NCBI RefSeq assembly: GCF_014161445.1
Contig: NZ_JABBXA010000016.1
Coordinates: 62,001-126,000, forward strand
Direction: 5' to 3'
DNA: 64,000 nt
From: Microbispora sp. H13382
GTDB lineage: Bacteria; Actinomycetota; Actinomycetes; Streptosporangiales; Streptosporangiaceae
Shown: positions 1 to 64,000 of the stretch, piece after piece
How the letters are laid out: each line of letters starts with the position of its first letter
Position numbering within the stretch: the stretch's first letter is position 1
Position numbers and translations under genes: made by a program
The notes under the pieces: generated by a model
What the model was told of the DNA's origin: nothing
The model's input: only the letters and a program-made list of their open reading frames with translations
The model's database searches: none

Positions 1-679
1 CCGCGCGGCGGTGACGCCGGACATCGACGTCGTCGTGCACGCCGCCAACCCCGTCGGAGACGAGGCGGTGGACGTCGCGGCGATCGAGGCGCTGGCCGGC
101 GGCGGCGCGCGGCTCGTCTACACCAGCGGCGTCTGGGTGCTCGGCACCACCACGGAGGCGGCGGGCGAGGACGCGCCGCCGAACCCCATCGCCCTGTCCG
201 GCTACCGGCCGCGGGTGGAGGGGCTGGTGCGGGACGCGGGCGGCGTCGTCGTCAGGCCCGGCATCGTGTACGGCCGGGGCGGCGGCATCCCCGGGCTGCT
301 CGCCTCCCCCGAGGGGGAGGACGGGCGGTACGTCCACGCGGGCGGCCCGGCCCCGACCTGGCCGACCGTCCACGTCGACGACCTGGCGGACCTGCTCGTG
401 CTCGCGATCGAGAAGGCCGGGCCGGGGAGCCTCTTCCACGGTGTCGCCGAGGAGGCGGTGAGCGTCGCCGACGTCGCGGCGGCGGCCGGCCGTACGGGGA
501 AGGCGGTGCCGTGGCCGATCGGCGAGGCGAGCGAGGTGCTCGGCCGTCCGTTCGCCGAGGGCCTGGCCCTGAGCCAGGTGGTGAGCGGCGATCTCGCCAG
601 GAAGGTCCTCGGATGGCAGCCGAGCCGCCCGGGCATCGTCGACGACGTGCGCTCCGGCTCGTACGCCTCCCGCGTCTGA
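1..679 (+). CDS. NAD(P)-dependent epimerase/dehydratase family protein, 5' truncated by window edge
   Basis: The reading frame is open from base 2 to the TGA at 677-679, so the gene starts upstream and its nucleotide-binding glycine motif is missing. What remains looks like the body of an extended short-chain dehydrogenase: a VVVHAAN strand end, then LVYTSGVWVLG (the strand bearing the active-site Thr/Ser), a GYRPRVE stretch where a YxxxK motif would sit but the lysine is not retained, and a substrate-binding half with VRPGIVYGRGGG and PTVHVDDLADLLVLAIE. Family members act on nucleotide sugars or small carbonyl compounds; the substrate cannot be told. A GTG at 11 is in frame but starts inside the fold, so it is not a credible start. 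Confidence 0.8.
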   Translation, partial: RAAVTPDIDVVVHAANPVGDEAVDVAAIEALAGGGARLVYTSGVWVLGTTTEAAGEDAPPNPIALSGYRPRVEGLVRDAGGVVVRPGIVYGRGGGIPGLLASPEGEDGRYVHAGGPAPTWPTVHVDDLADLLVLAIEKAGPGSLFHGVAEEAVSVADVAAAAGRTGKAVPWPIGEASEVLGRPFAEGLALSQVVSGDLARKVLGWQPSRPGIVDDVRSGSYASRV

Positions 680-698
680 CCTGCGATGCCGGTTCGTG

Positions 699-727
699 TT
701 GACTGTCACGCGCCACTTGCATACTGT
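699..727 (+). promoter_or_regulatory. Probable groESL promoter
   Basis: TTGACT at 699-704 and TACTGT at 722-727 are 17 bp apart, a good spacing for a housekeeping sigma factor promoter. It lies just upstream of the CIRCE palindrome, so the start of transcription would fall inside the operator. This is a pattern match only. Confidence 0.55.
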
Positions 728-733
728 TTCGTG

Positions 734-760
734 TTGGCACTCTGCCATTGAGAGTGCCAA
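734..760. promoter_or_regulatory. CIRCE operator (HrcA-binding inverted repeat)
   Basis: Perfect 9-bp inverted repeat TTGGCACTC / GAGTGCCAA separated by 9 bp (743-751). It matches the CIRCE consensus TTAGCACTC-N9-GAGTGCTAA with one symmetric change per arm. HrcA bound here would block groES-groEL transcription until heat shock inactivates it. It sits about 90 bp upstream of groES. Confidence 0.93.
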
Positions 761-849
761 CAGCGACGAGACAGGTCTGACACCCGCGACGGCAGGCCGC
801 TGGTCGCCTCTTCAGCTCATTCATCGCAATCTGAAGGGGAGGTCCGATC

Positions 850-1161
850 GTGACGACCGCCACCAAGGTTCCCGTTAAGCCGCTCGGCGACCGCATCGTG
901 GTCCAGCCGCTTGAGGCCGAGCAGACCACCGCCTCCGGCCTGGTCATCCCGGACACCGCCAAGGAGAAGCCGCAGGAGGGCCGCGTCCTCGCTGTGGGTC
1001 CGGGCAACTGGGACGAGGACGGCGAGAAGCGCATTCCGCTCGACGTCAAGGAGGGCGACGTCGTCCTCTACAGCAAGTACGGCGGCACCGAGGTCAAGTA
1101 CGGCGGCGAGGAGTACCTGGTGCTCTCGGCCCGCGACGTGCTCGCCATCATCGAGAAGTAG
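850..1161 (+). CDS. groES: Co-chaperonin GroES
   Basis: 103 residues, the normal size for the 10-kDa lid of the GroEL chaperonin. The chain starts with [19 protein letters not shown], has the mobile-loop region [16 protein letters not shown] near residues 28-43, and ends in the typical [10 protein letters not shown] strand. The GTG start at 850 is supported by AAGGGGAGG at 834-842. It is the first gene of a groES-groEL operon with a 66-bp gap to groEL, and is predicted to be under CIRCE/HrcA control. Heptameric GroES caps GroEL rings in the cytoplasm during ATP-driven folding. Confidence 0.97.
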
Positions 1162-1227
1162 GCCGCGTCGGCCAGTGGAGCCCCGGGACACGCGCCCGGG
1201 GCTCCGCGCGCTCACAAGGAGACCTGA

Positions 1228-2853
<1,626 letters not shown>

Positions 2854-2897
2854 TCGAGGCCGGGCGGCCCTCCCGGCCGCAGGCCCAGTAGCATCCC

Positions 2898-2945
2898 GCG
2901 CCCCGCGCCCGCCCGTAAGGGCGGACCGCGGGGCGCACCGCTTTT
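2898..2945 (+). terminator. Rho-independent terminator of groES-groEL
   Basis: A perfect 10-bp stem GCGCCCCGCG (2898-2907) / CGCGGGGCGC (2927-2936) encloses a second short stem CGCCC/GGGCG with a GTAA loop, and is followed by a CTTTT stretch at 2941-2945. It lies 45 bp after the groEL stop. Confidence 0.75.
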
Positions 2946-3080
2946 CCTGCCTCCTGCCCGTTCCGCCCGCTCGGGACGGCCGCTGGGGCCGAAGCCGGGC
3001 CGCGAGCAATGGCAACGACCGGCATACTTCTTTTTCCCTGTCAAGCCGTCAGGCATATATATGTTGTTTTGGGCATTACG

Positions 3081-3096
3081 GTTGGAATGTTCCAAC
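3081..3096. promoter_or_regulatory. Inverted repeat upstream of the sigma factor gene
   Basis: Perfect inverted repeat GTTGGAA-TG-TTCCAAC in the only clearly AT-rich stretch (about 3040-3160) between groEL and the sigma factor gene. It is probably part of the sigma gene's control region; no known regulator is recognised. The 2854-3164 gap otherwise holds only the groEL terminator. Confidence 0.4.
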
Positions 3097-3164
3097 GGGC
3101 GAGTGGTCAAATGATTACGGACCGTTATCGACGCGTCAATGTGACCAATCCGTAGCCGTTAACC

Positions 3165-3821
3165 ATGACGACATCAACGATCGCGACGGGCATCATGCCT
3201 AACGTGACCGAGGGATGCGTCGCCGACGCCGCAACTGGGGTAAGGCTTGCGACGAGATCGGATGAGTCCGACCTCAGGGAACTGACCAGCCTTGCCGTAC
3301 AGGGAGATCGCACCGCGATCGAATCACTGCTGGGACATCTGCGCCCGATGGTGGTCCGGTACTGCAGGGCTCGACTGGGCAGGGTGTCCGGTCAATACCA
3401 CATCGCCGACGACGTGGCCCAGGAGGTGTGCATCGCGGTGCTGTCGGCGCTGCCGCGCTACCGCGACATGGGCCGTCCGTTCGCGTCGTTCGTCTTCGGC
3501 ATCGCCTCCCACAAGGTGGCCGACGCCCTGCGGAGTTCGGTCCGCTCGGCCGTGCCGACGCAGGACCTGCCGGACGGGCCCGACGAGGGCCCCGGGCCGG
3601 AGGAGACGGTGGTGCGCTACATCGAGGCGCAGCACGCCAGGGACCTGCTGTCCCGGCTCCCGGACACCCAGCGCGAGCTCCTCATTCTGCGGGTGGTCTC
3701 GGGCCTGTCCGCCGAGGAGACGGGTAATGTACTCGGCATGTCACCGGGTGCCGTCCGGGTCGCGCAGCATCGCGCGCTGGCGAGGCTCCGGCAACTGGCC
3801 GAGTTGGAGTCGATTGCGTGA
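3165..3821 (+). CDS. sigD: RNA polymerase sigma factor, SigD/ShbA type (ECF-like, sigma70 regions 2 and 4)
   Basis: 218 residues. Region 2 covers about residues 48-118 (core-binding [19 protein letters not shown], then [19 protein letters not shown]). Region 4 covers about 160-212, with the helix-turn-helix [31 protein letters not shown]. Both the sequence and the place between groEL and guaB match mycobacterial SigD; the related Streptomyces ShbA drives expression of the principal sigma factor. The start is uncertain: ATG 3165 has no clear ribosome site, and ATG 3195 (MPNVTEG) is a real alternative. The stop overlaps the next start by GTGA, so sigma and anti-sigma are translationally coupled. 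Confidence 0.88.
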
Positions 3822-4033
3822 CCACGAAACGTCGTCGTACGGCCCGCCATCTGCGGTCGTACGGCGATGCCGACGTGGAGGGCGACGTAATGCGGACGGA
3901 CGCCGTCCTCGACGCGCTCGCCCGCCGCGAGCCGGTCGGCGGCACGGACGCCGCCGTCCGGTTGCTGGGCGCGCTCGTGGTCGACGTGGACAGTCAGCGG
4001 CTCTCCTCCGTGTCGATCACGCCGTCCACGTAG
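3818..4033 (+). CDS. rsdA: Mini anti-sigma-D factor: RsdA SigD-binding domain only
   Basis: 71 residues starting at a GTG that overlaps the sigma stop (GTGA). Residues about 22-60 ([19 protein letters not shown], then [17 protein letters not shown]) match the SigD-binding N-terminal segment of RsdA, which in mycobacteria begins with a similar RTDLLLDALAERE helix followed by an acidic helix. Typical RsdA proteins then run for over 200 residues through a transmembrane helix and a periplasmic tail. Here the frame stops at TAG 4031-4033, and the opposing gene fills the sequence beyond, so no anchor or sensor part exists. It should be a soluble, uncontrolled or otherwise released inhibitor, or a relic. 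Confidence 0.72.
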
Positions 4034-4380
4034 CCCCGGGCGTACTCCCAGCTGACGTAGTCGGCCGGATCGGGCTGGTAGGCCGGCTCGTGGACCTGCG
4101 GCCGGCCGTTGTCGATCATCTGGCGCAGGTTGCCGCGCAGCAGGTCCCAGTCGAAGTAGTGCTGCTCGCCGCACTCCGGGCAGTCGAGGACCAGCCCGAG
4201 CACGCCCTGGGGTTCGAGCAGGGAACGGAAGACCTCCACGTCGGCGAGATCGGTCAGCGCCTCGTCGCGCTCGGCGAGCGTCAGCGGCTCCACGTCGTCG
4301 GGCGTGCCAAGCTCCGCCGCGGGGTCGTTGGGGTCATCCGCGAACGGGTCGCGGGGGACGTCTTCCAGCACGCATCCCAC
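3994..4380 (-). CDS. DUF5319 family protein (Rv3412-like)
   Basis: 128 residues from GTG 4380, with possible later start GTG 4371. The N-terminal PRDPFADDPNDP, the central CPECGEQHYFDWDLLRGNL with a CxxC pair, and the C-terminal [25 protein letters not shown] match the conserved actinobacterial family located between sigD and guaB in mycobacteria. Function is unknown; the CxxC pair suggests a metal or redox site. Its 3' end overlaps the mini anti-sigma gene by 40 bp in convergent orientation. An upstream in-frame ATG at 4422 would add a glycine run made by ribosome-site-like DNA, so it was not chosen. Confidence 0.82.
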   Translation of the reverse strand: MGCVLEDVPRDPFADDPNDPAAELGTPDDVEPLTLAERDEALTDLADVEVFRSLLEPQGVLGLVLDCPECGEQHYFDWDLLRGNLRQMIDNGRPQVHEPAYQPDPADYVSWEYARGYVDGVIDTEESR

Positions 4381-4515
4381 CTTATGACCACCGCCCCCTC
4401 CACGAGGATAAGTGCGCTTCATCTGCTCGTCGGGCCGTGGCCCGGGACTCCGGTGTCACAGCCTCGGCGGCACGGAACCTCGGTGACACAGGCCTCGGTG
4501 ACATGGACCCGGGCG

Positions 4516-5520
4516 TCACAGCCAGCCCCGGCGGGCGGCCTCCACCCCCGCCTGGAACCGGGACTGCGCCCCGAGCTCCGACATCGCCTCGGCGAACCTG
4601 GCCCGCACCGTGCGCACGGACACCCCGAGGTGGCGGGCGACGGCGTCGTCGGACAGGCCGTGGGCGGCCAGCCGTAGCACCTGCAGCACGCTGCTGTGCG
4701 GGGAGATCGGCGCGGCCCGGGCCCACAGCTCCTCGAACAGCGCCCGCAGCGCCCCCACCGCCACCGGAGCGTGGACCAGGTAGCAGTTGTAGGAGTGCTC
4801 GGGCAGCGGGACGCCCCACTCGGCGGGCAGCCCCGCGGCGCCGTCGCCCAGCGCGAAGAACCAGCTCGGCACCGCGTCGAGGGCACGCAGCCTCGCGCCC
4901 GCGGCGGAGAGCCGCCCGCACACCTCCCGTACGGCGGGCGAGGTCAAGGCGTCGAGCGTCACGACCATCCGCAGGCGCAGGATGCCGTCGGCGGCGGCCT
5001 GGAGCCACTGGCCGCCATATCCGTCCGCGAACCGGGCCATGGTCCGGTGGTCCGGCACGGCCATGACCAGCTCGGCGGGGGGCGCCTGCAGCGCGAGGCC
5101 GATCACGCTCTCGCACAGCTCGTCCGCACCGCTCATCGGCTCGACCGAGAACCGGCCGCTGCGCCAGTCGCGGCCGGCGTCGTAGTGATGGGCCAGGCGT
5201 CCGGCCGCGGCGAGCACCTCGTCGATCTGGCGGGTCTCCCTGGCCATGCGGTCCAGCCTCTCGGCCACCAGCCGTCCGATCGCCGCGGCCGGATGCCGCG
5301 CGAGGAACTCCTCCCGCCGCCGGTTCACCGCGCCGAGCCGTACGAGCTCGTCCAGGGCGTCGAGCACGTCCTCGGCGGGCCGGCCGACCGCCTCGGCCAG
5401 CTCCGTCAGCGTGGCGCGGTGCAGCCGCAGCATGGCGGTGTAGAGGGCCGCCTGGTCGGGGGAGAGCCCCAGGCTTTCGAGGGGGCCGGTCTGTGGATCG
5501 GCGTTGCGCGTCGTACTCAT
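4516..5520 (-). CDS. TrmB-like / LuxR-type HTH transcriptional regulator
   Basis: 334 residues. The N-terminal winged-helix segment (about residues 15-80: LSPDQAALYTAMLRLHRATLTELAEAV, with LDELVRLGAVNRR) is TrmB-like. The middle 200 residues form a ligand-sensing-like domain related to phospholipase D-fold regulators. The C terminus (about 270-330, GLSDDAVARHLGVSVRTVRARFAEAM) is a LuxR-type helix-turn-helix. This architecture is common in actinomycetes and its ligands are mostly unknown. ATG 5520 is chosen because GGAG lies 6 nt upstream; the longer open frame to 5832 runs through a 9-bp repeat array and is rejected. Confidence 0.82.
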   Translation of the reverse strand: MSTTRNADPQTGPLESLGLSPDQAALYTAMLRLHRATLTELAEAVGRPAEDVLDALDELVRLGAVNRRREEFLARHPAAAIGRLVAERLDRMARETRQIDEVLAAAGRLAHHYDAGRDWRSGRFSVEPMSGADELCESVIGLALQAPPAELVMAVPDHRTMARFADGYGGQWLQAAADGILRLRMVVTLDALTSPAVREVCGRLSAAGARLRALDAVPSWFFALGDGAAGLPAEWGVPLPEHSYNCYLVHAPVAVGALRALFEELWARAAPISPHSSVLQVLRLAAHGLSDDAVARHLGVSVRTVRARFAEAMSELGAQSRFQAGVEAARRGWL

Positions 5521-5534
5521 GCTCGCTCCGTCGG

Positions 5535-5620
5535 TGGTCACGCTGGTCGCACAGCGCTGATCACATTGCAGATCACATTGGCCGCAGTGGTCGCACCGGT
5601 CGCATTGGCCGCGCTGGTCC
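5535..5620. repeat. 9-bp direct repeat array in the regulator's leader
   Basis: About eight degenerate copies of TGGTCGCAY (for example TGGTCACGC, TGGTCGCAC, TGATCACAT, TGGCCGCAG, TGGTCGCAC, CGGTCGCAT), mostly head to tail with two small interruptions, directly upstream of the regulator start at 5520. Could be a multimer operator or a slippage-prone minisatellite. Confidence 0.6.
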
Positions 5621-5950
5621 ATGGGGCGAAAACGTTTCCCGGCGTCCGGCGCCCCGACTTCCGCCTCATCTCGCCTCGCTCCGCGTGAGAATAGCGCGGC
5701 TTTTCCTTGTTGTCCGTCCTGTTCACACATTCGGCCCGGTTGGATGTGGCGGCTTTTGTATGGATGTGAGTGATCGCATTTTGTTTCGGTCGCAGTTTCG
5801 AAAGCGCGAAATGCATCTTTGTGCAGTTGCACGTTACGCCATTGCGCATGGACGCTGTGTGACGCATCCTTGACTCAGCGTTAGCCGGGAACGCCGCGTC
5901 TGCCGGGCGCGGAGGGGGGCTCGACGGCGTGGCGGGCGCGACGCGCGGAA

Positions 5951-5984
5951 GTGGGGGGACCGGAAGCCGGTCCCCCCACTTTTT
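5951..5984 (+). terminator. Strong rho-independent terminator with no obvious upstream gene
   Basis: Perfect 13-bp stem GTGGGGGGACCGG (5951-5963) / CCGGTCCCCCCAC (5967-5979) with a 3-nt loop, followed by TTTTT (5980-5984). The T tract is on the + strand side only. The nearest + strand gene upstream ends at 4033, so it may end a small RNA or act as a guaB leader attenuator or insulator. Confidence 0.85.
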
Positions 5985-6040
5985 GTGCCGTCCCTCTTGA
6001 CAGGTCTGCCGGATGCGGTTTGGGGCGGCCACTAGACTGA

Positions 6041-7582
<1,542 letters not shown>

Positions 7583-7615
7583 TTCGTACCGGAAGAAACG
7601 GAAAGAACAGGCGAT

Positions 7616-8734
7616 ATGACACAGGTGGAGATCGGGCGCGGCAAGAGCGGACGGCGTGCCTACGCGCTGGACGAGATCGGCATCGTGCCCTCCCGGCGCA
7701 CCCGCGACCCGGAGGAGGTGTCGATCTCCTGGCAGATCGACGCCTACCGGTTCGACTCTCCGCTCGTGGCGAGCCCGATGGACAGCGTCGTGTCGCCGCA
7801 GACGGCCATCGAGATCGGGCGCCTGGGCGGACTCGGCGTGCTCGACCTCGAAGGGCTCTGGACCCGCTACGAGGACCCGGCGCCGCTGCTGGAAGAGGTG
7901 GCCACCCTCGACCGGGAGGCCGCGACCCGGCGGCTGCAGGAGATCTACACCGCGCCCATCAGGGACGAGCTGATCGGCCGGCGCATCGAGGAGATCCGCG
8001 CCGCCGGCGTCACCACCGCCGTACGGCTGTCGCCGCAGCGCACCGTGCAGCACCACAAGGCCGTGATCGACGCGGGCGTGGACATCTTCGTGATCCGCGG
8101 CACCACGGTCTCCGCGGAGCACGTGTCGGGCCGGGCCGAGCCGCTCAACCTCAAGCAGTTCATCTACGAGCTCGACGTCCCGGTCATCGTGGGCGGCTGC
8201 GCGACGTACACGGCTGCACTGCACCTCATGCGGACCGGCGCGGCCGGCGTGCTGGTCGGCTTCGGCGGCGGCGCCTCGCACACCACCCGCAACGTGCTGG
8301 GCGTGGTCGTGCCGATGGCCACCGCGATCTCCGACGTGGCCGCGGCCCGCCGCGACTACATGGACGAGTCGGGCGGCCGGTACGTCCACGTCATCGCCGA
8401 CGGCGGCATGGGCGGCTCCGGCGACATCGCCAAGGCGATCGCCTGCGGCGCCGACGCCGTCATGGTGGGCTCGCCGCTCGCGCGGGCCAGCGAGGCCCCC
8501 GGCCGCGGGTTTCACTGGGGATCGGAGGCCCACCACCCTGAGCTGCCGCGCGGCAAGCGGGTCGAGTTCGGCACGATCGGTACGCTGAAGGAGATCCTGC
8601 ACGGCCCGTCGTCGCTGGCCGACGGCTCGATGAACCTGCTCGGCGCGCTGCGCCGCACGATGGCCACGGCCGGATACTCCGACCTCAAGGAGTTCCAGCG
8701 CGTCGAGGTGGTCGTCGCCCCGCCGCAGCGCTGA
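7616..8734 (+). CDS. guaB3: GuaB3 family IMPDH-related protein
   Basis: 372 residues, an IMPDH-fold barrel without the CBS insert. It begins MTQVEIGRGKSGRRAYALDEIGIVPSRR-like and keeps the SPMDSVVSP strand and DGGMGGSGDIAKAIACGADAVMVGSPLA. Where IMPDH has GSICTTR this protein has GGASHTTR, so the standard catalytic cysteine is absent at that position; the mycobacterial homologue I recall also lacks it. GuaB3 proteins are near-universal in actinobacteria beside guaB; cyanobacterial members have been reported to act as GMP reductases. The activity of this copy is not shown by sequence. Confidence 0.9.
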   Translation: MTQVEIGRGKSGRRAYALDEIGIVPSRRTRDPEEVSISWQIDAYRFDSPLVASPMDSVVSPQTAIEIGRLGGLGVLDLEGLWTRYEDPAPLLEEVATLDREAATRRLQEIYTAPIRDELIGRRIEEIRAAGVTTAVRLSPQRTVQHHKAVIDAGVDIFVIRGTTVSAEHVSGRAEPLNLKQFIYELDVPVIVGGCATYTAALHLMRTGAAGVLVGFGGGASHTTRNVLGVVVPMATAISDVAAARRDYMDESGGRYVHVIADGGMGGSGDIAKAIACGADAVMVGSPLARASEAPGRGFHWGSEAHHPELPRGKRVEFGTIGTLKEILHGPSSLADGSMNLLGALRRTMATAGYSDLKEFQRVEVVVAPPQR

Positions 8735-8742
8735 GCCGTCAC

Positions 8743-8769
8743 CCGGAGCGGGGCCCGGCCCCGCTCCGG
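8743..8769. terminator. Bidirectional terminator-like hairpin between guaB3 and the response regulator
   Basis: Perfect 11-bp stem CCGGAGCGGGG / CCCCGCTCCGG with a 5-nt loop, between two convergent genes. There is no T run, so it is called from stem strength and position only. Confidence 0.55.
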
Positions 8770-8804
8770 ACATTCGGCCCCCGTACAGGACACCGGGCGC
8801 CGCG

Positions 8805-9467
8805 TCAGCGGCCGCGCGGGGTCACCAGGCCGGACTCGTAGGCGAAGACCACGAGCTGCGCGCGGTCACGGGCGTGAAGCTTGGCCATGGCCCGGTTGAT
8901 GTGGGTTTTCGCGGTCATCGGGCTGATCATCATGCGGTCGGCGATCTGGTCGTTGGACAGGCCGTGGGCGACCAGGGCCACGGCCTCGCGTTCGCGGTTG
9001 GTCAGATCCTCCAGCTCCACGTCGGCGTCCGTCTGTAGCGGCTGGGTGACGTACCGGTCGATCAGCTTGCGGGTGATCGACGGTGCGAGCAGGGCGTCGC
9101 CACGCGCGGCGACGCGGACGGCGTGCAGGAAGTCTTCCGGCACGATGTCCTTGACGAGGAAGCCGGCGGCGCCGGCGCGCAACGCGTTGAAGACGTACTC
9201 GTCCAGGCCGTAGTTGGTCAGGATGACGACGTGCACCCCGGCCAGGGCCGGGTCCGCGGCGATACGCCGGGTCGCCTCGATGCCGTCGACGACCGGCATC
9301 TGGATGTCGATGAGAGCGACGTCGGGCAGATGTTCCCTGACCAGGGCCAGGCCCTCCATCCCGTCGCCGGCCTCGGCGACCACCTCGATGTCGTCTTCGA
9401 GGTCGAGAAGCGCGCGGAATCCGCTGCGAAGGAGCGGCTGGTCGTCGACCAGCAGGACCCGGATCAC
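8805..9467 (-). CDS. NarL/LuxR-family response regulator
   Basis: 220 residues. The receiver domain spans residues 1-120 with VLLVDDQ, the phosphorylated aspartate in LIDIQMP, and a conserved lysine in FLVKD. The LuxR helix-turn-helix is at about 150-210 (LTNREREAVALVAHGLSNDQIADRMMISPMTAKTHI). Its start overlaps the end of the upstream kinase gene by 4 bp, so the two are translationally coupled partners. The likely target is its own operon or the membrane protein gene at 10798; this is inference from position. Confidence 0.93.
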   Translation of the reverse strand: MIRVLLVDDQPLLRSGFRALLDLEDDIEVVAEAGDGMEGLALVREHLPDVALIDIQMPVVDGIEATRRIAADPALAGVHVVILTNYGLDEYVFNALRAGAAGFLVKDIVPEDFLHAVRVAARGDALLAPSITRKLIDRYVTQPLQTDADVELEDLTNREREAVALVAHGLSNDQIADRMMISPMTAKTHINRAMAKLHARDRAQLVVFAYESGLVTPRGR

Positions 9468-10579
9468 GGCGTCCGATCCACCGGGAGTTCGGCGTGCACG
9501 GTGAAGCCGCCCTCGCCGCGCGGCTCCGCGCGCAGGTGACCGCCGAGGGCGGTGACCCGTTCGCGCATGCCGAGCAGTCCGACGCCGGGCACGGGCGCGG
9601 TGCCGGGCGTGGCCTTTCCGTCGTCGTCGACCCGCACGACCAGGGCGCCCGGACGGTAGTCGATCCGGACCGCCGCGGTGGTGGCGGACGCGTGCCGGGC
9701 GATGTTGGTCAGTGACTCCTGGACGATCCGGTACGCGGTCCGGTCCACCGCGGCCGGCACGTCGTCGCGGTGTCCCTCGATCGTCAGGGTCGCGTCGAGG
9801 CCGGTCGTCCGGGCCCGTCGCACCAGTTCCGGGACGTGGTCGAGCCCGTGCGCCGGGTTCTCGCCGTCGTCACGCAGCGCCTCGAGGGTCGCCCGCAGTT
9901 CGCGAGCCGCCTCACGGCCGGCCTCCCGGATCGCCAGCAGGGACTCCGGCACCTGTTCACCCCGCTTGCGTGCCACGTGCACGGCGACCTCCGCCTGCAC
10001 CTTGATGACCGAGATCTGGTGGGTCAGCGAGTCGTGCAGCTCCCGCGCGATGTGCAGCCGCTCCTCGTCGGCCCGGCGCCGCGCGGTCTCCTCACGGGTG
10101 CGCTCGGCCTCCTCCGCCCGGCGCTCGGCCTGCCGCAGCGCCTCACCCGCGGCGCCGGCGGCGATCAGCCAGGCCAGTTCGAGGGCGCCGCGGGCCTGCG
10201 CGAGCGCCGCGCCCGTGTCGTGCAGGCCCGACGCCAGGGCCGCGAGGGCGAGAGCGGCCAGCATCGTCACACTCGCCGCCACCGTGACGGCGCGGTGTCC
10301 CGCCCGCATCGCGGCGTACACCGCGAACAGGTACGCGACGGCGGGCACGTCGAAACCGGCCGCCTGGTAACCCACCGCGCACAGCCCGGTGACGGCCAGG
10401 ACGGGAACCGGCGCCCTGCGGCCCGCGGCCAGTGCCAGGCCGCCGGCCGCCAGCAGCGTGTAGCCGACCGGATCGAGGTCGGTCGCCTGGTGCTGCTTGG
10501 ACAGCCCGGTGACCAGCAGCGTCGCCGCCACGCAGACGGCGATCGCCCAGTCTCTGACACCGGACCGGACTGTCCTCAT
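9464..10579 (-). CDS. Two-component sensor histidine kinase, HisKA_3 type
   Basis: 371 residues. About five or six hydrophobic segments fill residues 10-140 with little extracellular loop, suggesting membrane-embedded sensing. A coiled-coil rich in Glu/Arg follows, then the dimerisation and phosphoacceptor motif HIARELHDSLTHQISVI (His near residue 180) and a HATPase domain with VQESLTNIARHA and GVGLLGMRERV. It is first in a kinase-regulator operon. Similar to DesK-type actinomycete kinases; the signal is unknown. Confidence 0.93.
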   Translation of the reverse strand: MRTVRSGVRDWAIAVCVAATLLVTGLSKQHQATDLDPVGYTLLAAGGLALAAGRRAPVPVLAVTGLCAVGYQAAGFDVPAVAYLFAVYAAMRAGHRAVTVAASVTMLAALALAALASGLHDTGAALAQARGALELAWLIAAGAAGEALRQAERRAEEAERTREETARRRADEERLHIARELHDSLTHQISVIKVQAEVAVHVARKRGEQVPESLLAIREAGREAARELRATLEALRDDGENPAHGLDHVPELVRRARTTGLDATLTIEGHRDDVPAAVDRTAYRIVQESLTNIARHASATTAAVRIDYRPGALVVRVDDDGKATPGTAPVPGVGLLGMRERVTALGGHLRAEPRGEGGFTVHAELPVDRTP

Positions 10580-10797
10580 GCGCGCACCCTAGCCGGATGC
10601 CGGCGCGGGAGGCTCCTCCGCGCGGGTGATCGGTCGCCTACCGCGTCCGCGGTACTTCCACCGCTCCTGCGGCCTCCGCGGCAGCCGGGTGCGGCGTCGG
10701 CGGCAGCGCCGATCGCCCGCTCGCGGCGGACGACCGGCGGCGGGTCCGGCGGACATGCTCGGGTGACGTCCCGTCGTACGAGGAGAAAGAGCACCTC

Positions 10798-11220
10798 ATG
10801 CCCGTCCGTCACCTGTTCGCCGCCGCCTCGACCGCCCTGCTCGGATATGCCGGTCGGGCCACGCCGTCGGCGGCGCATCTCCTGGTCCAGCCGGCCGGCG
10901 TCGGCGCCTACACCATGACCGCCGGACGTCTGTGGGCTCTTGCGGCCATGCTGCTGGGGCTGGTCGGCGTGGTCGTCGGCGGGTTGGCTCTGGCCCGCGC
11001 CGCCGGCCGTATCGGTATCGGCGACGCGAGAAGCGGGGCCGTCGTGGCCCTGGTGGCCGGGCTGGCCGGCACGGTCATCGGCGGGCTGGTCGTGGCCGCC
11101 GCCGACGGTGGTCCCGGCACGGGCTACGGAATAGTCGGGGGCTACCTCGCCCTGGTGGTGGGGCCGGCCGGCGCGGTCGTCGGCGGGCTGGCCCTGACCC
11201 GCGTCCGACGCACCGGCTGA
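10798..11220 (+). CDS. DUF6223-like small membrane protein
   Basis: 140 residues. An N-terminal hydrophobic segment resembles a signal peptide or first helix, and three more helices follow (TAGRLWALAAMLLGLVGVVV, GAVVALVAGLAGTVIGGLVV, GGYLALVVGPAGAVVGGLAL). Glycine-rich helix packing and a central ADGGPGTG loop resemble the DUF6223 family as I recall it; function unknown. It is transcribed away from the two-component operon with a 218-bp gap, a placement common for a target gene. A GAGGAG-type ribosome site precedes ATG 10798. Confidence 0.7.
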   Translation: MPVRHLFAAASTALLGYAGRATPSAAHLLVQPAGVGAYTMTAGRLWALAAMLLGLVGVVVGGLALARAAGRIGIGDARSGAVVALVAGLAGTVIGGLVVAAADGGPGTGYGIVGGYLALVVGPAGAVVGGLALTRVRRTG

Positions 11221-11247
11221 CCGGCCGATAGCCGTCCGCGGGGGTCC

Positions 11248-12294
<1,047 letters not shown>

Positions 12295-12365
12295 GAATAG
12301 ATGTTATTGGATGCGTGAAAGGCATGTCTTGGACTAATCACCGCTGCTTGCCCGAAGCTTGAGCC

Positions 12366-13424
12366 ATGAACACGGACAACAAGGTCGCCCTTGTCGTCGG
12401 GGCGAACGGCGTCATCGGCCGCAACCTGATCGACCACCTCGTGGAGCTCGGAGACTGGGACGTGATCGGTCTGTCCCGCCGGGGCGGGGGCGACGCGGGC
12501 CGGGTCAGGCACATCGCCGTGGACCTGCTGAACGCCGACGACTGCCGGGAGCGGCTGCGCGGCCTCGACCGCGTCACGCACGTCTTCCACGCCGCCTACC
12601 AGGACCGGCCCACCTGGGCGGAGCTGGTGCCGCCCAACCTCGCCATGCTGGTCAACGTCGTCGAGGCCGTGGAGGCCGCCTCACCCGGCCTGCGCCACGT
12701 CAGCCTGATGCAGGGCTACAAGGTGTACGGCGCGCACCTCGGGCCGTTCAAGACACCCGCGCGGGAGGACGACCCCCACCACATGCCGCCGGAGTTCAAC
12801 GTGGACCAGCAGAACTTCCTCGAAGAGCGCCAGAAGGGCAAGGCGTGGACCTGGTCCGCGCTGCGCCCCTCGGTGGTGTGCGGGTTCGCCCTCGGCAACC
12901 CGATGAACCTCGCCATGGTGATCGGGGTGTACGCGGCGATCTCCAAGGAACTGAGCCTGCCGCTGCGGTTCCCCGGCAGGCCCGGGGCGTACCGCACCCT
13001 GCTGGAGATGACCGACGCGACGCTGCTGGCCAAGGCCACGGTGTGGGCGGCGACCAGTGAGGCGTGCGCCAACCAGGCGTTCAACATCAACAACGGCGAT
13101 CTGTTCCGGTGGGAGGAGATGTGGCCGGAGATCGCCCGCTTCTTCGACCTGGAGGTGGCGCCGCCGCTGCACATGTCGCTGGCGGAGGTCATGGCGGACA
13201 AGGAGCCGCTGTGGGACGCGATGGTCGAGCGGCACGGCCTGGCGAAGCACTCCTACCAGGAGGTGTCCTCGTGGGCCTTCGGCGACGCGGTCTTCTCCTG
13301 GGACTACGACTTCATCGCCGACGGCTCGAAGGCGCGGCGGTTCGGTTTCCACGAGTTCGTCGACACCCGGAAGATGTTCCTGGACATCTTCGCCGGCTTC
13401 CGCCACCGCCGGATCATCCCCTGA
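12366..13424 (+). CDS. PRISE-type SDR reductase (progesterone 5-beta-reductase/iridoid synthase-like)
   Basis: 352 residues. The Rossmann motif is VVGANGVIGRNLIDHL, followed by GLSRRGG, a site for NADPH phosphate. LMQGYKVYG holds the conserved lysine of this family, and RPSVVCGFALGNPMN the substrate-side strand. The segment that in classic members reads FYYxxED, with the catalytic tyrosine, reads FNVDQQN here, so the tyrosine appears absent. Such enzymes reduce activated double bonds of enones, but this one may differ. It is divergent from the LysR gene, its likely regulator. The natural substrate is unknown. Confidence 0.82.
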   Translation: MNTDNKVALVVGANGVIGRNLIDHLVELGDWDVIGLSRRGGGDAGRVRHIAVDLLNADDCRERLRGLDRVTHVFHAAYQDRPTWAELVPPNLAMLVNVVEAVEAASPGLRHVSLMQGYKVYGAHLGPFKTPAREDDPHHMPPEFNVDQQNFLEERQKGKAWTWSALRPSVVCGFALGNPMNLAMVIGVYAAISKELSLPLRFPGRPGAYRTLLEMTDATLLAKATVWAATSEACANQAFNINNGDLFRWEEMWPEIARFFDLEVAPPLHMSLAEVMADKEPLWDAMVERHGLAKHSYQEVSSWAFGDAVFSWDYDFIADGSKARRFGFHEFVDTRKMFLDIFAGFRHRRIIP

Positions 13425-13503
13425 CCGCGCCGCGCCCCCACCGGTCCTCCGCCCGGCAGCGCCCGGGGCGGCACGGCACGGAGAGCGGTCCCGCGGCCGC
13501 CGG

Positions 13504-14652
13504 TCAGGGGTGGCGGACCCAGGCGCCGCGACGCATCACGCCGGCGACGTCCAGGTCGTCGCCGAGCACGACCAGATCGGCATACTTGCCGACCGTGATC
13601 GAGCCGACCTCGCCGTCCAGGCCGAGGACACGGGCCGGGGTCAGGGAGGCCATGCGGGCGGCGTCCACCAGCGAGCGCCCGACCTCCCGCACCGTGCGGC
13701 GGAAGGCCACGTCCATCGTGAGCGTGCTGCCGGCGATCGAGCCCGGTCGCCCCGGGGTGTCGGAGGCGAGCCGGGCCACTCCGTCGACGACGTCGACGGT
13801 CATCGGGCCGAGCGGGTAGCGCCCGTCGCCCATGCCGGCGGCCGCCATGGCGTCGGTGATCAGCGCCGTACGGTCCGCGCCCGCCGCGTCCATGGCCAGG
13901 CGCAGCATGGCCGGGTGGACGTGGACCCCGTCGTTGATGAGTTCGACCGTCACCCGCTCGTCCTGCAGCAGGGCGGCGATCGGCCCGGGCGCGCGGTGGC
14001 CCAGCGAGGGCATCGCGTTGTAAAGGTGGGTCGCCACGCTCGCCCCCGCCTCGATGCCGTCGAGTGTCTGCTCGTAGGTGGCGTCGCTGTGACCGAGGGC
14101 GGCGACGATCCCCTCGGCGGCGGCGTCCCTGATCACGTCGAGCGCGTTCGGTAGTTCCGGGGCGATCGTCAGCATCCGCACGTGCCCGCACCCGGCCTTG
14201 ACCAGCGCACGGAACTCCGCCCGGTCCGGTTCGCGCAGCAGCGTGGGCTCGTGCGCGCCGCACCGCGACCGGGCGATGTACGGCCCCTCGAAGTGGATGC
14301 CGGCGACCAGGCCCTGCTCGCACAGGTCGGCGAGTGTCGCCGCGGCCCGCGTGAGCGTGTCGGGCGCGGCGGTGACCAGGCTGGCCATGAGGGTGGTCGT
14401 GCCGCGCCCGAGGTGGAAGGCGGCGACCTCGGCGGCGCTCGCGGGGTCGCCGTCGGGGAAGCTTCCGCCGGCGCCGCCGTGACTGTGGATGTCGACGAAG
14501 CCGGGGACGACGGTGCGTCCGCCCAGGCCGAACCCGTCGCGCGGCGCCTGCCCGCGCCCGATGTGGGTGATCCTGCCGTCCTCGATGGTCAGCCAGCCGT
14601 CGTGGACGCCGTCGGGAGTGACGACGCGGGCATCGGAGAGAGTCACGCTCAT
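13504..14652 (-). CDS. nagA: N-acetylglucosamine-6-phosphate deacetylase
   Basis: 382 residues from ATG 14652 (GAGG 8 nt upstream). An amidohydrolase that removes acetate from GlcNAc-6-phosphate during recycling of cell wall or chitin amino sugars. Signature metal-site and active-site pieces are VDIHSHGGAGG, GIHFEGPYIA (metal-binding Glu), ALGHSDA, THLYNAMPSL, and LITDAMAAAGM with the catalytic aspartate. It ends with the typical TPARVLGLDGEVGSITVGKYADLVVL. A longer open frame to 14793 runs through low-complexity leader and is rejected. No nagB or PTS gene is nearby. Confidence 0.94.
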   Translation of the reverse strand: MSVTLSDARVVTPDGVHDGWLTIEDGRITHIGRGQAPRDGFGLGGRTVVPGFVDIHSHGGAGGSFPDGDPASAAEVAAFHLGRGTTTLMASLVTAAPDTLTRAAATLADLCEQGLVAGIHFEGPYIARSRCGAHEPTLLREPDRAEFRALVKAGCGHVRMLTIAPELPNALDVIRDAAAEGIVAALGHSDATYEQTLDGIEAGASVATHLYNAMPSLGHRAPGPIAALLQDERVTVELINDGVHVHPAMLRLAMDAAGADRTALITDAMAAAGMGDGRYPLGPMTVDVVDGVARLASDTPGRPGSIAGSTLTMDVAFRRTVREVGRSLVDAARMASLTPARVLGLDGEVGSITVGKYADLVVLGDDLDVAGVMRRGAWVRHP

Positions 14653-14821
14653 GCCGCCATCCTCGCGTGTGCGGCCCGCGCCCGCCGCTCCGGGTCCGGA
14701 CGCCCCCGCCGTACGGGGACGTCCCGATTTCAGCGGAAAGCGCTCATTAGTGCAATAAGTCCTCATAGTGGTGCGAATAGCAATCCTGTACATGGCAGTG
14801 AGCCAGAGGTAAGAACTTACG

Positions 14822-15568
14822 GTGGTGAATTCGCGTGCGAACTATGGTGTGGACGCCCCCGGCGTGCTGGCCGGACTGACACTGGGCGGCATCGCCGAAC
14901 TGGCACTCGCCGCCGTGCTGTTCGGGGTCGGCCTGCCCGTCCCGGCCGTCGTGCTCCTCGTGGGCGGGATCGCGCTCGCCGCGGGTGCGGCGTTGTTCGC
15001 GCACACCACGCTTCGCGGCAAGTTCCGGGTCTGGGACGCCGAACTCGACCGGCTCGGGCTGAAGGGGGACGAGCAGGTCCTCGACCTGGGCTGCGGCCGG
15101 GGCATGGTGCTGCTGAAGGCCGCCGGGCGGCTTTCCGGCGCCGGCAGGGCCGTCGGCGTCGACCTGTGGGTGACGAAGGACCAGTCGGGCAACAGCCAGG
15201 ACGCCACTCTGGCCAACGCGCGCGCGGAAGGGGTCGCCGGCCGGGTGGACCTGGTCACCGGCGACATGCGTGACCTCCCGTTCGACGACGCCGCGTTCGA
15301 CCTGGTCGTCTCCAGTCTCGCCGTGCACAACATCGTCCAGGAGGAGGGCCGTGCGGAGGCGGTGCGCGAGGCCTTCCGCGTGCTCAAACCGGGCGGTCTG
15401 CTGCGGATCGCCGACTTCCGCAACGCACACCGGTACGCGGAGGTGCTGACGGAGTGCGGCGCCGCCGACGTCGAGGTCTACGATCTCGGCTGGCGGTTCT
15501 GGTACGGCGGGCCGCACGCCCGTACGTCGATGGTCGCCTGCAGGCGCCCCGGTGTGGGGGAGAGGTGA
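14822..15568 (+). CDS. Membrane-anchored class I SAM-dependent methyltransferase
   Basis: 248 residues. Two hydrophobic helices (about residues 15-35 and 38-60) precede the methyltransferase fold, so the catalytic domain is held at the membrane. Motif I is VLDLGCGRGMVL, then VGVDLW, a motif II/III region FDLVVSSLAVHNI, and FRVLKPGGLLRIADF. Similar short membrane-anchored methyltransferases are common in actinomycetes and have no assigned substrate. It starts at GTG 14822 or the adjacent GTG 14825. The 170 bp between it and nagA hold divergent promoters. Confidence 0.85.
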   Translation: MVNSRANYGVDAPGVLAGLTLGGIAELALAAVLFGVGLPVPAVVLLVGGIALAAGAALFAHTTLRGKFRVWDAELDRLGLKGDEQVLDLGCGRGMVLLKAAGRLSGAGRAVGVDLWVTKDQSGNSQDATLANARAEGVAGRVDLVTGDMRDLPFDDAAFDLVVSSLAVHNIVQEEGRAEAVREAFRVLKPGGLLRIADFRNAHRYAEVLTECGAADVEVYDLGWRFWYGGPHARTSMVACRRPGVGER

Positions 15569-15631
15569 CCGACATTTCCGGAGATCCTTGGGAAAGGCGG
15601 CGGAAAGAGTGGATTCCCGGGTAGCTACTCA

Positions 15632-15647
15632 TGGGTAGATTTACCCA
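15632..15647. promoter_or_regulatory. Inverted repeat upstream of glpD, possible operator
   Basis: TGGGTA-GATT-TACCCA, 32 bp before the glpD start, with a further GGGTAGCTAC just upstream at about 15619-15628. It could bind a glycerol regulator; none is encoded nearby. Confidence 0.4.
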
Positions 15648-15678
15648 GCAGAGGTGAAAGCGGTACAGAAGGAGCCCT

Positions 15679-17439
15679 ATGACGGCGAGGATGGGCACGG
15701 CGCGACTCGGCCCGGCGGAACGCACCGCCGCCCTGGCGCGGATGGAGGCGCAGGAACTCGACGTGGTCGTGATCGGCGGCGGCGTGGTCGGCGCCGGCGT
15801 CGCGCTCGACGCCGTGACCCGAGGGCTCTCGGTGGGCCTCGTCGAGGCGCGCGACTTCGCCTCCGGCACGTCGTCCCGGTCCTCCAAGCTGATCCACGGG
15901 GGGCTGCGCTACCTGGAGCAGTTCAACTTCGACCTGGTCAGAGAGGCCCTGCGGGAGCGGGCCCTGCTGCTCAAGCGGATCGCGCCGCACCTGGTCAGGC
16001 CGGTGCCGTTCCTGTATCCGCTCACCCACGCGGGCTGGGAGCGGCCGTACATCGGCGCGGGGCTCGCGCTCTACGACACGCTCGGGCTGTCCTTCGGACT
16101 CACCCGGGGCGTGCCGGGGCACCGCCACCTGACCCGCCGCCAGGCCCTCCGGGTGGTCCCGTCGCTGCGGCGGTCGGCGTTCACCGGCGCCGTGCAGTAC
16201 TGGGACGCCCAGGTGGACGACGCCCGCTACGTGATGACCACGCTGCGCACCGCCGCGACGTACGGCGCGCACGTCGCCTCGCGGGTGCAGGCGGTCGGCT
16301 TCCTCCGGGAGGGGGAGCGGGTCACCGGAGTGCGCGTGTGCGACCTGGAGACGGGCGCGGAGCTGGACGTGCGGGCCCGCCAGGTCGTCAACGCGACCGG
16401 CGTGTGGACCGACGACATCCAGCAGCTCGTCGGCGGCCGGGGGCAGATCCACGTGCGGGCGTCCAAGGGCATCCATCTCGTGGTGCCGCGCGACCGCATC
16501 CACTCGCGCAGCGGCCTGATCATGCGTACCGAGAAGTCCGTGCTGTTCGTCATCCCCTGGGGACGGCACTGGATCATCGGAACCACCGACACCCGCTGGA
16601 ATCTGGACAAGGCCCACCCCGCCGCCTCCCGGGCGGACATCGACTACCTGCTCGACCGGGTCAACTCGGTGCTGTCGGTGCCGCTGACCAGGGACGACGT
16701 CGAGGGCGTGTACGCCGGGCTGCGGCCGCTGCTGGCCGGGGAGTCCGAGGAGACCTCCAAGCTCTCGCGCGAGCACGTCGTCGCCCACCCCGTGCCGGGG
16801 CTGGTCATGGTGGCCGGCGGCAAGTTCACGACGTACCGGGTCATGGCGGCCGACGCCGTGGACGCGGTCGCGCTCGGCCTCGACCAGCGCGTGCCGCCGT
16901 CGTGCACCGACCAGGTGCCGCTCGCCGGCGCAGAGGGCTACCAGGCCCTGTGGAACTCCCGCCATCGAATGGCGCGCGCCTCCGGGCTGCACGTGGCCAG
17001 GATCGAGCACCTGCTGGAGCGGTACGGCTCGCTCATCGACGAGGTGCTGGCGATCATCGAGCGCGACCCCTCGCTCGGCCGGCCCCTCGACGGCGCCGAC
17101 GACTACCTGCGCGCGGAGATCGTGTACGCCGCGACGCACGAGGGCGCCCGGCACCTCAACGACGCGCTGACCCGGCGCACCCGCATCTCGATCGAGACCT
17201 TCCACCGGGGTACCGCGGTCGCCCGGGAGGCCGCCGAGCTCATGGCCGGCCCGCTCGGCTGGGACGGCGAGCAGGTCAAGCGGGAGGTCGAGTACTACAC
17301 CAAGCGGGTCGAGGCGGAGCGGGCCTCCCAGGAGCAGGACACCGACCAGGAGGCCGACGCCATCCGCCTCGGCGCGCCGGAGATCGTCCCCGTCGCGCCC
17401 CCGCGTGACCTCGCGAAGTCGCGGGGCACCGGGAACTGA
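15679..17439 (+). CDS. glpD: Aerobic glycerol-3-phosphate dehydrogenase
   Basis: 586 residues. This FAD enzyme oxidises glycerol-3-phosphate to dihydroxyacetone phosphate at the membrane and passes electrons to quinone. The N terminus carries the FAD motif DVVVIGGGVVGAGVALDAV, then SSKLIHGGLRYLE, a glycine-rich WGRHWIIGTTDTRW segment, and a C-terminal helical domain ending near residue 550. Length matches the long actinobacterial type. AAGGAG lies 5 nt before ATG 15679. No glpF or glpK is adjacent. Its stop is only 3 bp from the left 21-bp repeat of the following ATPase unit. Confidence 0.95.
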   Translation: MTARMGTARLGPAERTAALARMEAQELDVVVIGGGVVGAGVALDAVTRGLSVGLVEARDFASGTSSRSSKLIHGGLRYLEQFNFDLVREALRERALLLKRIAPHLVRPVPFLYPLTHAGWERPYIGAGLALYDTLGLSFGLTRGVPGHRHLTRRQALRVVPSLRRSAFTGAVQYWDAQVDDARYVMTTLRTAATYGAHVASRVQAVGFLREGERVTGVRVCDLETGAELDVRARQVVNATGVWTDDIQQLVGGRGQIHVRASKGIHLVVPRDRIHSRSGLIMRTEKSVLFVIPWGRHWIIGTTDTRWNLDKAHPAASRADIDYLLDRVNSVLSVPLTRDDVEGVYAGLRPLLAGESEETSKLSREHVVAHPVPGLVMVAGGKFTTYRVMAADAVDAVALGLDQRVPPSCTDQVPLAGAEGYQALWNSRHRMARASGLHVARIEHLLERYGSLIDEVLAIIERDPSLGRPLDGADDYLRAEIVYAATHEGARHLNDALTRRTRISIETFHRGTAVAREAAELMAGPLGWDGEQVKREVEYYTKRVEAERASQEQDTDQEADAIRLGAPEIVPVAPPRDLAKSRGTGN

Positions 17440-17442
17440 CCC

Positions 17443-17463
17443 TCAGGCGAAGGGGATCCACGC
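17443..17463. repeat. Left copy of 21-bp direct repeat bounding the ATPase gene
   Basis: Identical to 18999-19019 (begins TCAGGCGAAGGGGATCCAC). On the - strand it encodes the ATPase's last residues RAWIPFA and its stop. Confidence 0.95.
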
Positions 17464-18936
17464 GCGGCCGTACAGTGCCGGCAGGTCCACGAGGAGGACG
17501 GCAGGGTCTCGCGCCGCCTCGGCCCGGAGGTCGTCGTCGAAGCCGGCTCCGCTGTAGCAGGCCAGTACGGTTCCGGAGGTGTCGTAGCCCTTCGCCGACA
17601 GCAGGTCGCGGGCCCGGCGAAGGCGCTCCAGATGGCGCATGCCCATGAGCTTGTCCCACTTGGCCTCGCCCAGGGACCTGACAGCCCGGGGCTCGCCGGG
17701 ATAGGCGGGGCCGAGGACGGCCACGTCCACGTCGATCTGCGTCCTGGCCACGGGGTCGGCCACCGTGCCGGCCGCGACCTCGCCGATGCCGCCCTCGCCG
17801 AAGTGCTCCCGGCCGTGGCGCAACGCGTACTCCCGGCAGAGGGTCTCGAAGTGCGGCCCCATCACCTTCGACAGGAAGCGCTGACGGGAGCGCCGCCAGA
17901 CTTCCTCGGCGAGGCCGAGGCCGAGGTCCGACCACTCCGGACGCATGATGGCCTGGTAGAAGGTGATGAGCGGCTCCGCGATCCGGTACCGCGTCCGTCC
18001 CGGCCGGAAGGCGTCCTTCTCCCTGACCAGCAGCCCGCAGTCCTCCAGGACGTTGAGCGGATGGGCGATGTCGGAGGACTTGTACCCGATGTGACCGGCG
18101 ATGCCGCCCCAGGTGTTGTTCCCCGCCGCGACCGCGGAGAGAACCGAGTGGTAGAGGGCGGGGTCGCGGATGTCGGGCTCTTCCGCGAGCAGGTAGCGCC
18201 CTTCCCGGAAGAGCGACGTTCTCCGGTCGAGGACCGTATGGACCACCCATCGGTCGAAGTCCTCGACCGACTCCGGCCGGTCACCCAGCACGAACTCGTC
18301 CCGATAGGCCGGGGTGCCGCCGACGACCGCGTGGAGCATCGCCGCCAGGCGAGGGTCGTCCTGCACGCCCCAGAACTCTGCGGCGTCCCGGTAGGACAGC
18401 GACTGGATCACGAGCTCCAGGCGGGCCCGGCCCCGTAGCGGCGCCTGCCCGGAGAGGATCTTGCCCATGACCGACAGTGCGGAGCCGCAGATCAGCACCC
18501 GCGCGTTGCTCGCGCCTCCGTGCGTGCGGCCGCGCAGGTCGATCTCCTGCTTGAGAATGGACGGCAGAGCCGGGTTCGCCTTCATCAGATACGGGAACTC
18601 GTCGATGATCAGCGGTGTCGGACCGTCTTCGGCCAGCGAGAAGAAGAAGGTGAGCGCGTCCCGCCAGTCCGCGAACGGGTAGCCCACCGGGGAGCCGGTG
18701 TGTCTGGCCAGGGCCATGCCGAACAGGCGGAGCAGCTCGATCTCCGTGCCTTCCGTCGCCTCGAAGTAGAAACCACCGAGAGCCTCGGCCAGGTTCTTGA
18801 GCAGAAATGTCTTTCCCTGCCTGCGGCGGCCGCTGACGACGCCGAAGGCCACCTCCGCCTGGGTGCCGGTCGCGAAGGACGTCAGCGCCTCCCACTCCCA
18901 GGTCCGGTCGAAGATGTGTCCCGGTTTGGCCACCAT
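17443..18936 (-). CDS. AAA+ ATPase with C-terminal PD-(D/E)XK-like (DUF234-type) domain
   Basis: 497 residues. Residues about 1-230 form an archaeal-type ATPase domain with Walker A GRRRQGKT (near residue 36), Walker B PLIIDEFPYL and a sensor-like ICGSALSVM. A winged-helix stretch follows (about 260-320, GGIAGHIGYKSSDIAHPLNVLEDCGLLVREK). The C-terminal part has TQIDVDVAVLG followed by SLGEAKW, the D...ExK pattern of the PD-(D/E)XK nuclease fold. Proteins of this build are widespread and often multicopy, with no settled function. The last residues RAWIPFA are shared, base for base, with the neighbouring beta-propeller gene: the gene ends inside a 21-bp direct repeat. No partner gene is present. 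Confidence 0.85.
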   Translation of the reverse strand: MVAKPGHIFDRTWEWEALTSFATGTQAEVAFGVVSGRRRQGKTFLLKNLAEALGGFYFEATEGTEIELLRLFGMALARHTGSPVGYPFADWRDALTFFFSLAEDGPTPLIIDEFPYLMKANPALPSILKQEIDLRGRTHGGASNARVLICGSALSVMGKILSGQAPLRGRARLELVIQSLSYRDAAEFWGVQDDPRLAAMLHAVVGGTPAYRDEFVLGDRPESVEDFDRWVVHTVLDRRTSLFREGRYLLAEEPDIRDPALYHSVLSAVAAGNNTWGGIAGHIGYKSSDIAHPLNVLEDCGLLVREKDAFRPGRTRYRIAEPLITFYQAIMRPEWSDLGLGLAEEVWRRSRQRFLSKVMGPHFETLCREYALRHGREHFGEGGIGEVAAGTVADPVARTQIDVDVAVLGPAYPGEPRAVRSLGEAKWDKLMGMRHLERLRRARDLLSAKGYDTSGTVLACYSGAGFDDDLRAEAARDPAVLLVDLPALYGRAWIPFA

Positions 18937-18952
18937 GAGCGATCACCCCGCC

Positions 18953-18985
18953 ACTGAAATACGGTTCGCTTAACCGTATTTCAGT
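18953..18985. promoter_or_regulatory. 14-bp perfect inverted repeat upstream of the ATPase gene
   Basis: ACTGAAATACGGTT (18953-18966), loop CGCTT, AACCGTATTTCAGT (18972-18985). It lies 16 bp upstream of the ATPase start, is AT-rich against its surroundings and travels within the repeat-bounded unit. It may be an operator bound by the ATPase's own winged helix, or a recombination end. Confidence 0.8.
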
Positions 18986-18998
18986 AGCAGGTGCGTCG

Positions 18999-19019
18999 TC
19001 AGGCGAAGGGGATCCACGC
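18999..19019. repeat. Right copy of 21-bp direct repeat, at the 3' end of the beta-propeller gene
   Basis: Identical to 17443-17463, spacing 1,556 bp. It supplies the stop and last codons of the beta-propeller gene; similarity continues weakly a few bases further into that gene. Confidence 0.95.
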
Positions 19020-20939
19020 CCGGTCGGCGAGCGTGGCCGCGTCGCTGACCTTGAGGCCGCCGTCGGACAGGGTCCACAGGTCGTCGCCGATGACGAGGGA
19101 ACGGCGGATGCCCTGGTCGGCGGGGGCGAAGTCGCTCCTGGCGGGCTGCCGCGGGTGGCTGACGACGCCCAGCTTGGTGATCTCACGGTCGCCCACCCGC
19201 AGGGCGAGGGCCGAGCTGCCCGCGATCCCGCCGTCGGCCCAGTTCGCGAGCGGGAGTACGGCCAGCCCGGTGGCGGGCCAGTAGAGGAAGGCATGCGGGT
19301 CCCACTCGGCCTCGGAGCCGGACTGCTCCTGGTGGAACCGCGACAGCACGGCGGGCGCGGCCGGGTCGGCGACGTCGAACAGCGAGATCTGCGTGCCGAG
19401 CATGCGGCCCTCCCCGCTCGCCTCCTGGCCGATGCCGATCAGCCGCCCCTCGCCCGCCGGGTGGAGATAGGCGGAGAAGCCGGTGATCTTCAACTCGCCG
19501 GTGACCTTCGGCGCGGCCGGGTCCCGCAGGTCCAGCGCGTACAGGGGGTCGGTCTGGCGGAACGTCACCACGTAGCCGAGGCCGTCCATGAACCGGACCG
19601 AGTAGATCCGCTCGCCCCTGCCGAGGCCCGTCACCGAGCCGGTTTGTGCGAGTGTGCCGGCGTCGAGCACGTACACGCCGCTCTCGCTGCCGCCCGGGCT
19701 CGCGCCGAACACCTCCGCGCCGCTGGTCGTCGCCACCCGCAGATGGCCGTCGTACTCCGACAGGGAGTACTGGTTCAGCAGCCGGCCCGGCACCGATCCG
19801 GAGGTGACGTAGCGCGGGGCGCCGGGGGCGGAGACGTCGAAGCGGTGCACCTCCGTGCGCTCGGGTGGCGCCTGGGGCGTGGCGGCCGAGGCGTCGGGCA
19901 TCGGCACCACGTCGACCGGGCGGGCCGCCCACCAGCGGGGATTGCTGGTGACGTAGAGGCTGCCCGCGGCGCCGTACACGGTGTCCCCGTCGGCCGCGAC
20001 CGCGATCGGGGTGAGTGAGCCGAACGGCGTGGCGGCGGCCAGATCGATCGTGTGGACGGTCAGCATCGAGGTGCCGGTGAACTGCTCGGGGTGGCTGACC
20101 CGGTCGCAGCCGACCCGCTCGGTGCGGCTCGCGCCGCCGGACTCGACGTCGTACGACGGCAGCCACGCGTCGGCGGGGGCGGACAGCACGGCCTGACGGT
20201 TGCCTTCGAGCAGATCCTTGTCCGGCTCGTTCTGCTTCGGCGCCGGGAAGGCGATCGCCGGCTGGGACCGGACGACGAGCCGCACCGTGGAGCCGGTCTG
20301 CCGGGCGTCGACGTGCTGCCCCCGCACGGTCATCGCGCCGAGGACGCGCGGCTCGCCGGACAGGTCCACGAGCACGTATCTCGGGCCGCCGGGACCGACC
20401 CCGGTCTTGGCCGTCGCCCCGAACGGGATGATCCCGCCGCCCTGGAACAGCACGAGCGCGCGGTCGCCGTGGACCAGCAGGTCGGCCTGGGCCCACGACT
20501 GGTCCTCGGCGACGAGACGCAGCGTTCCGGTGACCTTCCGGCTCCTCGCGTCCACGACGCGCAGCACGCCTCTCGTGACCGTGATCACCCGATTGCCGTC
20601 GGTCTTGACCAGGTCGGGCTCGTCCACACCCGCCTCGTGCGTGTTCGTGGTCGAGTGCGACGGCTGCTCGGACGTCGCCTCCTTGGCGGCGGCGACGTCG
20701 GATCGGGCCGCGAAGAGCATGTTCTCCCCGAAGCCCCAGGGGGTCACGTTCCGCGCGGCCGCCTGCCGTAGCCCTTCGGTCAGCTCGTCACAGTCGGTGT
20801 AGGCGACGAGCCGCACCTTGCCGGTCAGGTCGGCCGGAGAGGGCGGGAAGTCCTGTGCCGTACGGCCACCCGCGCAGCCCGTGGCTCCCGTGGCCAGCAG
20901 CGCGGCGAGAACGCCCGCCGTACGAATCGATGTCCTCAT
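18999..20939 (-). CDS. Secreted beta-propeller domain lipoprotein
   Basis: 646 residues. The N-terminal signal peptide (MRTSIRTAGVLAALL, then ATGATGC) ends in a lipobox-like cysteine near residue 22, predicting an extracellular lipoprotein. The rest matches the family of secreted proteins with a C-terminal beta-propeller domain. Typical stretches are DEPDLVKTDGNRVITVTRG near residue 110, RIYSVRFMDGLGYVVTFRQTDPLYALDLRDPAAPKV-like blades, and FSAYLHPAGEGRLIGIGQEASGEG near 490. Function is unknown. The C-terminal SDAATLADRAWIPFA looks native to this family, so the shared tail probably originated here. It is divergent from the TetR gene. Confidence 0.88.
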   Translation of the reverse strand: MRTSIRTAGVLAALLATGATGCAGGRTAQDFPPSPADLTGKVRLVAYTDCDELTEGLRQAAARNVTPWGFGENMLFAARSDVAAAKEATSEQPSHSTTNTHEAGVDEPDLVKTDGNRVITVTRGVLRVVDARSRKVTGTLRLVAEDQSWAQADLLVHGDRALVLFQGGGIIPFGATAKTGVGPGGPRYVLVDLSGEPRVLGAMTVRGQHVDARQTGSTVRLVVRSQPAIAFPAPKQNEPDKDLLEGNRQAVLSAPADAWLPSYDVESGGASRTERVGCDRVSHPEQFTGTSMLTVHTIDLAAATPFGSLTPIAVAADGDTVYGAAGSLYVTSNPRWWAARPVDVVPMPDASAATPQAPPERTEVHRFDVSAPGAPRYVTSGSVPGRLLNQYSLSEYDGHLRVATTSGAEVFGASPGGSESGVYVLDAGTLAQTGSVTGLGRGERIYSVRFMDGLGYVVTFRQTDPLYALDLRDPAAPKVTGELKITGFSAYLHPAGEGRLIGIGQEASGEGRMLGTQISLFDVADPAAPAVLSRFHQEQSGSEAEWDPHAFLYWPATGLAVLPLANWADGGIAGSSALALRVGDREITKLGVVSHPRQPARSDFAPADQGIRRSLVIGDDLWTLSDGGLKVSDAATLADRAWIPFA

Positions 20940-21000
20940 GCCCCCAAGACGGATCGGATTCCGCTCCGGTTCGACGTTCCTTCAGCCTTGGAGTCCAAGA

Positions 21001-21006
21001 TACAAT
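21001..21006 (+). promoter_or_regulatory. Candidate -10 of the TetR gene
   Basis: TACAAT, 50 bp before the TetR start and just upstream of the operator-like palindrome at 21011-21035. The -35 region is weak. Confidence 0.4.
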
Positions 21007-21010
21007 CTAG

Positions 21011-21035
21011 GGGCATTAGGAAAAAGCTAATGTCC
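21011..21035. promoter_or_regulatory. Probable TetR autoregulatory operator
   Basis: Inverted repeat GGGCATTAG (21011-21019), 7-bp spacer, CTAATGTCC (21027-21035), with one mismatch. It lies over the expected transcription start of the TetR-hydrolase operon and between it and the divergent beta-propeller gene. Confidence 0.65.
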
Positions 21036-21055
21036 TTAGGAAGAGGGGTGGGCGC

Positions 21056-21649
21056 ATGGGGCGGGCCGGGTTGACGGCGGATCGGGTGACGCTCGCCGGT
21101 GCCGAGCTGGCGGACGAGGCCGGGCTCGACCACGTGACCATGTCGGCGGTGGCGCGGCGGCTCGGGGTGAAGGACGCCAGTCTCTACGCGCACGTACGCA
21201 ACCTGGAGGACCTGCGCGGGCGGATCGCGCTGCTGGCGGCGGACGAGAAGACCCTCCGCATCGCGGAGGCGATCGCCGGGCGGGCCGGGAAGGACGCGCT
21301 GGTCGCGTACGCGAACGCCTGGCGGCAGTACGCCCACGACCACCCGGGCCGATACATGGCGACGCAGATCCCGATACAGATCGATCCCGAGCTCGTGGCC
21401 CGGGCGCCCGGGCCACGACGCGCCGTCGAGCTGACCTACGGCATGCTGCGCGCCTACGCGCTGGCGGAACCCGACCTGACCGACGCGGTCCGGCTGATGC
21501 GCAGCACGCTGCACGGCTTCACGAGTCTCGAGGCCGCGGGCGGGTTCGCGCACGCGCGGCCGGCGGAGGACTCGTGGGTCCGCTGCCTCGACGCCCTGCA
21601 CACCCTCCTTGAGCACTGGCCCCCGCGCGACGAAGGAGACCCCGCATGA
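21056..21649 (+). CDS. TetR-family transcriptional regulator (WHG-type C-terminal domain)
   Basis: 197 residues. The N-terminal helix-turn-helix is VTMSAVARRLGVKDASLYAHVRNLEDLRGRIA (about residues 28-60). The C-terminal part with AYANAWRQYAHDHPGRYMATQ and LRSTLHGFTSLEAAGGF fits the TetR_C_33/WHG effector domain. The stop overlaps the start of the hydrolase gene (ATGA), so the two are one operon, probably repressed by this protein at 21011-21035. The hydrolase probably acts on the inducer or a related compound (inference). Confidence 0.92.
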   Translation: MGRAGLTADRVTLAGAELADEAGLDHVTMSAVARRLGVKDASLYAHVRNLEDLRGRIALLAADEKTLRIAEAIAGRAGKDALVAYANAWRQYAHDHPGRYMATQIPIQIDPELVARAPGPRRAVELTYGMLRAYALAEPDLTDAVRLMRSTLHGFTSLEAAGGFAHARPAEDSWVRCLDALHTLLEHWPPRDEGDPA

Positions 21650-22533
21650 CCAGCCCGACCACCGGCCGCCTGCGCGTGGACGGCGCCACCCTGCACTACG
21701 AGGTGCGCGGCACGGGCCCGCTCCTGCTGCTGATCCCCGGCGGCACGGGCGGCGCGGCCGCCTACGACGGGGTCGCCGACGACCTGGCCACCGATTACAC
21801 GGTCGCGTCCTACGATCCGCGCGGCCTCACCCGCAGCCCTCTGGACGACCCGGAGGCCGAGCAGTCGGTCGCGCGGCACGCCGACGACGCGGTGCGGCTG
21901 CTGGACCTGCTGTCTCCGGGCGCGCCCGCCCGCGTGGCCGGCTGCAGCTCCGGCGCGATCGTCGCCCTGCACCTGCTCACCGCCCATCCCGAGCGCGTCG
22001 AACGCGTCGTGGCGCACGAGCCGCCGGTGGTCGAGGTGCTGCCGGACGCCGCCGAGCACCGGGCGCTGCTCGCCCGCGTCGGGGACACGTTCCGCCGGGA
22101 GGGGCTGATGCCCGCGGCCGCGGTGTTCGCGGCCGGTCTCAGGCGCCCCGGCGCCGGCCCAGTCGACGCCCCAGTCGACGCCCCAGTCGACGCCCCGGCC
22201 GACGCCCCCGCCGGCTCCCGGGCGGCCACCGAGTTGCCACCACAGGCGGCGGCCCGAGCCGAGCGGACGATGGCGGACATGTCCTACTTCCTCGGGCGTA
22301 TCGTGCCGAGCTTCATGGCGTACACGCCGGACGTGGCCCGCCTGGAGGCCCTGTCGGACCGGCTCGTGCTCGCGGCCGGAGCGGACTCACGCGGTGAGCT
22401 GCCCTACCGTCCCGCCGCCTTCCTGGCCGAACGCTTCGGCACGGAGCTCGTCCACTTCCCCGGCGGGCACACGGGGCTCACCACGCATCCCGCGGAGTTC
22501 GGGAAGACGCTCCGCGCGGTGCTGAGCGCGTAA
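21646..22533 (+). CDS. Alpha/beta hydrolase
   Basis: 295 residues of the classic fold. HYEVRGTGPLLLLIPGGTGG supplies the oxyanion strand, the nucleophile elbow is GCSSGA (Ser near residue 106), and the late histidine is in HFPGGHTGLTTHP. A cap insertion near residues 170-190 contains VDAP units from a 12-bp tandem repeat. It is co-transcribed with the TetR gene upstream. The substrate is unknown; the family includes esterases, lactonases and haloalkane-type enzymes. Confidence 0.88.
   Translation: MTSPTTGRLRVDGATLHYEVRGTGPLLLLIPGGTGGAAAYDGVADDLATDYTVASYDPRGLTRSPLDDPEAEQSVARHADDAVRLLDLLSPGAPARVAGCSSGAIVALHLLTAHPERVERVVAHEPPVVEVLPDAAEHRALLARVGDTFRREGLMPAAAVFAAGLRRPGAGPVDAPVDAPVDAPADAPAGSRAATELPPQAAARAERTMADMSYFLGRIVPSFMAYTPDVARLEALSDRLVLAAGADSRGELPYRPAAFLAERFGTELVHFPGGHTGLTTHPAEFGKTLRAVLSA
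22159..22206 (+). repeat. 12-bp tandem repeat within the hydrolase gene
   Basis: Three identical units CCAGTCGACGCC and one variant, encoding PVDA units within the cap region of the hydrolase. Confidence 0.9.
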
Positions 22534-22596
22534 CCGCGGCGCGAGGGTGATTACTTACCGGTAGCCACGAGCGGAGCTCCGGAATATTCTTCCGCC

Positions 22597-24153
22597 ATGG
22601 GTGCCATGAATCGGACGCTCGACGCGGCCATGGTCGACCGGATCCTCACGCACGTCTCCTCGGAGGGCAAGACGCGGGAGATCCTCGCGCCGTTCACCGG
22701 CGAGGTCCTGGCCGAGGTCCCGATCTCCACCCCCGAGGACGTCCGGGCGGCTTACGCGAGGGCCAGGCAGGCGCAGGAGGCCTGGGCGGCGCTGCCGGTC
22801 CGGGAGCGGATCAGGCCCTTCCTGCGGCTCCACGACGCGATGCTCGACCGCCGCCAGGAGTTGCTCGACATCGTGCAGTGGGAGACCGGCAAGGCGCGGC
22901 GCCACGCGTACGAGGAAGTGGCGGACGTGGCGGGCTGCACGCTCTACTACGCGCGGCGGGCACCCGGGCTGCTGGAGCCGCAGCGCAGGCAGGGCATCTT
23001 CCCGATCGCCACCCGGGCCACCGAGCTGCGCCATCCCAAGGGCACGGTCGCGGTGATCAGCCCGTGGAACTACCCGCTGGCCCTGGGCGTCACCGACGTG
23101 GTCCCCGCCCTGATCGCGGGCAACGCGGTCGTGCACAAGCCGGACATCCAGACCCCGCTGTCCACGCTGTGGACGATCGACCTGCTGGCCGAGCTGGGCA
23201 TGCCGCGCGACATCTGGCAGGTCGTGCTCGGCGATCCGGAGGACATCGGCGACCCGCTGATCGACGGCGCGGACTACGTCGCGTTCACCGGCTCGACGCG
23301 CGGCGGGCGCAGGATCGCCGAGGAGGCGGCCAAGCGGCTCATCGGCTGCTCGCTGGAGCTCGGCGGCAAGAACCCGATGATCGTGCTCGACGACGCCGAC
23401 CTCGACGTCGCCGCGCAGGGCGCGATCCGGGCCTGCTTCACCAACGCCGGGCAGCTGTGCATCTCGATCGAGCGGCTCTACGTGCACGAGGCCGTCGCCG
23501 GTGCCTTCCGCGACAAGTTCGTGCGGGCGGTGGAGAACATGAAGATCGGCCCAGGTCTCGACTGGGACCTGCAGATGGGCTCGCTCACCTCGCAGCGGCA
23601 GCTCGACGGGGTCACCGCGCACGTCGAGGACGCGGTCGCCAAGGGCGCCACCGTGCTGACGGGCGGCAGGCCGCGTCCCGACCTCGGCCCGTTCTTCTAC
23701 GAGCCGACCGTCCTCGACGGCGTCGGTGAGGAGATGGCCGTCTGCCGGGACGAGACGTTCGGACCGGTCGTGTCGCTCTACCGCTTCAGGGACGAGGATG
23801 AGGCGGTCCACGCGGCCAACGACACGGCGTACGGGCTGAACGCCTCGATCTGGACCGGGGACGTCGCGCGGGGCCGCCGTCTCGCCGCCCGGATCAAGGC
23901 GGGCACCGTCAACATCAACGAGGGGTACGGCTCGGCGTACGCGTCCTACGACGCGCCGATGGGCGGGATGAAGTCGTCCGGGCTCGGCCGCCGCCACGGG
24001 ACCGAGGGCCTGCTGAGGTACACGGAGGTCCAGACGGTGGCGAGCCAGGCCACGTGGCTGGGCTTCGAGCCGATCCTCGGCATGACCTACGACAGGTACG
24101 CCGACACGCTCGCGGGGCTGCTCAAGACGATGAAGCGGCTGCACCTCAAGTGA
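22597..24153 (+). CDS. gabD2: Succinate-semialdehyde dehydrogenase (NADP+)-type aldehyde dehydrogenase
   Basis: 518 residues. An aldehyde dehydrogenase with ISPWNYPLALG, the general-base glutamate in SLELGGKNPMIVL and the catalytic cysteine in NAGQLCISIERLYV; DETFGPVVSLYRF and GGMKSSGLGRRHGTEGLLRYTE complete the fold. The C-terminal stretch WLGFEPILGMTYDRYADTLAGLLK resembles actinobacterial succinic-semialdehyde dehydrogenases (GabD2 of mycobacteria), which feed succinate to the citric acid cycle. It precedes the GMC oxidoreductase by 13 bp, and the pair is probably co-transcribed. Exact substrate is not fixed by sequence. Confidence 0.85.
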   Translation: MGAMNRTLDAAMVDRILTHVSSEGKTREILAPFTGEVLAEVPISTPEDVRAAYARARQAQEAWAALPVRERIRPFLRLHDAMLDRRQELLDIVQWETGKARRHAYEEVADVAGCTLYYARRAPGLLEPQRRQGIFPIATRATELRHPKGTVAVISPWNYPLALGVTDVVPALIAGNAVVHKPDIQTPLSTLWTIDLLAELGMPRDIWQVVLGDPEDIGDPLIDGADYVAFTGSTRGGRRIAEEAAKRLIGCSLELGGKNPMIVLDDADLDVAAQGAIRACFTNAGQLCISIERLYVHEAVAGAFRDKFVRAVENMKIGPGLDWDLQMGSLTSQRQLDGVTAHVEDAVAKGATVLTGGRPRPDLGPFFYEPTVLDGVGEEMAVCRDETFGPVVSLYRFRDEDEAVHAANDTAYGLNASIWTGDVARGRRLAARIKAGTVNINEGYGSAYASYDAPMGGMKSSGLGRRHGTEGLLRYTEVQTVASQATWLGFEPILGMTYDRYADTLAGLLKTMKRLHLK

Positions 24154-24166
24154 GAAAGGCGGGGCG

Positions 24167-25885
24167 TTGGACTACGACGTCGCGGTGATCGGGTCGGGAT
24201 TCGGCGGGAGCGTGGCCGCGCTGCGGCTCACCGAGAAGGGATACTCGGTCGGCGTCCTGGAGGCCGGCCGGCGGTTCGACGAGAAGACCTTCCCCAAGAC
24301 CTCCTGGCGGGCCAGGGACTTCGTGTTCGCACCCGCGCTCGGCCTGAAGGGCATCCAGCGCTTCCACGTCCTGCGCGGGCCCAACGGGGTGATGGTGATG
24401 GCCGGCGCCGGGGTCGGGGGCGGCTCGCTCGTCTACGCCAACACCCTGTACGAGCCGCTCGACCCGTTCTTCGACGACCCGCAGTGGCGCCACATCACGG
24501 ACTGGAAGGCCGAGCTCGCGCCGTACTACGACCAGGCCAGGCGGATGCTGGGCGTGGTGGAGAACCCGACGGTGACCGCCGCCGACGAGGTGATGAAGAA
24601 GGTCGCCGAGCGGATGGGCGTCGGCCACACCTTCCATCTCGCGCCGGTCGGGGTGTTCTTCGGCGAGCCCGGCGTGGAGGTCGGCGATCCGTACTTCGGC
24701 GGGGTGGGGCCGCGCCGCCGGGGCTGCACCGAGTGCGGCGAGTGCATGACCGGCTGCCGCCACGGCGCCAAGAACATGCTGATCAAGAACTACCTCTATC
24801 TGGCGGAGAAGGCCGGGGCGAGGGTCCATCCCGAGACCACCGTGACCGGCGTACGGCCGATCGAGGGCGGCTACGAGATCACGGTGAGGCGCACGGGACC
24901 GTTCGGCCGCACCCGGACGCTGACCGCCGGGCAGGTGGTCTTCGCCGCCGGCACGTACGGCACGCAGCACCTGCTCCACCGGCTCAGGGCGACGACGCTG
25001 CCGCGCCTGTCGGGCCGGCTGGGCGTGCTGACCCGGACGAACTCCGAGGCCCTCCTCGGCTTCGAGCGGCTCACGGCGAAGGGGGAGAAGCTCAACCGGG
25101 GCGTGGCGATCACCTCCTCGATCCATCCCGACCCCGAGACGCACATCGAGCCGGTCCGGTACGGCGACGGCTCCAACGCCATCGCCGCGCTGCGCACGCT
25201 GCTGATCGACGGGGGCGGCCGGGTCCCGCGCTGGCTGAAGTTCCTCGGCGCGGCGTTGCGGCGGCCCCACCTGGTGCCTCGGCTGTTCAACCACCGCCGC
25301 TGGTCGGAGCGCACGATCATCGCCCTCGTCATGCAGGCCAAGGACAACTCGATCACGCTCTCGCTGAAGGGCGGCAGGCTGAAGGCGGGCCCGGGCCACG
25401 GCGAGCCGAACCCGACCTGGATCCCCGCCGGGCACGAGGCCGTCCGCCTGGCGGCCGAGGAGATCGACGGCCTTGCGGGCGGCTCCTGGCTCGACCTGTT
25501 CGACATCCCCGCCACCGCGCACTTCCTCGGCGGCTGCGCGATCGGCGACTCGCCCGAGACCGGCGTCATCGACCCCTACCACCGGGTCTACGGATACGAG
25601 GGGCTGCACATCGTGGACGGTTCGGCCGTGTCGGCCAACCTCGGCGTGAACCCCTCGCTCACGATCACGGCCCAGGCCGAGCGGGCGATGGCGCTGTGGC
25701 CCAACAAGGGCGAGCCCGACCCCCGGCCCGCCCTCGGCTCCCCGTACGCGCGGCAAACGCCGATCGCGCCCGTGCGGCCGGTCGTCCCGGCGTCCGCGCC
25801 GGGCGCGCTGCGCCTGCCCATCGTGGAGATCATCCACCGCGCGGCCCCCGGCTCCCCGCCCCCGGCAGAGCCCGCGCCCTCCTGA
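24167..25885 (+). CDS. choD: GMC family oxidoreductase, cholesterol oxidase (ChoD)-type
   Basis: 572 residues from a TTG start. The FAD motif is DVAVIGSGFGGSVAALRL; AGAGVGGGSLVYANTLY is a second flavin contact. A cysteine cluster CTECGECMTGC at about residue 190 recalls an iron-sulfur motif and is typical of the ChoD-like subgroup. The C-terminal HFLGGCAIGDSPETGVIDPYH and HIVDGSAVSANLGVNPSLTI complete the GMC domain. In mycobacteria choD follows guaB3 directly; here about 15 kb of other genes separates them. Sterol oxidation is not proven for this group, so the symbol reflects synteny and family only. Confidence 0.82.
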   Translation: MDYDVAVIGSGFGGSVAALRLTEKGYSVGVLEAGRRFDEKTFPKTSWRARDFVFAPALGLKGIQRFHVLRGPNGVMVMAGAGVGGGSLVYANTLYEPLDPFFDDPQWRHITDWKAELAPYYDQARRMLGVVENPTVTAADEVMKKVAERMGVGHTFHLAPVGVFFGEPGVEVGDPYFGGVGPRRRGCTECGECMTGCRHGAKNMLIKNYLYLAEKAGARVHPETTVTGVRPIEGGYEITVRRTGPFGRTRTLTAGQVVFAAGTYGTQHLLHRLRATTLPRLSGRLGVLTRTNSEALLGFERLTAKGEKLNRGVAITSSIHPDPETHIEPVRYGDGSNAIAALRTLLIDGGGRVPRWLKFLGAALRRPHLVPRLFNHRRWSERTIIALVMQAKDNSITLSLKGGRLKAGPGHGEPNPTWIPAGHEAVRLAAEEIDGLAGGSWLDLFDIPATAHFLGGCAIGDSPETGVIDPYHRVYGYEGLHIVDGSAVSANLGVNPSLTITAQAERAMALWPNKGEPDPRPALGSPYARQTPIAPVRPVVPASAPGALRLPIVEIIHRAAPGSPPPAEPAPS

Positions 25886-25941
25886 TCCGGCATCCGATCG
25901 GCCCTATCGTCAAGATCTTCACGGCGGTTTACGCTCGACGC

Positions 25942-26838
25942 GTGCAGGCCGAGGGACCCAGCGGGACCGCGCTCCACACGGCGGCGGCACGCGCCGCGCA
26001 CCTGGTCGTCGACGGCGAGCCGGTCGTCTTCCGCGATCCTCCGGCGTACGCCGTGCTCGGGGAGTGCGCGGCGGATCTGGTGGGCCTTCATCGCGCGATG
26101 GGCGACCATCCCGTGCTCGCCGGGCTGCGCGCGGCCGTCGTCACCCGGAGCCGCTACACCGAGGGGCGCCTGGCCGACGCCGTTCGGCGGGGCGTCCGCC
26201 AGTACGTGATCCTCGGCGCGGGGCTGGACTCCTACGCCTGCCGGTCGGCCTCGGGGCCGGTGGAGGTCTTCGAGGTGGACCACCCGGCCACCCAGCGCTG
26301 GAAACGGGAGGCGTTGAAGCGGGCGGGCCTCCCGGCGCCGCCCCGCCTCACGTACGTCCCCATGGACCTGGAGGACGGCCGCGCGGTCGACCGGCTGGCC
26401 GCGCACGGCTTCGATCTCGCCCGGCCCGCGTTCGTGAGCTGGCTCGGCGTCACCGCGTATCTCACCCGTCAGGCCGTCGCCCGTACGCTGGCCGGGCTCG
26501 GCCGCCTCGCCCTCGGCAGCGAGATCGTCGTGGACCATCTGCTGCCCGAGGACCTGCGCGGCCCGCGCGCCCGGGCGTACGCCGAGACCCTGATGCCGCT
26601 GCTGGCCGAGCGCGGCGAGCCCTGGCAGACGTTCCTGAGCCCGGCGGAGGCGGCGGACCTGCTGGAGGAGCACGGCCTCGAGGTGATCGAGCAGGTGCCG
26701 GAGCGCGACGCCGTCGATCCGGCGTTCTGGGCGCGTTCCGACGCGCTGGCCTCCAGTGAGATCTCGGTGCTGACCCGCGCCCGCCCGCCCGGCCGCCCGC
26801 GCGGCACGGCCGGGCGGGACGCGTCACCGCGCCGATAG
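25942..26838 (+). CDS. SAM-dependent methyltransferase, leucine carboxyl methyltransferase-like (TIGR00027 family)
   Basis: 298 residues from GTG 25942. The family pattern is clear: LHTAAARAAHLV, TRSRYTEGRLADAVRRGVRQYVILGAGLDSYACR (SAM site near residue 95), EVDHPATQRWKREAL and FVSWLGVTAYLTRQAV. Actinobacteria carry many paralogues, usually annotated as O-methyltransferases with unknown substrates. It lies between the GMC oxidoreductase and guaA in the same direction. Confidence 0.87.
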   Translation: MQAEGPSGTALHTAAARAAHLVVDGEPVVFRDPPAYAVLGECAADLVGLHRAMGDHPVLAGLRAAVVTRSRYTEGRLADAVRRGVRQYVILGAGLDSYACRSASGPVEVFEVDHPATQRWKREALKRAGLPAPPRLTYVPMDLEDGRAVDRLAAHGFDLARPAFVSWLGVTAYLTRQAVARTLAGLGRLALGSEIVVDHLLPEDLRGPRARAYAETLMPLLAERGEPWQTFLSPAEAADLLEEHGLEVIEQVPERDAVDPAFWARSDALASSEISVLTRARPPGRPRGTAGRDASPRR

Positions 26839-26880
26839 ACTGGCGTTACCGCCTCGCTGCCTTCATGGGGGTCCTTTCCA

Positions 26881-28428
26881 GTGTCTGAGTTCGACACGGT
26901 CCTCGTCGTGGACTTCGGCGCGCAGTACGCGCAGCTGATCGCACGACGGGTGCGTGAGTGCCACGTCTACTCCGAGATCGTCCCGTCGACCATGCCGGTC
27001 CACGAGATGCTGGAGAAGAAGCCGAAGGCGATCATCCTGTCCGGCGGCCCGTCGTCGGTGTACGCCGTGGGCGCCCCGCCGGTCCCGGACGGCCTGTTCG
27101 AGACCGGGGTGCCGACCTTCGGCATCTGCTACGGCTTCCAGGCCATGGCCCGGGCGCTCGGCGGCGAGGTCGCCAGGACCGACTCCGCCGAGTTCGGCGG
27201 GACCGCGCTCCAGGTGCTCAGGGAGGGCCTGCTGTTCGCCGGGCTGCCCGTGGCGCAGACCGTCTGGATGTCGCACGGCGACTCCGTGGTCGGCGCCCCG
27301 GCCGGGTTCGCCGTCACCGCCTCCACCGACGCCACCCCGGTCGCGGCGATGGAGGACCCCTCCCGCGGCCTGTACGGCGTGCAGTTCCACCCCGAGGTGC
27401 TCCACTCCGAGCACGGGCAGCAGGTGCTCAAGCACTTCCTGGAGGCGGCCGGCTGCCGTCCCTCCTGGACCATGCTCAACATCGTCGAGGACGCCGTCGA
27501 GGCGGTGCGGGCCCAGATCGGTGGCGGCCGGGCGATCTGCGGGCTGTCGGGCGGCGTCGACTCCGCGGTGGCCGCCGCGATCGTGCAGCGGGCCATCGGT
27601 GACCGGCTGACCTGCGTATTCGTCGACCACGGCCTGCTACGCAAGGGCGAGGCCGAGCAGGTCGAGCGCGATTTCGTCGAGGCGACCGGCGTCAAGCTGC
27701 GCGTCGTGGACGCCTCGGAGCGCTTCCTCAAGGCGCTGTCCGGCGTCACCGACCCGGAGGAGAAGCGCAAGATCATCGGCCGGGAGTTCATCCGGGTCTT
27801 CGAGGACGAGGCACGCGCGATCATCGCCGACGGGCCGGTGGACTTCCTCGTGCAGGGCACGCTCTACCCGGACGTGGTCGAGTCGGGCGGCGGCACCGGC
27901 ACCGCGAACATCAAGTCCCACCACAACGTGGGCGGGCTGCCCGAGGACCTCAAGTTCCAGCTGGTCGAGCCGCTGCGCACGCTCTTCAAAGACGAGGTGC
28001 GGCGGGCCGGCGAGGAGCTCGGCCTGCCCCCGGCGATGGTCTGGCGCCAGCCGTTCCCCGGCCCCGGTCTCGGCATCCGGATCATCGGCGAGGTCACCCG
28101 CGATCGCCTCGACCTGCTCCGCGAGGCCGACGCGATCGCCCGCGAGGAGCTCACCCGCGCCGGTCTCGACCGCGACATCTGGCAGTGCCCGGTCGTGCTG
28201 CTGGCCGACGTCCGCTCGGTCGGCGTGCAGGGTGACGGCCGCACCTACGGCCACCCCGTCGTCCTGCGGCCGGTGAGCTCCGAGGACGCCATGACCGCCG
28301 ACTGGTCGCGGGTGCCGTACGACGTGCTGTCGCGCATCTCCACCCGGATCACCAACGAGGTCCGCGAGGTCAACCGGGTGGTCCTCGACGTGACGAGCAA
28401 GCCGCCGGGCACCATCGAGTGGGAGTAA
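26881..28428 (+). CDS. guaA: GMP synthase (glutamine-hydrolysing)
   Basis: 515 residues. It aminates XMP to GMP with glutamine and ATP. The N-terminal class I amidotransferase has its nucleophile in [11 protein letters not shown] and the His/Glu pair in GVQFHPEV. The ATP pyrophosphatase P-loop is [11 protein letters not shown] near residue 222. The C-terminal dimerisation domain has [17 protein letters not shown] and ends PPGTIEWE. The start is GTG 26881. With guaB and guaB3 in the same window this completes the IMP to GMP branch, though about 18 kb apart. Confidence 0.97.
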
Positions 28429-28429
28429 T

Positions 28430-28467
28430 CCGGGATCGATGAGTTAGATCAACCGGATTGATCCCGG
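28430..28467 (+). terminator. Possible terminator/stem region after guaA
   Basis: CCGGGATC (28430-28437) pairs with GATCCCGG (28460-28467) around a large loop, and a competing inner repeat GATCAA-CCGGA-TTGATC occupies 28447-28463. There is no T run. Confidence 0.3.
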
Positions 28468-28489
28468 CCGTGCTGGATAGGGTATCGCG

Positions 28490-29710
28490 GTGATTGCCAC
28501 TCAGCCCGTCACCGCTCGCTCCGGCGCCAAGGCCACCAGACTCGCCTGGCTCGACGCCCTGCGGGGGATCGGCGCGATGGCGGTGGTCGCCGAGCACGCG
28601 CTGCCCTGGCTGATGCCGTCGTTGCGCCCCTACTGGTTCAGCCTCGGCATGTACGGCGTGCTGGTCTTCTTCCTGGTCAGCGGGTACATCATCCCCGCGT
28701 CCCTGGAGAACAGGGGTGACGTCGGGGCGTTCTGGGTCAGCCGGGTCTTCCGGTTGTACCCGCTGTATCTGCTGGTGATCGCCCTCGTGCTCGCGATGGC
28801 GTTCTGGGTTCCGGTGCGGCAGGAGGTGCCCCGGCACCCCTCGGCCGTGGCCGCGCACGTGAGCATGCTGCTCGACGTCGTCCACACCGGCGCCCTCGCC
28901 GACCCGATGTGGACGCTGTCGTACGAGATGGTGTTCTACCTGCTGGTGACCGCGCTGTTCGTGGGCGGCGTACACCGGCGCAGCGGGACGCTGGCGATCG
29001 CCTTCGGCGTCGTGGCGGTGGGTGCCGGGCTGGTGCTGTCGGCGCCGCTGCTGCCGGGGCCGTGGCCCGCCGTCGCCACCGGTGTGCTGTTCGTCGCGGG
29101 CCTGGTCTGCCTGATCACCGGCCGGTTCCGGACCGTCGCGGCGTACGCGCTGGGCCTGATGGCGCTCGTGCTGCTCGTGTTCGGCAGCTTCGTGCCGTGG
29201 TTCGGCGCGGCGATCCTCGCGGTGATGTTCACGGGGACGGCGCTGTACCGGTGGGAGCGGGGGACGGCCGGGCTCGGCCCGGTCGTGGTCGCGGCGGCCT
29301 TGGGGGCCGCCGCGCCGGTGTGGTCGATGCAGGCGGGATGGTGGTGGGTGCAGCCCGACGTGTGGATCACCACGATGGTCCTCGCCGGCGGGACGTTCGC
29401 GCTCGGCATGGCGCTGCGCGGGCGGCGCGTCCCCGGCGTGCTGACCTGGCTCGGCCTGATCAGCTACTCGGTCTACCTGCTGCACCACCCGCTGCTCAAG
29501 TATCTGAACGTGCTCGCCGGCGACCTGCGGTCGCTCGCGCCGACCGGCCGGACGGCTCTCGCGCTCGGCTACCTCGTGGCGCTGCTCACGCTGAGCTGGC
29601 TCACCTACCGCTTCGTGGAGGCGCCGGCCCAGGCGCTGGGCCGCAGGATCATTCGACGGCGGCCGTCGTCACCGTCCCCGACCGGTCGGGATATACCTGT
29701 CCCGGGGTGA
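28490..29710 (+). CDS. Acyltransferase family 3 (OafA/YrhL-like) membrane protein
   Basis: 406 residues with about ten transmembrane helices. The N-terminal WLDALRGIGAMAVVAEHALPW carries the conserved histidine, GVLVFFLVSGYIIP and FWVSRVFRLYPLYLL are further family signatures, and SYSVYLLHHPLL sits near the C terminus. Family members O-acylate cell-surface glycans and antibiotics using an acyl donor from the cytoplasm. It starts the envelope-glycan region. Its 3' end overlaps the convergent polysaccharide deacetylase by 62 bp. Start GTG 28490. Confidence 0.88.
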   Translation: MIATQPVTARSGAKATRLAWLDALRGIGAMAVVAEHALPWLMPSLRPYWFSLGMYGVLVFFLVSGYIIPASLENRGDVGAFWVSRVFRLYPLYLLVIALVLAMAFWVPVRQEVPRHPSAVAAHVSMLLDVVHTGALADPMWTLSYEMVFYLLVTALFVGGVHRRSGTLAIAFGVVAVGAGLVLSAPLLPGPWPAVATGVLFVAGLVCLITGRFRTVAAYALGLMALVLLVFGSFVPWFGAAILAVMFTGTALYRWERGTAGLGPVVVAAALGAAAPVWSMQAGWWWVQPDVWITTMVLAGGTFALGMALRGRRVPGVLTWLGLISYSVYLLHHPLLKYLNVLAGDLRSLAPTGRTALALGYLVALLTLSWLTYRFVEAPAQALGRRIIRRRPSSPSPTGRDIPVPG

Positions 29711-30386
29711 GCTCCCGGCCCTCCAGCAGGGTGGACACCGTCACGAAGCTGTAGCCCTCCGCGGTCAGCGTCTGGAGCACCTCGGGCATCGACTGCACGG
29801 TCTCCTTGACGGTCTCGTGCATCAGCACGACCTCGCCCTCGCCGGCCACGTCGAGGGCCCGGTCGGTGAGAAGGTCCACGTGCCGGTAGTCCTTGATGTA
29901 GTCCTTCGTGGCGGTCGTGCCGGGCACCTGGAGGAGCCCGAACTTGGCGGTGATCTCCTGCACTCCGCCGTTGCGCAGCCCGCCGGGGGCGCGGAAGAGC
30001 TTCGGAGCCTTGCCCGTCGTCTTCTGGATCAGCCGCTGGGCGTCGCCGATCTTCTTGTTGATCTGGGCGTACGTGAGCTCGGTCAGGTACCTGGCGTCCC
30101 ACGAGTGGTTGCCGATCTCGTGGCCCGACTTGGCGATCAGCTGAGTGAGCTTCGGATGCTTCTTCACCTCCGTCCCGATGACGAAGAACGTCGCCTTCGC
30201 CTTGTATTGGGCGAGAGTCTTCAGCAACGTCTGGGTGTACGGCCCCGGACCGTCGTCGAAGGTCAGGGCGATGCACTTGTGGGTCGCGCAGTACGGCTCA
30301 TCGGTCCCGCGAGCCTGCGCGGGAGTGGCGGTGGCCGCTGCGAGGGCGCACGCGACGGCCACAGGGATCAGGCGACGTACAGCCAT
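29649..30386 (-). CDS. Secreted polysaccharide deacetylase (NodB-like, CE4)
   Basis: 245 residues from ATG 30386 (AGGAG 8 nt upstream). A signal peptide ends at about TPAQA. The catalytic domain has motif 1 ALTFDDGPGPYT (base and metal aspartates), motif 2 GHEIGNHSWD (metal histidines), motif 3 FRAPGG and the late LMHETVKETVQSMPEVL. It should deacetylate N-acetylated glycans such as peptidoglycan or a wall polymer outside the cell. An upstream in-frame start at 30419 would put charged residues before the signal peptide and was not used. It converges on the acyltransferase gene. Confidence 0.92.
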   Translation of the reverse strand: MAVRRLIPVAVACALAAATATPAQARGTDEPYCATHKCIALTFDDGPGPYTQTLLKTLAQYKAKATFFVIGTEVKKHPKLTQLIAKSGHEIGNHSWDARYLTELTYAQINKKIGDAQRLIQKTTGKAPKLFRAPGGLRNGGVQEITAKFGLLQVPGTTATKDYIKDYRHVDLLTDRALDVAGEGEVVLMHETVKETVQSMPEVLQTLTAEGYSFVTVSTLLEGRELTPGQVYPDRSGTVTTAAVE

Positions 30387-30605
30387 GGGGATACTCCTCG
30401 GGAATCTATAACGCGGCATCGTAACGTGCTTCGCGGCGCTTCCTCCTCGTCAGTCCGGTTCCGTACCGCGGGAAAACCCGCGTCCACCTGCGGCGGGAAG
30501 CGATTAAACCTTCGGCCAAGGAAGGGCCTAAGGCGGCCCCGTCACAAGCGGGGTTCGCGATGCTGGGCCGGTCGGAAGAGGAACCGGGCAGTGTGAGGAG
30601 GGCGG

Positions 30606-32567
30606 GTGACGCGAGCCGCCTCCCGTTCGGCGTGGGGGACGTGGATCGGGTTCGAGTCCTGTCCCGCGCTGCTCGGTCGCCTCGTCGAGGGCTTCACCGG
30701 TCCCTGGACACCGCTGGAGGACGTCCCCGTTCCCACGCGGGTGGCGGACGACGCGGACGCGAGCCCTGGGGCCGAACCCGCCCCGCCAAGCGCGGACGAC
30801 GTCGGCCGGGCGCCGGGCGGGACCGGTGCGATCGGATGCGTCGTGCTCGCCGTGCGGTCCCCTGCCGATCTACGCAGGGCGGTGCCGCTGCGCGGCCTGC
30901 TGCCCACGGCCACGCGGGTGCGGATCGCCGTCGCCGACGTGCCGCCCTGGGCGGCTCAGCCCCTGCCGGCCGCCACGCCGGGCGCCTGCTGGCGTCACCT
31001 GGCCGAGATACGGGTCGCCCGCCGCGGGCGCGGCTGGCACCTGGACGCCGCCTTCACCGAGCCCGTGCCGGCCGGCGACGTCGTGGCCCACGTGGCGCGC
31101 GGCCTGTTCGGCGCGTGCGAGGCGACCACTCCCGTCGCGGGGCTGGAGGGCGGCGGCACGGCCGACTGGCGGCCCGGCGACCCCAACGTGACGCTGGTGC
31201 CGCCCGGCGGGCCGGTGCCGGACCGCCGCGACGCCCCCGGCTGCGATCTGCCGCTGCGCCGGGCGCAGGCGGACGGCCCTCTGGTTGACGGTCCGATGCT
31301 TGACGGCCCGGTGCTTGACGGTCCGGTGCTTGACGGTCCGATGCTTGACGGCCCGGTGGTGGACGGCCTGCTGCCGCCGCTGGACGAGGCCGTGGTCAAC
31401 CCCATCGGGTTCCGCCGGCAGCCCTCGCGGGGGATGGCGGCGCTCGCCGCGCACCGGGACGGGTTCGCCGTCACCCTCGGCGCGGACAGGCTCGTACGCC
31501 TTCCGGCCTCGGGACGGGTCACGGACGTCGACGTCGCCCGCCTGCGGGACGTGCGCGGGATCGAGGTGCCCGTGATCGGCCCACAGGCAGGGGAGGGGCG
31601 GGCGACCGCGGTCGCCCGCGTCGTGGCCGCCCTCGCCGCCGCGGGGATCCCGGTGCTCACCGCACCCGATCCCGCCCGCGACCGGGCGCTGGGCCCCCGC
31701 CTGGCCGCCGCGCTCGCGACCGTGACCGGCGAGGCCATCGCGTCCGATCTGCGCCGTGAGGAGCTGAGCATCCGCCTGCGCAGGGCCGCGCTGCGCGAGC
31801 ACGGGGCCGCCGCCCGCTGGCGGGGTCTCGCCCTGGCCGCCGGCCTGCCGGTGCCGCCGGAGCCGCGGGTCTCGATCCTGCTGTGCACGCGCCGCCCGGA
31901 GATGGTGCCGTTCGCGGTCGAGCAAATGGAGCGCCAGCGCGGCGTGACCGCCGAGCTGATCGTGGGGCTGCACGGCTTCACGGCGAGGGAGACGGCGATC
32001 CCCCGCACGCGGCTGCCGCACACCGTGATCGAGGCCCCGGCCACGACGCCGTTCGGCGAGGTCCTGAACCGGATGGCGGCCGCCGCGTCCGGGTCGTACC
32101 TGACGAAGGTGGACGACGACGACTGGTACGGCCCCGACCACCTCGCCGACCTCCTGCTCGCCCGGCACTACAGCGGCGCCGACCTCGTCGGGACGGCGGC
32201 GGAGTTCGTCTACCTGGAGTCGCTCGACGTGACGATCAGGAGGTGCATCGGCACCGAGCGGTTCGCGCCGCTCGTGGCCGGGGGCACGATGCTGGTCACC
32301 CGCGCGGCGTTCGAGGCGGCCGGTGGATTCCGGCCGCTGGCGAGGACCGTGGACGGCCAGCTCCTGCAGGCGGTAGAGGCCGTCGGCGGCCGCGTCTACC
32401 GCACCCACGGTCTCGGCTACGTGCTGCGCCGCCGCAGCGCGTACGGCCACACCTGGCGCCAGCCCGTGCAGTCGTTCCTCGCGGCCTACCAGGAGCAGTG
32501 GCGCGGGCTGGTCTTCAACGAACTGATGGAGGACGGTGCCCCATGGCGGGCGGAGGTGAGGACGTGA
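30606..32567 (+). CDS. GT2-family glycosyltransferase with a long unique N-terminal region
   Basis: 653 residues. The C-terminal part (about 418-653) is a GT-A glycosyltransferase: VSILLCTRRPEMVPFAVEQMERQ, then TKVDDDDWYGPDHLADLLL with the metal-binding acidic motif, and GGTMLVTRAAFEAAGGF. The first 400 residues are not recognised; they contain a six-unit repeat of D-G-P-hydrophobic-L near residues 222-255. GTG 30606 follows GAGGAGG closely. The stop overlaps the next gene by GTGA. Start of an apparent operon of glycan genes; the donor sugar is unknown. Confidence 0.82.
   Translation: MTRAASRSAWGTWIGFESCPALLGRLVEGFTGPWTPLEDVPVPTRVADDADASPGAEPAPPSADDVGRAPGGTGAIGCVVLAVRSPADLRRAVPLRGLLPTATRVRIAVADVPPWAAQPLPAATPGACWRHLAEIRVARRGRGWHLDAAFTEPVPAGDVVAHVARGLFGACEATTPVAGLEGGGTADWRPGDPNVTLVPPGGPVPDRRDAPGCDLPLRRAQADGPLVDGPMLDGPVLDGPVLDGPMLDGPVVDGLLPPLDEAVVNPIGFRRQPSRGMAALAAHRDGFAVTLGADRLVRLPASGRVTDVDVARLRDVRGIEVPVIGPQAGEGRATAVARVVAALAAAGIPVLTAPDPARDRALGPRLAAALATVTGEAIASDLRREELSIRLRRAALREHGAAARWRGLALAAGLPVPPEPRVSILLCTRRPEMVPFAVEQMERQRGVTAELIVGLHGFTARETAIPRTRLPHTVIEAPATTPFGEVLNRMAAAASGSYLTKVDDDDWYGPDHLADLLLARHYSGADLVGTAAEFVYLESLDVTIRRCIGTERFAPLVAGGTMLVTRAAFEAAGGFRPLARTVDGQLLQAVEAVGGRVYRTHGLGYVLRRRSAYGHTWRQPVQSFLAAYQEQWRGLVFNELMEDGAPWRAEVRT
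31272..31361 (+). repeat. 15-bp tandem repeat within the glycosyltransferase gene
   Basis: Six units close to GACGGTCCGATGCTT, two of them identical, encoding DGPML/DGPVL. In frame, and probably variable in copy number. Confidence 0.9.
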
Positions 32568-34351
32568 CGGGGGCTGTGCGCATCCCGCTCAACGACTACG
32601 GGGTGCTCGGGGAGCCGCCCGCGCCCGGGGAGTGGACTCCGACGCGGACGGTGAGCGTGGTGATCCCCGCCTACCGCGCGGAGCGCACGCTGCCGCTCAC
32701 GCTGGCCGGCCTGGCCCGGCAGACCTACCCGGCCCACCTCATGGAGGTCGTGGTGGTGGACGACGGCGACCGGCCGATGGCGCCGCTGCCCGACTCGCCG
32801 GCCGGGCCGCTGCCGGAGCGGCTGCGGGTGGTCCGCCCGCGCGGCGGGGCGTGGGGCAGGGCGAGCGCCTGCGCGGCGGGGGCCGAGGCGGCGCAGGGGG
32901 AGGTGATCCTCTACCTGGACGCCGACCTCGTGCTGTTCCCCGAGCACGTGGAGGCCCAGATGCGCTGGCACCACCTGGCCGACTACCTGGTCGTGCTCGG
33001 GCATCTGCGGTTCGCGCCCGGCCTGGACGAGGTCCCGGCGAGCGAGGTGCTCGCGGCCGTCGAGGCGGGCGCGGTGCACAAGCTCTACGCCGAGGAGGAC
33101 GCCACGCCGCAGTGGACCGAGCGGCGCTGGGACCAGACCGACGACCTGCGGGCGGCCGGGTTCAACGCCTTCTCCGTCATGGTCGGGGCCACCGCGTCGC
33201 TGCCGGCCCGCCTGCTGTGCGCCGCCGGAGGGCTGGACGCCTCGCTGGTCCTTGGCGAGGACACCGAGCTCGGCTACCGGCTGGCCCAGGCGGGGGCCGT
33301 GTTCGTGCCCGACCGCCACAGCCGGTGCTGGCACCTCGGCCGGTCCACCGTCATGCGCCGGGAGACCGACGTGAAGCGGCACAACTGGCCCCACCTCGCC
33401 GAGCGCGTCCCGAGCTTCCGCTGGCTGCGCAGGCACCCCCACCGCTCCTATCTGGTGCCGTACGTCGACGTCGTGGTCGAGGTGGGGGACGCGTCGTTCG
33501 AGGAGATCAGGGCCACCGTCGACGCCGTGCTCGCCGGGCGCCTGCCCGACGTGCGGGTGACCGTCGTCGGGCCCTGGGGGCGGCTCGGCGGCGGGCGCCG
33601 GGACCCGCTCGGCGATCCATCCCTCGACCTGCGGCTGGTGCTCGCCTGCTACCAGGGCGAGCCGCGCGTGCGGTTCCGCGAGGCCGTGCCGGACGACTGC
33701 TTCCCCGTGCCGTTCCGTTTCCACTGCCCGCCGGGCTGGGTGCCCTCGCGCGGCACCATCGGGTCGGTCGTGAAGCACGCCGACCGGCAGCGGCTGGGCA
33801 TCGTCTCGCTGGCGCTGGACGAGCGGAAGGACGGCCGCGTCGTCAGCGCCCGGCTGGAGCGCACCGCCGCGATGAGCCGTGCGCGGCGATGCGCCGGGCC
33901 GGGGGACGACCTCGACGACCTGGTCCACGAGATGTACGGCACGGTGTGGGACGCGGGCTCCACGTGGGGATTCCTGCCCGCCGCGCTCGCCGCGGCAACC
34001 GTGCCGCCGATGCCCGGCCGCGCGTGGACGGGCGCTCCGCGTGAGGCGGGCGCTTCGCGTGGGGTGACGGCTCCGCGTGCGGCGGGCACTCCGCGCATGC
34101 CTGCATCGCTCCGCTCGGTGCCGAAATCGCTCCGCTCCGTGCCGAAGTCCCTTCGCTCGGTGGCGAAATCGCTCCGCTCCGTGCCGAAGTCCCTTCGCTC
34201 GCTGCCGAAATCACTGCGCTCACCGCTCGCCCGCTCGGTGCCTGAACCGCTGAGCTCGGTGCCCAAACCGCTGAGCTCGGTGCGCAGGCCGCTGCGCCGC
34301 ACCGCCCGGCTGCTCCGCAGGCGCCTGCGCGCGCTCGTGCGCCCGGCCTGA
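32564..34351 (+). CDS. GT2-family glycosyltransferase with a heptad-repeat basic tail
   Basis: 595 residues from GTG 32564, chosen because GGAGGTGAG lies at the right distance and the start overlaps the previous stop; ATG 32543 is possible. Residues 25-260 are a GT-A domain: VSVVIPAYRAERTLPLTLAGLARQ, VVVVDDGD, EVILYLDADLVLFPEH (metal site), and LGEDTELGYRL with the catalytic-base acidic pair. The last 90 residues contain about eight copies of a seven-residue unit SLRSVPK, which is strongly basic and could form an amphipathic membrane- or polymer-binding tail. Middle of the glycan operon. Confidence 0.85.
   Translation: MTGAVRIPLNDYGVLGEPPAPGEWTPTRTVSVVIPAYRAERTLPLTLAGLARQTYPAHLMEVVVVDDGDRPMAPLPDSPAGPLPERLRVVRPRGGAWGRASACAAGAEAAQGEVILYLDADLVLFPEHVEAQMRWHHLADYLVVLGHLRFAPGLDEVPASEVLAAVEAGAVHKLYAEEDATPQWTERRWDQTDDLRAAGFNAFSVMVGATASLPARLLCAAGGLDASLVLGEDTELGYRLAQAGAVFVPDRHSRCWHLGRSTVMRRETDVKRHNWPHLAERVPSFRWLRRHPHRSYLVPYVDVVVEVGDASFEEIRATVDAVLAGRLPDVRVTVVGPWGRLGGGRRDPLGDPSLDLRLVLACYQGEPRVRFREAVPDDCFPVPFRFHCPPGWVPSRGTIGSVVKHADRQRLGIVSLALDERKDGRVVSARLERTAAMSRARRCAGPGDDLDDLVHEMYGTVWDAGSTWGFLPAALAAATVPPMPGRAWTGAPREAGASRGVTAPRAAGTPRMPASLRSVPKSLRSVPKSLRSVAKSLRSVPKSLRSLPKSLRSPLARSVPEPLSSVPKPLSSVRRPLRRTARLLRRRLRALVRPA
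34106..34292 (+). repeat. 21-bp tandem repeat encoding SLRSVPK heptads
   Basis: About eight units related to TCGCTCCGCTCGGTGCCGAA plus one base; the first five or six are close copies and later ones diverge. A looser CTCCGCGTG-type repeat precedes it at about 34040-34100. Confidence 0.85.
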
Positions 34352-34362
34352 GCCCAGCGACC

Positions 34363-34405
34363 GCCGACCTCCGGCCGCCGACCTCCGACCTCCGACCTCC
34401 GATCG
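34363..34405. repeat. Intergenic CCGACCTC repeat
   Basis: Short direct repeats of about 7-10 bp (CCGACCTC, four or more copies) fill the 82-bp gap before the next gene. Confidence 0.7.
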
Positions 34406-34433
34406 CCGTTCCGCCGACTCGCAAGGACCAGCC

Positions 34434-37400
34434 ATGCCCCGCCTGAGCGTGATCGTCCCCATCTACGACGTGGAACCGTACCTCGCCGGATGCCTGGCCT
34501 CGGTCGCCGCGCAGACCTGGGAGGACGTCGAGGTCGTCATGGTCGACGACGGCTCCCCGGACGGCAGCGCCGGGATCGCCGCCGGCTTCGCGGCGCGGGA
34601 CGGCCGGTTCCGCCTGGTCCGCCAGGTCAACGCGGGGCTCGGCGCGGCACGCAACACGGGGGTGCGGCACGCGACCGGGGACTACGTGATGTTCCTCGAC
34701 AGCGACGACCTGCTGCCGGCGCACGCCCTCGAATACCTCATGGCGTCCCTGGAGCGTACGGGGTCGGACCTCGCCACGGGCAACGTGCTGCGCCTCGACG
34801 GGCGCGGCGCCCGTCAGTCGGCCATGCACCGGGCCGTGTTCGCCGACGCCGCCGCGGCGACCCACATCACCCGGACGCGCACGCTCCTGCGCGACCGCCT
34901 GGTGACCAACAAGCTGTGGCGCCGCTCGTTCTGGGACGCCCACGGGTTCGCCTTCCCCGAAGGCGTGCTGTACGAGGACATCGCGGTGGCCCTGCGCGCC
35001 CACTTCCTGGCGCGGGCCGTGGACGTGCTGCCCGCGCCGGTCTACCTGTGGCGGCGGCGCGAGGGCGGCGGCCGTTCGATCACGCAGGACAAGACGCGGA
35101 CGGCGCATCTGGAGGACCGGTTCGCCGCCGTCACCGAGGTCCGCCGCTTCCTGAGCGAGCACCACTTCACCGCGCACATCCACGCCTGGGACCACGCCGT
35201 CCTCGACGGCGACCTCACGAACTTCCTCGACGTCCTCGACCAGGGCCCCCCGGCGTTCCGGGAGCGCTTCCTCGACCTCGCCGGCCTCTACCTGGAGGAC
35301 GTGGCGCCCCCCGTGCTCGACGGGCTGCCCGCCCTGCGGCGTCTGCAGTGGCATCTGGTGCGGCTGCGCCGCCAGGCCGACCTGCTGGAGGTCCTCGCCT
35401 GGGACCGGGAGGTGGAACCCGACCGGCGGCTCGTCCGCAGGATGGGCGGTCACCACCTGAACGTGCCCCTCGCACGTTCCGCCGAGATCCCCGCCGCCGT
35501 GACCAGGGCCAGGGACGAACTCGTCCCGCGCCACCGGATCGACGCCGTCCGGTGGGAGGACGGCGTGCTCGTGGTGGAGGGCCGCGCCGCACCGCCGTTC
35601 CTGCGGCCCACCCGGCGCGTCCACCAGCAGGTCTTCGCCACCCTCGTCCACGAGCGGACCGGACGGCGCGTCCGGGTGCCGGCCTCGGTCATCAGGACCC
35701 GGATCTCCGCGAAGTCGAAGGAGCGCGACTGGGGCGGCTTCCGGCTGGCGATCGACCCCGAGGCGCTGGCCAGGCCGGGCCGCCTCGGGCGGTGGCACGT
35801 GGAGCTGCGCGTGCTCCACCGGGGCGTCCTGCGGCGCGGGCGGCTGACCGATCCGCGCGCCGCCGCCTCGATCGCCGAGCAGGCGGGATACCGCGCCGTG
35901 GGCCCCGACCACTACGTCGCGCCGCTGCTCGGAGAGACCGGCGACCTCGTGCTCCGGGCCGAGCGGGAGACCGCCCGGGTCGTCACCCACGAGGTGCGAG
36001 ACGGCCGCCTGCGTCTGGTGGGCCACGTCGTCAACGACCTCGGGCCGAGTCCGCTGCTCCAGGTCACCCGGCGTCCCGGCGGCGTCCCCCGCACCTGTCC
36101 CGTGCACGTCGACCGGCGGACGTTCGAGGCCGTCGTCGACCTGCGCGACCTGCTGCCCGCGAGCCGGACCTCCGAGTTCCGGGAGGTCGTGCCGGCGGAG
36201 GTCGCCGCGCCCGAGGTCTGGTGGGAGGTCGCGGTGCGGGCCGCCGACGGCACGGTCACGCCGGTGACCCTCGCCGAGGACGTGCCCACCGGCCGCTACG
36301 GCCTGGCCGGCCGGGAGATGGTCGTGTTCCGGGACCGCACCGGCGGCCTGGTCCTGCGGGACCAGCCCGTCGCGGCGTACGCCGACCTCGCCGAGTGGCT
36401 GCCGGGCGGCGAGCTGCTCGTCGAGGGCGGCCTCGCCGTGCCGTACGAGATGTCGGCCCTGGTGGTGACCGCGCTCAACCCCGTTCCCGGGCGCGGGGAG
36501 TGGCTGCTGCCGATCGAGGGCGCGGGAACCCGCTTCCGGGCACGGCTGACGCCCGAGCGGGTGGGCTCACCCGCCGGGCCGCTGCCGCTGCCACGCGGCC
36601 GGTACGCCCTGTCGATCCGGGCACGCGCCGCCGGGGGGAGCTGGGCGGACCTGCCGCTGGAGTTCGACACGGACGTGCCGGCGGCCCACCAGACGGCCCG
36701 CCGTACGTTCGGGATCGTCACGACGGGCCCCGGCCGGGCCCTGCTGACCGTGAGCGGCGACCTGACCGCCGACGAGCGCGGCAGGAAGGCGCAGCGGGCG
36801 CTGCGCACGACGGCCTATCCCCAGATGAGGGACAGGCCGTTGCGGGACGCCGTCCTGTTCGACGGCGGCGCGGGCACCCGATTCGGCGGCAGCCCGAGGG
36901 CCGTCTGCGAGGAACTGCGCCACAGGGGGATCGACCTGCCGTTGCTGTGGAACGTGCGGGACGGCCAGGTCGCCCTGCCGGGCGACGTCGAACCGGTGCG
37001 CATGCTGGGACGGGAGCACTACGAGGCCCTCGCCCGGTGCCGGTACGTCGTCACCGACGCGCCGCTGCCGCCGTGGTTCGAGCGCAGGCCCGGCCAGATG
37101 GTCGTGCAGACCTGGCAGGGCCCCCTGTACACGGGCAAGGACGCCCCCGGCGGCTTCGGGGCGGGTCAGTGGACCCATCTCGTCTCCCCGGGCCCGCTTT
37201 GGACGCCGCTGCTGCGGCGGACGCTCGGCTTCGACGGCGAGGTGCGGGAGACCGGCCTGCCGTGCGACGACCTGCTGACCGGTCCCGGCGCCCGCGAGCG
37301 CGCCGCCGAGGTGCGGCGCCGCCTCGGCCTGCCGGAGCCCGCCCGCGTCCTGCTGTACGTCGCGGGGGAGCACGACACACTCGACGCCGGGCGCCTGGCG

Positions 37401-37796
37401 GCCGGGCTCCCGGAGGACCATGTCCTGCTGGTCCGCCGTCCCTCGCGGCCCGGGCCGGACGACGCCCGCCTCCGGGACGTCACGGGCCATCCGGACCCGC
37501 ATGAGCTGTACCTCGCCGCGGACGTCCTGGTCGCCGGGGACGTGACGGCGGTGTTCGACTTCGCCGTGACGGGGCGGCCGGTGCTCATGCACGCCGGCCG
37601 GCCGCAGGACCTGTGGCTGCTTCCCGAGGCGCCGGGGCCGGCGCTGCTGCGGGAGGGGGAGGTGCTCGACGCGGTCGCGCACCTCGACGAGGTCGCCGAC
37701 AAGCACCGGGACGCGTACGCCGCGTTCCTGGCGCAATACCGCCCGCTGGCCGACGGGCAGGCCGCCCGCCGGGTGGTGGACGCGCTGTTCGGCTGA
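34434..37796 (+). CDS. GT2 glycosyltransferase fused to a degenerate CDP-glycerol glycerophosphotransferase-like domain
   Basis: 1,120 residues. The N-terminal GT-A domain (1-230) looks intact: LSVIVPIYDVEPYLAGCLASV, VMVDDGSPDGS, YVMFLDSDDLLPAHALEY and LYEDIAVALRA. A long beta-rich middle follows. The last 320 residues have the TagF-like GT-B fold but with changed key motifs: WQGPLYTGK where active enzymes have WHGTPLK, YVAGEHD for YAPTWR, and AGDVTAVFDF for TDYSSxxFDF. So the polymerase half is probably inactive or altered. Same domain order as the gene at 39036, of which it is a paralogue. ATG 34434 is preceded by AAGGA. Confidence 0.85.
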   Translation: MPRLSVIVPIYDVEPYLAGCLASVAAQTWEDVEVVMVDDGSPDGSAGIAAGFAARDGRFRLVRQVNAGLGAARNTGVRHATGDYVMFLDSDDLLPAHALEYLMASLERTGSDLATGNVLRLDGRGARQSAMHRAVFADAAAATHITRTRTLLRDRLVTNKLWRRSFWDAHGFAFPEGVLYEDIAVALRAHFLARAVDVLPAPVYLWRRREGGGRSITQDKTRTAHLEDRFAAVTEVRRFLSEHHFTAHIHAWDHAVLDGDLTNFLDVLDQGPPAFRERFLDLAGLYLEDVAPPVLDGLPALRRLQWHLVRLRRQADLLEVLAWDREVEPDRRLVRRMGGHHLNVPLARSAEIPAAVTRARDELVPRHRIDAVRWEDGVLVVEGRAAPPFLRPTRRVHQQVFATLVHERTGRRVRVPASVIRTRISAKSKERDWGGFRLAIDPEALARPGRLGRWHVELRVLHRGVLRRGRLTDPRAAASIAEQAGYRAVGPDHYVAPLLGETGDLVLRAERETARVVTHEVRDGRLRLVGHVVNDLGPSPLLQVTRRPGGVPRTCPVHVDRRTFEAVVDLRDLLPASRTSEFREVVPAEVAAPEVWWEVAVRAADGTVTPVTLAEDVPTGRYGLAGREMVVFRDRTGGLVLRDQPVAAYADLAEWLPGGELLVEGGLAVPYEMSALVVTALNPVPGRGEWLLPIEGAGTRFRARLTPERVGSPAGPLPLPRGRYALSIRARAAGGSWADLPLEFDTDVPAAHQTARRTFGIVTTGPGRALLTVSGDLTADERGRKAQRALRTTAYPQMRDRPLRDAVLFDGGAGTRFGGSPRAVCEELRHRGIDLPLLWNVRDGQVALPGDVEPVRMLGREHYEALARCRYVVTDAPLPPWFERRPGQMVVQTWQGPLYTGKDAPGGFGAGQWTHLVSPGPLWTPLLRRTLGFDGEVRETGLPCDDLLTGPGARERAAEVRRRLGLPEPARVLLYVAGEHDTLDAGRLAAGLPEDHVLLVRRPSRPGPDDARLRDVTGHPDPHELYLAADVLVAGDVTAVFDFAVTGRPVLMHAGRPQDLWLLPEAPGPALLREGEVLDAVAHLDEVADKHRDAYAAFLAQYRPLADGQAARRVVDALFG

Positions 37797-37800
37797 CCGC

Positions 37801-38060
37801 CGCGATACGTGTGCCGCTGTCGGGTGACGGCGGCGACCAGCGCGACGAGGCCGATGGCGAGGAAGACGCAGCCGACGATCGCCGGTCCCACCGCTCCGGC
37901 CCGGCCACGCCCCGACGAGGTGTCCATCCGCGCCTTGCGCGGATCGTCCGGGTCGTACAGCACGGCGACCTGGCGGCCCGTGAGCCGGAAGATCTCGAAG
38001 GACCCGCCCTTGGTCTGGCCGAGGAATCTACCGGCCGCTCCCGAGCCTGGGAAGATCTGC
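37801..38060 (-). pseudogene. Remnant of a DUF3592 membrane protein gene
   Basis: On the - strand a frame without a start reads GGSFEIFRLTGRQVAVLYDPDDP, KARM, then a hydrophobic helix VGPAIVGCVFLAIGLVALVAAVT. This is the C-terminal half of a DUF3592 protein (typical VxYDPxxP motif followed by a transmembrane helix). The N-terminal half and start are missing, the preceding gene's stop lies immediately upstream, and the frame runs on into the antisense of the glycosyltransferase gene. Best explained as a truncated relic. Confidence 0.65.
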
Positions 38061-38066
38061 CGGCGA

Positions 38067-38909
38067 TCAGGGGTCGAAGACGTCGAGGGCGCCCATGGCG
38101 ATCCTGGCCCGCACGTCGTCGACCGTCATCGACTGTCCCGAGACGCCGCGCACCAGCACCGGCCAGTGCGCCGCCGCGGCCTCCACCAGCTCGGCCGCCA
38201 GCGCCTGCGATCCCGGTGCCTCGAACACCTCCAGCAGCACGCAGGTGCAGGGGGCGTCGCCGAGTACGTCGCGGGTGACCGAGGCGGGGCCGGGCAGGGT
38301 CGCCCGGGCGTCGGCCAGCTGCACCCAGACCCGGGCGAGCCCGCGTTCGACAAGCGCGTCCGCGTCCTCACCGCGGCCCGCGAGACCGCCCAGCGACCGG
38401 ACGAGCCGTTCGACGTGCCGGGGCGTCACGTCATGGGGGAGCGCCATCGTCACGAGGGCGACCCGGCCGCGGCGCGCCGCGGCGGGGGACGGGTCGTGCC
38501 ATTCCACGGCGTCGAAGAAGCCCGTCCGCCGATTCGCCAGCCGCCGGTGGAACCGCTGGACGGTGAGGATCTCACCGCCGAAGTCCCTGACGAGCAGCGG
38601 CCAGCGATCGGCGGCCGCCAGCACGATCTCGGCCGCGAGCCACTGGCTCCCGGGCTCGCTGGTCATCTCCAGGACCAGGGCGGACCGGGGCGGCAGGCCC
38701 AGCGCGGACGCGTACGCGGCCCGGAGATCCTCGTAGCGGAGCAGGCCCGGGTCGAGCCACGCCCGGACGGTTCCCCCGTCGCGGTCGAGGGCCGCGTCGT
38801 AGTAATCGGGCGAGCCCTCGCCGGCCTCGCAGCCCAGCGACTCGACCAGTTCTCGTACGTCGCCGGGCGTGATGTCCGCACCGAGAACGACGACGACGTT
38901 CCTCGACAC
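38067..38909 (-). CDS. Hypothetical protein made of two repeated domains
   Basis: 280 residues, not recognised. The halves (about 1-135 and 148-280) are clearly repeats: ALVLEMTSEPGSQWLAAEIV, then DRWPLLVRDFGGEILTV, aligns with CVLLEVFEAPGSQALAAELV, then AHWPVLVRGVSGQSMTV. Each half starts with a short strand and helix (ITPGDVRELVESLG; VTPRHVERLVRSLG). No signal peptide or membrane helix is seen, so it is probably cytoplasmic. It lies antiparallel between the two fusion glycosyltransferase genes, with a 126-bp gap to the divergent one. No function is proposed. Confidence 0.7.
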   Translation of the reverse strand: MSRNVVVVLGADITPGDVRELVESLGCEAGEGSPDYYDAALDRDGGTVRAWLDPGLLRYEDLRAAYASALGLPPRSALVLEMTSEPGSQWLAAEIVLAAADRWPLLVRDFGGEILTVQRFHRRLANRRTGFFDAVEWHDPSPAAARRGRVALVTMALPHDVTPRHVERLVRSLGGLAGRGEDADALVERGLARVWVQLADARATLPGPASVTRDVLGDAPCTCVLLEVFEAPGSQALAAELVEAAAAHWPVLVRGVSGQSMTVDDVRARIAMGALDVFDP

Positions 38910-39035
38910 CTGATCTCCTCCCCACCGCTCGGTGGACCTCCCCGCCCGGCTCGCGGGTCAAGAGGCCGCAAAGCGACGGTAAGGCAATGGGGATGGGCCG
39001 GGTGGCGTGCCGCCGCGCGTCGGCATCCTGGCGGC

Positions 39036-41966
39036 GTGACGGTGCCTCCCAGCCTCTCGGTGGTCGTCCCCCTGCACGGCGGGGAGGAGCACGCCGAGGA
39101 GTGCCTCGAATCCCTGCGGGACCAGACCCTGGACGACCTGGAGGTGATCCTGGTCGGGCGCCCGCGGGGCCTGCGCCCGCCCGACCACAGGTTCACGCTC
39201 CACACGCTCGGCGACGGTGGCGACGACCCCGGCGTCACGCGCAACGCGGGCGCGGCCTTCGCCACCGGGCGCTACCTCGCCTTCGCCGACCCCGGCTCGG
39301 TCGTCCCCGCGGACGCCTACCGCGCGCTGGTCGGCGCCCTCGACCACACCGGCTCCGACCTCGCCTGCGGCCGGATCCGTACCTGGACGCCGAACGCGCA
39401 GGACACGGCCCCGAAGGCCAAGGAGTTCCTGCGCACGCACATCACCCGGCATCCGAAGCTGCTGGACGACCCGCGGGCGGGCGGCACGGTGTTCCGCCGG
39501 GAGTTCTGGAACCGGCACGCATTCGCCTTCCCCGTGGGACTGGGCGAGGACTTCCCGGTGACGATCCCCGCGCACGTGCTGTCCACCTCGGCCGACGTGC
39601 TCGGCAGCGTGGTCTGCCTGACGCGCGGGTCCCGGCCGCCCGCCGATCCCCTGTGCCGCCTGCGGGCGTCGCTGGAGGTGTCGGACCTGCTCGGCCGGCA
39701 CGCGCCCGCGTTGCGCGCGGCGTACGACCTGCGGCTGGCCGAGGGGCCCGACTTCGAAGCGGTGCTGGACGCCGTACGCGACCGCGTTCCGGACGGGCTC
39801 GCCGAGGCCCTGGGCCGTCTGGACCCCGGCGCGGTCGAGCGGCTGCCGGTCCTGCGGCGGCTCCAGATCCACTTCGCCGCGCAGGGCATGACCGGCGAAC
39901 TGGCGGAGCTGCGGATGTTCGCCGCGTCGGAGATCAGGCACCGGGGCGTGCTCCGGCGGGGGCTGCGGCGCCGCCGCTGGTATCTCGACTACCCCTTCCG
40001 GCGCGACCCCCGGCTTCCACGCTCGCTGTTCGACGCCACCCGCGACCTGCGGCTCGTCGCCCGTGTGGACGACGTACGCCACACCGACGACAGGCTCGTC
40101 CTGGCCGGCCACGCGTACATCGCCCATCTGGACAGCGGGCGCAGCGGGATCGAGCTGTGGCTCCAGCGGGGGGAGGAGCGGCTCACCCTGCCGGTACGGC
40201 GGACCCGCAGGCCCGACGTCACCGCCGACTCCCGGCAGTCGGCCGCCTGCCACGACGACTCCGGGTTCGAGACCGTGGTCGCCCTCGACGCCCTGCCTCC
40301 CGGCAGGTGGGCGCTGCACGCGCGGGTCCGGGCGCGGGGCGTGACCCGGGCCGGACGGGCGGCCGGGGGCGCGAGCGAGCGCGTTTTCGACGCCGGGGGC
40401 GTGCGCGTCAGCCTCACCCGCGACCGCGGGCTCACGCTCGGCCCGAGCGCCGCGGGCGGCCCCGGTCCCGATCCCGGCGGCCCTGCCCCCGATTCGGGCA
40501 GGGTGAGCGCGATCCGGTGGACGGAGTCCGGCGAGCTGATCCTGGAGGGGACGGGACGGTGCCCGTCCTGCCGGATCGTCCTCGAGTGCGGTACGGAGCG
40601 GCACGCGTGGCCCGTCCGCCGGGACGAGGCGGTGTGGACGGTCGCCGTCGGCGCGACGGCCGAGGGGCTTCCGCTCCGCAGCGGGACCTGGCGCGTGCTC
40701 GCCGTGTCACCGGAGGGCAGGGAAGATCTGGTGCGCCTGAGCCCGGCGCTGATCGCCGACCCGCCGCGGCCGCGTGTCACCGGGTTCCACGAGGTCTCCG
40801 TCCGCACCTCCCGCGACGGCGACCTGAGCCTCGCGGTGCGTCCCGCGCTCGGCCCGCACGAGCGCGGGCCGTACGCGACGCGCAGGCGGCGGGCGGCGGC
40901 GCCGCGACGCACGGCCCTGCGGAACGCGGCGGTGTTCGACAGCTACGGCGGCGGACAGTACTCGTGCAACCCCCGGGCCGTCTCGGAGGAGCTGGCGCGC
41001 CGCCACCCGGACGTGGAGATCGTCTGGGTCACCCGGGACGGGCAGTTCGCGGTCCCGCCGGGCGTGCGCCTGGTCCTGTTCGGCTCGCGCGAGCACGAGG
41101 AGGCGCTGCGCACCAGCCGCTTCGTCGTGGCCAACCGGCGCACCCAGCCGGGGTGGTACCGCAAGCCGCGGGGACAGACGTTCGTGCAGACCTGGCACGG
41201 CACGCCGCTCAAACGGCTGGGGCTCGACCTGGAGGGCATGCCGTACGCGCGACAGGTGCCGCGCGAGGAACTGGCGCGGCAGGTGGCGACCTGGGACCTG
41301 CTGCTGTCGCCGAGCCCGTTCGCCACCGCGGCGCTGCGGGGGGCGTTCGGCTACGAGGGGGAGATCCTGGAGTCGGGTTACCCGCGCAACGACGTGCTCT
41401 TCGACCCCGCGCGCGCTCGCGCGGCGCGGCGGCGGCTGGGCCTGACCGGCGACCGGCGGGTCGTCCTGTACGCGCCGACGTGGCGGGACGACGAGGCCAC
41501 CGGGCGGCTCGCGCTGGACCCGGTCCGGGCGGCCGGGGCGCTGGGCGACGACGACGTGCTGCTCGTGCGGGCGCACTACCTGGTGGCGCGGGACATGACG
41601 ATCCCGGCCGGAGACCGCATCCACGATGTCTCGAAATTTCCAGACATGGCGGATCTCCTGGCCGCCGCGGACGTGCTCGTCACCGACTACTCGTCGGCCA
41701 TGTTCGACTTCGCGTGCACGGGGAGGCCCATGGTGTTCCTCGCCCACGACCTGGAGCGCTACCGGGACGAGGTGCGCGGCTTCTACTTCGACTTCGAGGC
41801 CGAGGCCCCCGGGCCGGTCCTCAGGACCGGCGACGACGTGCTCGACGTGCTGCGCGGCGGCGACCTCGGACGGTTCGCGGAGCGCTACGAGCGCTTCGCC
41901 CGCAGGTACTGCCCCTGGGACGACGGGCACGCCTCGGCGCGCGTGGTCGCGCGCATGCGGTCATGA
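39036..41966 (+). CDS. Degenerate GT2 domain fused to an intact CDP-glycerol/ribitol glycerophosphotransferase (TagF-like)
   Basis: 976 residues from GTG 39036 (or GTG 39042). The N-terminal GT-A-like part keeps the fold (LSVVVPLHGGEEHAEECLESL) but has lost the acidic motifs: LVGRPRG replaces the VDDGS strand and YLAFADPGS the DSDD metal site. The C-terminal 330 residues are a full TagF-type domain with FDSYGGGQYSCNPRAV, QTWHGTPLKRLG (catalytic His), LESGYPRNDVL, VLYAPTWRDD and VLVTDYSSAMFDFACTGRP. It should polymerise glycerol- or ribitol-phosphate units at the inner membrane. Start-stop overlap with the next gene. Confidence 0.87.
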   Translation: MTVPPSLSVVVPLHGGEEHAEECLESLRDQTLDDLEVILVGRPRGLRPPDHRFTLHTLGDGGDDPGVTRNAGAAFATGRYLAFADPGSVVPADAYRALVGALDHTGSDLACGRIRTWTPNAQDTAPKAKEFLRTHITRHPKLLDDPRAGGTVFRREFWNRHAFAFPVGLGEDFPVTIPAHVLSTSADVLGSVVCLTRGSRPPADPLCRLRASLEVSDLLGRHAPALRAAYDLRLAEGPDFEAVLDAVRDRVPDGLAEALGRLDPGAVERLPVLRRLQIHFAAQGMTGELAELRMFAASEIRHRGVLRRGLRRRRWYLDYPFRRDPRLPRSLFDATRDLRLVARVDDVRHTDDRLVLAGHAYIAHLDSGRSGIELWLQRGEERLTLPVRRTRRPDVTADSRQSAACHDDSGFETVVALDALPPGRWALHARVRARGVTRAGRAAGGASERVFDAGGVRVSLTRDRGLTLGPSAAGGPGPDPGGPAPDSGRVSAIRWTESGELILEGTGRCPSCRIVLECGTERHAWPVRRDEAVWTVAVGATAEGLPLRSGTWRVLAVSPEGREDLVRLSPALIADPPRPRVTGFHEVSVRTSRDGDLSLAVRPALGPHERGPYATRRRRAAAPRRTALRNAAVFDSYGGGQYSCNPRAVSEELARRHPDVEIVWVTRDGQFAVPPGVRLVLFGSREHEEALRTSRFVVANRRTQPGWYRKPRGQTFVQTWHGTPLKRLGLDLEGMPYARQVPREELARQVATWDLLLSPSPFATAALRGAFGYEGEILESGYPRNDVLFDPARARAARRRLGLTGDRRVVLYAPTWRDDEATGRLALDPVRAAGALGDDDVLLVRAHYLVARDMTIPAGDRIHDVSKFPDMADLLAAADVLVTDYSSAMFDFACTGRPMVFLAHDLERYRDEVRGFYFDFEAEAPGPVLRTGDDVLDVLRGGDLGRFAERYERFARRYCPWDDGHASARVVARMRS

Positions 41967-43627
41967 CCCGCGCCTCCCGGCGCACCGCGCCGCGAGCGCC
42001 GCAGTCACCCCGGCAGCCCGGGTCACGTCCGGCCGAGGCGCCCGAACGGCCCGGGTGGCGGGACCGGCCGGGTGTCGTGACCGTCGTGCCCGCCGTCGTC
42101 GCGCTCGCCGCCGGGCTGTGGGGCCTCGGCGGGCCGCCGCCGTGGCGGGACGAGGCGGCCACCGTCAGCGCGGCCGGCCGGACCCTTCCCCAGCTGGCGC
42201 ACCTGCTGCAGTCGGTCGACGCCGTGCACGGCCTGTACTACGCGTTGACGCACGTCGTCGCGCATCTGTCCGGCACCGGCGAGGTGGCGTTGCGGATGCC
42301 GTCGGTCGTCGCGGGGGCGCTGGCCGCGGCCGGGACCGGCGCGCTCGGGCGCGCGCTCGGCTCCCCCCGCGCAGGCCTGTACGGCGGCGTGCTGCTCGCC
42401 CTCATGCCGATCTTCTCCAGGTACGTCCAGGAGGCCCGGCCGTACCCGATGGCGGCCGCGGCGGCCGTCGGGGTGACCCTGCTGTTCCTGCGCCTGCAGC
42501 GGTCGCCGACGTCGGGGGTCCTGGCGGCGTACGCGGCGGCGCTGACTGTGCTGGCCTATCTCAACCTGTTCGCGTTCCTGGTCGCGGGGGCGCACGGCGT
42601 CGCCCTGATCCTGTCCAGGGGCCCGCTGCTCCGGTGGGCGTGCGCGGTGACGCCGGCACTGGCGGCCGTGGCGCCGCTGGCCTGGCTCGGCTCCCGGCAG
42701 AGCGCCCAGGTGGGCTGGATCTCCCGGCCGGAGGCGGCCGACGTGGGCAGGCTGGCCGTCCAGCTGTCCGGCGACCTCGGCGGGGCGACAGGACCGGGGG
42801 TGGCCCCGCTGACCTGGGCGCTCGCGCTCTTCGGCCTCGCCAGTGCCGCGGTCGCCGGCGTACGCCGGGCTCGCGCCGCGCGCGGCGTGGAGGAGCCCGC
42901 GGCATGTCAGGCGGAAAAGTCCCGTGCGGCGGACCCGGTCGGCCGGACGCCTGCCGGTGCGGCGGGCCCGGCCCCCTTGCCCGGCGGACACGGGGCGCTT
43001 GTGCGGCTGACGCTGCCGTGGCTGCTGGTGCCCGCGCTGGTGCTGCTCACGGTCTCCTGGACGGTCCATCCCGTGTACGTGTTCCGGTACGTCTTCTGCT
43101 GCGTCCCGGCGGCGGCGCTGCTCGCCGGGGCGGGCCTGGCCGCGCTGCCCCCCGGGCTCGCCGCCGCCGTGCTGGCCGCCTGGCTCGGCCTGTCGGTGCC
43201 CGGGCAGCTCGCCACACGGGGGCCGGACGGCAGGCAGGACGATCCGCGGCCGGTCATGGCGCTGCTCGCGGCCGAGGCGAGGCCCGGGGACGGGGTGCTG
43301 TTCGTCCCCGCCAAGGTCAGGAAATACGCCGTGGTCTATCCATCGGTCTTCGGCAGGCTCAGTGACGTGGCGCTGGCCCGGTCACCCGAGCGGGACGGCA
43401 GCTTCCCGGGCCGCGAGGTGGGCCCCCGGGTGCTCGCCGCCCGGTTCGACGGGCTGCGCACGCTCTGGGTGGTCGGCCATACGGGCAAGAACGCGATGCC
43501 CGCCCGCCGGCGTGCCCTGGTCGCCCGTTCGTTCGCCCCGGCCGGCCGCTGGACCTTCCGCGGCCTGTTCGTGGACAGGTACGTGCGGCCCGCTCACCGC
43601 TCGAACGGCGCCGGGGTGGGGAAGTAG
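41963..43627 (+). CDS. Membrane glycosyltransferase, GT39/ArnT-like
   Basis: 554 residues with about ten hydrophobic helices after a Pro/Arg-rich N-terminal tail. PPPWRDEAATVSAAGRTLPQL carries the acidic residue of the first extracytoplasmic loop typical of lipid-linked-sugar transferases (GT-C fold), followed by VDAVHGLYYALTHV and QEARPYPMAAAAAVG. It would use polyprenyl-phosphate sugars outside the membrane to decorate a polymer or protein. ATG overlaps the previous TGA. Its last 34 bp overlap the convergent Stealth gene. Confidence 0.85.
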   Translation: MTRASRRTAPRAPQSPRQPGSRPAEAPERPGWRDRPGVVTVVPAVVALAAGLWGLGGPPPWRDEAATVSAAGRTLPQLAHLLQSVDAVHGLYYALTHVVAHLSGTGEVALRMPSVVAGALAAAGTGALGRALGSPRAGLYGGVLLALMPIFSRYVQEARPYPMAAAAAVGVTLLFLRLQRSPTSGVLAAYAAALTVLAYLNLFAFLVAGAHGVALILSRGPLLRWACAVTPALAAVAPLAWLGSRQSAQVGWISRPEAADVGRLAVQLSGDLGGATGPGVAPLTWALALFGLASAAVAGVRRARAARGVEEPAACQAEKSRAADPVGRTPAGAAGPAPLPGGHGALVRLTLPWLLVPALVLLTVSWTVHPVYVFRYVFCCVPAAALLAGAGLAALPPGLAAAVLAAWLGLSVPGQLATRGPDGRQDDPRPVMALLAAEARPGDGVLFVPAKVRKYAVVYPSVFGRLSDVALARSPERDGSFPGREVGPRVLAARFDGLRTLWVVGHTGKNAMPARRRALVARSFAPAGRWTFRGLFVDRYVRPAHRSNGAGVGK

Positions 43628-45174
43628 GCCTCCAGGAAGCGCGCCAGCAGGGCGTCCTGCTCGACGGTGGTGGGCGCGGTGTCGTTGAGGCAGAACACGT
43701 CGTGCCTGCGCCGGGCGAGCATGCGGCGGAGCTTGGCGGGCGTCTTCGGCAGCGACAGGTCGACGTAGGTGTAGTCGACCGTGCCGGGGACCGCCCGCCC
43801 GCTCAGGTAGCCGTAGTAGTGCGCCAGCGAGGACACCACGGAGATGTCCCGCGACGTGCGGAACCTGCTGCGGGCGGTCGCCGCGAACTCCGCCGCGAAC
43901 CGCTGCTCCAGCTCGTACATCAGCGACCGGCGCAGCGCGTACGGCACGTGCTTGAGCTTCTGTGTGATCGTGCGGCCGGTCAGGTCCTCCAGGATGCGCC
44001 GGTTGTTCATGCCGGCGGCGTGCACCGGCGACTCCTCGGTCTCCGGCACCCCGAAGGGCACGTGGACGGTGCTGGGGAAGAACCGGGTGATCCCGTTGCC
44101 CTCGAAGAAGGTCCGGGGAGGCAGCGGCCGTCCCAGGAAGAAGTCGTCGTTGAAGTACAGGAAGTGCTCGCTGAGCCCGTCGATGTGGTGTAGCTGCGTC
44201 TCGATGGCGTGGGAGTTGAACACCGGCAGCACCGACGGGTCGGTGAAGATCTCCTTGTGGTCGACCACCGCGACCATGGGGTGAGTGGTGTCGAGCCACG
44301 GCGGCGTCTGGCCGTCGGTGACGATCCACACCCGGTTGATCCAGGGCGCGTACATCAGCAGCGAGCGCAGCGAATAGCGCAGCTCGTCCCTGCTGGTGAA
44401 ACGCGCATCCGTGGTCGCCATCTCGCTCAGCGGGCCGCCGGAACGCAGCGCCTCGCCGCGCTCGGCCTGGTCGCGGCGCGCCCGCCAGGCCGGGTCGGCG
44501 CCGTCCACCCAGGTGTAGACGGCGTCGATCGGGAAGTCGATGTCGTCCAGCAGCCGCCGGACGAACTCGGGCCGGGTGCGGTAGGAGCGGGCCCGGCGGG
44601 CGGTGCACGCCAGCGGGGTGAACAGCTCCTCGCCGCCGTCCACAGAGGGGCCGTCGGCGGGCACGCGGTCGCAGGCGGGGTTCGGCCTCGGCGCGACCAG
44701 CTCGTCGCCCTCCCGGGCCCAGAACTCCAGGTCGCAGCCGTTCTCCGGGCCGAGTGTCAGCGTGCGCGAGGGGCTGGCGAAGTACATGGCCACCCGTACG
44801 ACCCTGGCGTCGCCGAGCAGCGCCGCCGCCCGCCGCAGCGGGCGCATCCGGCCCGCGTCCGCCTGGCGCGCCCGCGACCCCTGCCTGCCGTAGGGCTGCC
44901 GCGCCGCGAACAGCGGGTGGTCGCCGGCCGCGAGCGCGGCGAGCGCGCGCGTGCGCCAGTCCTCGGGCACGCCGACGACGGGCGGCCGGTTCGGCAGCGG
45001 CCGGACGCAGAAATACGGCACGCCCGCCCGGCTCAGCAGGGCGCACACCACGTCCAGCGTCTCGCGCTGGGCCTGCAGCGGACCCGCGTCCGGCCGGATG
45101 AGCGCGGCCCGTGGCGCGGGCTCCCATGACGGCAGCCGCCCCTGCAGCCGCCGGTACAACGTGACAACGGGCAT
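43594..45174 (-). CDS. Stealth-family capsular polysaccharide phosphotransferase
   Basis: 526 residues from ATG 45174 (AGGGGGAG just upstream); an in-frame TTG at 45264 would add 30 residues. The four Stealth blocks are visible: CR1 FPIDAVYTWVDGADPAW, CR2 DELRYSLRSLLMYAPWINRVWIVTDGQTPPWL, CR3 HAIETQLHHIDGLSEHFLYFNDDFFLGRPL, and CR4 near the end (HDVFCLNDT). These enzymes transfer sugar-1-phosphate from a nucleotide sugar, making phosphodiester-linked glycans. Together with the glycerophosphotransferase this argues for a phosphate-rich surface polymer. Confidence 0.92.
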   Translation of the reverse strand: MPVVTLYRRLQGRLPSWEPAPRAALIRPDAGPLQAQRETLDVVCALLSRAGVPYFCVRPLPNRPPVVGVPEDWRTRALAALAAGDHPLFAARQPYGRQGSRARQADAGRMRPLRRAAALLGDARVVRVAMYFASPSRTLTLGPENGCDLEFWAREGDELVAPRPNPACDRVPADGPSVDGGEELFTPLACTARRARSYRTRPEFVRRLLDDIDFPIDAVYTWVDGADPAWRARRDQAERGEALRSGGPLSEMATTDARFTSRDELRYSLRSLLMYAPWINRVWIVTDGQTPPWLDTTHPMVAVVDHKEIFTDPSVLPVFNSHAIETQLHHIDGLSEHFLYFNDDFFLGRPLPPRTFFEGNGITRFFPSTVHVPFGVPETEESPVHAAGMNNRRILEDLTGRTITQKLKHVPYALRRSLMYELEQRFAAEFAATARSRFRTSRDISVVSSLAHYYGYLSGRAVPGTVDYTYVDLSLPKTPAKLRRMLARRRHDVFCLNDTAPTTVEQDALLARFLEAYFPTPAPFER

Positions 45175-45329
45175 GGTCTCCCCCTCGAACACGGACTGTA
45201 ACCGATCGGCGACCGGATTGGCGGATGGTTTACGTAGATAAGGAAGACGGTCAAGAACCGGCAATGAGATGCCCTGCCTGTTACCGAAGAGCAGGCCAAC
45301 GGCTACCCGTTGTAGTCATTCTTGCCTGC

Positions 45330-46220
45330 ATGGGGGGCTTCACGCTGGACGACATACTCGCGACGCGCAAACCGAGAGACTCGTGGTGGACCGTCTTCAT
45401 GGTCGATCCGCTCGCCTGCCGGCTCGCGCTGCTCGTGGCTAACCACACTCCGATCACGCCGAACGGGCTGACCAGACTGTCCATGCTGATCGGCTTCGCC
45501 TCGGCGGCCGCCTTCGCGGAGGGCATGCTCGTCGCCGGGGCGGCACTGTTCTATCTCAGTTTCACGGTCGACTGCATGGACGGGAAGATCGCCAGGCTCA
45601 AGGGCACGGGGACGCCCTTCGGCCTGTGGCTCGACTACGTCGGCGACCGGCTGCGGGTGGTTTGCTGCGCCTTCGGGCTGGGGTTCGGGGAGTACGCCCG
45701 GACGGGCGACGCCGATGTGGCGCTCGCCGCCGTCGGCGTCGTCGTGCTCGACCTGTTCCGCTACATCAACGGCCCGCAGCTGAAGCGGGTCAAGGACGCC
45801 ACCCGCGCGCTGGTGGAGGCGCGGCTGGAGGGGCAGTGCGTCCTCGCCGAGAGCGTCCTGCGGGCCAGGCCGAGGGCCGAGCTGGGGCGGGCCGCCGCGG
45901 AGTTCGGCGAGGTCGCCGACGACACCGGCACCACCGTGGTCGACCTGCAGAAGGCGTTCCACGCGCGCTTTCCCTGGTACGACAGGTTGCGCGTCTTCCT
46001 GGTGCGGCGGCGGGTGCGCACCCACGTCGTGAGCGGCATCGAGTTCCACGCCGCGGTCTTCGTCGTGGCCCCGCTGCTCGGACCCGCGGCCCTGGTGCCG
46101 GTCGCGGCCGTGGCCGGCGCGCTGTTGCTGGCGTTCGAGATGAGCCTGGTCTACCGCGTCTGGCTGGCGTCGCGCCAGGTGCCCCGCACCGCCGCCGAGA
46201 GACAGAAGATCCTCGTCTGA
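45330..46220 (+). CDS. CDP-alcohol phosphatidyltransferase family protein
   Basis: 296 residues. Catalytic motif D-x2-DG-x2-AR-x8-G-x3-D-x3-D is complete in DCMDGKIARLKG, then TPFGLWLDYVGD (about residues 85-110). Hydrophobic helices flank it, and a soluble insertion (about 150-230) separates it from two C-terminal helices. Members move an alcohol phosphate from CDP-alcohol to another alcohol, or make inositol-phosphate lipids. The start at 45330 is chosen from family likeness (GFTLDDILATRKPRDSWWTVF); no ribosome site is seen, so it may be leaderless, or begin upstream at 45225. Divergent from the Stealth gene. Confidence 0.85.
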   Translation: MGGFTLDDILATRKPRDSWWTVFMVDPLACRLALLVANHTPITPNGLTRLSMLIGFASAAAFAEGMLVAGAALFYLSFTVDCMDGKIARLKGTGTPFGLWLDYVGDRLRVVCCAFGLGFGEYARTGDADVALAAVGVVVLDLFRYINGPQLKRVKDATRALVEARLEGQCVLAESVLRARPRAELGRAAAEFGEVADDTGTTVVDLQKAFHARFPWYDRLRVFLVRRRVRTHVVSGIEFHAAVFVVAPLLGPAALVPVAAVAGALLLAFEMSLVYRVWLASRQVPRTAAERQKILV

Positions 46221-46345
46221 CCGGCCATTCTCGGCCCGATCCACCAGCTCGTACGGCGTGACGCCGTAGGACCCGCGTCACGAGCCGCGCCCGGGGGAGG
46301 GCGGCGGCCTGGCGTCCGGAAATTTCACCACGGGGGAGAGAACTC

Positions 46346-47386
46346 ATGCATTCGGACAGACCTGTCTTCGTCGTCGGCTGCCCGCGCTCCGGCACCACCA
46401 TGCTGCAGCTCATGCTGCACTCGCATCCGCGCATCGCGGTCCCGCCCGAGACGCGGTTCCTCGTCCCGGCCTACTTCTCCCGCCGGGCGTACGGCGACAT
46501 GCGGCTCGCCGACAACAGGCGCAAGCTGGCGACCTGGATCGCCGAGGGCCGCACCACGAAGTTCCACGAGCTCGGGCTGAGCCGCCCCGACTTCGTCCAG
46601 GCGGCCATGCTCGGCCCGGGCAGCTTCGGCTCGGTCGTCGGCATGGTCTTCAAGAGCTACGCCGAGCGCTTCGGCAAGCCGCGCTGGGGCGACAAGCGGC
46701 CCAGCTACTACCGGCACGTCGAGATGCTGATGCGGATGTTCCCCGACGCGCAGTTCGTCCACCTCGTCAGGGACGGCCGCGACTGCGTGGCCTCGCTCAA
46801 GCAGATGCCCTGGTACAAGGCGGACGCCGTGCACGCCATGGCCAACTGGGCCGAGGCGATCGACTTCGGCCGGCGGCACGCCCGCAAGCTGCCCGCCGAC
46901 AGCTTCTACGAGCTGCGGTACGAGGACCTCACCGCCGACCCGGAGACCGAGCTGAAGAAGCTGTGCGTGTTCATCGGCGAGGACTACGACCCGGAGATGT
47001 GCGAGCCCCGTCACATGGCCGAGCTGGCCGTGCCCAAGCACAAGGTGTGGCACAGCAACACGCACGAGGAGGTGACCACCGCCCACTCGGGCAAGTGGGC
47101 CTCCCGGCTGGAGCCCTGGGAGATCTCGTTGTGCGAGGAGGTGCTCGGCGAGCGGCTCACGGCGTACGGCTACGAGCTGAGCGGCGCGCGCAAGGCCGAC
47201 CGCGAGCACGTCGCGGCGTTCAAGGCGGCGGCGGCCAAGCGCCGCACGGCGCGGCTGCGCAAGTACAACCGCGACCGGCTCACCCGGCTGCGTGAGCCCG
47301 GCCCGATCGCGGCCCTGCTCACCGAGGGGCAGCGGCGCCTCGCCGGCCTCCCCCAGCAGCGCTCCGCCGAGCTGATCCCCCGCTGA
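46346..47386 (+). CDS. Sulfotransferase family protein
   Basis: 346 residues. The PAPS 5'-phosphosulfate loop is VVGCPRSGTTMLQLML (residues 9-24) and the 3'-phosphate site is FVHLVRDGRDCVASL near residue 145, both intact. YELRYEDLTADPETELKKLCVFIG completes the domain. It should transfer sulfate from PAPS to a hydroxyl of a glycan or lipid. It lies 125 bp after the phosphatidyltransferase gene with a GGGGGAGAG ribosome-site-like stretch. The best inferred substrate is the product of the glycan locus. Confidence 0.92.
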   Translation: MHSDRPVFVVGCPRSGTTMLQLMLHSHPRIAVPPETRFLVPAYFSRRAYGDMRLADNRRKLATWIAEGRTTKFHELGLSRPDFVQAAMLGPGSFGSVVGMVFKSYAERFGKPRWGDKRPSYYRHVEMLMRMFPDAQFVHLVRDGRDCVASLKQMPWYKADAVHAMANWAEAIDFGRRHARKLPADSFYELRYEDLTADPETELKKLCVFIGEDYDPEMCEPRHMAELAVPKHKVWHSNTHEEVTTAHSGKWASRLEPWEISLCEEVLGERLTAYGYELSGARKADREHVAAFKAAAAKRRTARLRKYNRDRLTRLREPGPIAALLTEGQRRLAGLPQQRSAELIPR

Positions 47387-47398
47387 CCCTCCCGGCGC

Positions 47399-48010
47399 CT
47401 ACGCGGGTGGAGGGGCGACCGAGGAGCGCTCGATGAGACGGGAGCGCAGTGTGTGGGTCTGCCTGCCGGGCTCGGCCCCCCGCACGATGTCGAGGAGCAC
47501 CTCGGCGGCCTTCGCGCCGAGATCGTGCACCGGCTGCTCGATCATCGTCAGCGGCGGGTCCATGACCGCCGCCCAGGCGCTGTCGTCGAAGCCGATGAGG
47601 GCGACGTCGCGCGGATAGGACAGCCCGGCGGCCCGCAGGGCGCGCAGGGCTCCCGTCACCGCCTCGGTCTCGGTGCAGAACAACGCGGTGATGCGGTCCG
47701 GCAGGGCGAGCATGCGTGCGACCTCCTCGGTCACCCGCTCCTCGACCTTCCGCCCGACCATCACCAGCTGGGGATCGAAGGGGATCCGGGCGTCGTCGAG
47801 CGCGTCGAGGTAGCCGCGCAGGCGCTCGCCGTCGGTCCACAGGTTGCGGGACGCCGCCGCCAGCAGCTCGCGCCGGGTCGCCGGCGGCTCCGGTACGGGC
47901 GGCCCCCACACGAATCCGATCCGCCGGTGCCCGGCCGCGATGAGCCGCTCGACCGCCTCGCGGGCGGCGTCGCGGTGGTCGATGACGACCGCGTCGAGGT
48001 CGAGCGAGGG
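47399..48010 (-). pseudogene. LacI-family regulator, 5' truncated remnant
   Basis: The frame encodes only the C-terminal effector domain of a LacI regulator: DLDAVVIDHRDAAREAVERLIAAGHRRIGFVWG, ALFCTETEAVTGALRALRAAGL, VALIGFDDSAWA and the PPLTMIEQPVHDLGAKAAEVLLD end. The DNA-binding helix-turn-helix and about the first 100 residues are absent. Homology stops at about 48007, exactly where the oppositely oriented TIM-barrel gene begins. An open frame reaches 48112 but upstream of the junction it is antisense of the other gene. Cannot bind DNA as it stands. Confidence 0.82.
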
Positions 48011-48823
48011 GACTTCTCCTACCAGCACCTGCCGTTCGACCGGTTCCTGGACGACGCGGCCGGCCTCGGCCGCGAGGAAGTGGAGCTGTGGGGCGTCGCC
48101 CCCCACTTCCACGTGCCGCAGGTGAGCGACGCCGAGGCCCGCGCCGTACGCCGCCGGGTCGCCTCACGCGGCCTGCGGGTGCGCTGCCTCACCCCGGAGC
48201 AGGTGATGTACCCGGTCAACATCGCCTCGCCCGACACCCGGCTGCGCGCCTCCAGCATCGCGATGTTCCGTCGTGCGGCCGAGCTGTGCGCGGAGCTCGG
48301 GGCCGAGCTCCTGCTGCTGACGCCGGGCCGGGGCTACGAAAACGAGCCGCCGGAGGCGGGGTGGCGCCGCTCCGCCGACGCGCTCGGCGAGATCGCCGCG
48401 CACGCCGCGGCCCTCGGGGTGACGTGCGTGCTCGAACCCCTGCAGCGGGTGGAGTCGAACGTGCTCAACGACTCGCGGGCGCTCGCGCGGATGCTGGACG
48501 AGGTCGCCGCGCCGAACCTCGCCGCCGTGCTCGACACGGTCGGCATGGCGGTCGCGGGCGAGAGCGTGGACGACTACTTCGACGTGCTCGGCGACCGCGT
48601 CCGCCACGTGCACCTGATCGACGGTCGCCCGGCCGGGCACCTGGCGTGGGGCGAGGGGGAACTGCCGCTCGCCGAGTATCTCGCCGCCTTCTCCCGGCGC
48701 GGATACGACGGGTTCATGACCTTCGAGCTGTTCGGCGACGGCACCTACGCCTTCGCCCCCCGGCCCGTCGTGGAGCGCTGCCTGTCCGCCGTACGGGCCG
48801 CCTCCGGCCGGGCCGGCGGGTGA
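48008..48823 (+). pseudogene. Sugar phosphate isomerase/epimerase (AP endonuclease 2-like TIM barrel), N-terminally truncated
   Basis: Homology starts abruptly with GDFSYQHLPFDRFLDDAAGLG and runs through ELWGVAPHFHVP, LLLTPGRGYENEP, TCVLEPLQRVESNVLND, AAVLDTVGMAVAGE, RVRHVHLIDGRPAGHLAWGEGELP and YDGFMTFELFGDGTYA. This is a full xylose-isomerase-like barrel with metal ligands (Glu in LEP, His in HVHLID, Glu in FEL) but without its first strand and start, about 10 residues. An in-frame GTG at 47975 might rescue expression but has no ribosome site. It may be non-functional or weakly active. Confidence 0.72.
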
Positions 48824-48859
48824 GCCCGGGGCACACGGCGGGCCGGTCCCGGGGCGAGG

Positions 48860-51490
48860 TCACGTCACCCTGCGCCGGGGGAGCGGCAGGCGCGACCCGG
48901 TGAACAGCGCGCCGCCGAGAGCGGCCAGCAGGGGGAGCGCCACGATGAGCAGGCCGACGAGCGGCCACGGGACCACGAGCATGGGCGTCTCCCCGGGCCG
49001 CACCAGAACGGGCACTCCGTCGGGCCGCACCAGCATCCAGGCCTCCCTCCGCGAGGGGACCAGGGCCGCGGCGATGCCGGGCGGCAGGCCGGCCAGCACG
49101 CCGGCGGTGGTGCCGAGCAGCGCGATCACCAGGGCCTGGCCCGCGACGACGGCCCGCCTCACCCGCGGGTCCGCTCCCACCGCGGCCATGGTCTCCAGGT
49201 CGGGCCGGGCCTCGACGGCGGCCAGCGCGGTCGCGACGAACGTCATCCCGAGGACGAGCACGGCGGCCGCCACGGCGAGCACGAGCAGAACCACCAGGTC
49301 GTCGGCGGGCCCGCGCCGCGACTCGAGCCGCACCGCCGCGTGGGACGTGACGGCCTCCACCGCCGCGGCGATCCGGTCCGCCGTAGCCCGCGGCGTCCGA
49401 TAGTCCGCCGGGTTCACCGCGAGCACGGAGGTGACGGTGCCGTATCCCTCCTTCTCGATCACCTCCGGCGCGACCACCGCACGCGCCCAGCCCTGACCGG
49501 TGGGCGGCACTCCGACGGCCGGCAGGGAGAGGGAGACGATCCCGCTCAGGGCCGTCGCGTCCCGGCTTACCAGCTGTACCTCGATTCGGTCCCCGTGGAC
49601 GGCCGCGGGATTGAGCACGACGGCCTTCCCGGCGCGCAGCGCCGCCACCGCCCGCGGATCCTCGCGTCCCAGCACGTAGCGCAGCAGGCTCTCGTCCCCG
49701 GCCAGCAGTCCTCCGCTCTCCCCGTCCAGCGTGCGGAACGGCAGATCCCCTCGGGTGAGCGGCGTCGGAAGGTTGACGCCGAGCGGCAGGCCGGCCTTCG
49801 TCGCGAGGGCCCGCCCTTCCACGAGTGGCACGTCCGCCGGCAGTTCCCGCCGTACGGCGGCGCGGACGCGGTCCCACAGCTCCGGTGTCAGATCGGATCC
49901 GGTGACCCGCAACGCGCCTGTCGGGCCCTGCGGCAGGTCACGATCGTTCATCGGCCTCTGCGCGAGCGCGGTCTGCGACGTGATGCCCGCCGCGGTGAGC
50001 ACCACGACCGTGGTCATCACCGCGGCGACGGCGGGCACCGTACGGCCCCTGTTGCGTACGGCGTCCCTTGCTGCGAAGCGGAGCGGCAGGGGGAACCGGA
50101 CGGCGACCCGGCCGACCACCGCGACGAAGGCAGGCACCAGGGCCACCAGCCCCAGCTGGGTGAGCAGTGCCGAGGCGGCGACCCAGTGGACGCCATACCG
50201 GGCGCTCACCGCCGTGGCCGCGACGCCCGCGGCGACGAGCACCGCCCCCAGCAGCGGCCGGCCCGCGCGGTCCCGGCGCCGCTCGCGCCTGCCGGACAGC
50301 ACCGCCACCGCGTCCGTACGGCCCGCGCCGATGGCCGGGGCGAGGGCGGCCAGCAGCCCGGCGACGACGCCGAGCACCGCGATCAGCGCCACCGGAGTCC
50401 ACAGGACGGTGACCGGGCCCGCCAGCCTCTGCGTCCACAGTTCGAGACCGGGCATCGCGAGCGGCACCGCCGCGATGCCGATCGCGGCCCCGGCCACGGA
50501 GCCGGCGACGCCGAAGAACAGACCGTCGGCCAGCGCGATCATGCGGAGCTGCGCGGGGGAGCCGCCCTGCGCGGCGACGAGCGCGAACTCGCGGGCCCGG
50601 CGCCGCCGGCCGACGGCGAAGGCGGGCCCGGCCGCGAGGACGACCTGTAACAGCGCGATCCCGGTCCACGGGAGCACGGGCAGGGTGGAGGAGTCGAATC
50701 TCAGGTCGTAGCGCGGCTCGGCCGCCGAAGCGCGCTCGACCTCCGCCCGGCTGACGACCAGGAGGCCGCGCGCGTTGAGCCGCCGGACGTCGGCCCACGA
50801 CAGCGGGCGCGGTGCGTCCACGAGCCAGCTGTGCGTCATCTGACCCGGATCGGCGAGTTCGAAGGCGGATTCGGGCAGGCTGCCGGGAAAGGCGACGACG
50901 TCGGGCCACATCCCCGTCGTCGCGAACAGGGCGACGCCGACGATCCGCAGCGGCCGCCGGTCCTCCCCGGCGAGGAGCGTCGCGCCCGGCCTCACCTGCG
51001 CGTCGAGCTCCGGGGCGGAGATGACGGCCTCGCCGGGAGCGGCGGGAAGCCTGCCCTCGACGAGCCGGAAGGTGCCCAGGGACATCGGGTCGCGCAGATC
51101 CACCTGCCGGATGGTGCCCGTCTCGTAGCCTCCGGGGGCGAGATAACGGACGAACTGCTGTGACACCGGAATCAGACGGCTGCCGGGGAGGAGCCCGGCG
51201 ACCTCCGCCCGCGTGTACGGCGTGACGTCCGTGCGACGCGCCCCGTGGATCTCCCCTCCCCACACGTCCTGGCTGATCCCCTCCAGCCCGTGGGCGCCCT
51301 GCACCAGCGCGTCGGCCCGGCCGAGTGGATAGTGCCCGTGCTGCTCGGCGAACATGGTGGCCAGGGCGGTCAGCGCGAAGGTGGCCACGGCGACGGGTAG
51401 CGCGAGCATCGCGAGGATCAGCGCGCTGCGTCCCTTGGAGCGCCAGGCGGTGCGGCGGGAGATTCGCAGCGCCGCGCGCAGGCCCCTCAT
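48860..51490 (-). CDS. ABC transporter permease, FtsX-like (MacB type)
   Basis: 876 residues. An N-terminal helix (about 20-45) is followed by a large extracellular domain, then two sets of FtsX-type helices (for example LLQVVLAAGPAFAVGRRRRAREFALVAAQGGSPAQLRMI near residue 290, and VLLVLAVAAAVLVLGMTFVATALAAVE near 740). GIAALLQ-like helices plus DAVRNRGRTVPAVAAVMTTVVVL mark the second repeat. Such permeases work mechanically with an ABC ATPase to export peptides or lipids or signal envelope stress. ATGA overlap with the ATPase gene upstream makes an operon with the PadR regulator. Confidence 0.9.
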   Translation of the reverse strand: MRGLRAALRISRRTAWRSKGRSALILAMLALPVAVATFALTALATMFAEQHGHYPLGRADALVQGAHGLEGISQDVWGGEIHGARRTDVTPYTRAEVAGLLPGSRLIPVSQQFVRYLAPGGYETGTIRQVDLRDPMSLGTFRLVEGRLPAAPGEAVISAPELDAQVRPGATLLAGEDRRPLRIVGVALFATTGMWPDVVAFPGSLPESAFELADPGQMTHSWLVDAPRPLSWADVRRLNARGLLVVSRAEVERASAAEPRYDLRFDSSTLPVLPWTGIALLQVVLAAGPAFAVGRRRRAREFALVAAQGGSPAQLRMIALADGLFFGVAGSVAGAAIGIAAVPLAMPGLELWTQRLAGPVTVLWTPVALIAVLGVVAGLLAALAPAIGAGRTDAVAVLSGRRERRRDRAGRPLLGAVLVAAGVAATAVSARYGVHWVAASALLTQLGLVALVPAFVAVVGRVAVRFPLPLRFAARDAVRNRGRTVPAVAAVMTTVVVLTAAGITSQTALAQRPMNDRDLPQGPTGALRVTGSDLTPELWDRVRAAVRRELPADVPLVEGRALATKAGLPLGVNLPTPLTRGDLPFRTLDGESGGLLAGDESLLRYVLGREDPRAVAALRAGKAVVLNPAAVHGDRIEVQLVSRDATALSGIVSLSLPAVGVPPTGQGWARAVVAPEVIEKEGYGTVTSVLAVNPADYRTPRATADRIAAAVEAVTSHAAVRLESRRGPADDLVVLLVLAVAAAVLVLGMTFVATALAAVEARPDLETMAAVGADPRVRRAVVAGQALVIALLGTTAGVLAGLPPGIAAALVPSRREAWMLVRPDGVPVLVRPGETPMLVVPWPLVGLLIVALPLLAALGGALFTGSRLPLPRRRVT

Positions 51491-52320
51491 CGGGCGCTCA
51501 CCGCGCCCAAGCCGCCCGTGCCCTCCGCGTCGTCCGTGCCGCCCAAGCCATCCGCGTCGTCCGTGTCGTCCGTGTCGTCCGTGTCGTCCGTGTCGTCCGC
51601 GCCGGACGAGTCGGTGATCCGTCCGTCCCTGAGGAAGACGACGCGGTCGGCCCAGGCCGCGTAGCGGGGTTCGTGCGTGACCAGCAGCACGGCGGCCCCC
51701 GCGTCGGCGCGCTGCCGGAGCACCTGGATGATCTCGTCGCCGGTCCGGGTGTCGAGGGCGCCCGTCGGCTCGTCCGCGAGGAGCAGGCGGCGCTCGCCGA
51801 CGAGCGCCCGGGCGATGGCGGCCCGCTGCCGCTGCCCGCCCGACAGGTCGTCGGGGAACCGGTCGCCCAGGTCCGCGAGGCCGATCTCCTCCAGCACCTC
51901 CAGGGCTTCCCGCCTGGCCGTACCGGTCCGGACGCCGTCCAGCTCGCGCGGCAGCGCGACGTTCTCGGCGACCGTCAGCGACGGAATGAGGTTGAGGTCC
52001 TGGAAGACGTAGCCGGCGCTCCGGCGGCGCAACTCCGCCAGCTGCCTGGGTGACAGTGTGCGCAGCTCGCGGCCTTCGAGGAGCACGGACCCCTCAGACG
52101 GCCGATCGAGCCCGCCCGCGAGGTTGAGCAGGGTGGACTTCCCGGACCCGGACGGGCCCATCACCGCGACCAGCTCGCCGGCGTGGACGTCCAGGCTGAC
52201 GCCCCGCAGCGCGTGGACGGCCCCGGTCCCCTCGCCGTGGACGCGTACGACACCGGTCAGGCGGACGACCGGGTGGCCGCCCGGTTCGGGTAACCGGCCC
52301 GGAGATCGGTTTTCGGTCAC
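51487..52320 (-). CDS. ABC transporter ATP-binding protein (LolD/MacB type) with DDT-repeat tail
   Basis: 277 residues from GTG 52320. Walker A GPSGSGKSTLLN, Q-loop VFQDLNLIPSLTVAENVALP, signature LSGGQRQRAAIARAL, Walker B LLLADEPTGALD and the switch histidine in VTHEPRYA are all present. The last 45 residues are a family-foreign acidic tail with D-D-T tripeptides from a 9-bp tandem repeat. The start overlaps the PadR stop (GTGA) and the stop overlaps the permease start (ATGA), so all three are coupled. Confidence 0.93.
   Translation of the reverse strand: MTENRSPGRLPEPGGHPVVRLTGVVRVHGEGTGAVHALRGVSLDVHAGELVAVMGPSGSGKSTLLNLAGGLDRPSEGSVLLEGRELRTLSPRQLAELRRRSAGYVFQDLNLIPSLTVAENVALPRELDGVRTGTARREALEVLEEIGLADLGDRFPDDLSGGQRQRAAIARALVGERRLLLADEPTGALDTRTGDEIIQVLRQRADAGAAVLLVTHEPRYAAWADRVVFLRDGRITDSSGADDTDDTDDTDDTDDADGLGGTDDAEGTGGLGAVSAR
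51552..51605. repeat. 9-bp tandem repeat in the ABC ATPase tail
   Basis: Five to six units of TCCGTGTCG (+ strand), four identical, encoding Asp-Asp-Thr on the - strand. Confidence 0.9.
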
Positions 52321-52853
52321 GGATTCTCCTCGGAGGGACGGGCGAGGACGGCTTCGCAGTGGTCGAGCCAGCGCTGCTCGGCCTCGGCATGGAAGATCGT
52401 CGAGTCGACGACCAGGCGTTGTGCGGCCTCGGCGGAGGCGTCGAGGCTCCGCTTGGCACGGGTGAGCTCCTGCAGGCCCCGCATCGTCGCGGACCGCTGG
52501 GCCCGGATGACCGCCGCCACGTCGACGCCGGGCGTGGTGACGGCCATCGCGAGCTTGATGACGAGCTCGTCGCGGGGCCGGTCGGCCCGGGCGACGGGTT
52601 TGGCGAACCACCGGCCGAGCTCGTCGCGGCCTTCGGCGGTGATGGCGTACCGGACCCGGCCCTGCTCGTCCTGGCCGCCCTGGTCGTCGCGGGCCACCAA
52701 GCCGTCGCGTTCGAGGCGGGACAGCGTCGTGTAGACCTGTCCGATGTTCAGCGGCCAGGTCGTCGCGGTGGACGCCTCGAATTCGGCCCTGAGCTGGTAG
52801 CCGTAGCGCGGGCCCCGGCTCAGCAGGGCGAGCAGGCCGTGTCGTACCGACAT
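52317..52853 (-). CDS. PadR-family transcriptional regulator
   Basis: 178 residues. Winged-helix domain at residues 1-80 (GLLALLSRGPRYGYQLRAEFE, NIGQVYTTLSRLERDGLVARD) followed by the PadR C-terminal helical dimerisation domain (LVIKLAMAVTTPGVDVAAVIRAQR). The start codon lies 2 bp from a perfect 24-bp palindrome, its likely own operator. First gene of a PadR-ATPase-permease operon; PadR repressors of this sort typically sense the transported drug or peptide. Confidence 0.93.
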   Translation of the reverse strand: MSVRHGLLALLSRGPRYGYQLRAEFEASTATTWPLNIGQVYTTLSRLERDGLVARDDQGGQDEQGRVRYAITAEGRDELGRWFAKPVARADRPRDELVIKLAMAVTTPGVDVAAVIRAQRSATMRGLQELTRAKRSLDASAEAAQRLVVDSTIFHAEAEQRWLDHCEAVLARPSEENP

Positions 52854-52855
52854 GA

Positions 52856-52879
52856 ATACTCAGTATGCATACTGAGTAT
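52856..52879. promoter_or_regulatory. Perfect 24-bp palindrome, PadR operator, at a leaderless promoter
   Basis: Half-site ATACTCAGTATG followed by its exact complement, just upstream of the padR ATG (52853). On the - strand CTGACA and CATACT are 17 bp apart, putting the transcription start at or next to the ATG, so the mRNA would be leaderless and the operator would cover the -10 region. Confidence 0.8.
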
Positions 52880-52961
52880 GCCGCTGTCAGCGGATCACCG
52901 GGAAATGACGAACGGCCGGGACCGCGCGGACGCGGCACCGGCCGGAAGCGAGATCAGCGGA

Positions 52962-53168
52962 TCAGCGGCGGATGACCTTGGCGAGGATGGCGACGAAGGC
53001 CGCGAAGCCCAGCCCTCCGACGAGGATGGGCGCCATGACGACCGCGTCGGGATCAGGGCCGGTCAGGTAGCGGATGCCCATGCCGATGAACAGCAGGCCG
53101 CACAGCAGGGACATCCAGTCCGTACGGTGCACCCGGCGCGGGCGCTCGGGCCGGGACTCACGCGGCAC
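52962..53168 (-). CDS. Small two-helix membrane protein
   Basis: 68 residues from GTG 53168, overlapping the end of the PspC gene by 11 bp. A basic Pro/Arg N-terminal tail is followed by two hydrophobic helices (MSLLCGLLFIGMGIRYL and VMAPILVGGLGFAAFVAILA) and a basic end. It resembles small proteins found next to PspC genes in actinobacteria; function unknown, but translational overlap suggests it belongs to the envelope-stress unit. Confidence 0.7.
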   Translation of the reverse strand: MPRESRPERPRRVHRTDWMSLLCGLLFIGMGIRYLTGPDPDAVVMAPILVGGLGFAAFVAILAKVIRR

Positions 53169-55095
53169 GGCGCACCTCCACGTCGCCGAGGCCGGCCTTG
53201 ACGTGCAGCTCGATCGTGGGCGCGTCGCCCTCGACGGGCGCCTCCGGCTCCAGGATGCGGTCGAACCGCACGTCGGTGCCGTCCTCGACCTTGTGGTCGA
53301 TCTTCACCTCGCCCAGCTTGGCCGAGCCGTGCACCTCGACGCGGGCGGTCGCCGGGACGATCACCGTGAGCTGTCCCAGCGACACCGAGGCGTCGAACCT
53401 GACCCGGCCGCCCGGCTTGAGCGCGACGTCGCTGAGGTCGAGCTTGCCCTCGCCGATCCCCAGCTCGTACGTGCCGGGCGACTGGACGGAGCCGACGGGG
53501 TGCCAGACGAAGCTGCCGATCTTGCGGGGGATGCCGTTCATCGTCGAGCTCCCCACCAGTACGAGGGCCACGATCGTCCCGGCGGCGACCAGCCCCGCGC
53601 CCCGGCCGAACCACGTCGCCACCAGCAGGCCCGCCCCGATCGTGACGAGGACCGCCCCGCCGACGACCGGTAGGCCGACCGTGCCTGAGCCGGTCCGCTC
53701 CATGGTGACCAAGATCCCTCCAACGATCAGGGCGAGGCAGATGGTGAGGCCGCCGACGAACGACCGGGGACGCCTGGGCTTCGCCGGCCGCGGGGGCGGC
53801 GGCGTCGGCGGCGTGTAGGGGTCCGGCGCGTAGGGCGAGCCGTAGGGCTGATGAGGCTCCCGCATCGTGTAGGGGCCGTGCGGGGCGAAGGGCTCTCCCG
53901 ATCCGTATCCGTGGCCCCCGGCTCCGTGCCTGCGCGCGCCGTGCCGGGCGTCCTGGGCGCCGCCGGGGCCGTACGCGCCCTCCCGCGCCTCGCGGGCCAG
54001 GTCGGACAGCCGCCGGTAGCCGCCGCCGGCCGGATGCGCGGAGACGGAGGGCCCCGGTGCTCCGGGCGCCCAGCCGTCCGGCGCCCCGTGGCGGTCCGAC
54101 CCCGGGGCGGCCTGGCCGGGAACGTTCGCGCCGGGGGCGACCTGACCGGGGGCGATCGGGCCGGGGGCGTTCGTGCCGGGCGGGGGCTCCGCGGCCAGAC
54201 GGGCGACGGATTCGAAGGGCCGGGTCGGCGGGTCGCCGTCGGCGCGCCCCGCCGCGTCCTCGGCGACGGCCTCCTGGACGAGCGTGTCGTCCGCGACCGC
54301 CTCCATCACGGTCGTGTCCTTCCCCGCGGGCTCCTTCACAGCGGGGGCCACCGGGTCCGGGACGATCGTGTCGTGGATCGCGGTGTCGTCCGCTGCCGCG
54401 CCGGGGCCGGCCGGGCCGGGCTCCGCGGCGTCCGTCACGGGCGCCTGCCCGGCGGCGCCGGGCGGCGTCGGCGCGGGCGTCTCCCGCAGCGGCGTCTCCC
54501 GCAGCGGTGTCTCCGGCGTCGGCGCTCCCGCCCCGGGCACGCCGGCCCCGTACGGCTCCCGCGCGGGCGGCGGAGTGAAGGGCGCGAACGGCGCGAAGCC
54601 CGGGGCGGCGCGGGTCATGCCGCGCCGTCCGGTCGCCCGGTCGGGCATCGACTTGGCCATGGTCAGCAGGTCGACGCCGCGCGAGTGGGCGGCCATCAGC
54701 ACGATGGCCAGCAGCGTGCCGACCACGATCGTGCCGCGGTTGATCCCCCCGGAGGCCACGTTGATGATCAGGCCGAACGCGAAGACCGCGGCGAGCAGCG
54801 CGAGCACGGTCTCGGCGTCGAACAGCCGCCGGGTCCACTGCTCCAGGTGGCCGGGGCCGCCGCCCGGCTGGCGCATCAGCAGGAACGCCGCGACGTACAG
54901 CAGGACGCCGGTGCCGGAGGCGAGGACCAGCACCGCGAAACCGACCCGGAAGAGCACGGGGTCCATGCCCGTGAACCTGCCGAGGCCCGCGCAGACGCCC
55001 GTGATCATGCGACCGTCCCGGGAGCGGCTCAGCACCTTCTCGGGCTCGGGCGGGCCGGCGGGGTCGGGAGCGGGGGTCGATGGTGCCTCGGTCAT
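53158..55095 (-). CDS. PspC-domain membrane protein with LiaF-like C-terminal domain
   Basis: 645 residues. Residues 25-85 are a PspC domain (SRDGRMITGVCAGLGRFTGMDPVLFRVGFAVLVLASGTGVLLYVAAFLLM). Two more helices follow (about 95-150), then a long Ala/Pro/Gly-rich low-complexity region (about 170-430). After it come three helices and a beta-helical C-terminal domain (YELGIGEGKLDLSDVALKPG) like the LiaF/cell-wall-active-antibiotic response fold. It is divergent from the PspC-domain kinase gene with 116 bp between starts; together they likely sense envelope damage. Confidence 0.88.
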   Translation of the reverse strand: MTEAPSTPAPDPAGPPEPEKVLSRSRDGRMITGVCAGLGRFTGMDPVLFRVGFAVLVLASGTGVLLYVAAFLLMRQPGGGPGHLEQWTRRLFDAETVLALLAAVFAFGLIINVASGGINRGTIVVGTLLAIVLMAAHSRGVDLLTMAKSMPDRATGRRGMTRAAPGFAPFAPFTPPPAREPYGAGVPGAGAPTPETPLRETPLRETPAPTPPGAAGQAPVTDAAEPGPAGPGAAADDTAIHDTIVPDPVAPAVKEPAGKDTTVMEAVADDTLVQEAVAEDAAGRADGDPPTRPFESVARLAAEPPPGTNAPGPIAPGQVAPGANVPGQAAPGSDRHGAPDGWAPGAPGPSVSAHPAGGGYRRLSDLAREAREGAYGPGGAQDARHGARRHGAGGHGYGSGEPFAPHGPYTMREPHQPYGSPYAPDPYTPPTPPPPRPAKPRRPRSFVGGLTICLALIVGGILVTMERTGSGTVGLPVVGGAVLVTIGAGLLVATWFGRGAGLVAAGTIVALVLVGSSTMNGIPRKIGSFVWHPVGSVQSPGTYELGIGEGKLDLSDVALKPGGRVRFDASVSLGQLTVIVPATARVEVHGSAKLGEVKIDHKVEDGTDVRFDRILEPEAPVEGDAPTIELHVKAGLGDVEVRRAA

Positions 55096-55174
55096 GGTCC
55101 CATCCTGGCGTCGCCCGCCGTACCCCTGCCATCGGGGGAACCCCTGACTCGTCCCCGACCCCTCAGGGACGGCG

Positions 55175-55190
55175 TCAGGGCATGCCCTGA
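55175..55190. promoter_or_regulatory. Perfect 16-bp palindrome in the divergent PspC/kinase promoter region
   Basis: TCAGGGCATGCCCTGA, 22 bp upstream of the kinase start. A likely operator, perhaps for the cognate LuxR-type regulator acting on both transcription units. Confidence 0.55.
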
Positions 55191-55211
55191 TGCGCTCATG
55201 GCCGGTGACGT

Positions 55212-56414
55212 GTGACGATGCTTCCCGAGATGTCTGAGATGCCTAACGCCCCCGCGGCGTTCCCCCGGATGGTCCGGCCCGTGTCGGGCCGGGTGGTCGC
55301 GGGCGTCGCCCAGGGCGCCGCCGCCCAGTTGCGGCTCGACCCCGTCGTGCTGCGCCTCGCCTTCGTGCTGCTCACCGTCGTCGACGGGCTGGGCCTCGTG
55401 GCGTACGCCGCGCTGTGGATGTTCACCCCCAAGGAGGAGGTGAAGGGCCGCGAGCCGGCCCGCGAATGGGGCCAGCTCGCCGCGTACGGCGTGCTGTGGC
55501 TGGCCCTGGCGAGCTTCGGGTGGCTGACGGGCGCCTCCAGCGGCGGGTTCGGCATGTGGCCGATCGCGGTCGGCGGAATCGGCGCGCTGATCCTGTGGCA
55601 GCAGGCCGACCCGGGACGGCGGCAGCGGTGGATGTCCGGCGCGGTCAAGCAGGTCAGCACGACCTGGGTGCGCACCGGCATCGGGGCGCTGCTCGTCGTC
55701 GTGGGCGCGATCGGCTTCCTGGCCGCGAGCGGCGAGCTGGCCAAGGCCAGGACCGGGCTCGTGTTCACCGCGGTCGTCGTCGGCGGCATGCTGATGATCG
55801 CCGCGCCCTGGCTGGCCTCGCTCGTCAAGGAGCTTCAGCGCGAGCGCACCGAGCGCATCAGGCAGGAGGAGCGGGCCGAGGTGGCCGCCCACGTCCACGA
55901 CTCGGTGCTGCACACGCTCACCCTGATCCAGCGCAACGCCCACGACGCGCGGGAGGTCGCCCGGCTCGCTCGGTCGCAGGAGCGCGAGCTGCGCAACTGG
56001 CTGTACCAGCCCAAGCAGGACGCCGACGCCACTCTCGCCGCGGCCGTACGGCGGGTCGCGGCCGAGGAGGAGGACGCCCACGGCGTGCAGATCGAGGTGG
56101 TCTGCGTGGGCGACTGCGAGCTGAACGAGGGCCTGGTGGCCCTGCTGCACGCCGCCCGGCAGGCGATGGTCAACGCGTGCAAATACAGTGGGGCTCCGGT
56201 CGTCTCCGTCTACGCCGAGGTCGAGCCCGACGAGGTGACGGTGTTCGTCCGGGACCGGGGCAAGGGCTTCGTGCTCGACGACGTCCCCGGGGACCGGATG
56301 GGCATCCGCCAGTCGATCATCGGCAGGATGGAGCGCAACGGCGGAAGCGCCCGGGTCAGGACCGAGCCCGGCGACGGAACCGAGGTCATGCTGACGATGA
56401 AAAGAGAACCATGA
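55212..56414 (+). CDS. PspC-domain sensor histidine kinase
   Basis: 400 residues. The N-terminal PspC domain (VSGRVVAGVAQGAAAQLRLDPVVLRLAFVLLTVVDGLGLVAYAALWMF, residues 20-75) is fused to two pairs of helices, then the phosphoacceptor motif EVAAHVHDSVLHTLTLIQRNA (about residue 225) and an HATPase domain with RQAMVNACKYSG and RDRGKGFVLDDV. The start lies among in-frame GTG 55212 and ATGs 55218, 55230 and 55239. ATGA overlap with the regulator gene. This PspC-kinase fusion is found in actinobacteria as a partner of PspC/LiaF-like proteins. Confidence 0.92.
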   Translation: MTMLPEMSEMPNAPAAFPRMVRPVSGRVVAGVAQGAAAQLRLDPVVLRLAFVLLTVVDGLGLVAYAALWMFTPKEEVKGREPAREWGQLAAYGVLWLALASFGWLTGASSGGFGMWPIAVGGIGALILWQQADPGRRQRWMSGAVKQVSTTWVRTGIGALLVVVGAIGFLAASGELAKARTGLVFTAVVVGGMLMIAAPWLASLVKELQRERTERIRQEERAEVAAHVHDSVLHTLTLIQRNAHDAREVARLARSQERELRNWLYQPKQDADATLAAAVRRVAAEEEDAHGVQIEVVCVGDCELNEGLVALLHAARQAMVNACKYSGAPVVSVYAEVEPDEVTVFVRDRGKGFVLDDVPGDRMGIRQSIIGRMERNGGSARVRTEPGDGTEVMLTMKREP

Positions 56415-57049
56415 AGACCGTACGCGTGCTGATCGTCGACGACCACCGGCTGTTCCGCTCCGGCGTACGGGCCGAGCTGGGGCCCTCGATCCAGGTGATC
56501 GGCGAGGCCGAGGACGTGGAGTCGGCCGTCAAGGCGATCGCCGAGCTGGAGCCCGACGTGGTGCTGCTCGACGTGCACATGCCGGGCGGCGGCGGCCAGG
56601 AGGTGCTGCGGCGCGTGCTCGGCTCGGGCTCCCAGGTGCGTTTCCTCGCCCTGTCGGTGTCTGACGCGGCCGAGGACGTGATCGGGGTCATCCGGGGCGG
56701 TGCCCGGGGTTATGTGACCAAGACGATCAGCGGCACCGAGCTGACCGACGCGATCATCCGCGTGTCGGAGGGCGACGCGGTGTTCTCGCCGCGGCTGGCC
56801 GGCTTCGTCCTCGACGCGTTCGCCTCGACGGAGGCCCCGCCGATCGACCCGGAGCTCGACTCGCTCACCCAGCGGGAGCGTGAGGTGCTGCGGCTGATCG
56901 CCCGGGGCTACGCCTACAAGGAGATCGCCAAGGAGCTGTTCATCTCGGTGAAGACCGTCGAGACGCACGTGTCGAGCGTGCTGCGCAAGCTGCAGCTGTC
57001 CAACCGCCACGAGCTGTCGCGCTGGGCCACCGCACGACGTCTGGTCTGA
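56411..57049 (+). CDS. NarL/LuxR-family response regulator
   Basis: 212 residues. The receiver has VLIVDDHRLFRSGVRAELG, the phosphorylated aspartate in LLDVHMPGGGG, and YVTKTISG with the lysine. The LuxR domain is LTQREREVLRLIARGYAYKEIAKELFISVKTVETHVSSVLRKL. Its start overlaps the kinase stop, so it is the cognate partner. It probably controls the divergent PspC gene through the palindrome at 55175. Confidence 0.94.
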   Translation: MKTVRVLIVDDHRLFRSGVRAELGPSIQVIGEAEDVESAVKAIAELEPDVVLLDVHMPGGGGQEVLRRVLGSGSQVRFLALSVSDAAEDVIGVIRGGARGYVTKTISGTELTDAIIRVSEGDAVFSPRLAGFVLDAFASTEAPPIDPELDSLTQREREVLRLIARGYAYKEIAKELFISVKTVETHVSSVLRKLQLSNRHELSRWATARRLV

Positions 57050-57092
57050 ACCCGTCTGGTGCGATCGCCCTCCGGCGTGCGACGCTCGGTTA

Positions 57093-58553
57093 ATGGGCCG
57101 TGACGTACCCTCCGTCTCCTTCACCCGGGAGGACCGCCGTCGCTACCGGGACAAGGTAAAGCTGTCGCTGGACGTCCTGGACGAGATGCTGCGGGAGTCG
57201 CGGTTCGGGTTCGACCGGCCCCAGATGGGTCTGGAGATCGAGCTGAACCTGGTCGACTCCCGGGGCGAGCCGGCGATGAAGAACGCCGAGGTCCTGGCCG
57301 CCATCGCGGAGCCCGACTGGGCGACGGAGCTGGGGCAGTTCAACGTCGAGATCAACATCCCGCCGCAGGTGCTGTCCGGCGAGGGCAGCCGCCTGCTGGA
57401 GGAGTCCGTACGGCTGCGCCTCAACCGAGCGCAGGAGCGGGCCGCGCGCGTCGGCGGGCAGCTCATGCTGGTCGGCATCCTGCCGACGCTGCGTGAGACC
57501 GACGTCAGCGAGGGGACGCTGTCGGCCAACCCCCGCTACAAGCTGCTGAACGAGCAGATCTTCGCCGCCCGGGGTGAGGACCTGCACCTCATGATCGAGG
57601 GGGTCGACCGGCTCGACACCTACGCCGACAGCATCACCCCCGAGGCGGCGTGCACGAGCGTGCAGCTCCACCTGCAGGTCAGCCCCGAAACGTTCGCCGA
57701 CCACTGGAACGCGGCCCAGATCATCGCCGGTCCGCAGGTCGCGGTCGCGGCCAACTCGCCGTACCTGTTCGGCAAGGAGCTGTGGCGCGAGACCAGGATC
57801 AGCCTGTTCGAGCAGGCCACCGACACCCGGCCGGAGGAGCTGAAGGCCCAGGGCGTGCGGCCGCGCGTGTGGTTCGGGGAACGGTGGATCACGTCGGTCT
57901 TCGACCTGTTCGAGGAGAACGTCCGCTACTTTCCCGCACTGCTGCCCCTGTGCGAGGAGGAGGACCCGAGGCAGGTGCTGGACGAGGGCGGGGTGCCCGA
58001 GCTGCACGAACTGCGGCTGCACAACGGCACCGTCTACCGCTGGAACCGGCCCGTCTACGACGTCTCGGACGGCGTCCCCCATCTGCGGGTGGAGAACCGG
58101 GTGCTGCCGGCCGGGCCGACGGTGGCCGACATCGCGGCCAACGCCGCCTTCTACTACGGGCTCATGCGCGTGCTTCCCTCGGCCGAGCGGCCCGTGTGGA
58201 CGCGCATGTCCTTCGCCGCGGCCGAAGACAACCTCCGCAACGCCGCGAGGTACGGCCTCGACGCCCGCCTCTACTGGCCGGGCCTGGGGGAGGTGCCCGC
58301 CGCCGAGCTGATCCTGCGCAGGCTGCTGCCGATGGCCTATCACGGGCTCGACCTGTGGGAGGTCGACCCGGTGCAGCGCGACCGGTTGCTCGGCATCATC
58401 GAGCGGCGCTGCGTGACGGGCCGTACGGGGGCGGACTGGCAGGTCAGGACGGCCCGCGCGTTAGGCGGCGACCACGAGGCGCTGCGCCGCATGACCCTGC
58501 GCTACCTGCAGCACATGCACACCAACGAGCCCGTGCACACCTGGAGTATGTGA
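57093..58553 (+). CDS. Glutamate-cysteine ligase family (GCS2-like) carboxylate-amine ligase
   Basis: 486 residues. GLEIELNLVDSRG and ELGQFNVEINIPPQ supply the acidic metal/ATP contacts of the GCS2-type fold, followed by EGVDRLDTYADSITPEAACTSVQLHLQVSPE and VAVAANSPYLFGKELWRETRISLFEQATDTR. Actinobacterial homologues are annotated as glutamate-cysteine ligases, but these organisms use mycothiol, so another amino-acid ligation (for example in gamma-glutamyl or wall metabolism) is equally likely. Single gene, 43 bp after the response regulator. Confidence 0.85.
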   Translation: MGRDVPSVSFTREDRRRYRDKVKLSLDVLDEMLRESRFGFDRPQMGLEIELNLVDSRGEPAMKNAEVLAAIAEPDWATELGQFNVEINIPPQVLSGEGSRLLEESVRLRLNRAQERAARVGGQLMLVGILPTLRETDVSEGTLSANPRYKLLNEQIFAARGEDLHLMIEGVDRLDTYADSITPEAACTSVQLHLQVSPETFADHWNAAQIIAGPQVAVAANSPYLFGKELWRETRISLFEQATDTRPEELKAQGVRPRVWFGERWITSVFDLFEENVRYFPALLPLCEEEDPRQVLDEGGVPELHELRLHNGTVYRWNRPVYDVSDGVPHLRVENRVLPAGPTVADIAANAAFYYGLMRVLPSAERPVWTRMSFAAAEDNLRNAARYGLDARLYWPGLGEVPAAELILRRLLPMAYHGLDLWEVDPVQRDRLLGIIERRCVTGRTGADWQVRTARALGGDHEALRRMTLRYLQHMHTNEPVHTWSM

Positions 58554-58606
58554 AGTTCCCGGATCGGTGACGGGTATCGGCGGCGGCGCAAATTTTTGTC
58601 GCCTAA

Positions 58607-59314
58607 ATGGGTATTCAGACGGAAATGACCCGCCGAGTACTCGCCGCCTTCCTGCTAGCAGTGACTCTGCTCGCCTCGTGCGGCACGCTCACCGGTTCCC
58701 CGCCCGATCGGGCGCAGCCGGGGAACGCGGCGTCCGGGGGGAGGACGCCGTGCGAGGGCGTCGGCGACGACTTCCCCGGCGACGTCAAGCTCGCCCGGTG
58801 CCTCACCGAGTGGTTCTGGTCGCGCCGCTTCCAGGAGAGCGGGGAGACGTACCGCCCGATCACCCGCTTCGTGGCCTACCGGGGGAGCGACGGTCCCGAC
58901 TGCGGTGGTCAGCCGGCCGTGCCCGAGAACGCCTTCTACTGCCCGTACGGTCACTTCATCGCCTACGACGCGGCCTGGCTGGAGGCGATGTACGACCGGA
59001 TGGGCGACGGGGCGGTCTACGTCGTGATCCCGCACGAACTGGGACACGCCGTGCAGGCGCAGCTCGTCGACGACTTCCGCTTCAACGTGGAGCGGGAGCT
59101 TCAGGCCGACTGCTACGCGGGCGCCTCACTGAGCGGCCTGATCCGCGTGGGGGTGCTGGGCACGGAGCAGGGCGACGAGGAGGAACTGCTCACCAACATC
59201 CGGGCGGCGGGCGACCCGACCGACGTCTGGTGGGCGCCGGACGCCCACGGATCGCCCGCGTTGCGCCAGCAGTACTTCGCCCACGGCTACAACGAGGGTG
59301 CGGGGACCTGCTGA
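58607..59314 (+). CDS. Putative neutral zinc metallopeptidase, lipoprotein
   Basis: 235 residues. A signal peptide with lipobox LLASC (Cys near residue 25) predicts an extracellular lipoprotein; ATG 58625 is an equally good start. The metal site HELGH (near residue 143) and the downstream ERELQADCYAG, giving the third ligand, define the neutral zinc metallopeptidase family (PF04228-like). Substrate unknown. A decayed copy lacking the metal site lies about 0.9 kb downstream. Confidence 0.88.
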   Translation: MGIQTEMTRRVLAAFLLAVTLLASCGTLTGSPPDRAQPGNAASGGRTPCEGVGDDFPGDVKLARCLTEWFWSRRFQESGETYRPITRFVAYRGSDGPDCGGQPAVPENAFYCPYGHFIAYDAAWLEAMYDRMGDGAVYVVIPHELGHAVQAQLVDDFRFNVERELQADCYAGASLSGLIRVGVLGTEQGDEEELLTNIRAAGDPTDVWWAPDAHGSPALRQQYFAHGYNEGAGTC

Positions 59315-59411
59315 GGCGGCATGTGGTCAGGCTGGACCGGAAGCAGAACGGGCGGCACCCTGGCAGCATGCCGACCGTCCGGGATCGTCACGGACGACGA
59401 CTGGAGGACGG

Positions 59412-60164
59412 GTGAAGCCTGCGCTGGTGGGATGTCTCGGCGTGCTCGCCGCGGCGAACGTGTTGAACAACCGGGTCGCCAGGCGGTGGGCGCCGCTGAC
59501 CTCGACGGTCGCGACGGGGGCCCTGCTGGCGCTCGCCCGGCGCGAGAGGCTGACCTTGCGGGAGCTGGGCTTCGACCGGGCGCGGCGGGGCGCGATCGCG
59601 GGCGCCGCGCTGGCAGGCGTTGTGGCGGCCGGATACGCGGTGGGCGTTGCCCATCCCCGGACCCGGGCGCTGTTCCACGACGAACGGGCGCTGGCGCTGT
59701 CGCGCCGCCGCGTGCTGGAGGAGGCCCTGGTCCAGGTGCCTTTCGGGACCGTGCTGCTGGAAGAGGTCGCCTTCCGCGGCGTGCTGCCCGCCCTGCTCGG
59801 CCGCTCACTCCCGGCGCGTACGGCCGTCGCCGCCTCGGCCGCGCTGTTCGGGCTGTGGCACGTGCTGCCCGCCATGGACATGGCCCGGGCGAATCCCGCT
59901 CTCGGCCGCCTGACCTCGGGCGAGTCAGCGCAGGAGCCCGGCGCCCTCGCGGAGACGGCAAGGCTGGTGGCGGGGACGGTCCTGTCCACCGCCCTGGCCG
60001 GAGCCTTCTTCCACGAGCTGCGCCGCCGCGCCGGACTGCTCGCCCCGTCGCTGCTTCACCTGGCGACCAACAGCCTCGGATACGTCGCCGCCCGGCTGGC
60101 CAGGCGGATCGGGAAGGCCGCGGAGACCTCCCGACCGGCAGGGGCCGCTGCGCTGCCGCGCTGA
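59412..60164 (+). CDS. CPBP-family intramembrane glutamic endopeptidase (CAAX protease-like)
   Basis: 250 residues from GTG 59412 (GGAGGACGG upstream). About six helices. Motif 1 LLEEVAFRGVLPALL, motif 2 FGLWHVLPA and motif 3 HELRRRAGLLAPSLLHLATNS provide the Glu/His catalytic residues of the family. Bacterial members are linked to protein processing at the membrane and bacteriocin immunity; the role here is open. A larger in-frame open stretch starts at 59298 but lacks a supported start. Confidence 0.87.
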   Translation: MKPALVGCLGVLAAANVLNNRVARRWAPLTSTVATGALLALARRERLTLRELGFDRARRGAIAGAALAGVVAAGYAVGVAHPRTRALFHDERALALSRRRVLEEALVQVPFGTVLLEEVAFRGVLPALLGRSLPARTAVAASAALFGLWHVLPAMDMARANPALGRLTSGESAQEPGALAETARLVAGTVLSTALAGAFFHELRRRAGLLAPSLLHLATNSLGYVAARLARRIGKAAETSRPAGAAALPR

Positions 60165-60252
60165 GCGGCCTCTGACCGATGCGTCTCGGTGAGCATCGAT
60201 GGTGGACAAGTCATTGAATTTGTGGAGAGGCCATCATGTGAGGGGGTTTCAG

Positions 60253-60646
60253 ACGGATCACCGCTGGGCCCGGCAGTTCAGGGCCTGGGGCCGGTCCTAC
60301 CGGCCGATCCGGAGCTTCACGGCCTACATCGGCACCCGCGGACCGAGGTGCGACGGCGCGGCCTCCGACCCCGACAACGCGTTCTACTGCGTGCCGGGCC
60401 ACTTCATCGCCTACGACGTGAGGTGAGCTCCAGGCCGACTGCCTGGCGGGCGGCACGTTGCGCGGCCTGGTCATGGCAGGTCAGCTCCGATGGGAGCCGG
60501 GTGATGTCCAGGCGATCCGCGACCTCTTCGAGGAGCTTGGGGACAAGGACATCCCCTGGACGGATCCGGACGCGCACGGCAGTCCCTGGCTCCGCGTGAG
60601 GTACTACTGGAAGCCGTCGTCCGGGTCGGCCAGGCCGGTCCGGTAG
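60253..60646 (+). pseudogene. Decayed paralogue of the zinc metallopeptidase
   Basis: One frame reads RSYRPIRSFTAYIGTRG, then DPDNAFYCVPGHFIAYDV before a stop at 60424-60426, matching YRPITRFVAYRG, then ENAFYCPYGHFIAYDA of the gene at 58607. The next frame, from 60425, resumes with ELQADCLAGGTLRGLVMAGQL, then DIPWTDPDAHGSPWLRVRYYW, matching the C-terminal part. About 50 residues containing HELGH are deleted and the frame is shifted, so no active enzyme can be made. The signal peptide is also gone. Confidence 0.88.
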
Positions 60647-61428
60647 GCGTACGCGACCGCCTGGGCCCGGTCCCGGAGACGGGCCTTGGCGAAGAGGTTG
60701 TTGATGTGCGTCTTGACCGTGGCCTCGCTGATGAACAGAGCGGCGGCGATCTCGGCGTTCGACAGGCCACGGGCGATGAGCCGCAGGACCTCCGCCTCGC
60801 GTGGCGTCAGCCCGTCCGGCGGCGGTTCCCCACCACCCGGCGGCCTCCCGGCACTCGTCGGCCTCCCGGCATCCGGCGATCCCATGGCACCGCGTGGTTC
60901 CCCACCACCCGGCGTCCGGCCCGCTCGGGGCGCCTGCCGCGCGTGGCGCGGCGACAGACGCGACCGGGGAGCCGGCGCGGCGGCCGGGCCGGGCGGTTCC
61001 GGGGGCGGAGCGGCGACGGTGTTCAGGAGACGGCGCTGCACGCCGGGGTCGAGCTGGGCGTCGCCGTTCATCACCGTGGCCACGGCGCGGGCGATCTCCT
61101 CGGCGTCCGCGCTCTTGGTGAGGAAGCCGCGCGCCCCGGCCCGCAGCGCGGCGAAGACCGACTCGTCGTCGGTGTACGTCGTGAGCACCACGACCTGGGT
61201 GTCCGGGAAGCCTTCCCGGATTTCGCGGGTGGCCTCCACGCCGTCCATGCGGGGCATGCGCAGGTCCATGAGCACCACGTCGGGCCGTTCGTCCGCGACC
61301 AGGCGGAGCGCGGCCTCGCCGTCGGCCGCCGACCCCACCACCTCTATCTCCGGCAGCAGGCCGAGCAGCAGCACGAGCCCGTCGCGCACCACGGCCTGGT
61401 CGTCGACCACGAGCACGCGGGCGGTCAC
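60604..61428 (-). CDS. NarL/LuxR-family response regulator with long Pro/Gly-rich linker
   Basis: 274 residues against the usual 210-225. The receiver (1-125) has VLVVDDQAVVRDGL, the phosphorylated Asp in LMDLRMPRMDG and FLTKSA. Residues about 138-207 are a disordered-looking linker rich in Pro, Gly, Ala and Arg. The LuxR domain is LTPREAEVLRLIARGLSNAEIAAALFISEATVKTHINNLFAKA. It overlaps the upstream kinase gene by 4 bp. Its last codons overlap the pseudogene on the other strand. Confidence 0.92.
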   Translation of the reverse strand: MTARVLVVDDQAVVRDGLVLLLGLLPEIEVVGSAADGEAALRLVADERPDVVLMDLRMPRMDGVEATREIREGFPDTQVVVLTTYTDDESVFAALRAGARGFLTKSADAEEIARAVATVMNGDAQLDPGVQRRLLNTVAAPPPEPPGPAAAPAPRSRLSPRHARQAPRAGRTPGGGEPRGAMGSPDAGRPTSAGRPPGGGEPPPDGLTPREAEVLRLIARGLSNAEIAAALFISEATVKTHINNLFAKARLRDRAQAVAYAYRTGLADPDDGFQ

Positions 61429-62615
61429 GCCGGCACCCGCAGCCTGACCCGGAAGCCGTCCTCCACCTCGCCGGCCTCCAGGGTGCCGCCGAGAAGCTCG
61501 GCCCGTTCGCGCATGCCCACGAGACCGTATCCTCCACCCGGCGTTCCCGGCGCGTCACTCGGGGGGTTGACGACCTCCAGCTCGCACTCTCCGCCGCGGA
61601 AGTCCAGCCGTACGGCGGCGGGGGAGCCGGGGGCGTGCCGCCGCACGTTGGTAACGGCCTCCTGCGCGGTACGGATCATCGCGAGCTCGATCTCCGGGGG
61701 AAGGCGGCGTCGCGGGCCACGGATGTCGAGCGTGCACTCCCTGCCCGTGGCCTCGCGGAACTCCTCGGCGAGCGCGTCCAGCGCGGCGGGGAGCGGCGGG
61801 GTGTCGTCCCGCAGCGCCGCGACGGCCCTGCGGGCCTCCTCCAGGCCGTTCTTGGCCAGTTCGCGGGCGCGTTCGACCCGGTCGAGCGCCTCCTGGGACC
61901 GGTCGGCGCGCAGCAGCAGCCGGGCGCCCTCCAGATGCACGATCTGCGCGGACAGGGAGTGCGCGAGGATGTCGTGGATCTCCCTGGCGATCCGGGCGCG
62001 TTCGGCCAGCACGGCCTCGCCCGCCTGCGCGGCGGTCGCGGCCCTGCGCTGCCTGATCGCGTAGGCGACCGTGAAGACCACGCAGAGCGAGACGCCCAGG
62101 CTGACGCCGCGATCGGCCGGTCCGGCGGGGGCCACGGGTGACATGAGGCCCATGGTGACCGCCCCGAGTCCCGTCAGGGCGAGCAGCAGGACCGGCAGCG
62201 ATCGGCTGAGCGGATGCCGCACGGCCGCCGCTCCGATGGCGAACATGACCACGGCGACGGCCGGGCTGCCGCCCTTCGAGATCGCGTCGAGGACGAGGGC
62301 CGGCACGATGGCGAGGCCGAGAAGAACGGCCTGCACGCGCCCCGTGTCCCAGCGGCGCGGGAGCACGGCCGGCCGTAGCCGGAGCACGATCGTCATCGCC
62401 AGGACGACGGCGACGGCGGCGGTCAGCACGGTGACGGCGAGCCGCTCGCCCGCCAGGCCGAACCCCGGTGCGGAGGTCGCCTGCCCGCCGATCAGCATCG
62501 CGGTGACCGCCGCCAGCAGGCACACGCCGGCGATCGCGTTCCTGCGGTGGGCCTCCGAGCCTTCCCGGCTTCCGCCGGGGTGGCCGGGAGGATGCGAGGG
62601 GTCACGTCTGAGCAC
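61425..62615 (-). CDS. Two-component sensor histidine kinase, HisKA_3 type
   Basis: 396 residues. Five or six hydrophobic helices fill residues 30-185; the phosphoacceptor motif is ARIAREIHDILAHSLSAQIVHLEG (near residue 215), and the HATPase domain has MIRTAQEAVTNVRRHAPGS and GGYGLVGMRERAELLGG. Coupled to the response regulator by ATGA overlap, and separated from the upstream membrane gene by 9 bp, making a three-gene unit. Confidence 0.93.
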   Translation of the reverse strand: MLRRDPSHPPGHPGGSREGSEAHRRNAIAGVCLLAAVTAMLIGGQATSAPGFGLAGERLAVTVLTAAVAVVLAMTIVLRLRPAVLPRRWDTGRVQAVLLGLAIVPALVLDAISKGGSPAVAVVMFAIGAAAVRHPLSRSLPVLLLALTGLGAVTMGLMSPVAPAGPADRGVSLGVSLCVVFTVAYAIRQRRAATAAQAGEAVLAERARIAREIHDILAHSLSAQIVHLEGARLLLRADRSQEALDRVERARELAKNGLEEARRAVAALRDDTPPLPAALDALAEEFREATGRECTLDIRGPRRRLPPEIELAMIRTAQEAVTNVRRHAPGSPAAVRLDFRGGECELEVVNPPSDAPGTPGGGYGLVGMRERAELLGGTLEAGEVEDGFRVRLRVPA

Positions 62616-62624
62616 GTCCCGACG

Positions 62625-63119
62625 TTAGCGGGCCGTCTGGACACCGGGGACGGCGGTGCCGGGCAGGGCGCTCGCCCGGCGGGCGACCATGAGGAACTGC
62701 ACGCCGAGGGTCACCCCGATGAACAGGAGCATGGAGCCCTGGGACGAGGTCACGCCGAGGAACGCGGTCAGGAAGATCATCGCGACCCGGACGGCGATGG
62801 AACCCACCCACGCGAGCAGCGTCGTAGCGGTGCCCTGCGACCACGCCACGCCGTGCTGGTCGAGCCAGACGCGCGTGGTCGCCGCCCGCAGCGCGCCGAG
62901 ACCCGCGGCCACGAGGAGCCCCGCGGCGAGCAGGGCGACGGCGAGCACCGGGTGGAGGGGGTCGACGAGCTTGTCCCCGTCGGCGGCGAGTCCGGCCAGG
63001 ACCATGGCCGCGGAGATGATCAGGCCGACGGGCCTGGCGGCGGGCCGCGGCGTCATCTGCCGGTAGATCACGAGGGCGACCGCGGCGAGGGCGATGACGA
63101 TGATCTGCGCTGTCTGCAT
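62625..63119 (-). CDS. Multi-helix membrane protein upstream of the kinase
   Basis: 164 residues from ATG 63119, with about five hydrophobic helices (for example IIVIALAAVALVIY, LIISAAMVLAGLAA, VLAVALLAAGLLVAAGLGALRA, SMLLFIGVTLGVQFLMVARR). It weakly recalls CcdC/DUF1453-like proteins, but I do not recognise it firmly. The 9-bp gap to the kinase suggests co-transcription and a possible sensory or accessory role. Confidence 0.65.
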   Translation of the reverse strand: MQTAQIIVIALAAVALVIYRQMTPRPAARPVGLIISAAMVLAGLAADGDKLVDPLHPVLAVALLAAGLLVAAGLGALRAATTRVWLDQHGVAWSQGTATTLLAWVGSIAVRVAMIFLTAFLGVTSSQGSMLLFIGVTLGVQFLMVARRASALPGTAVPGVQTAR

Positions 63120-63171
63120 GCGTAAGACGGTAGGAAGAGCGGCCGCGGAGCGGATCGGCGCCAGGGTGGAA

Positions 63172-63223
63172 AGCGGGGGTGGAGAGCGGGGGTGGAGAGC
63201 AGGAGAGAAGCGGGGGTGGGGAG
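63172..63223. repeat. 13-bp GC-rich repeat AGCGGGGGTGGAG
   Basis: Two adjacent copies and a third, diverged copy in the 267-bp spacer before the membrane protein gene; the third can pair with CTCCACCCC at about 63231-63239. Confidence 0.65.
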
Positions 63224-63265
63224 CGCCCATCTCCACCCCCGGGTGGACGTCCCACCCCTTCCCCG

Positions 63266-63341
63266 TGATCTCGAACTTTGCCGCACGGATGGCCTGTGTC
63301 CTGCGCCGGCCCTGTCCATGATCTTGCACTTTCTCCGGCAC
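63266..63341. repeat. Pair of imperfect direct repeats
   Basis: TGATCTCGAACTTTGCCGCA (63266-63285) and TGATCTTGCACTTTCTCCGG (63319-63338) are related copies about 53 bp apart in the intergenic spacer. They look like a dispersed intergenic element. Confidence 0.5.
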
Positions 63342-63386
63342 AGGCCCGCCCACCCGCGCGTTCGTCCCGCGTGATCGTGCGGTTCG

Positions 63387-64000
63387 TCAGGCGGTGGCGA
63401 CCCGCTGGAACGCCTCCGCGTACGAGCCCTCGGGGAGGCCCGCGGCGGCGGCGTGGCCGGAGAGCCAGCCCTTGACCATGCCGTCCAGGTCGGGGATGTG
63501 CGCGGTCTGACTCTCGTGCGCGCGCAGCGCCGCGATCTTGCGGTCCACGGTGGAGGTGACGTCGACGTAGTGGTTGACGGTCATGCCGCCCGTGAGCCAC
63601 ACCTCGCGGACGGTCCAGGCCTCGAGCCCCTCGTCGGCCAGCAGCTCGGGGAAGGCGTACGGGTTGCGCGCGTCGGGGTAGACCGCGTCGAGGGTGGCGC
63701 CGCCTACCGCGCGGTGGTCGGGGTGGCTGGGGCCGAGCCGCTCGTAGTTCCGGTCGGGGCTCGAGGTGATGACCAGGTCGGGCCGCACCTGGCGGATCAC
63801 CCGGGTGATGTCCCGCCGCAGGCCGAGCGTCTGCTCGACCACGCCGTCCTGGTAGCCCAGGAAGCGCAGGTCGCCGACGCCCACGCACTTGGCCGCGGCG
63901 GTCTGCTCGGCGCGGCGCAGCGCCGCCATGCCGCCGTTGTCCACCGCCCGGTCGAATCCGCCCGCGTCGCCATCCGTGACCAGGCAGTACACGACCTCCG
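63387..64000 (-). CDS. PIG-L family deacetylase, 5' end beyond the window
   Basis: The frame stays open to the window edge, so the N terminus with its AHPDD-type zinc motif is not included. What is seen, LVTDGDAGG, AALRRAEQTAAAKCVGVGDLRFLGYQDG, VRPDLVITSSPDRNY, GPSHPDHRAVGGATLDAVYPDARNPYAFPELL, is typical of GlcNAc-PI deacetylase-like (LmbE/MshB) enzymes; HPDHRAV holds a zinc-binding histidine. Members act on amino-sugar conjugates in mycothiol, lipid or antibiotic pathways. Confidence 0.9.
   Translation of the reverse strand, partial: EVVYCLVTDGDAGGFDRAVDNGGMAALRRAEQTAAAKCVGVGDLRFLGYQDGVVEQTLGLRRDITRVIRQVRPDLVITSSPDRNYERLGPSHPDHRAVGGATLDAVYPDARNPYAFPELLADEGLEAWTVREVWLTGGMTVNHYVDVTSTVDRKIAALRAHESQTAHIPDLDGMVKGWLSGHAAAAGLPEGSYAEAFQRVATA

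Follow-up and report, generated by a model that had tools for sequence, protein, structure and literature searches.

A solitary ATPase gene lying between two convergent genes in Microbispora sp. H13382 is best explained, with a probability of roughly 0.6, as a compact one-gene unit that was inserted at a staggered break between these genes, joined there by host end joining, and retained for its own function. To our knowledge, the recombinase-free movement of solitary genes between genomes, single-gene defence systems among them, is an open problem. In the family to which this ATPase belongs, the limits of the unit can be defined, sites with and without the ATPase can be compared, overlapping genes are left whole by the target duplications, and scars are present, so that such movement becomes testable. 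The interesting question is whether the unit's own nuclease makes the insertion break; should the protein prove to move itself, this would establish a new kind of mobile element and tie ATPase-nuclease defence candidates to genome mobility.

The ATPase gene and the direct repeat that flanks it

In the window, that is the whole stretch of 64,000 nucleotides that was analysed, the ATPase gene (17443..18936, minus strand; 497 aa as it stands) is located between glpD (15679..17439, plus strand), its convergent neighbour across the insertion, and a beta-propeller gene (PF09826; 18999..20939, minus strand), the host gene whose 3' end is duplicated. Positions 17443-17463 and 18999-19019 are identical over 21 bp, both being TCAGGCGAAGGGGATCCACGC; the match stretches to 24/25 nt with one mismatch and to 28 nt at 93%, and the two copies start 1556 bp apart. 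The right copy of this 25-nt direct repeat (18999..19023, minus strand) constitutes the final codons and stop of the propeller gene. The left copy (17443..17467, minus strand) repeats the propeller 3' end distally, 3 bp away from the glpD stop, and now encodes the C terminus of the ATPase, whose ORF ends RAWIPFA-stop as the propeller gene does. The 21-bp identity, the positions of its two copies and the shared C-terminal residues had been described in a first-pass annotation made from the sequence alone, and direct reading of the sequence agrees with it.

The direct repeat is real and beyond chance. Indeed, the best ungapped repeat between the 200 bp upstream and the 250 bp downstream of the ATPase gene scores 22 in the window, whereas 2998 of 3000 mismatched flank pairings score at most 20 (the other two, possibly with homologous flanks, score 54), and of 410 control genes taken from these loci only one reached 19, with none higher. 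Base composition, which the first pass had named as a possible pointer, is by itself not telling, the unit being slightly low in G+C (0.689, the window as a whole having 0.729; a lower value occurs in 27 of 625 windows).

A direct repeat containing the 3' end of its target gene would also be left by the remnant of a site-specific integrative element whose tyrosine recombinase had been lost, a reading that is very improbable. Only a single ATPase ORF with its palindromic promoter region lies between the two copies, as the first pass had remarked in finding no recombinase there, and there is no room for an integrase in the gaps of the two intact relatives at this site. Furthermore, the repeats found at three sites have no common core (by eye) and differ in length. 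A fixed att-like core is not supported, the duplications differing in both length and sequence. An integrase-type element was also rejected on the grounds that the ATPase is the sole ORF between the repeats and that its Pfam matches include no recombinase.

The genome that carries the window (G000; 8.7 Mb, 70 contigs) harbours a second intact family member, 57% identical, at C44:100192-101652, beside a gene assigned by eye to the LytR/CpsA type, as well as two partial family copies, at C12:559838-560452 and C44:468478-469146.

Filled and empty junctions in Microbispora

Among 15 Microbispora genomes, the propeller/glpD junction carries an intact ATPase gene in three (G000, M. triticiradicis G014 and M. 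amethystogenes G001), an internally deleted remnant in two (G006 and G013) and no ATPase in ten, as expected from the insertion into a tight convergent junction that had been suggested. In the window's group, the ATPase-free junctions show either TGA-3 bp-TCA or a slight gene overlap, those of the outgroups G004 and G007 being longer (both by eye), and the repeat is present as a single copy in the ten empty relatives. Around the ATPase, the second copy is retained in M. amethystogenes (downstream copy, 21/22) and is degenerate in M. triticiradicis and G013. When the M. amethystogenes flanks are compared with the empty junctions of G009, G008 and G011, 26-27 bp of target are found to have been used twice; the M. 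triticiradicis flanks overlap by 32-33 bp relative to the same three junctions and that of G002. Comparison of the M. amethystogenes flanks with the other seven of the ten empty junctions gives values from -9 to +79 bp and no 26-27-bp overlap, because these junctions have changed too much. A 26-27-bp target duplication of the propeller 3' end at this site is therefore well supported.

In the two intact relatives at the site, the ATPase ends LYGRA or LYGRD ahead of the repeat. The RAWIPFA tail emphasised by the first pass is present in the window copy but is not native, and it is found on no other ATPase among the 127 family entries. LYGR(A/D) is the ATPase's own C terminus, and the tail of the window copy results from a later local deletion that ran into the repeat, its length being put, by eye from the relatives, at about 25-40 bp. 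That the tail is instead ancestral to the ATPase, its likeness to the propeller gene being coincidental, is the least credible of all readings: nothing was found in its favour, the WIPFA ending occurs in 1 of 127 entries, and the two intact relatives at this site have the second repeat copy outside the ATPase gene.

In a tree built from propeller and glpD sequences, in which some inner nodes are weak (40-79), the occupied clades {G000, G006} and {G014, G001, G013} are separate, and G011, G012 and six other genomes are empty. The unit therefore either entered this spot twice, or entered it once and was then lost, exactly, several times. The single insertion fits slightly better, because the left spacer is shared (by eye) and the divergence of the ATPase is near-vertical: within Microbispora, 46/288 fourfold sites differ in the ATPase (0.16) versus 79/363 in glpD (0.22; p 0.038, range 0.02-0.04). 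A recent transfer inside Microbispora, which had been considered on the basis of protein identity (ATPase 95-96%, propeller 84-85%), was dropped after this fourfold-site comparison.

The same data bear on an improbable alternative, in which Campbell-type homologous recombination integrated a circle that bore the ATPase together with a duplicate of the propeller 3' end, and same-site copies then spread by homologous recombination. Two separate clades, between which empty species fall in the tree, have the unit at one site and in one orientation; this would suit it, as would an ATPase fourfold-site divergence slightly below that of glpD; however, one ancestral insertion with losses through the repeat fits the pattern equally, and Campbell-type integration leaves unexplained the first insertion, the unrelated sites elsewhere and a reversed copy in Sphaerimonospora. 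In Sphaerimonospora thailandensis, an ATPase 92% identical occupies the same gap in the opposite orientation. A small toxin-antitoxin-like gene pair (by eye) lies between the ATPase and the propeller gene in Sphaerimonospora (L049:5480-6200).

The protein and its putative defence role

On sequence grounds, the protein is an archaeal-type ATPase with a winged helix and a conserved PD-(D/E)XK motif that matches PDC-S27, a phage-defence candidate of PADLOC. It exceeds the gathering cut-off of Pfam ATPase_2 (PF01637; 34.3 versus 33.2 bits) and matches the PDC-S27 profile PDLC04984 over residues 8-369 (E 9.3e-16). The AAA+/STAND-type part carries a Walker A motif, GRRRQGKT, which alignments place at residues 36-43 (18808..18831, minus strand). 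An AlphaFold2 model (mean pLDDT 84.9), built from 15 sequences of which L059, L060 and L063 are incomplete at their C termini, has PABY2304 of P. abyssi (PDB 2qen; TMt 0.67) as its best structural match, followed by ORC/Cdc6, Apaf-1 and NLR-type proteins. In the C-terminal part, the span E364 ... D404 ... E424-x-K426 (17659..17847, minus strand) is nearly invariant in 123 family members (E364 99%, D404 99%, E424 100%, K426 95%); from these residues and from the order of strands and helices in the model, we read this part as PD-(D/E)XK nuclease-like.

PDC-S27 is described as an ATPase fused to PD-(D/E)XK; in the portion of the source available, hits to ATPase-nuclease defence candidates are reported from thousands of archaeal and bacterial genomes, and most such candidates still await validation (PMC12988326). 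The window gene shows both the profile match and, by motif conservation and model, the fusion itself, so that the first-pass suspicion of a single defence-like gene combining an ATPase, a winged helix and a nuclease-like part is upheld. Judged only from the candidate profile, its function is probably defence against phages or plasmids. Furthermore, dN/dS is 0.08-0.17 in 11 pairs and 0.08-0.16 in the eight same-site pairs; between copies at one site, such purifying selection points to a useful gene, probably involved in defence, rather than to a purely selfish one.

Limits of the unit, spread and transfer

Family matches at E <= 1e-150 occur in 63 of the 250 genomes sampled from the host's family and in 24 of 68 genera. 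Fragments and duplicate loci having been dropped earlier, three further duplicate or truncated entries were removed and 127 family entries were kept. Four members with internal stops were left out of the conservation, neighbour, palindrome and flank-pair counts, and loci with short flanks were also left out, the repeat scan using 124 loci, the neighbour counts 115 (113 with both neighbours), the palindrome counts 122 and the flank pairs 118.

These 118 entries include 266 pairs with at least 75% amino acid identity. With flank homology sought on both strands over up to 3000 bp, 69 pairs have common flanks, 4 have inverted ones only and 193 have none (a one-strand count over 1200 bp gave 201/266); the figure of 193 is an upper limit, because it includes L009/L012 and L010/L012, which clustering puts at one locus. 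In the 193 pairs, the common DNA starts at a median of -45 from the start codon, never beyond -77, and, counted from the stop codon, its end has a median position of -8 and reaches +29 at most. Non-coding flanks also decay, so that the informative pairs are the ones with at least 90% nucleotide identity: L087/L091, L017/L090 and L018/L090, which lack flank homology, and, as a fourth, L090/L101, 94.8% identical with a common stretch from -74 to +31. Clusters at 80% amino acid identity or more comprise 13, 10, 8, 7 and 6 members at 4, 6, 5, 6 and 5 sites, respectively, under a stricter same-locus rule, and clusters of 7, 4, 3 and 3 members are each confined to one site.

A compact one-gene mobile unit, made of a palindrome-promoter and one ORF, is well supported by these sequence comparisons; the mobile module presumed at first pass is borne out by the compact limits in the 193 pairs and by transfer between genera. 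Family members stand alone at unrelated positions in other genomes, and next to those copies that were inspected in detail no known DNA-moving enzyme was found. Fourfold-site differences between G001 and G156 reach 0.19 in the ATPase versus 0.48 in glpD (p 4e-14), and between G014 and G156 0.25 versus 0.49 (p 4e-10). Three Microbispora differ from Sphaerimonospora by 0.22-0.25 in the ATPase versus 0.40-0.43 in glpD (p about 1e-6 to 4e-6), the window copy differing from S. thailandensis at 61/274 sites versus 132/332 (p 3e-6). Transfer of the ATPase between genera is clear in these two cases, which correspond to 5 of the 87 pairs tested; the other 82 give no strong transfer signal, and in most of them the divergence of the ATPase is about equal to that of glpD or larger. 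A search of viral_contigs with two peptide patterns found no ATPase relative. Four distant matches (26.7-27.8% identity) were found among phage proteins at E <= 1e-10, and 111 among plasmid records at E <= 1e-20, none of which reaches 60% identity (the highest being 51.6%).

The palindrome in front of the gene

A palindrome with 14-bp perfect arms (18953..18985), absent from the first-pass annotation, is centred about 33 bp upstream of the ATPase start codon, near the left limit of the mobile unit. Across the family, an inverted repeat with a score of at least 8 precedes the ATPase in 87 of 122 loci, its centre mostly near -33, versus 1/122 shuffled and 3/120 control stretches. With up to 3 mismatches allowed, the pattern occurs in one place in G000; five genomes of G156's genus together have it in five places, of which four precede an ATPase gene and one is solo. 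Because of this distribution, the palindrome is most likely an operator of the ATPase gene itself. Arms of 19-25 bp occur upstream of L048, L051-L053, L056 and L075; their sequence varies between species and mostly remains complementary, which would point to arm correction or covariation and to more than a simple operator. A solo palindrome with 24-bp perfect arms, without ATPase, lies beside an aldehyde dehydrogenase 3' end at L158:5129-5179 (about +2171 to +2221 from the ATPase start). It is possibly the footprint of a departed unit.

The palindrome is central to a less likely possibility, that of a self-moving minimal element, in which the winged helix would bind the unit's own palindrome, the PD-(D/E)XK domain would cut there and at 3'-3' junctions, and the unit would transpose or home, host repair finishing the joints. 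A strong palindrome at a fixed place in most loci, unit limits close to the palindrome and the stop codon, and nearly invariant nuclease and Walker residues would all suit such an element. Yet no cleavage, excision product or circle is known, and the strong purifying selection in same-site copies is that expected of a host-useful gene.

Repeats, neighbours and scars at other sites

Long direct repeats are rare and known from three, perhaps four, independent sites. Flank-repeat scores of at least 19 were obtained for 3/124 loci (two independent sites) versus 1/410 control genes, with no more than 13 in 121/124; this is no clear enrichment, and these data do not establish target duplication as a general feature. 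The control gene of L139 (oriented coordinates 4567-5862) has an exact 19-nt direct repeat, ATAAACCTTAATAAGGAGG, on both sides. The first pass had foreseen that copies elsewhere would be flanked by a repeat of the adjacent 3' end, which proved true of a few loci but not of most. The fully independent case is L102 in G027, where convergent MFS and CCA-adding genes flank the ATPase and a 66-bp repeat is present (85% identity, core 40/41); in G016, without ATPase there, these two genes overlap by 68 bp, and the repeat thus lets each of them keep a 3' end in G027. At L013 in G007, a repeat of about 50 bp, derived from the 3' end of a convergent HxlR gene, encloses the ATPase together with a cyclase gene (49-bp overlap; 53-65 alignment columns at 78-81%); this junction also gains and loses a PIN/Phd toxin-antitoxin pair. 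L158 is messy, the aldehyde dehydrogenase 3' end being copied near both sides of the ATPase and the solo palindrome lying by that gene.

When genes are called by a simple codon-based method, the upstream neighbour has its 3' end towards the unit in 83/113 loci. Placement at a convergent junction concerns 44/113 loci versus 78/345 control pairs, the loci not being independent. An acetoacetyl-CoA synthetase-like 3' end (named by eye) adjoins L013, L020, L027, L058, L051-L053, L075 and L085 in several genera; two ATPase subfamilies, the PIN/Phd pair and the cyclase gene come and go there, and it looks like a hotspot of gene turnover.

Remnants mark the loss of the ATPase, as judged from sequence, at the glpD/propeller site and at another site. 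At one site in one genus, remnants differ in size (L229 in G180, L230 in G120 and L232 in G207; by eye), G180 retaining about the last 25 bp of the ATPase and the two others internal remnants. G180 was dropped as an empty site for L068, since this retained end makes it a deletion scar. For L105, the relative G207 has only the upstream flank in common, and the flank search for L018 matched a paralogous family and gave no clean empty site.

Several of these observations could also speak for self-movement: remnants at several sites recall a homing cycle, the copying of the aldehyde dehydrogenase 3' end beside the ATPase accompanies the L158 solo palindrome, the unit lies in opposite orientation within the same gap in Sphaerimonospora, and it seems to have moved past one neighbour in L114/L108 and L013/L027. 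The ATPase indeed lies on different sides of one neighbour in L114 and L108, although comparison of L114 with the 7-bp junction of L108 revealed no obvious duplication, the genomes being distant. However, such apparent moves are equally explained by insertion of the neighbour (a toxin-antitoxin pair is involved in L013/L027), duplication lengths vary and are mostly undetectable, and most pairs of the two clusters tested show about equal divergence in the ATPase and in glpD. Self-movement is possible, and host repair probably accounts for the insertion.

A proposed route of insertion

Under the preferred reading, a unit made of a palindromic promoter/operator and one ORF would have entered the short propeller-glpD gap in a Microbispora ancestor. 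The incoming linear gene would have been joined into a staggered break at the 3'-3' gene junction and the overhangs filled in, most likely through host end-joining repair; staggered break, fill-in and joining are proposed because the duplications vary in length. Fill-in would yield duplications of about 26, 50 or 66 bp, and both neighbours would keep their 3' ends. Its own function, probably that of an NTP-switched DNA-binding nuclease in phage or plasmid defence, would then have led to the retention of the gene, which would be controlled through its own palindrome and would often be lost again.

More tentatively, the family could represent a new class of one-gene mobile element, whose protein would recognise its own palindrome, whose nuclease would free the palindrome-to-stop unit, and which would insert at 3'-3' junctions with duplication of 25-70 bp and survival of the neighbours, a defence nuclease and a transposition machine thereby being combined in one ORF. 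This is doubtful at present. The available part of the open-access literature yielded no description of mobility for this ATPase family.

Comparison with known systems

Insertion sequences are small one-gene units with a target duplication. Unlike them, the window unit has neither a transposase profile nor inverted repeats at both ends, and its duplication is variable and mostly undetectable. Indeed, no transposase profile of Pfam, NCBIfam or PHROGs matches the window gene; none of the 25 longest of the 69 inverted pairs listed joins the ends of the unit, the marked palindrome being at one end; and instead of a fixed-length target duplication, lengths of 26-27, about 50 and 66 bp were observed, with most loci showing none above background. 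Integrative elements inserting at gene 3' ends generate a direct repeat of the 3' end of the target gene, a trait common to both, but the window unit, of only 1.5 kb, has no integrase or constant core. Free-standing homing endonuclease genes, each consisting of one nuclease gene in an intergenic spot, undergo gain, decay and loss; the window family differs from them by its ATPase, the palindrome in front, many unrelated loci, duplications at some sites, and no known target cut. Homing would spread one allele within a locus and lower its divergence relative to the flanks, for which the Microbispora fourfold-site values are 0.16 in the ATPase and 0.22 in glpD (p 0.02-0.04).

As for the protein, the best structural match is the PF01637 ATPase_2 protein PABY2304 (2qen), which has 350 residues, versus 497 residues including a C-terminal nuclease-like domain for the window protein. 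Although a compact insertion unit, target duplication and operator palindrome are absent from the available part of its description (PMC12988326), PDC-S27 resembles the window gene in being a single gene that encodes an ATPase fused to PD-(D/E)XK and that has a scattered distribution.
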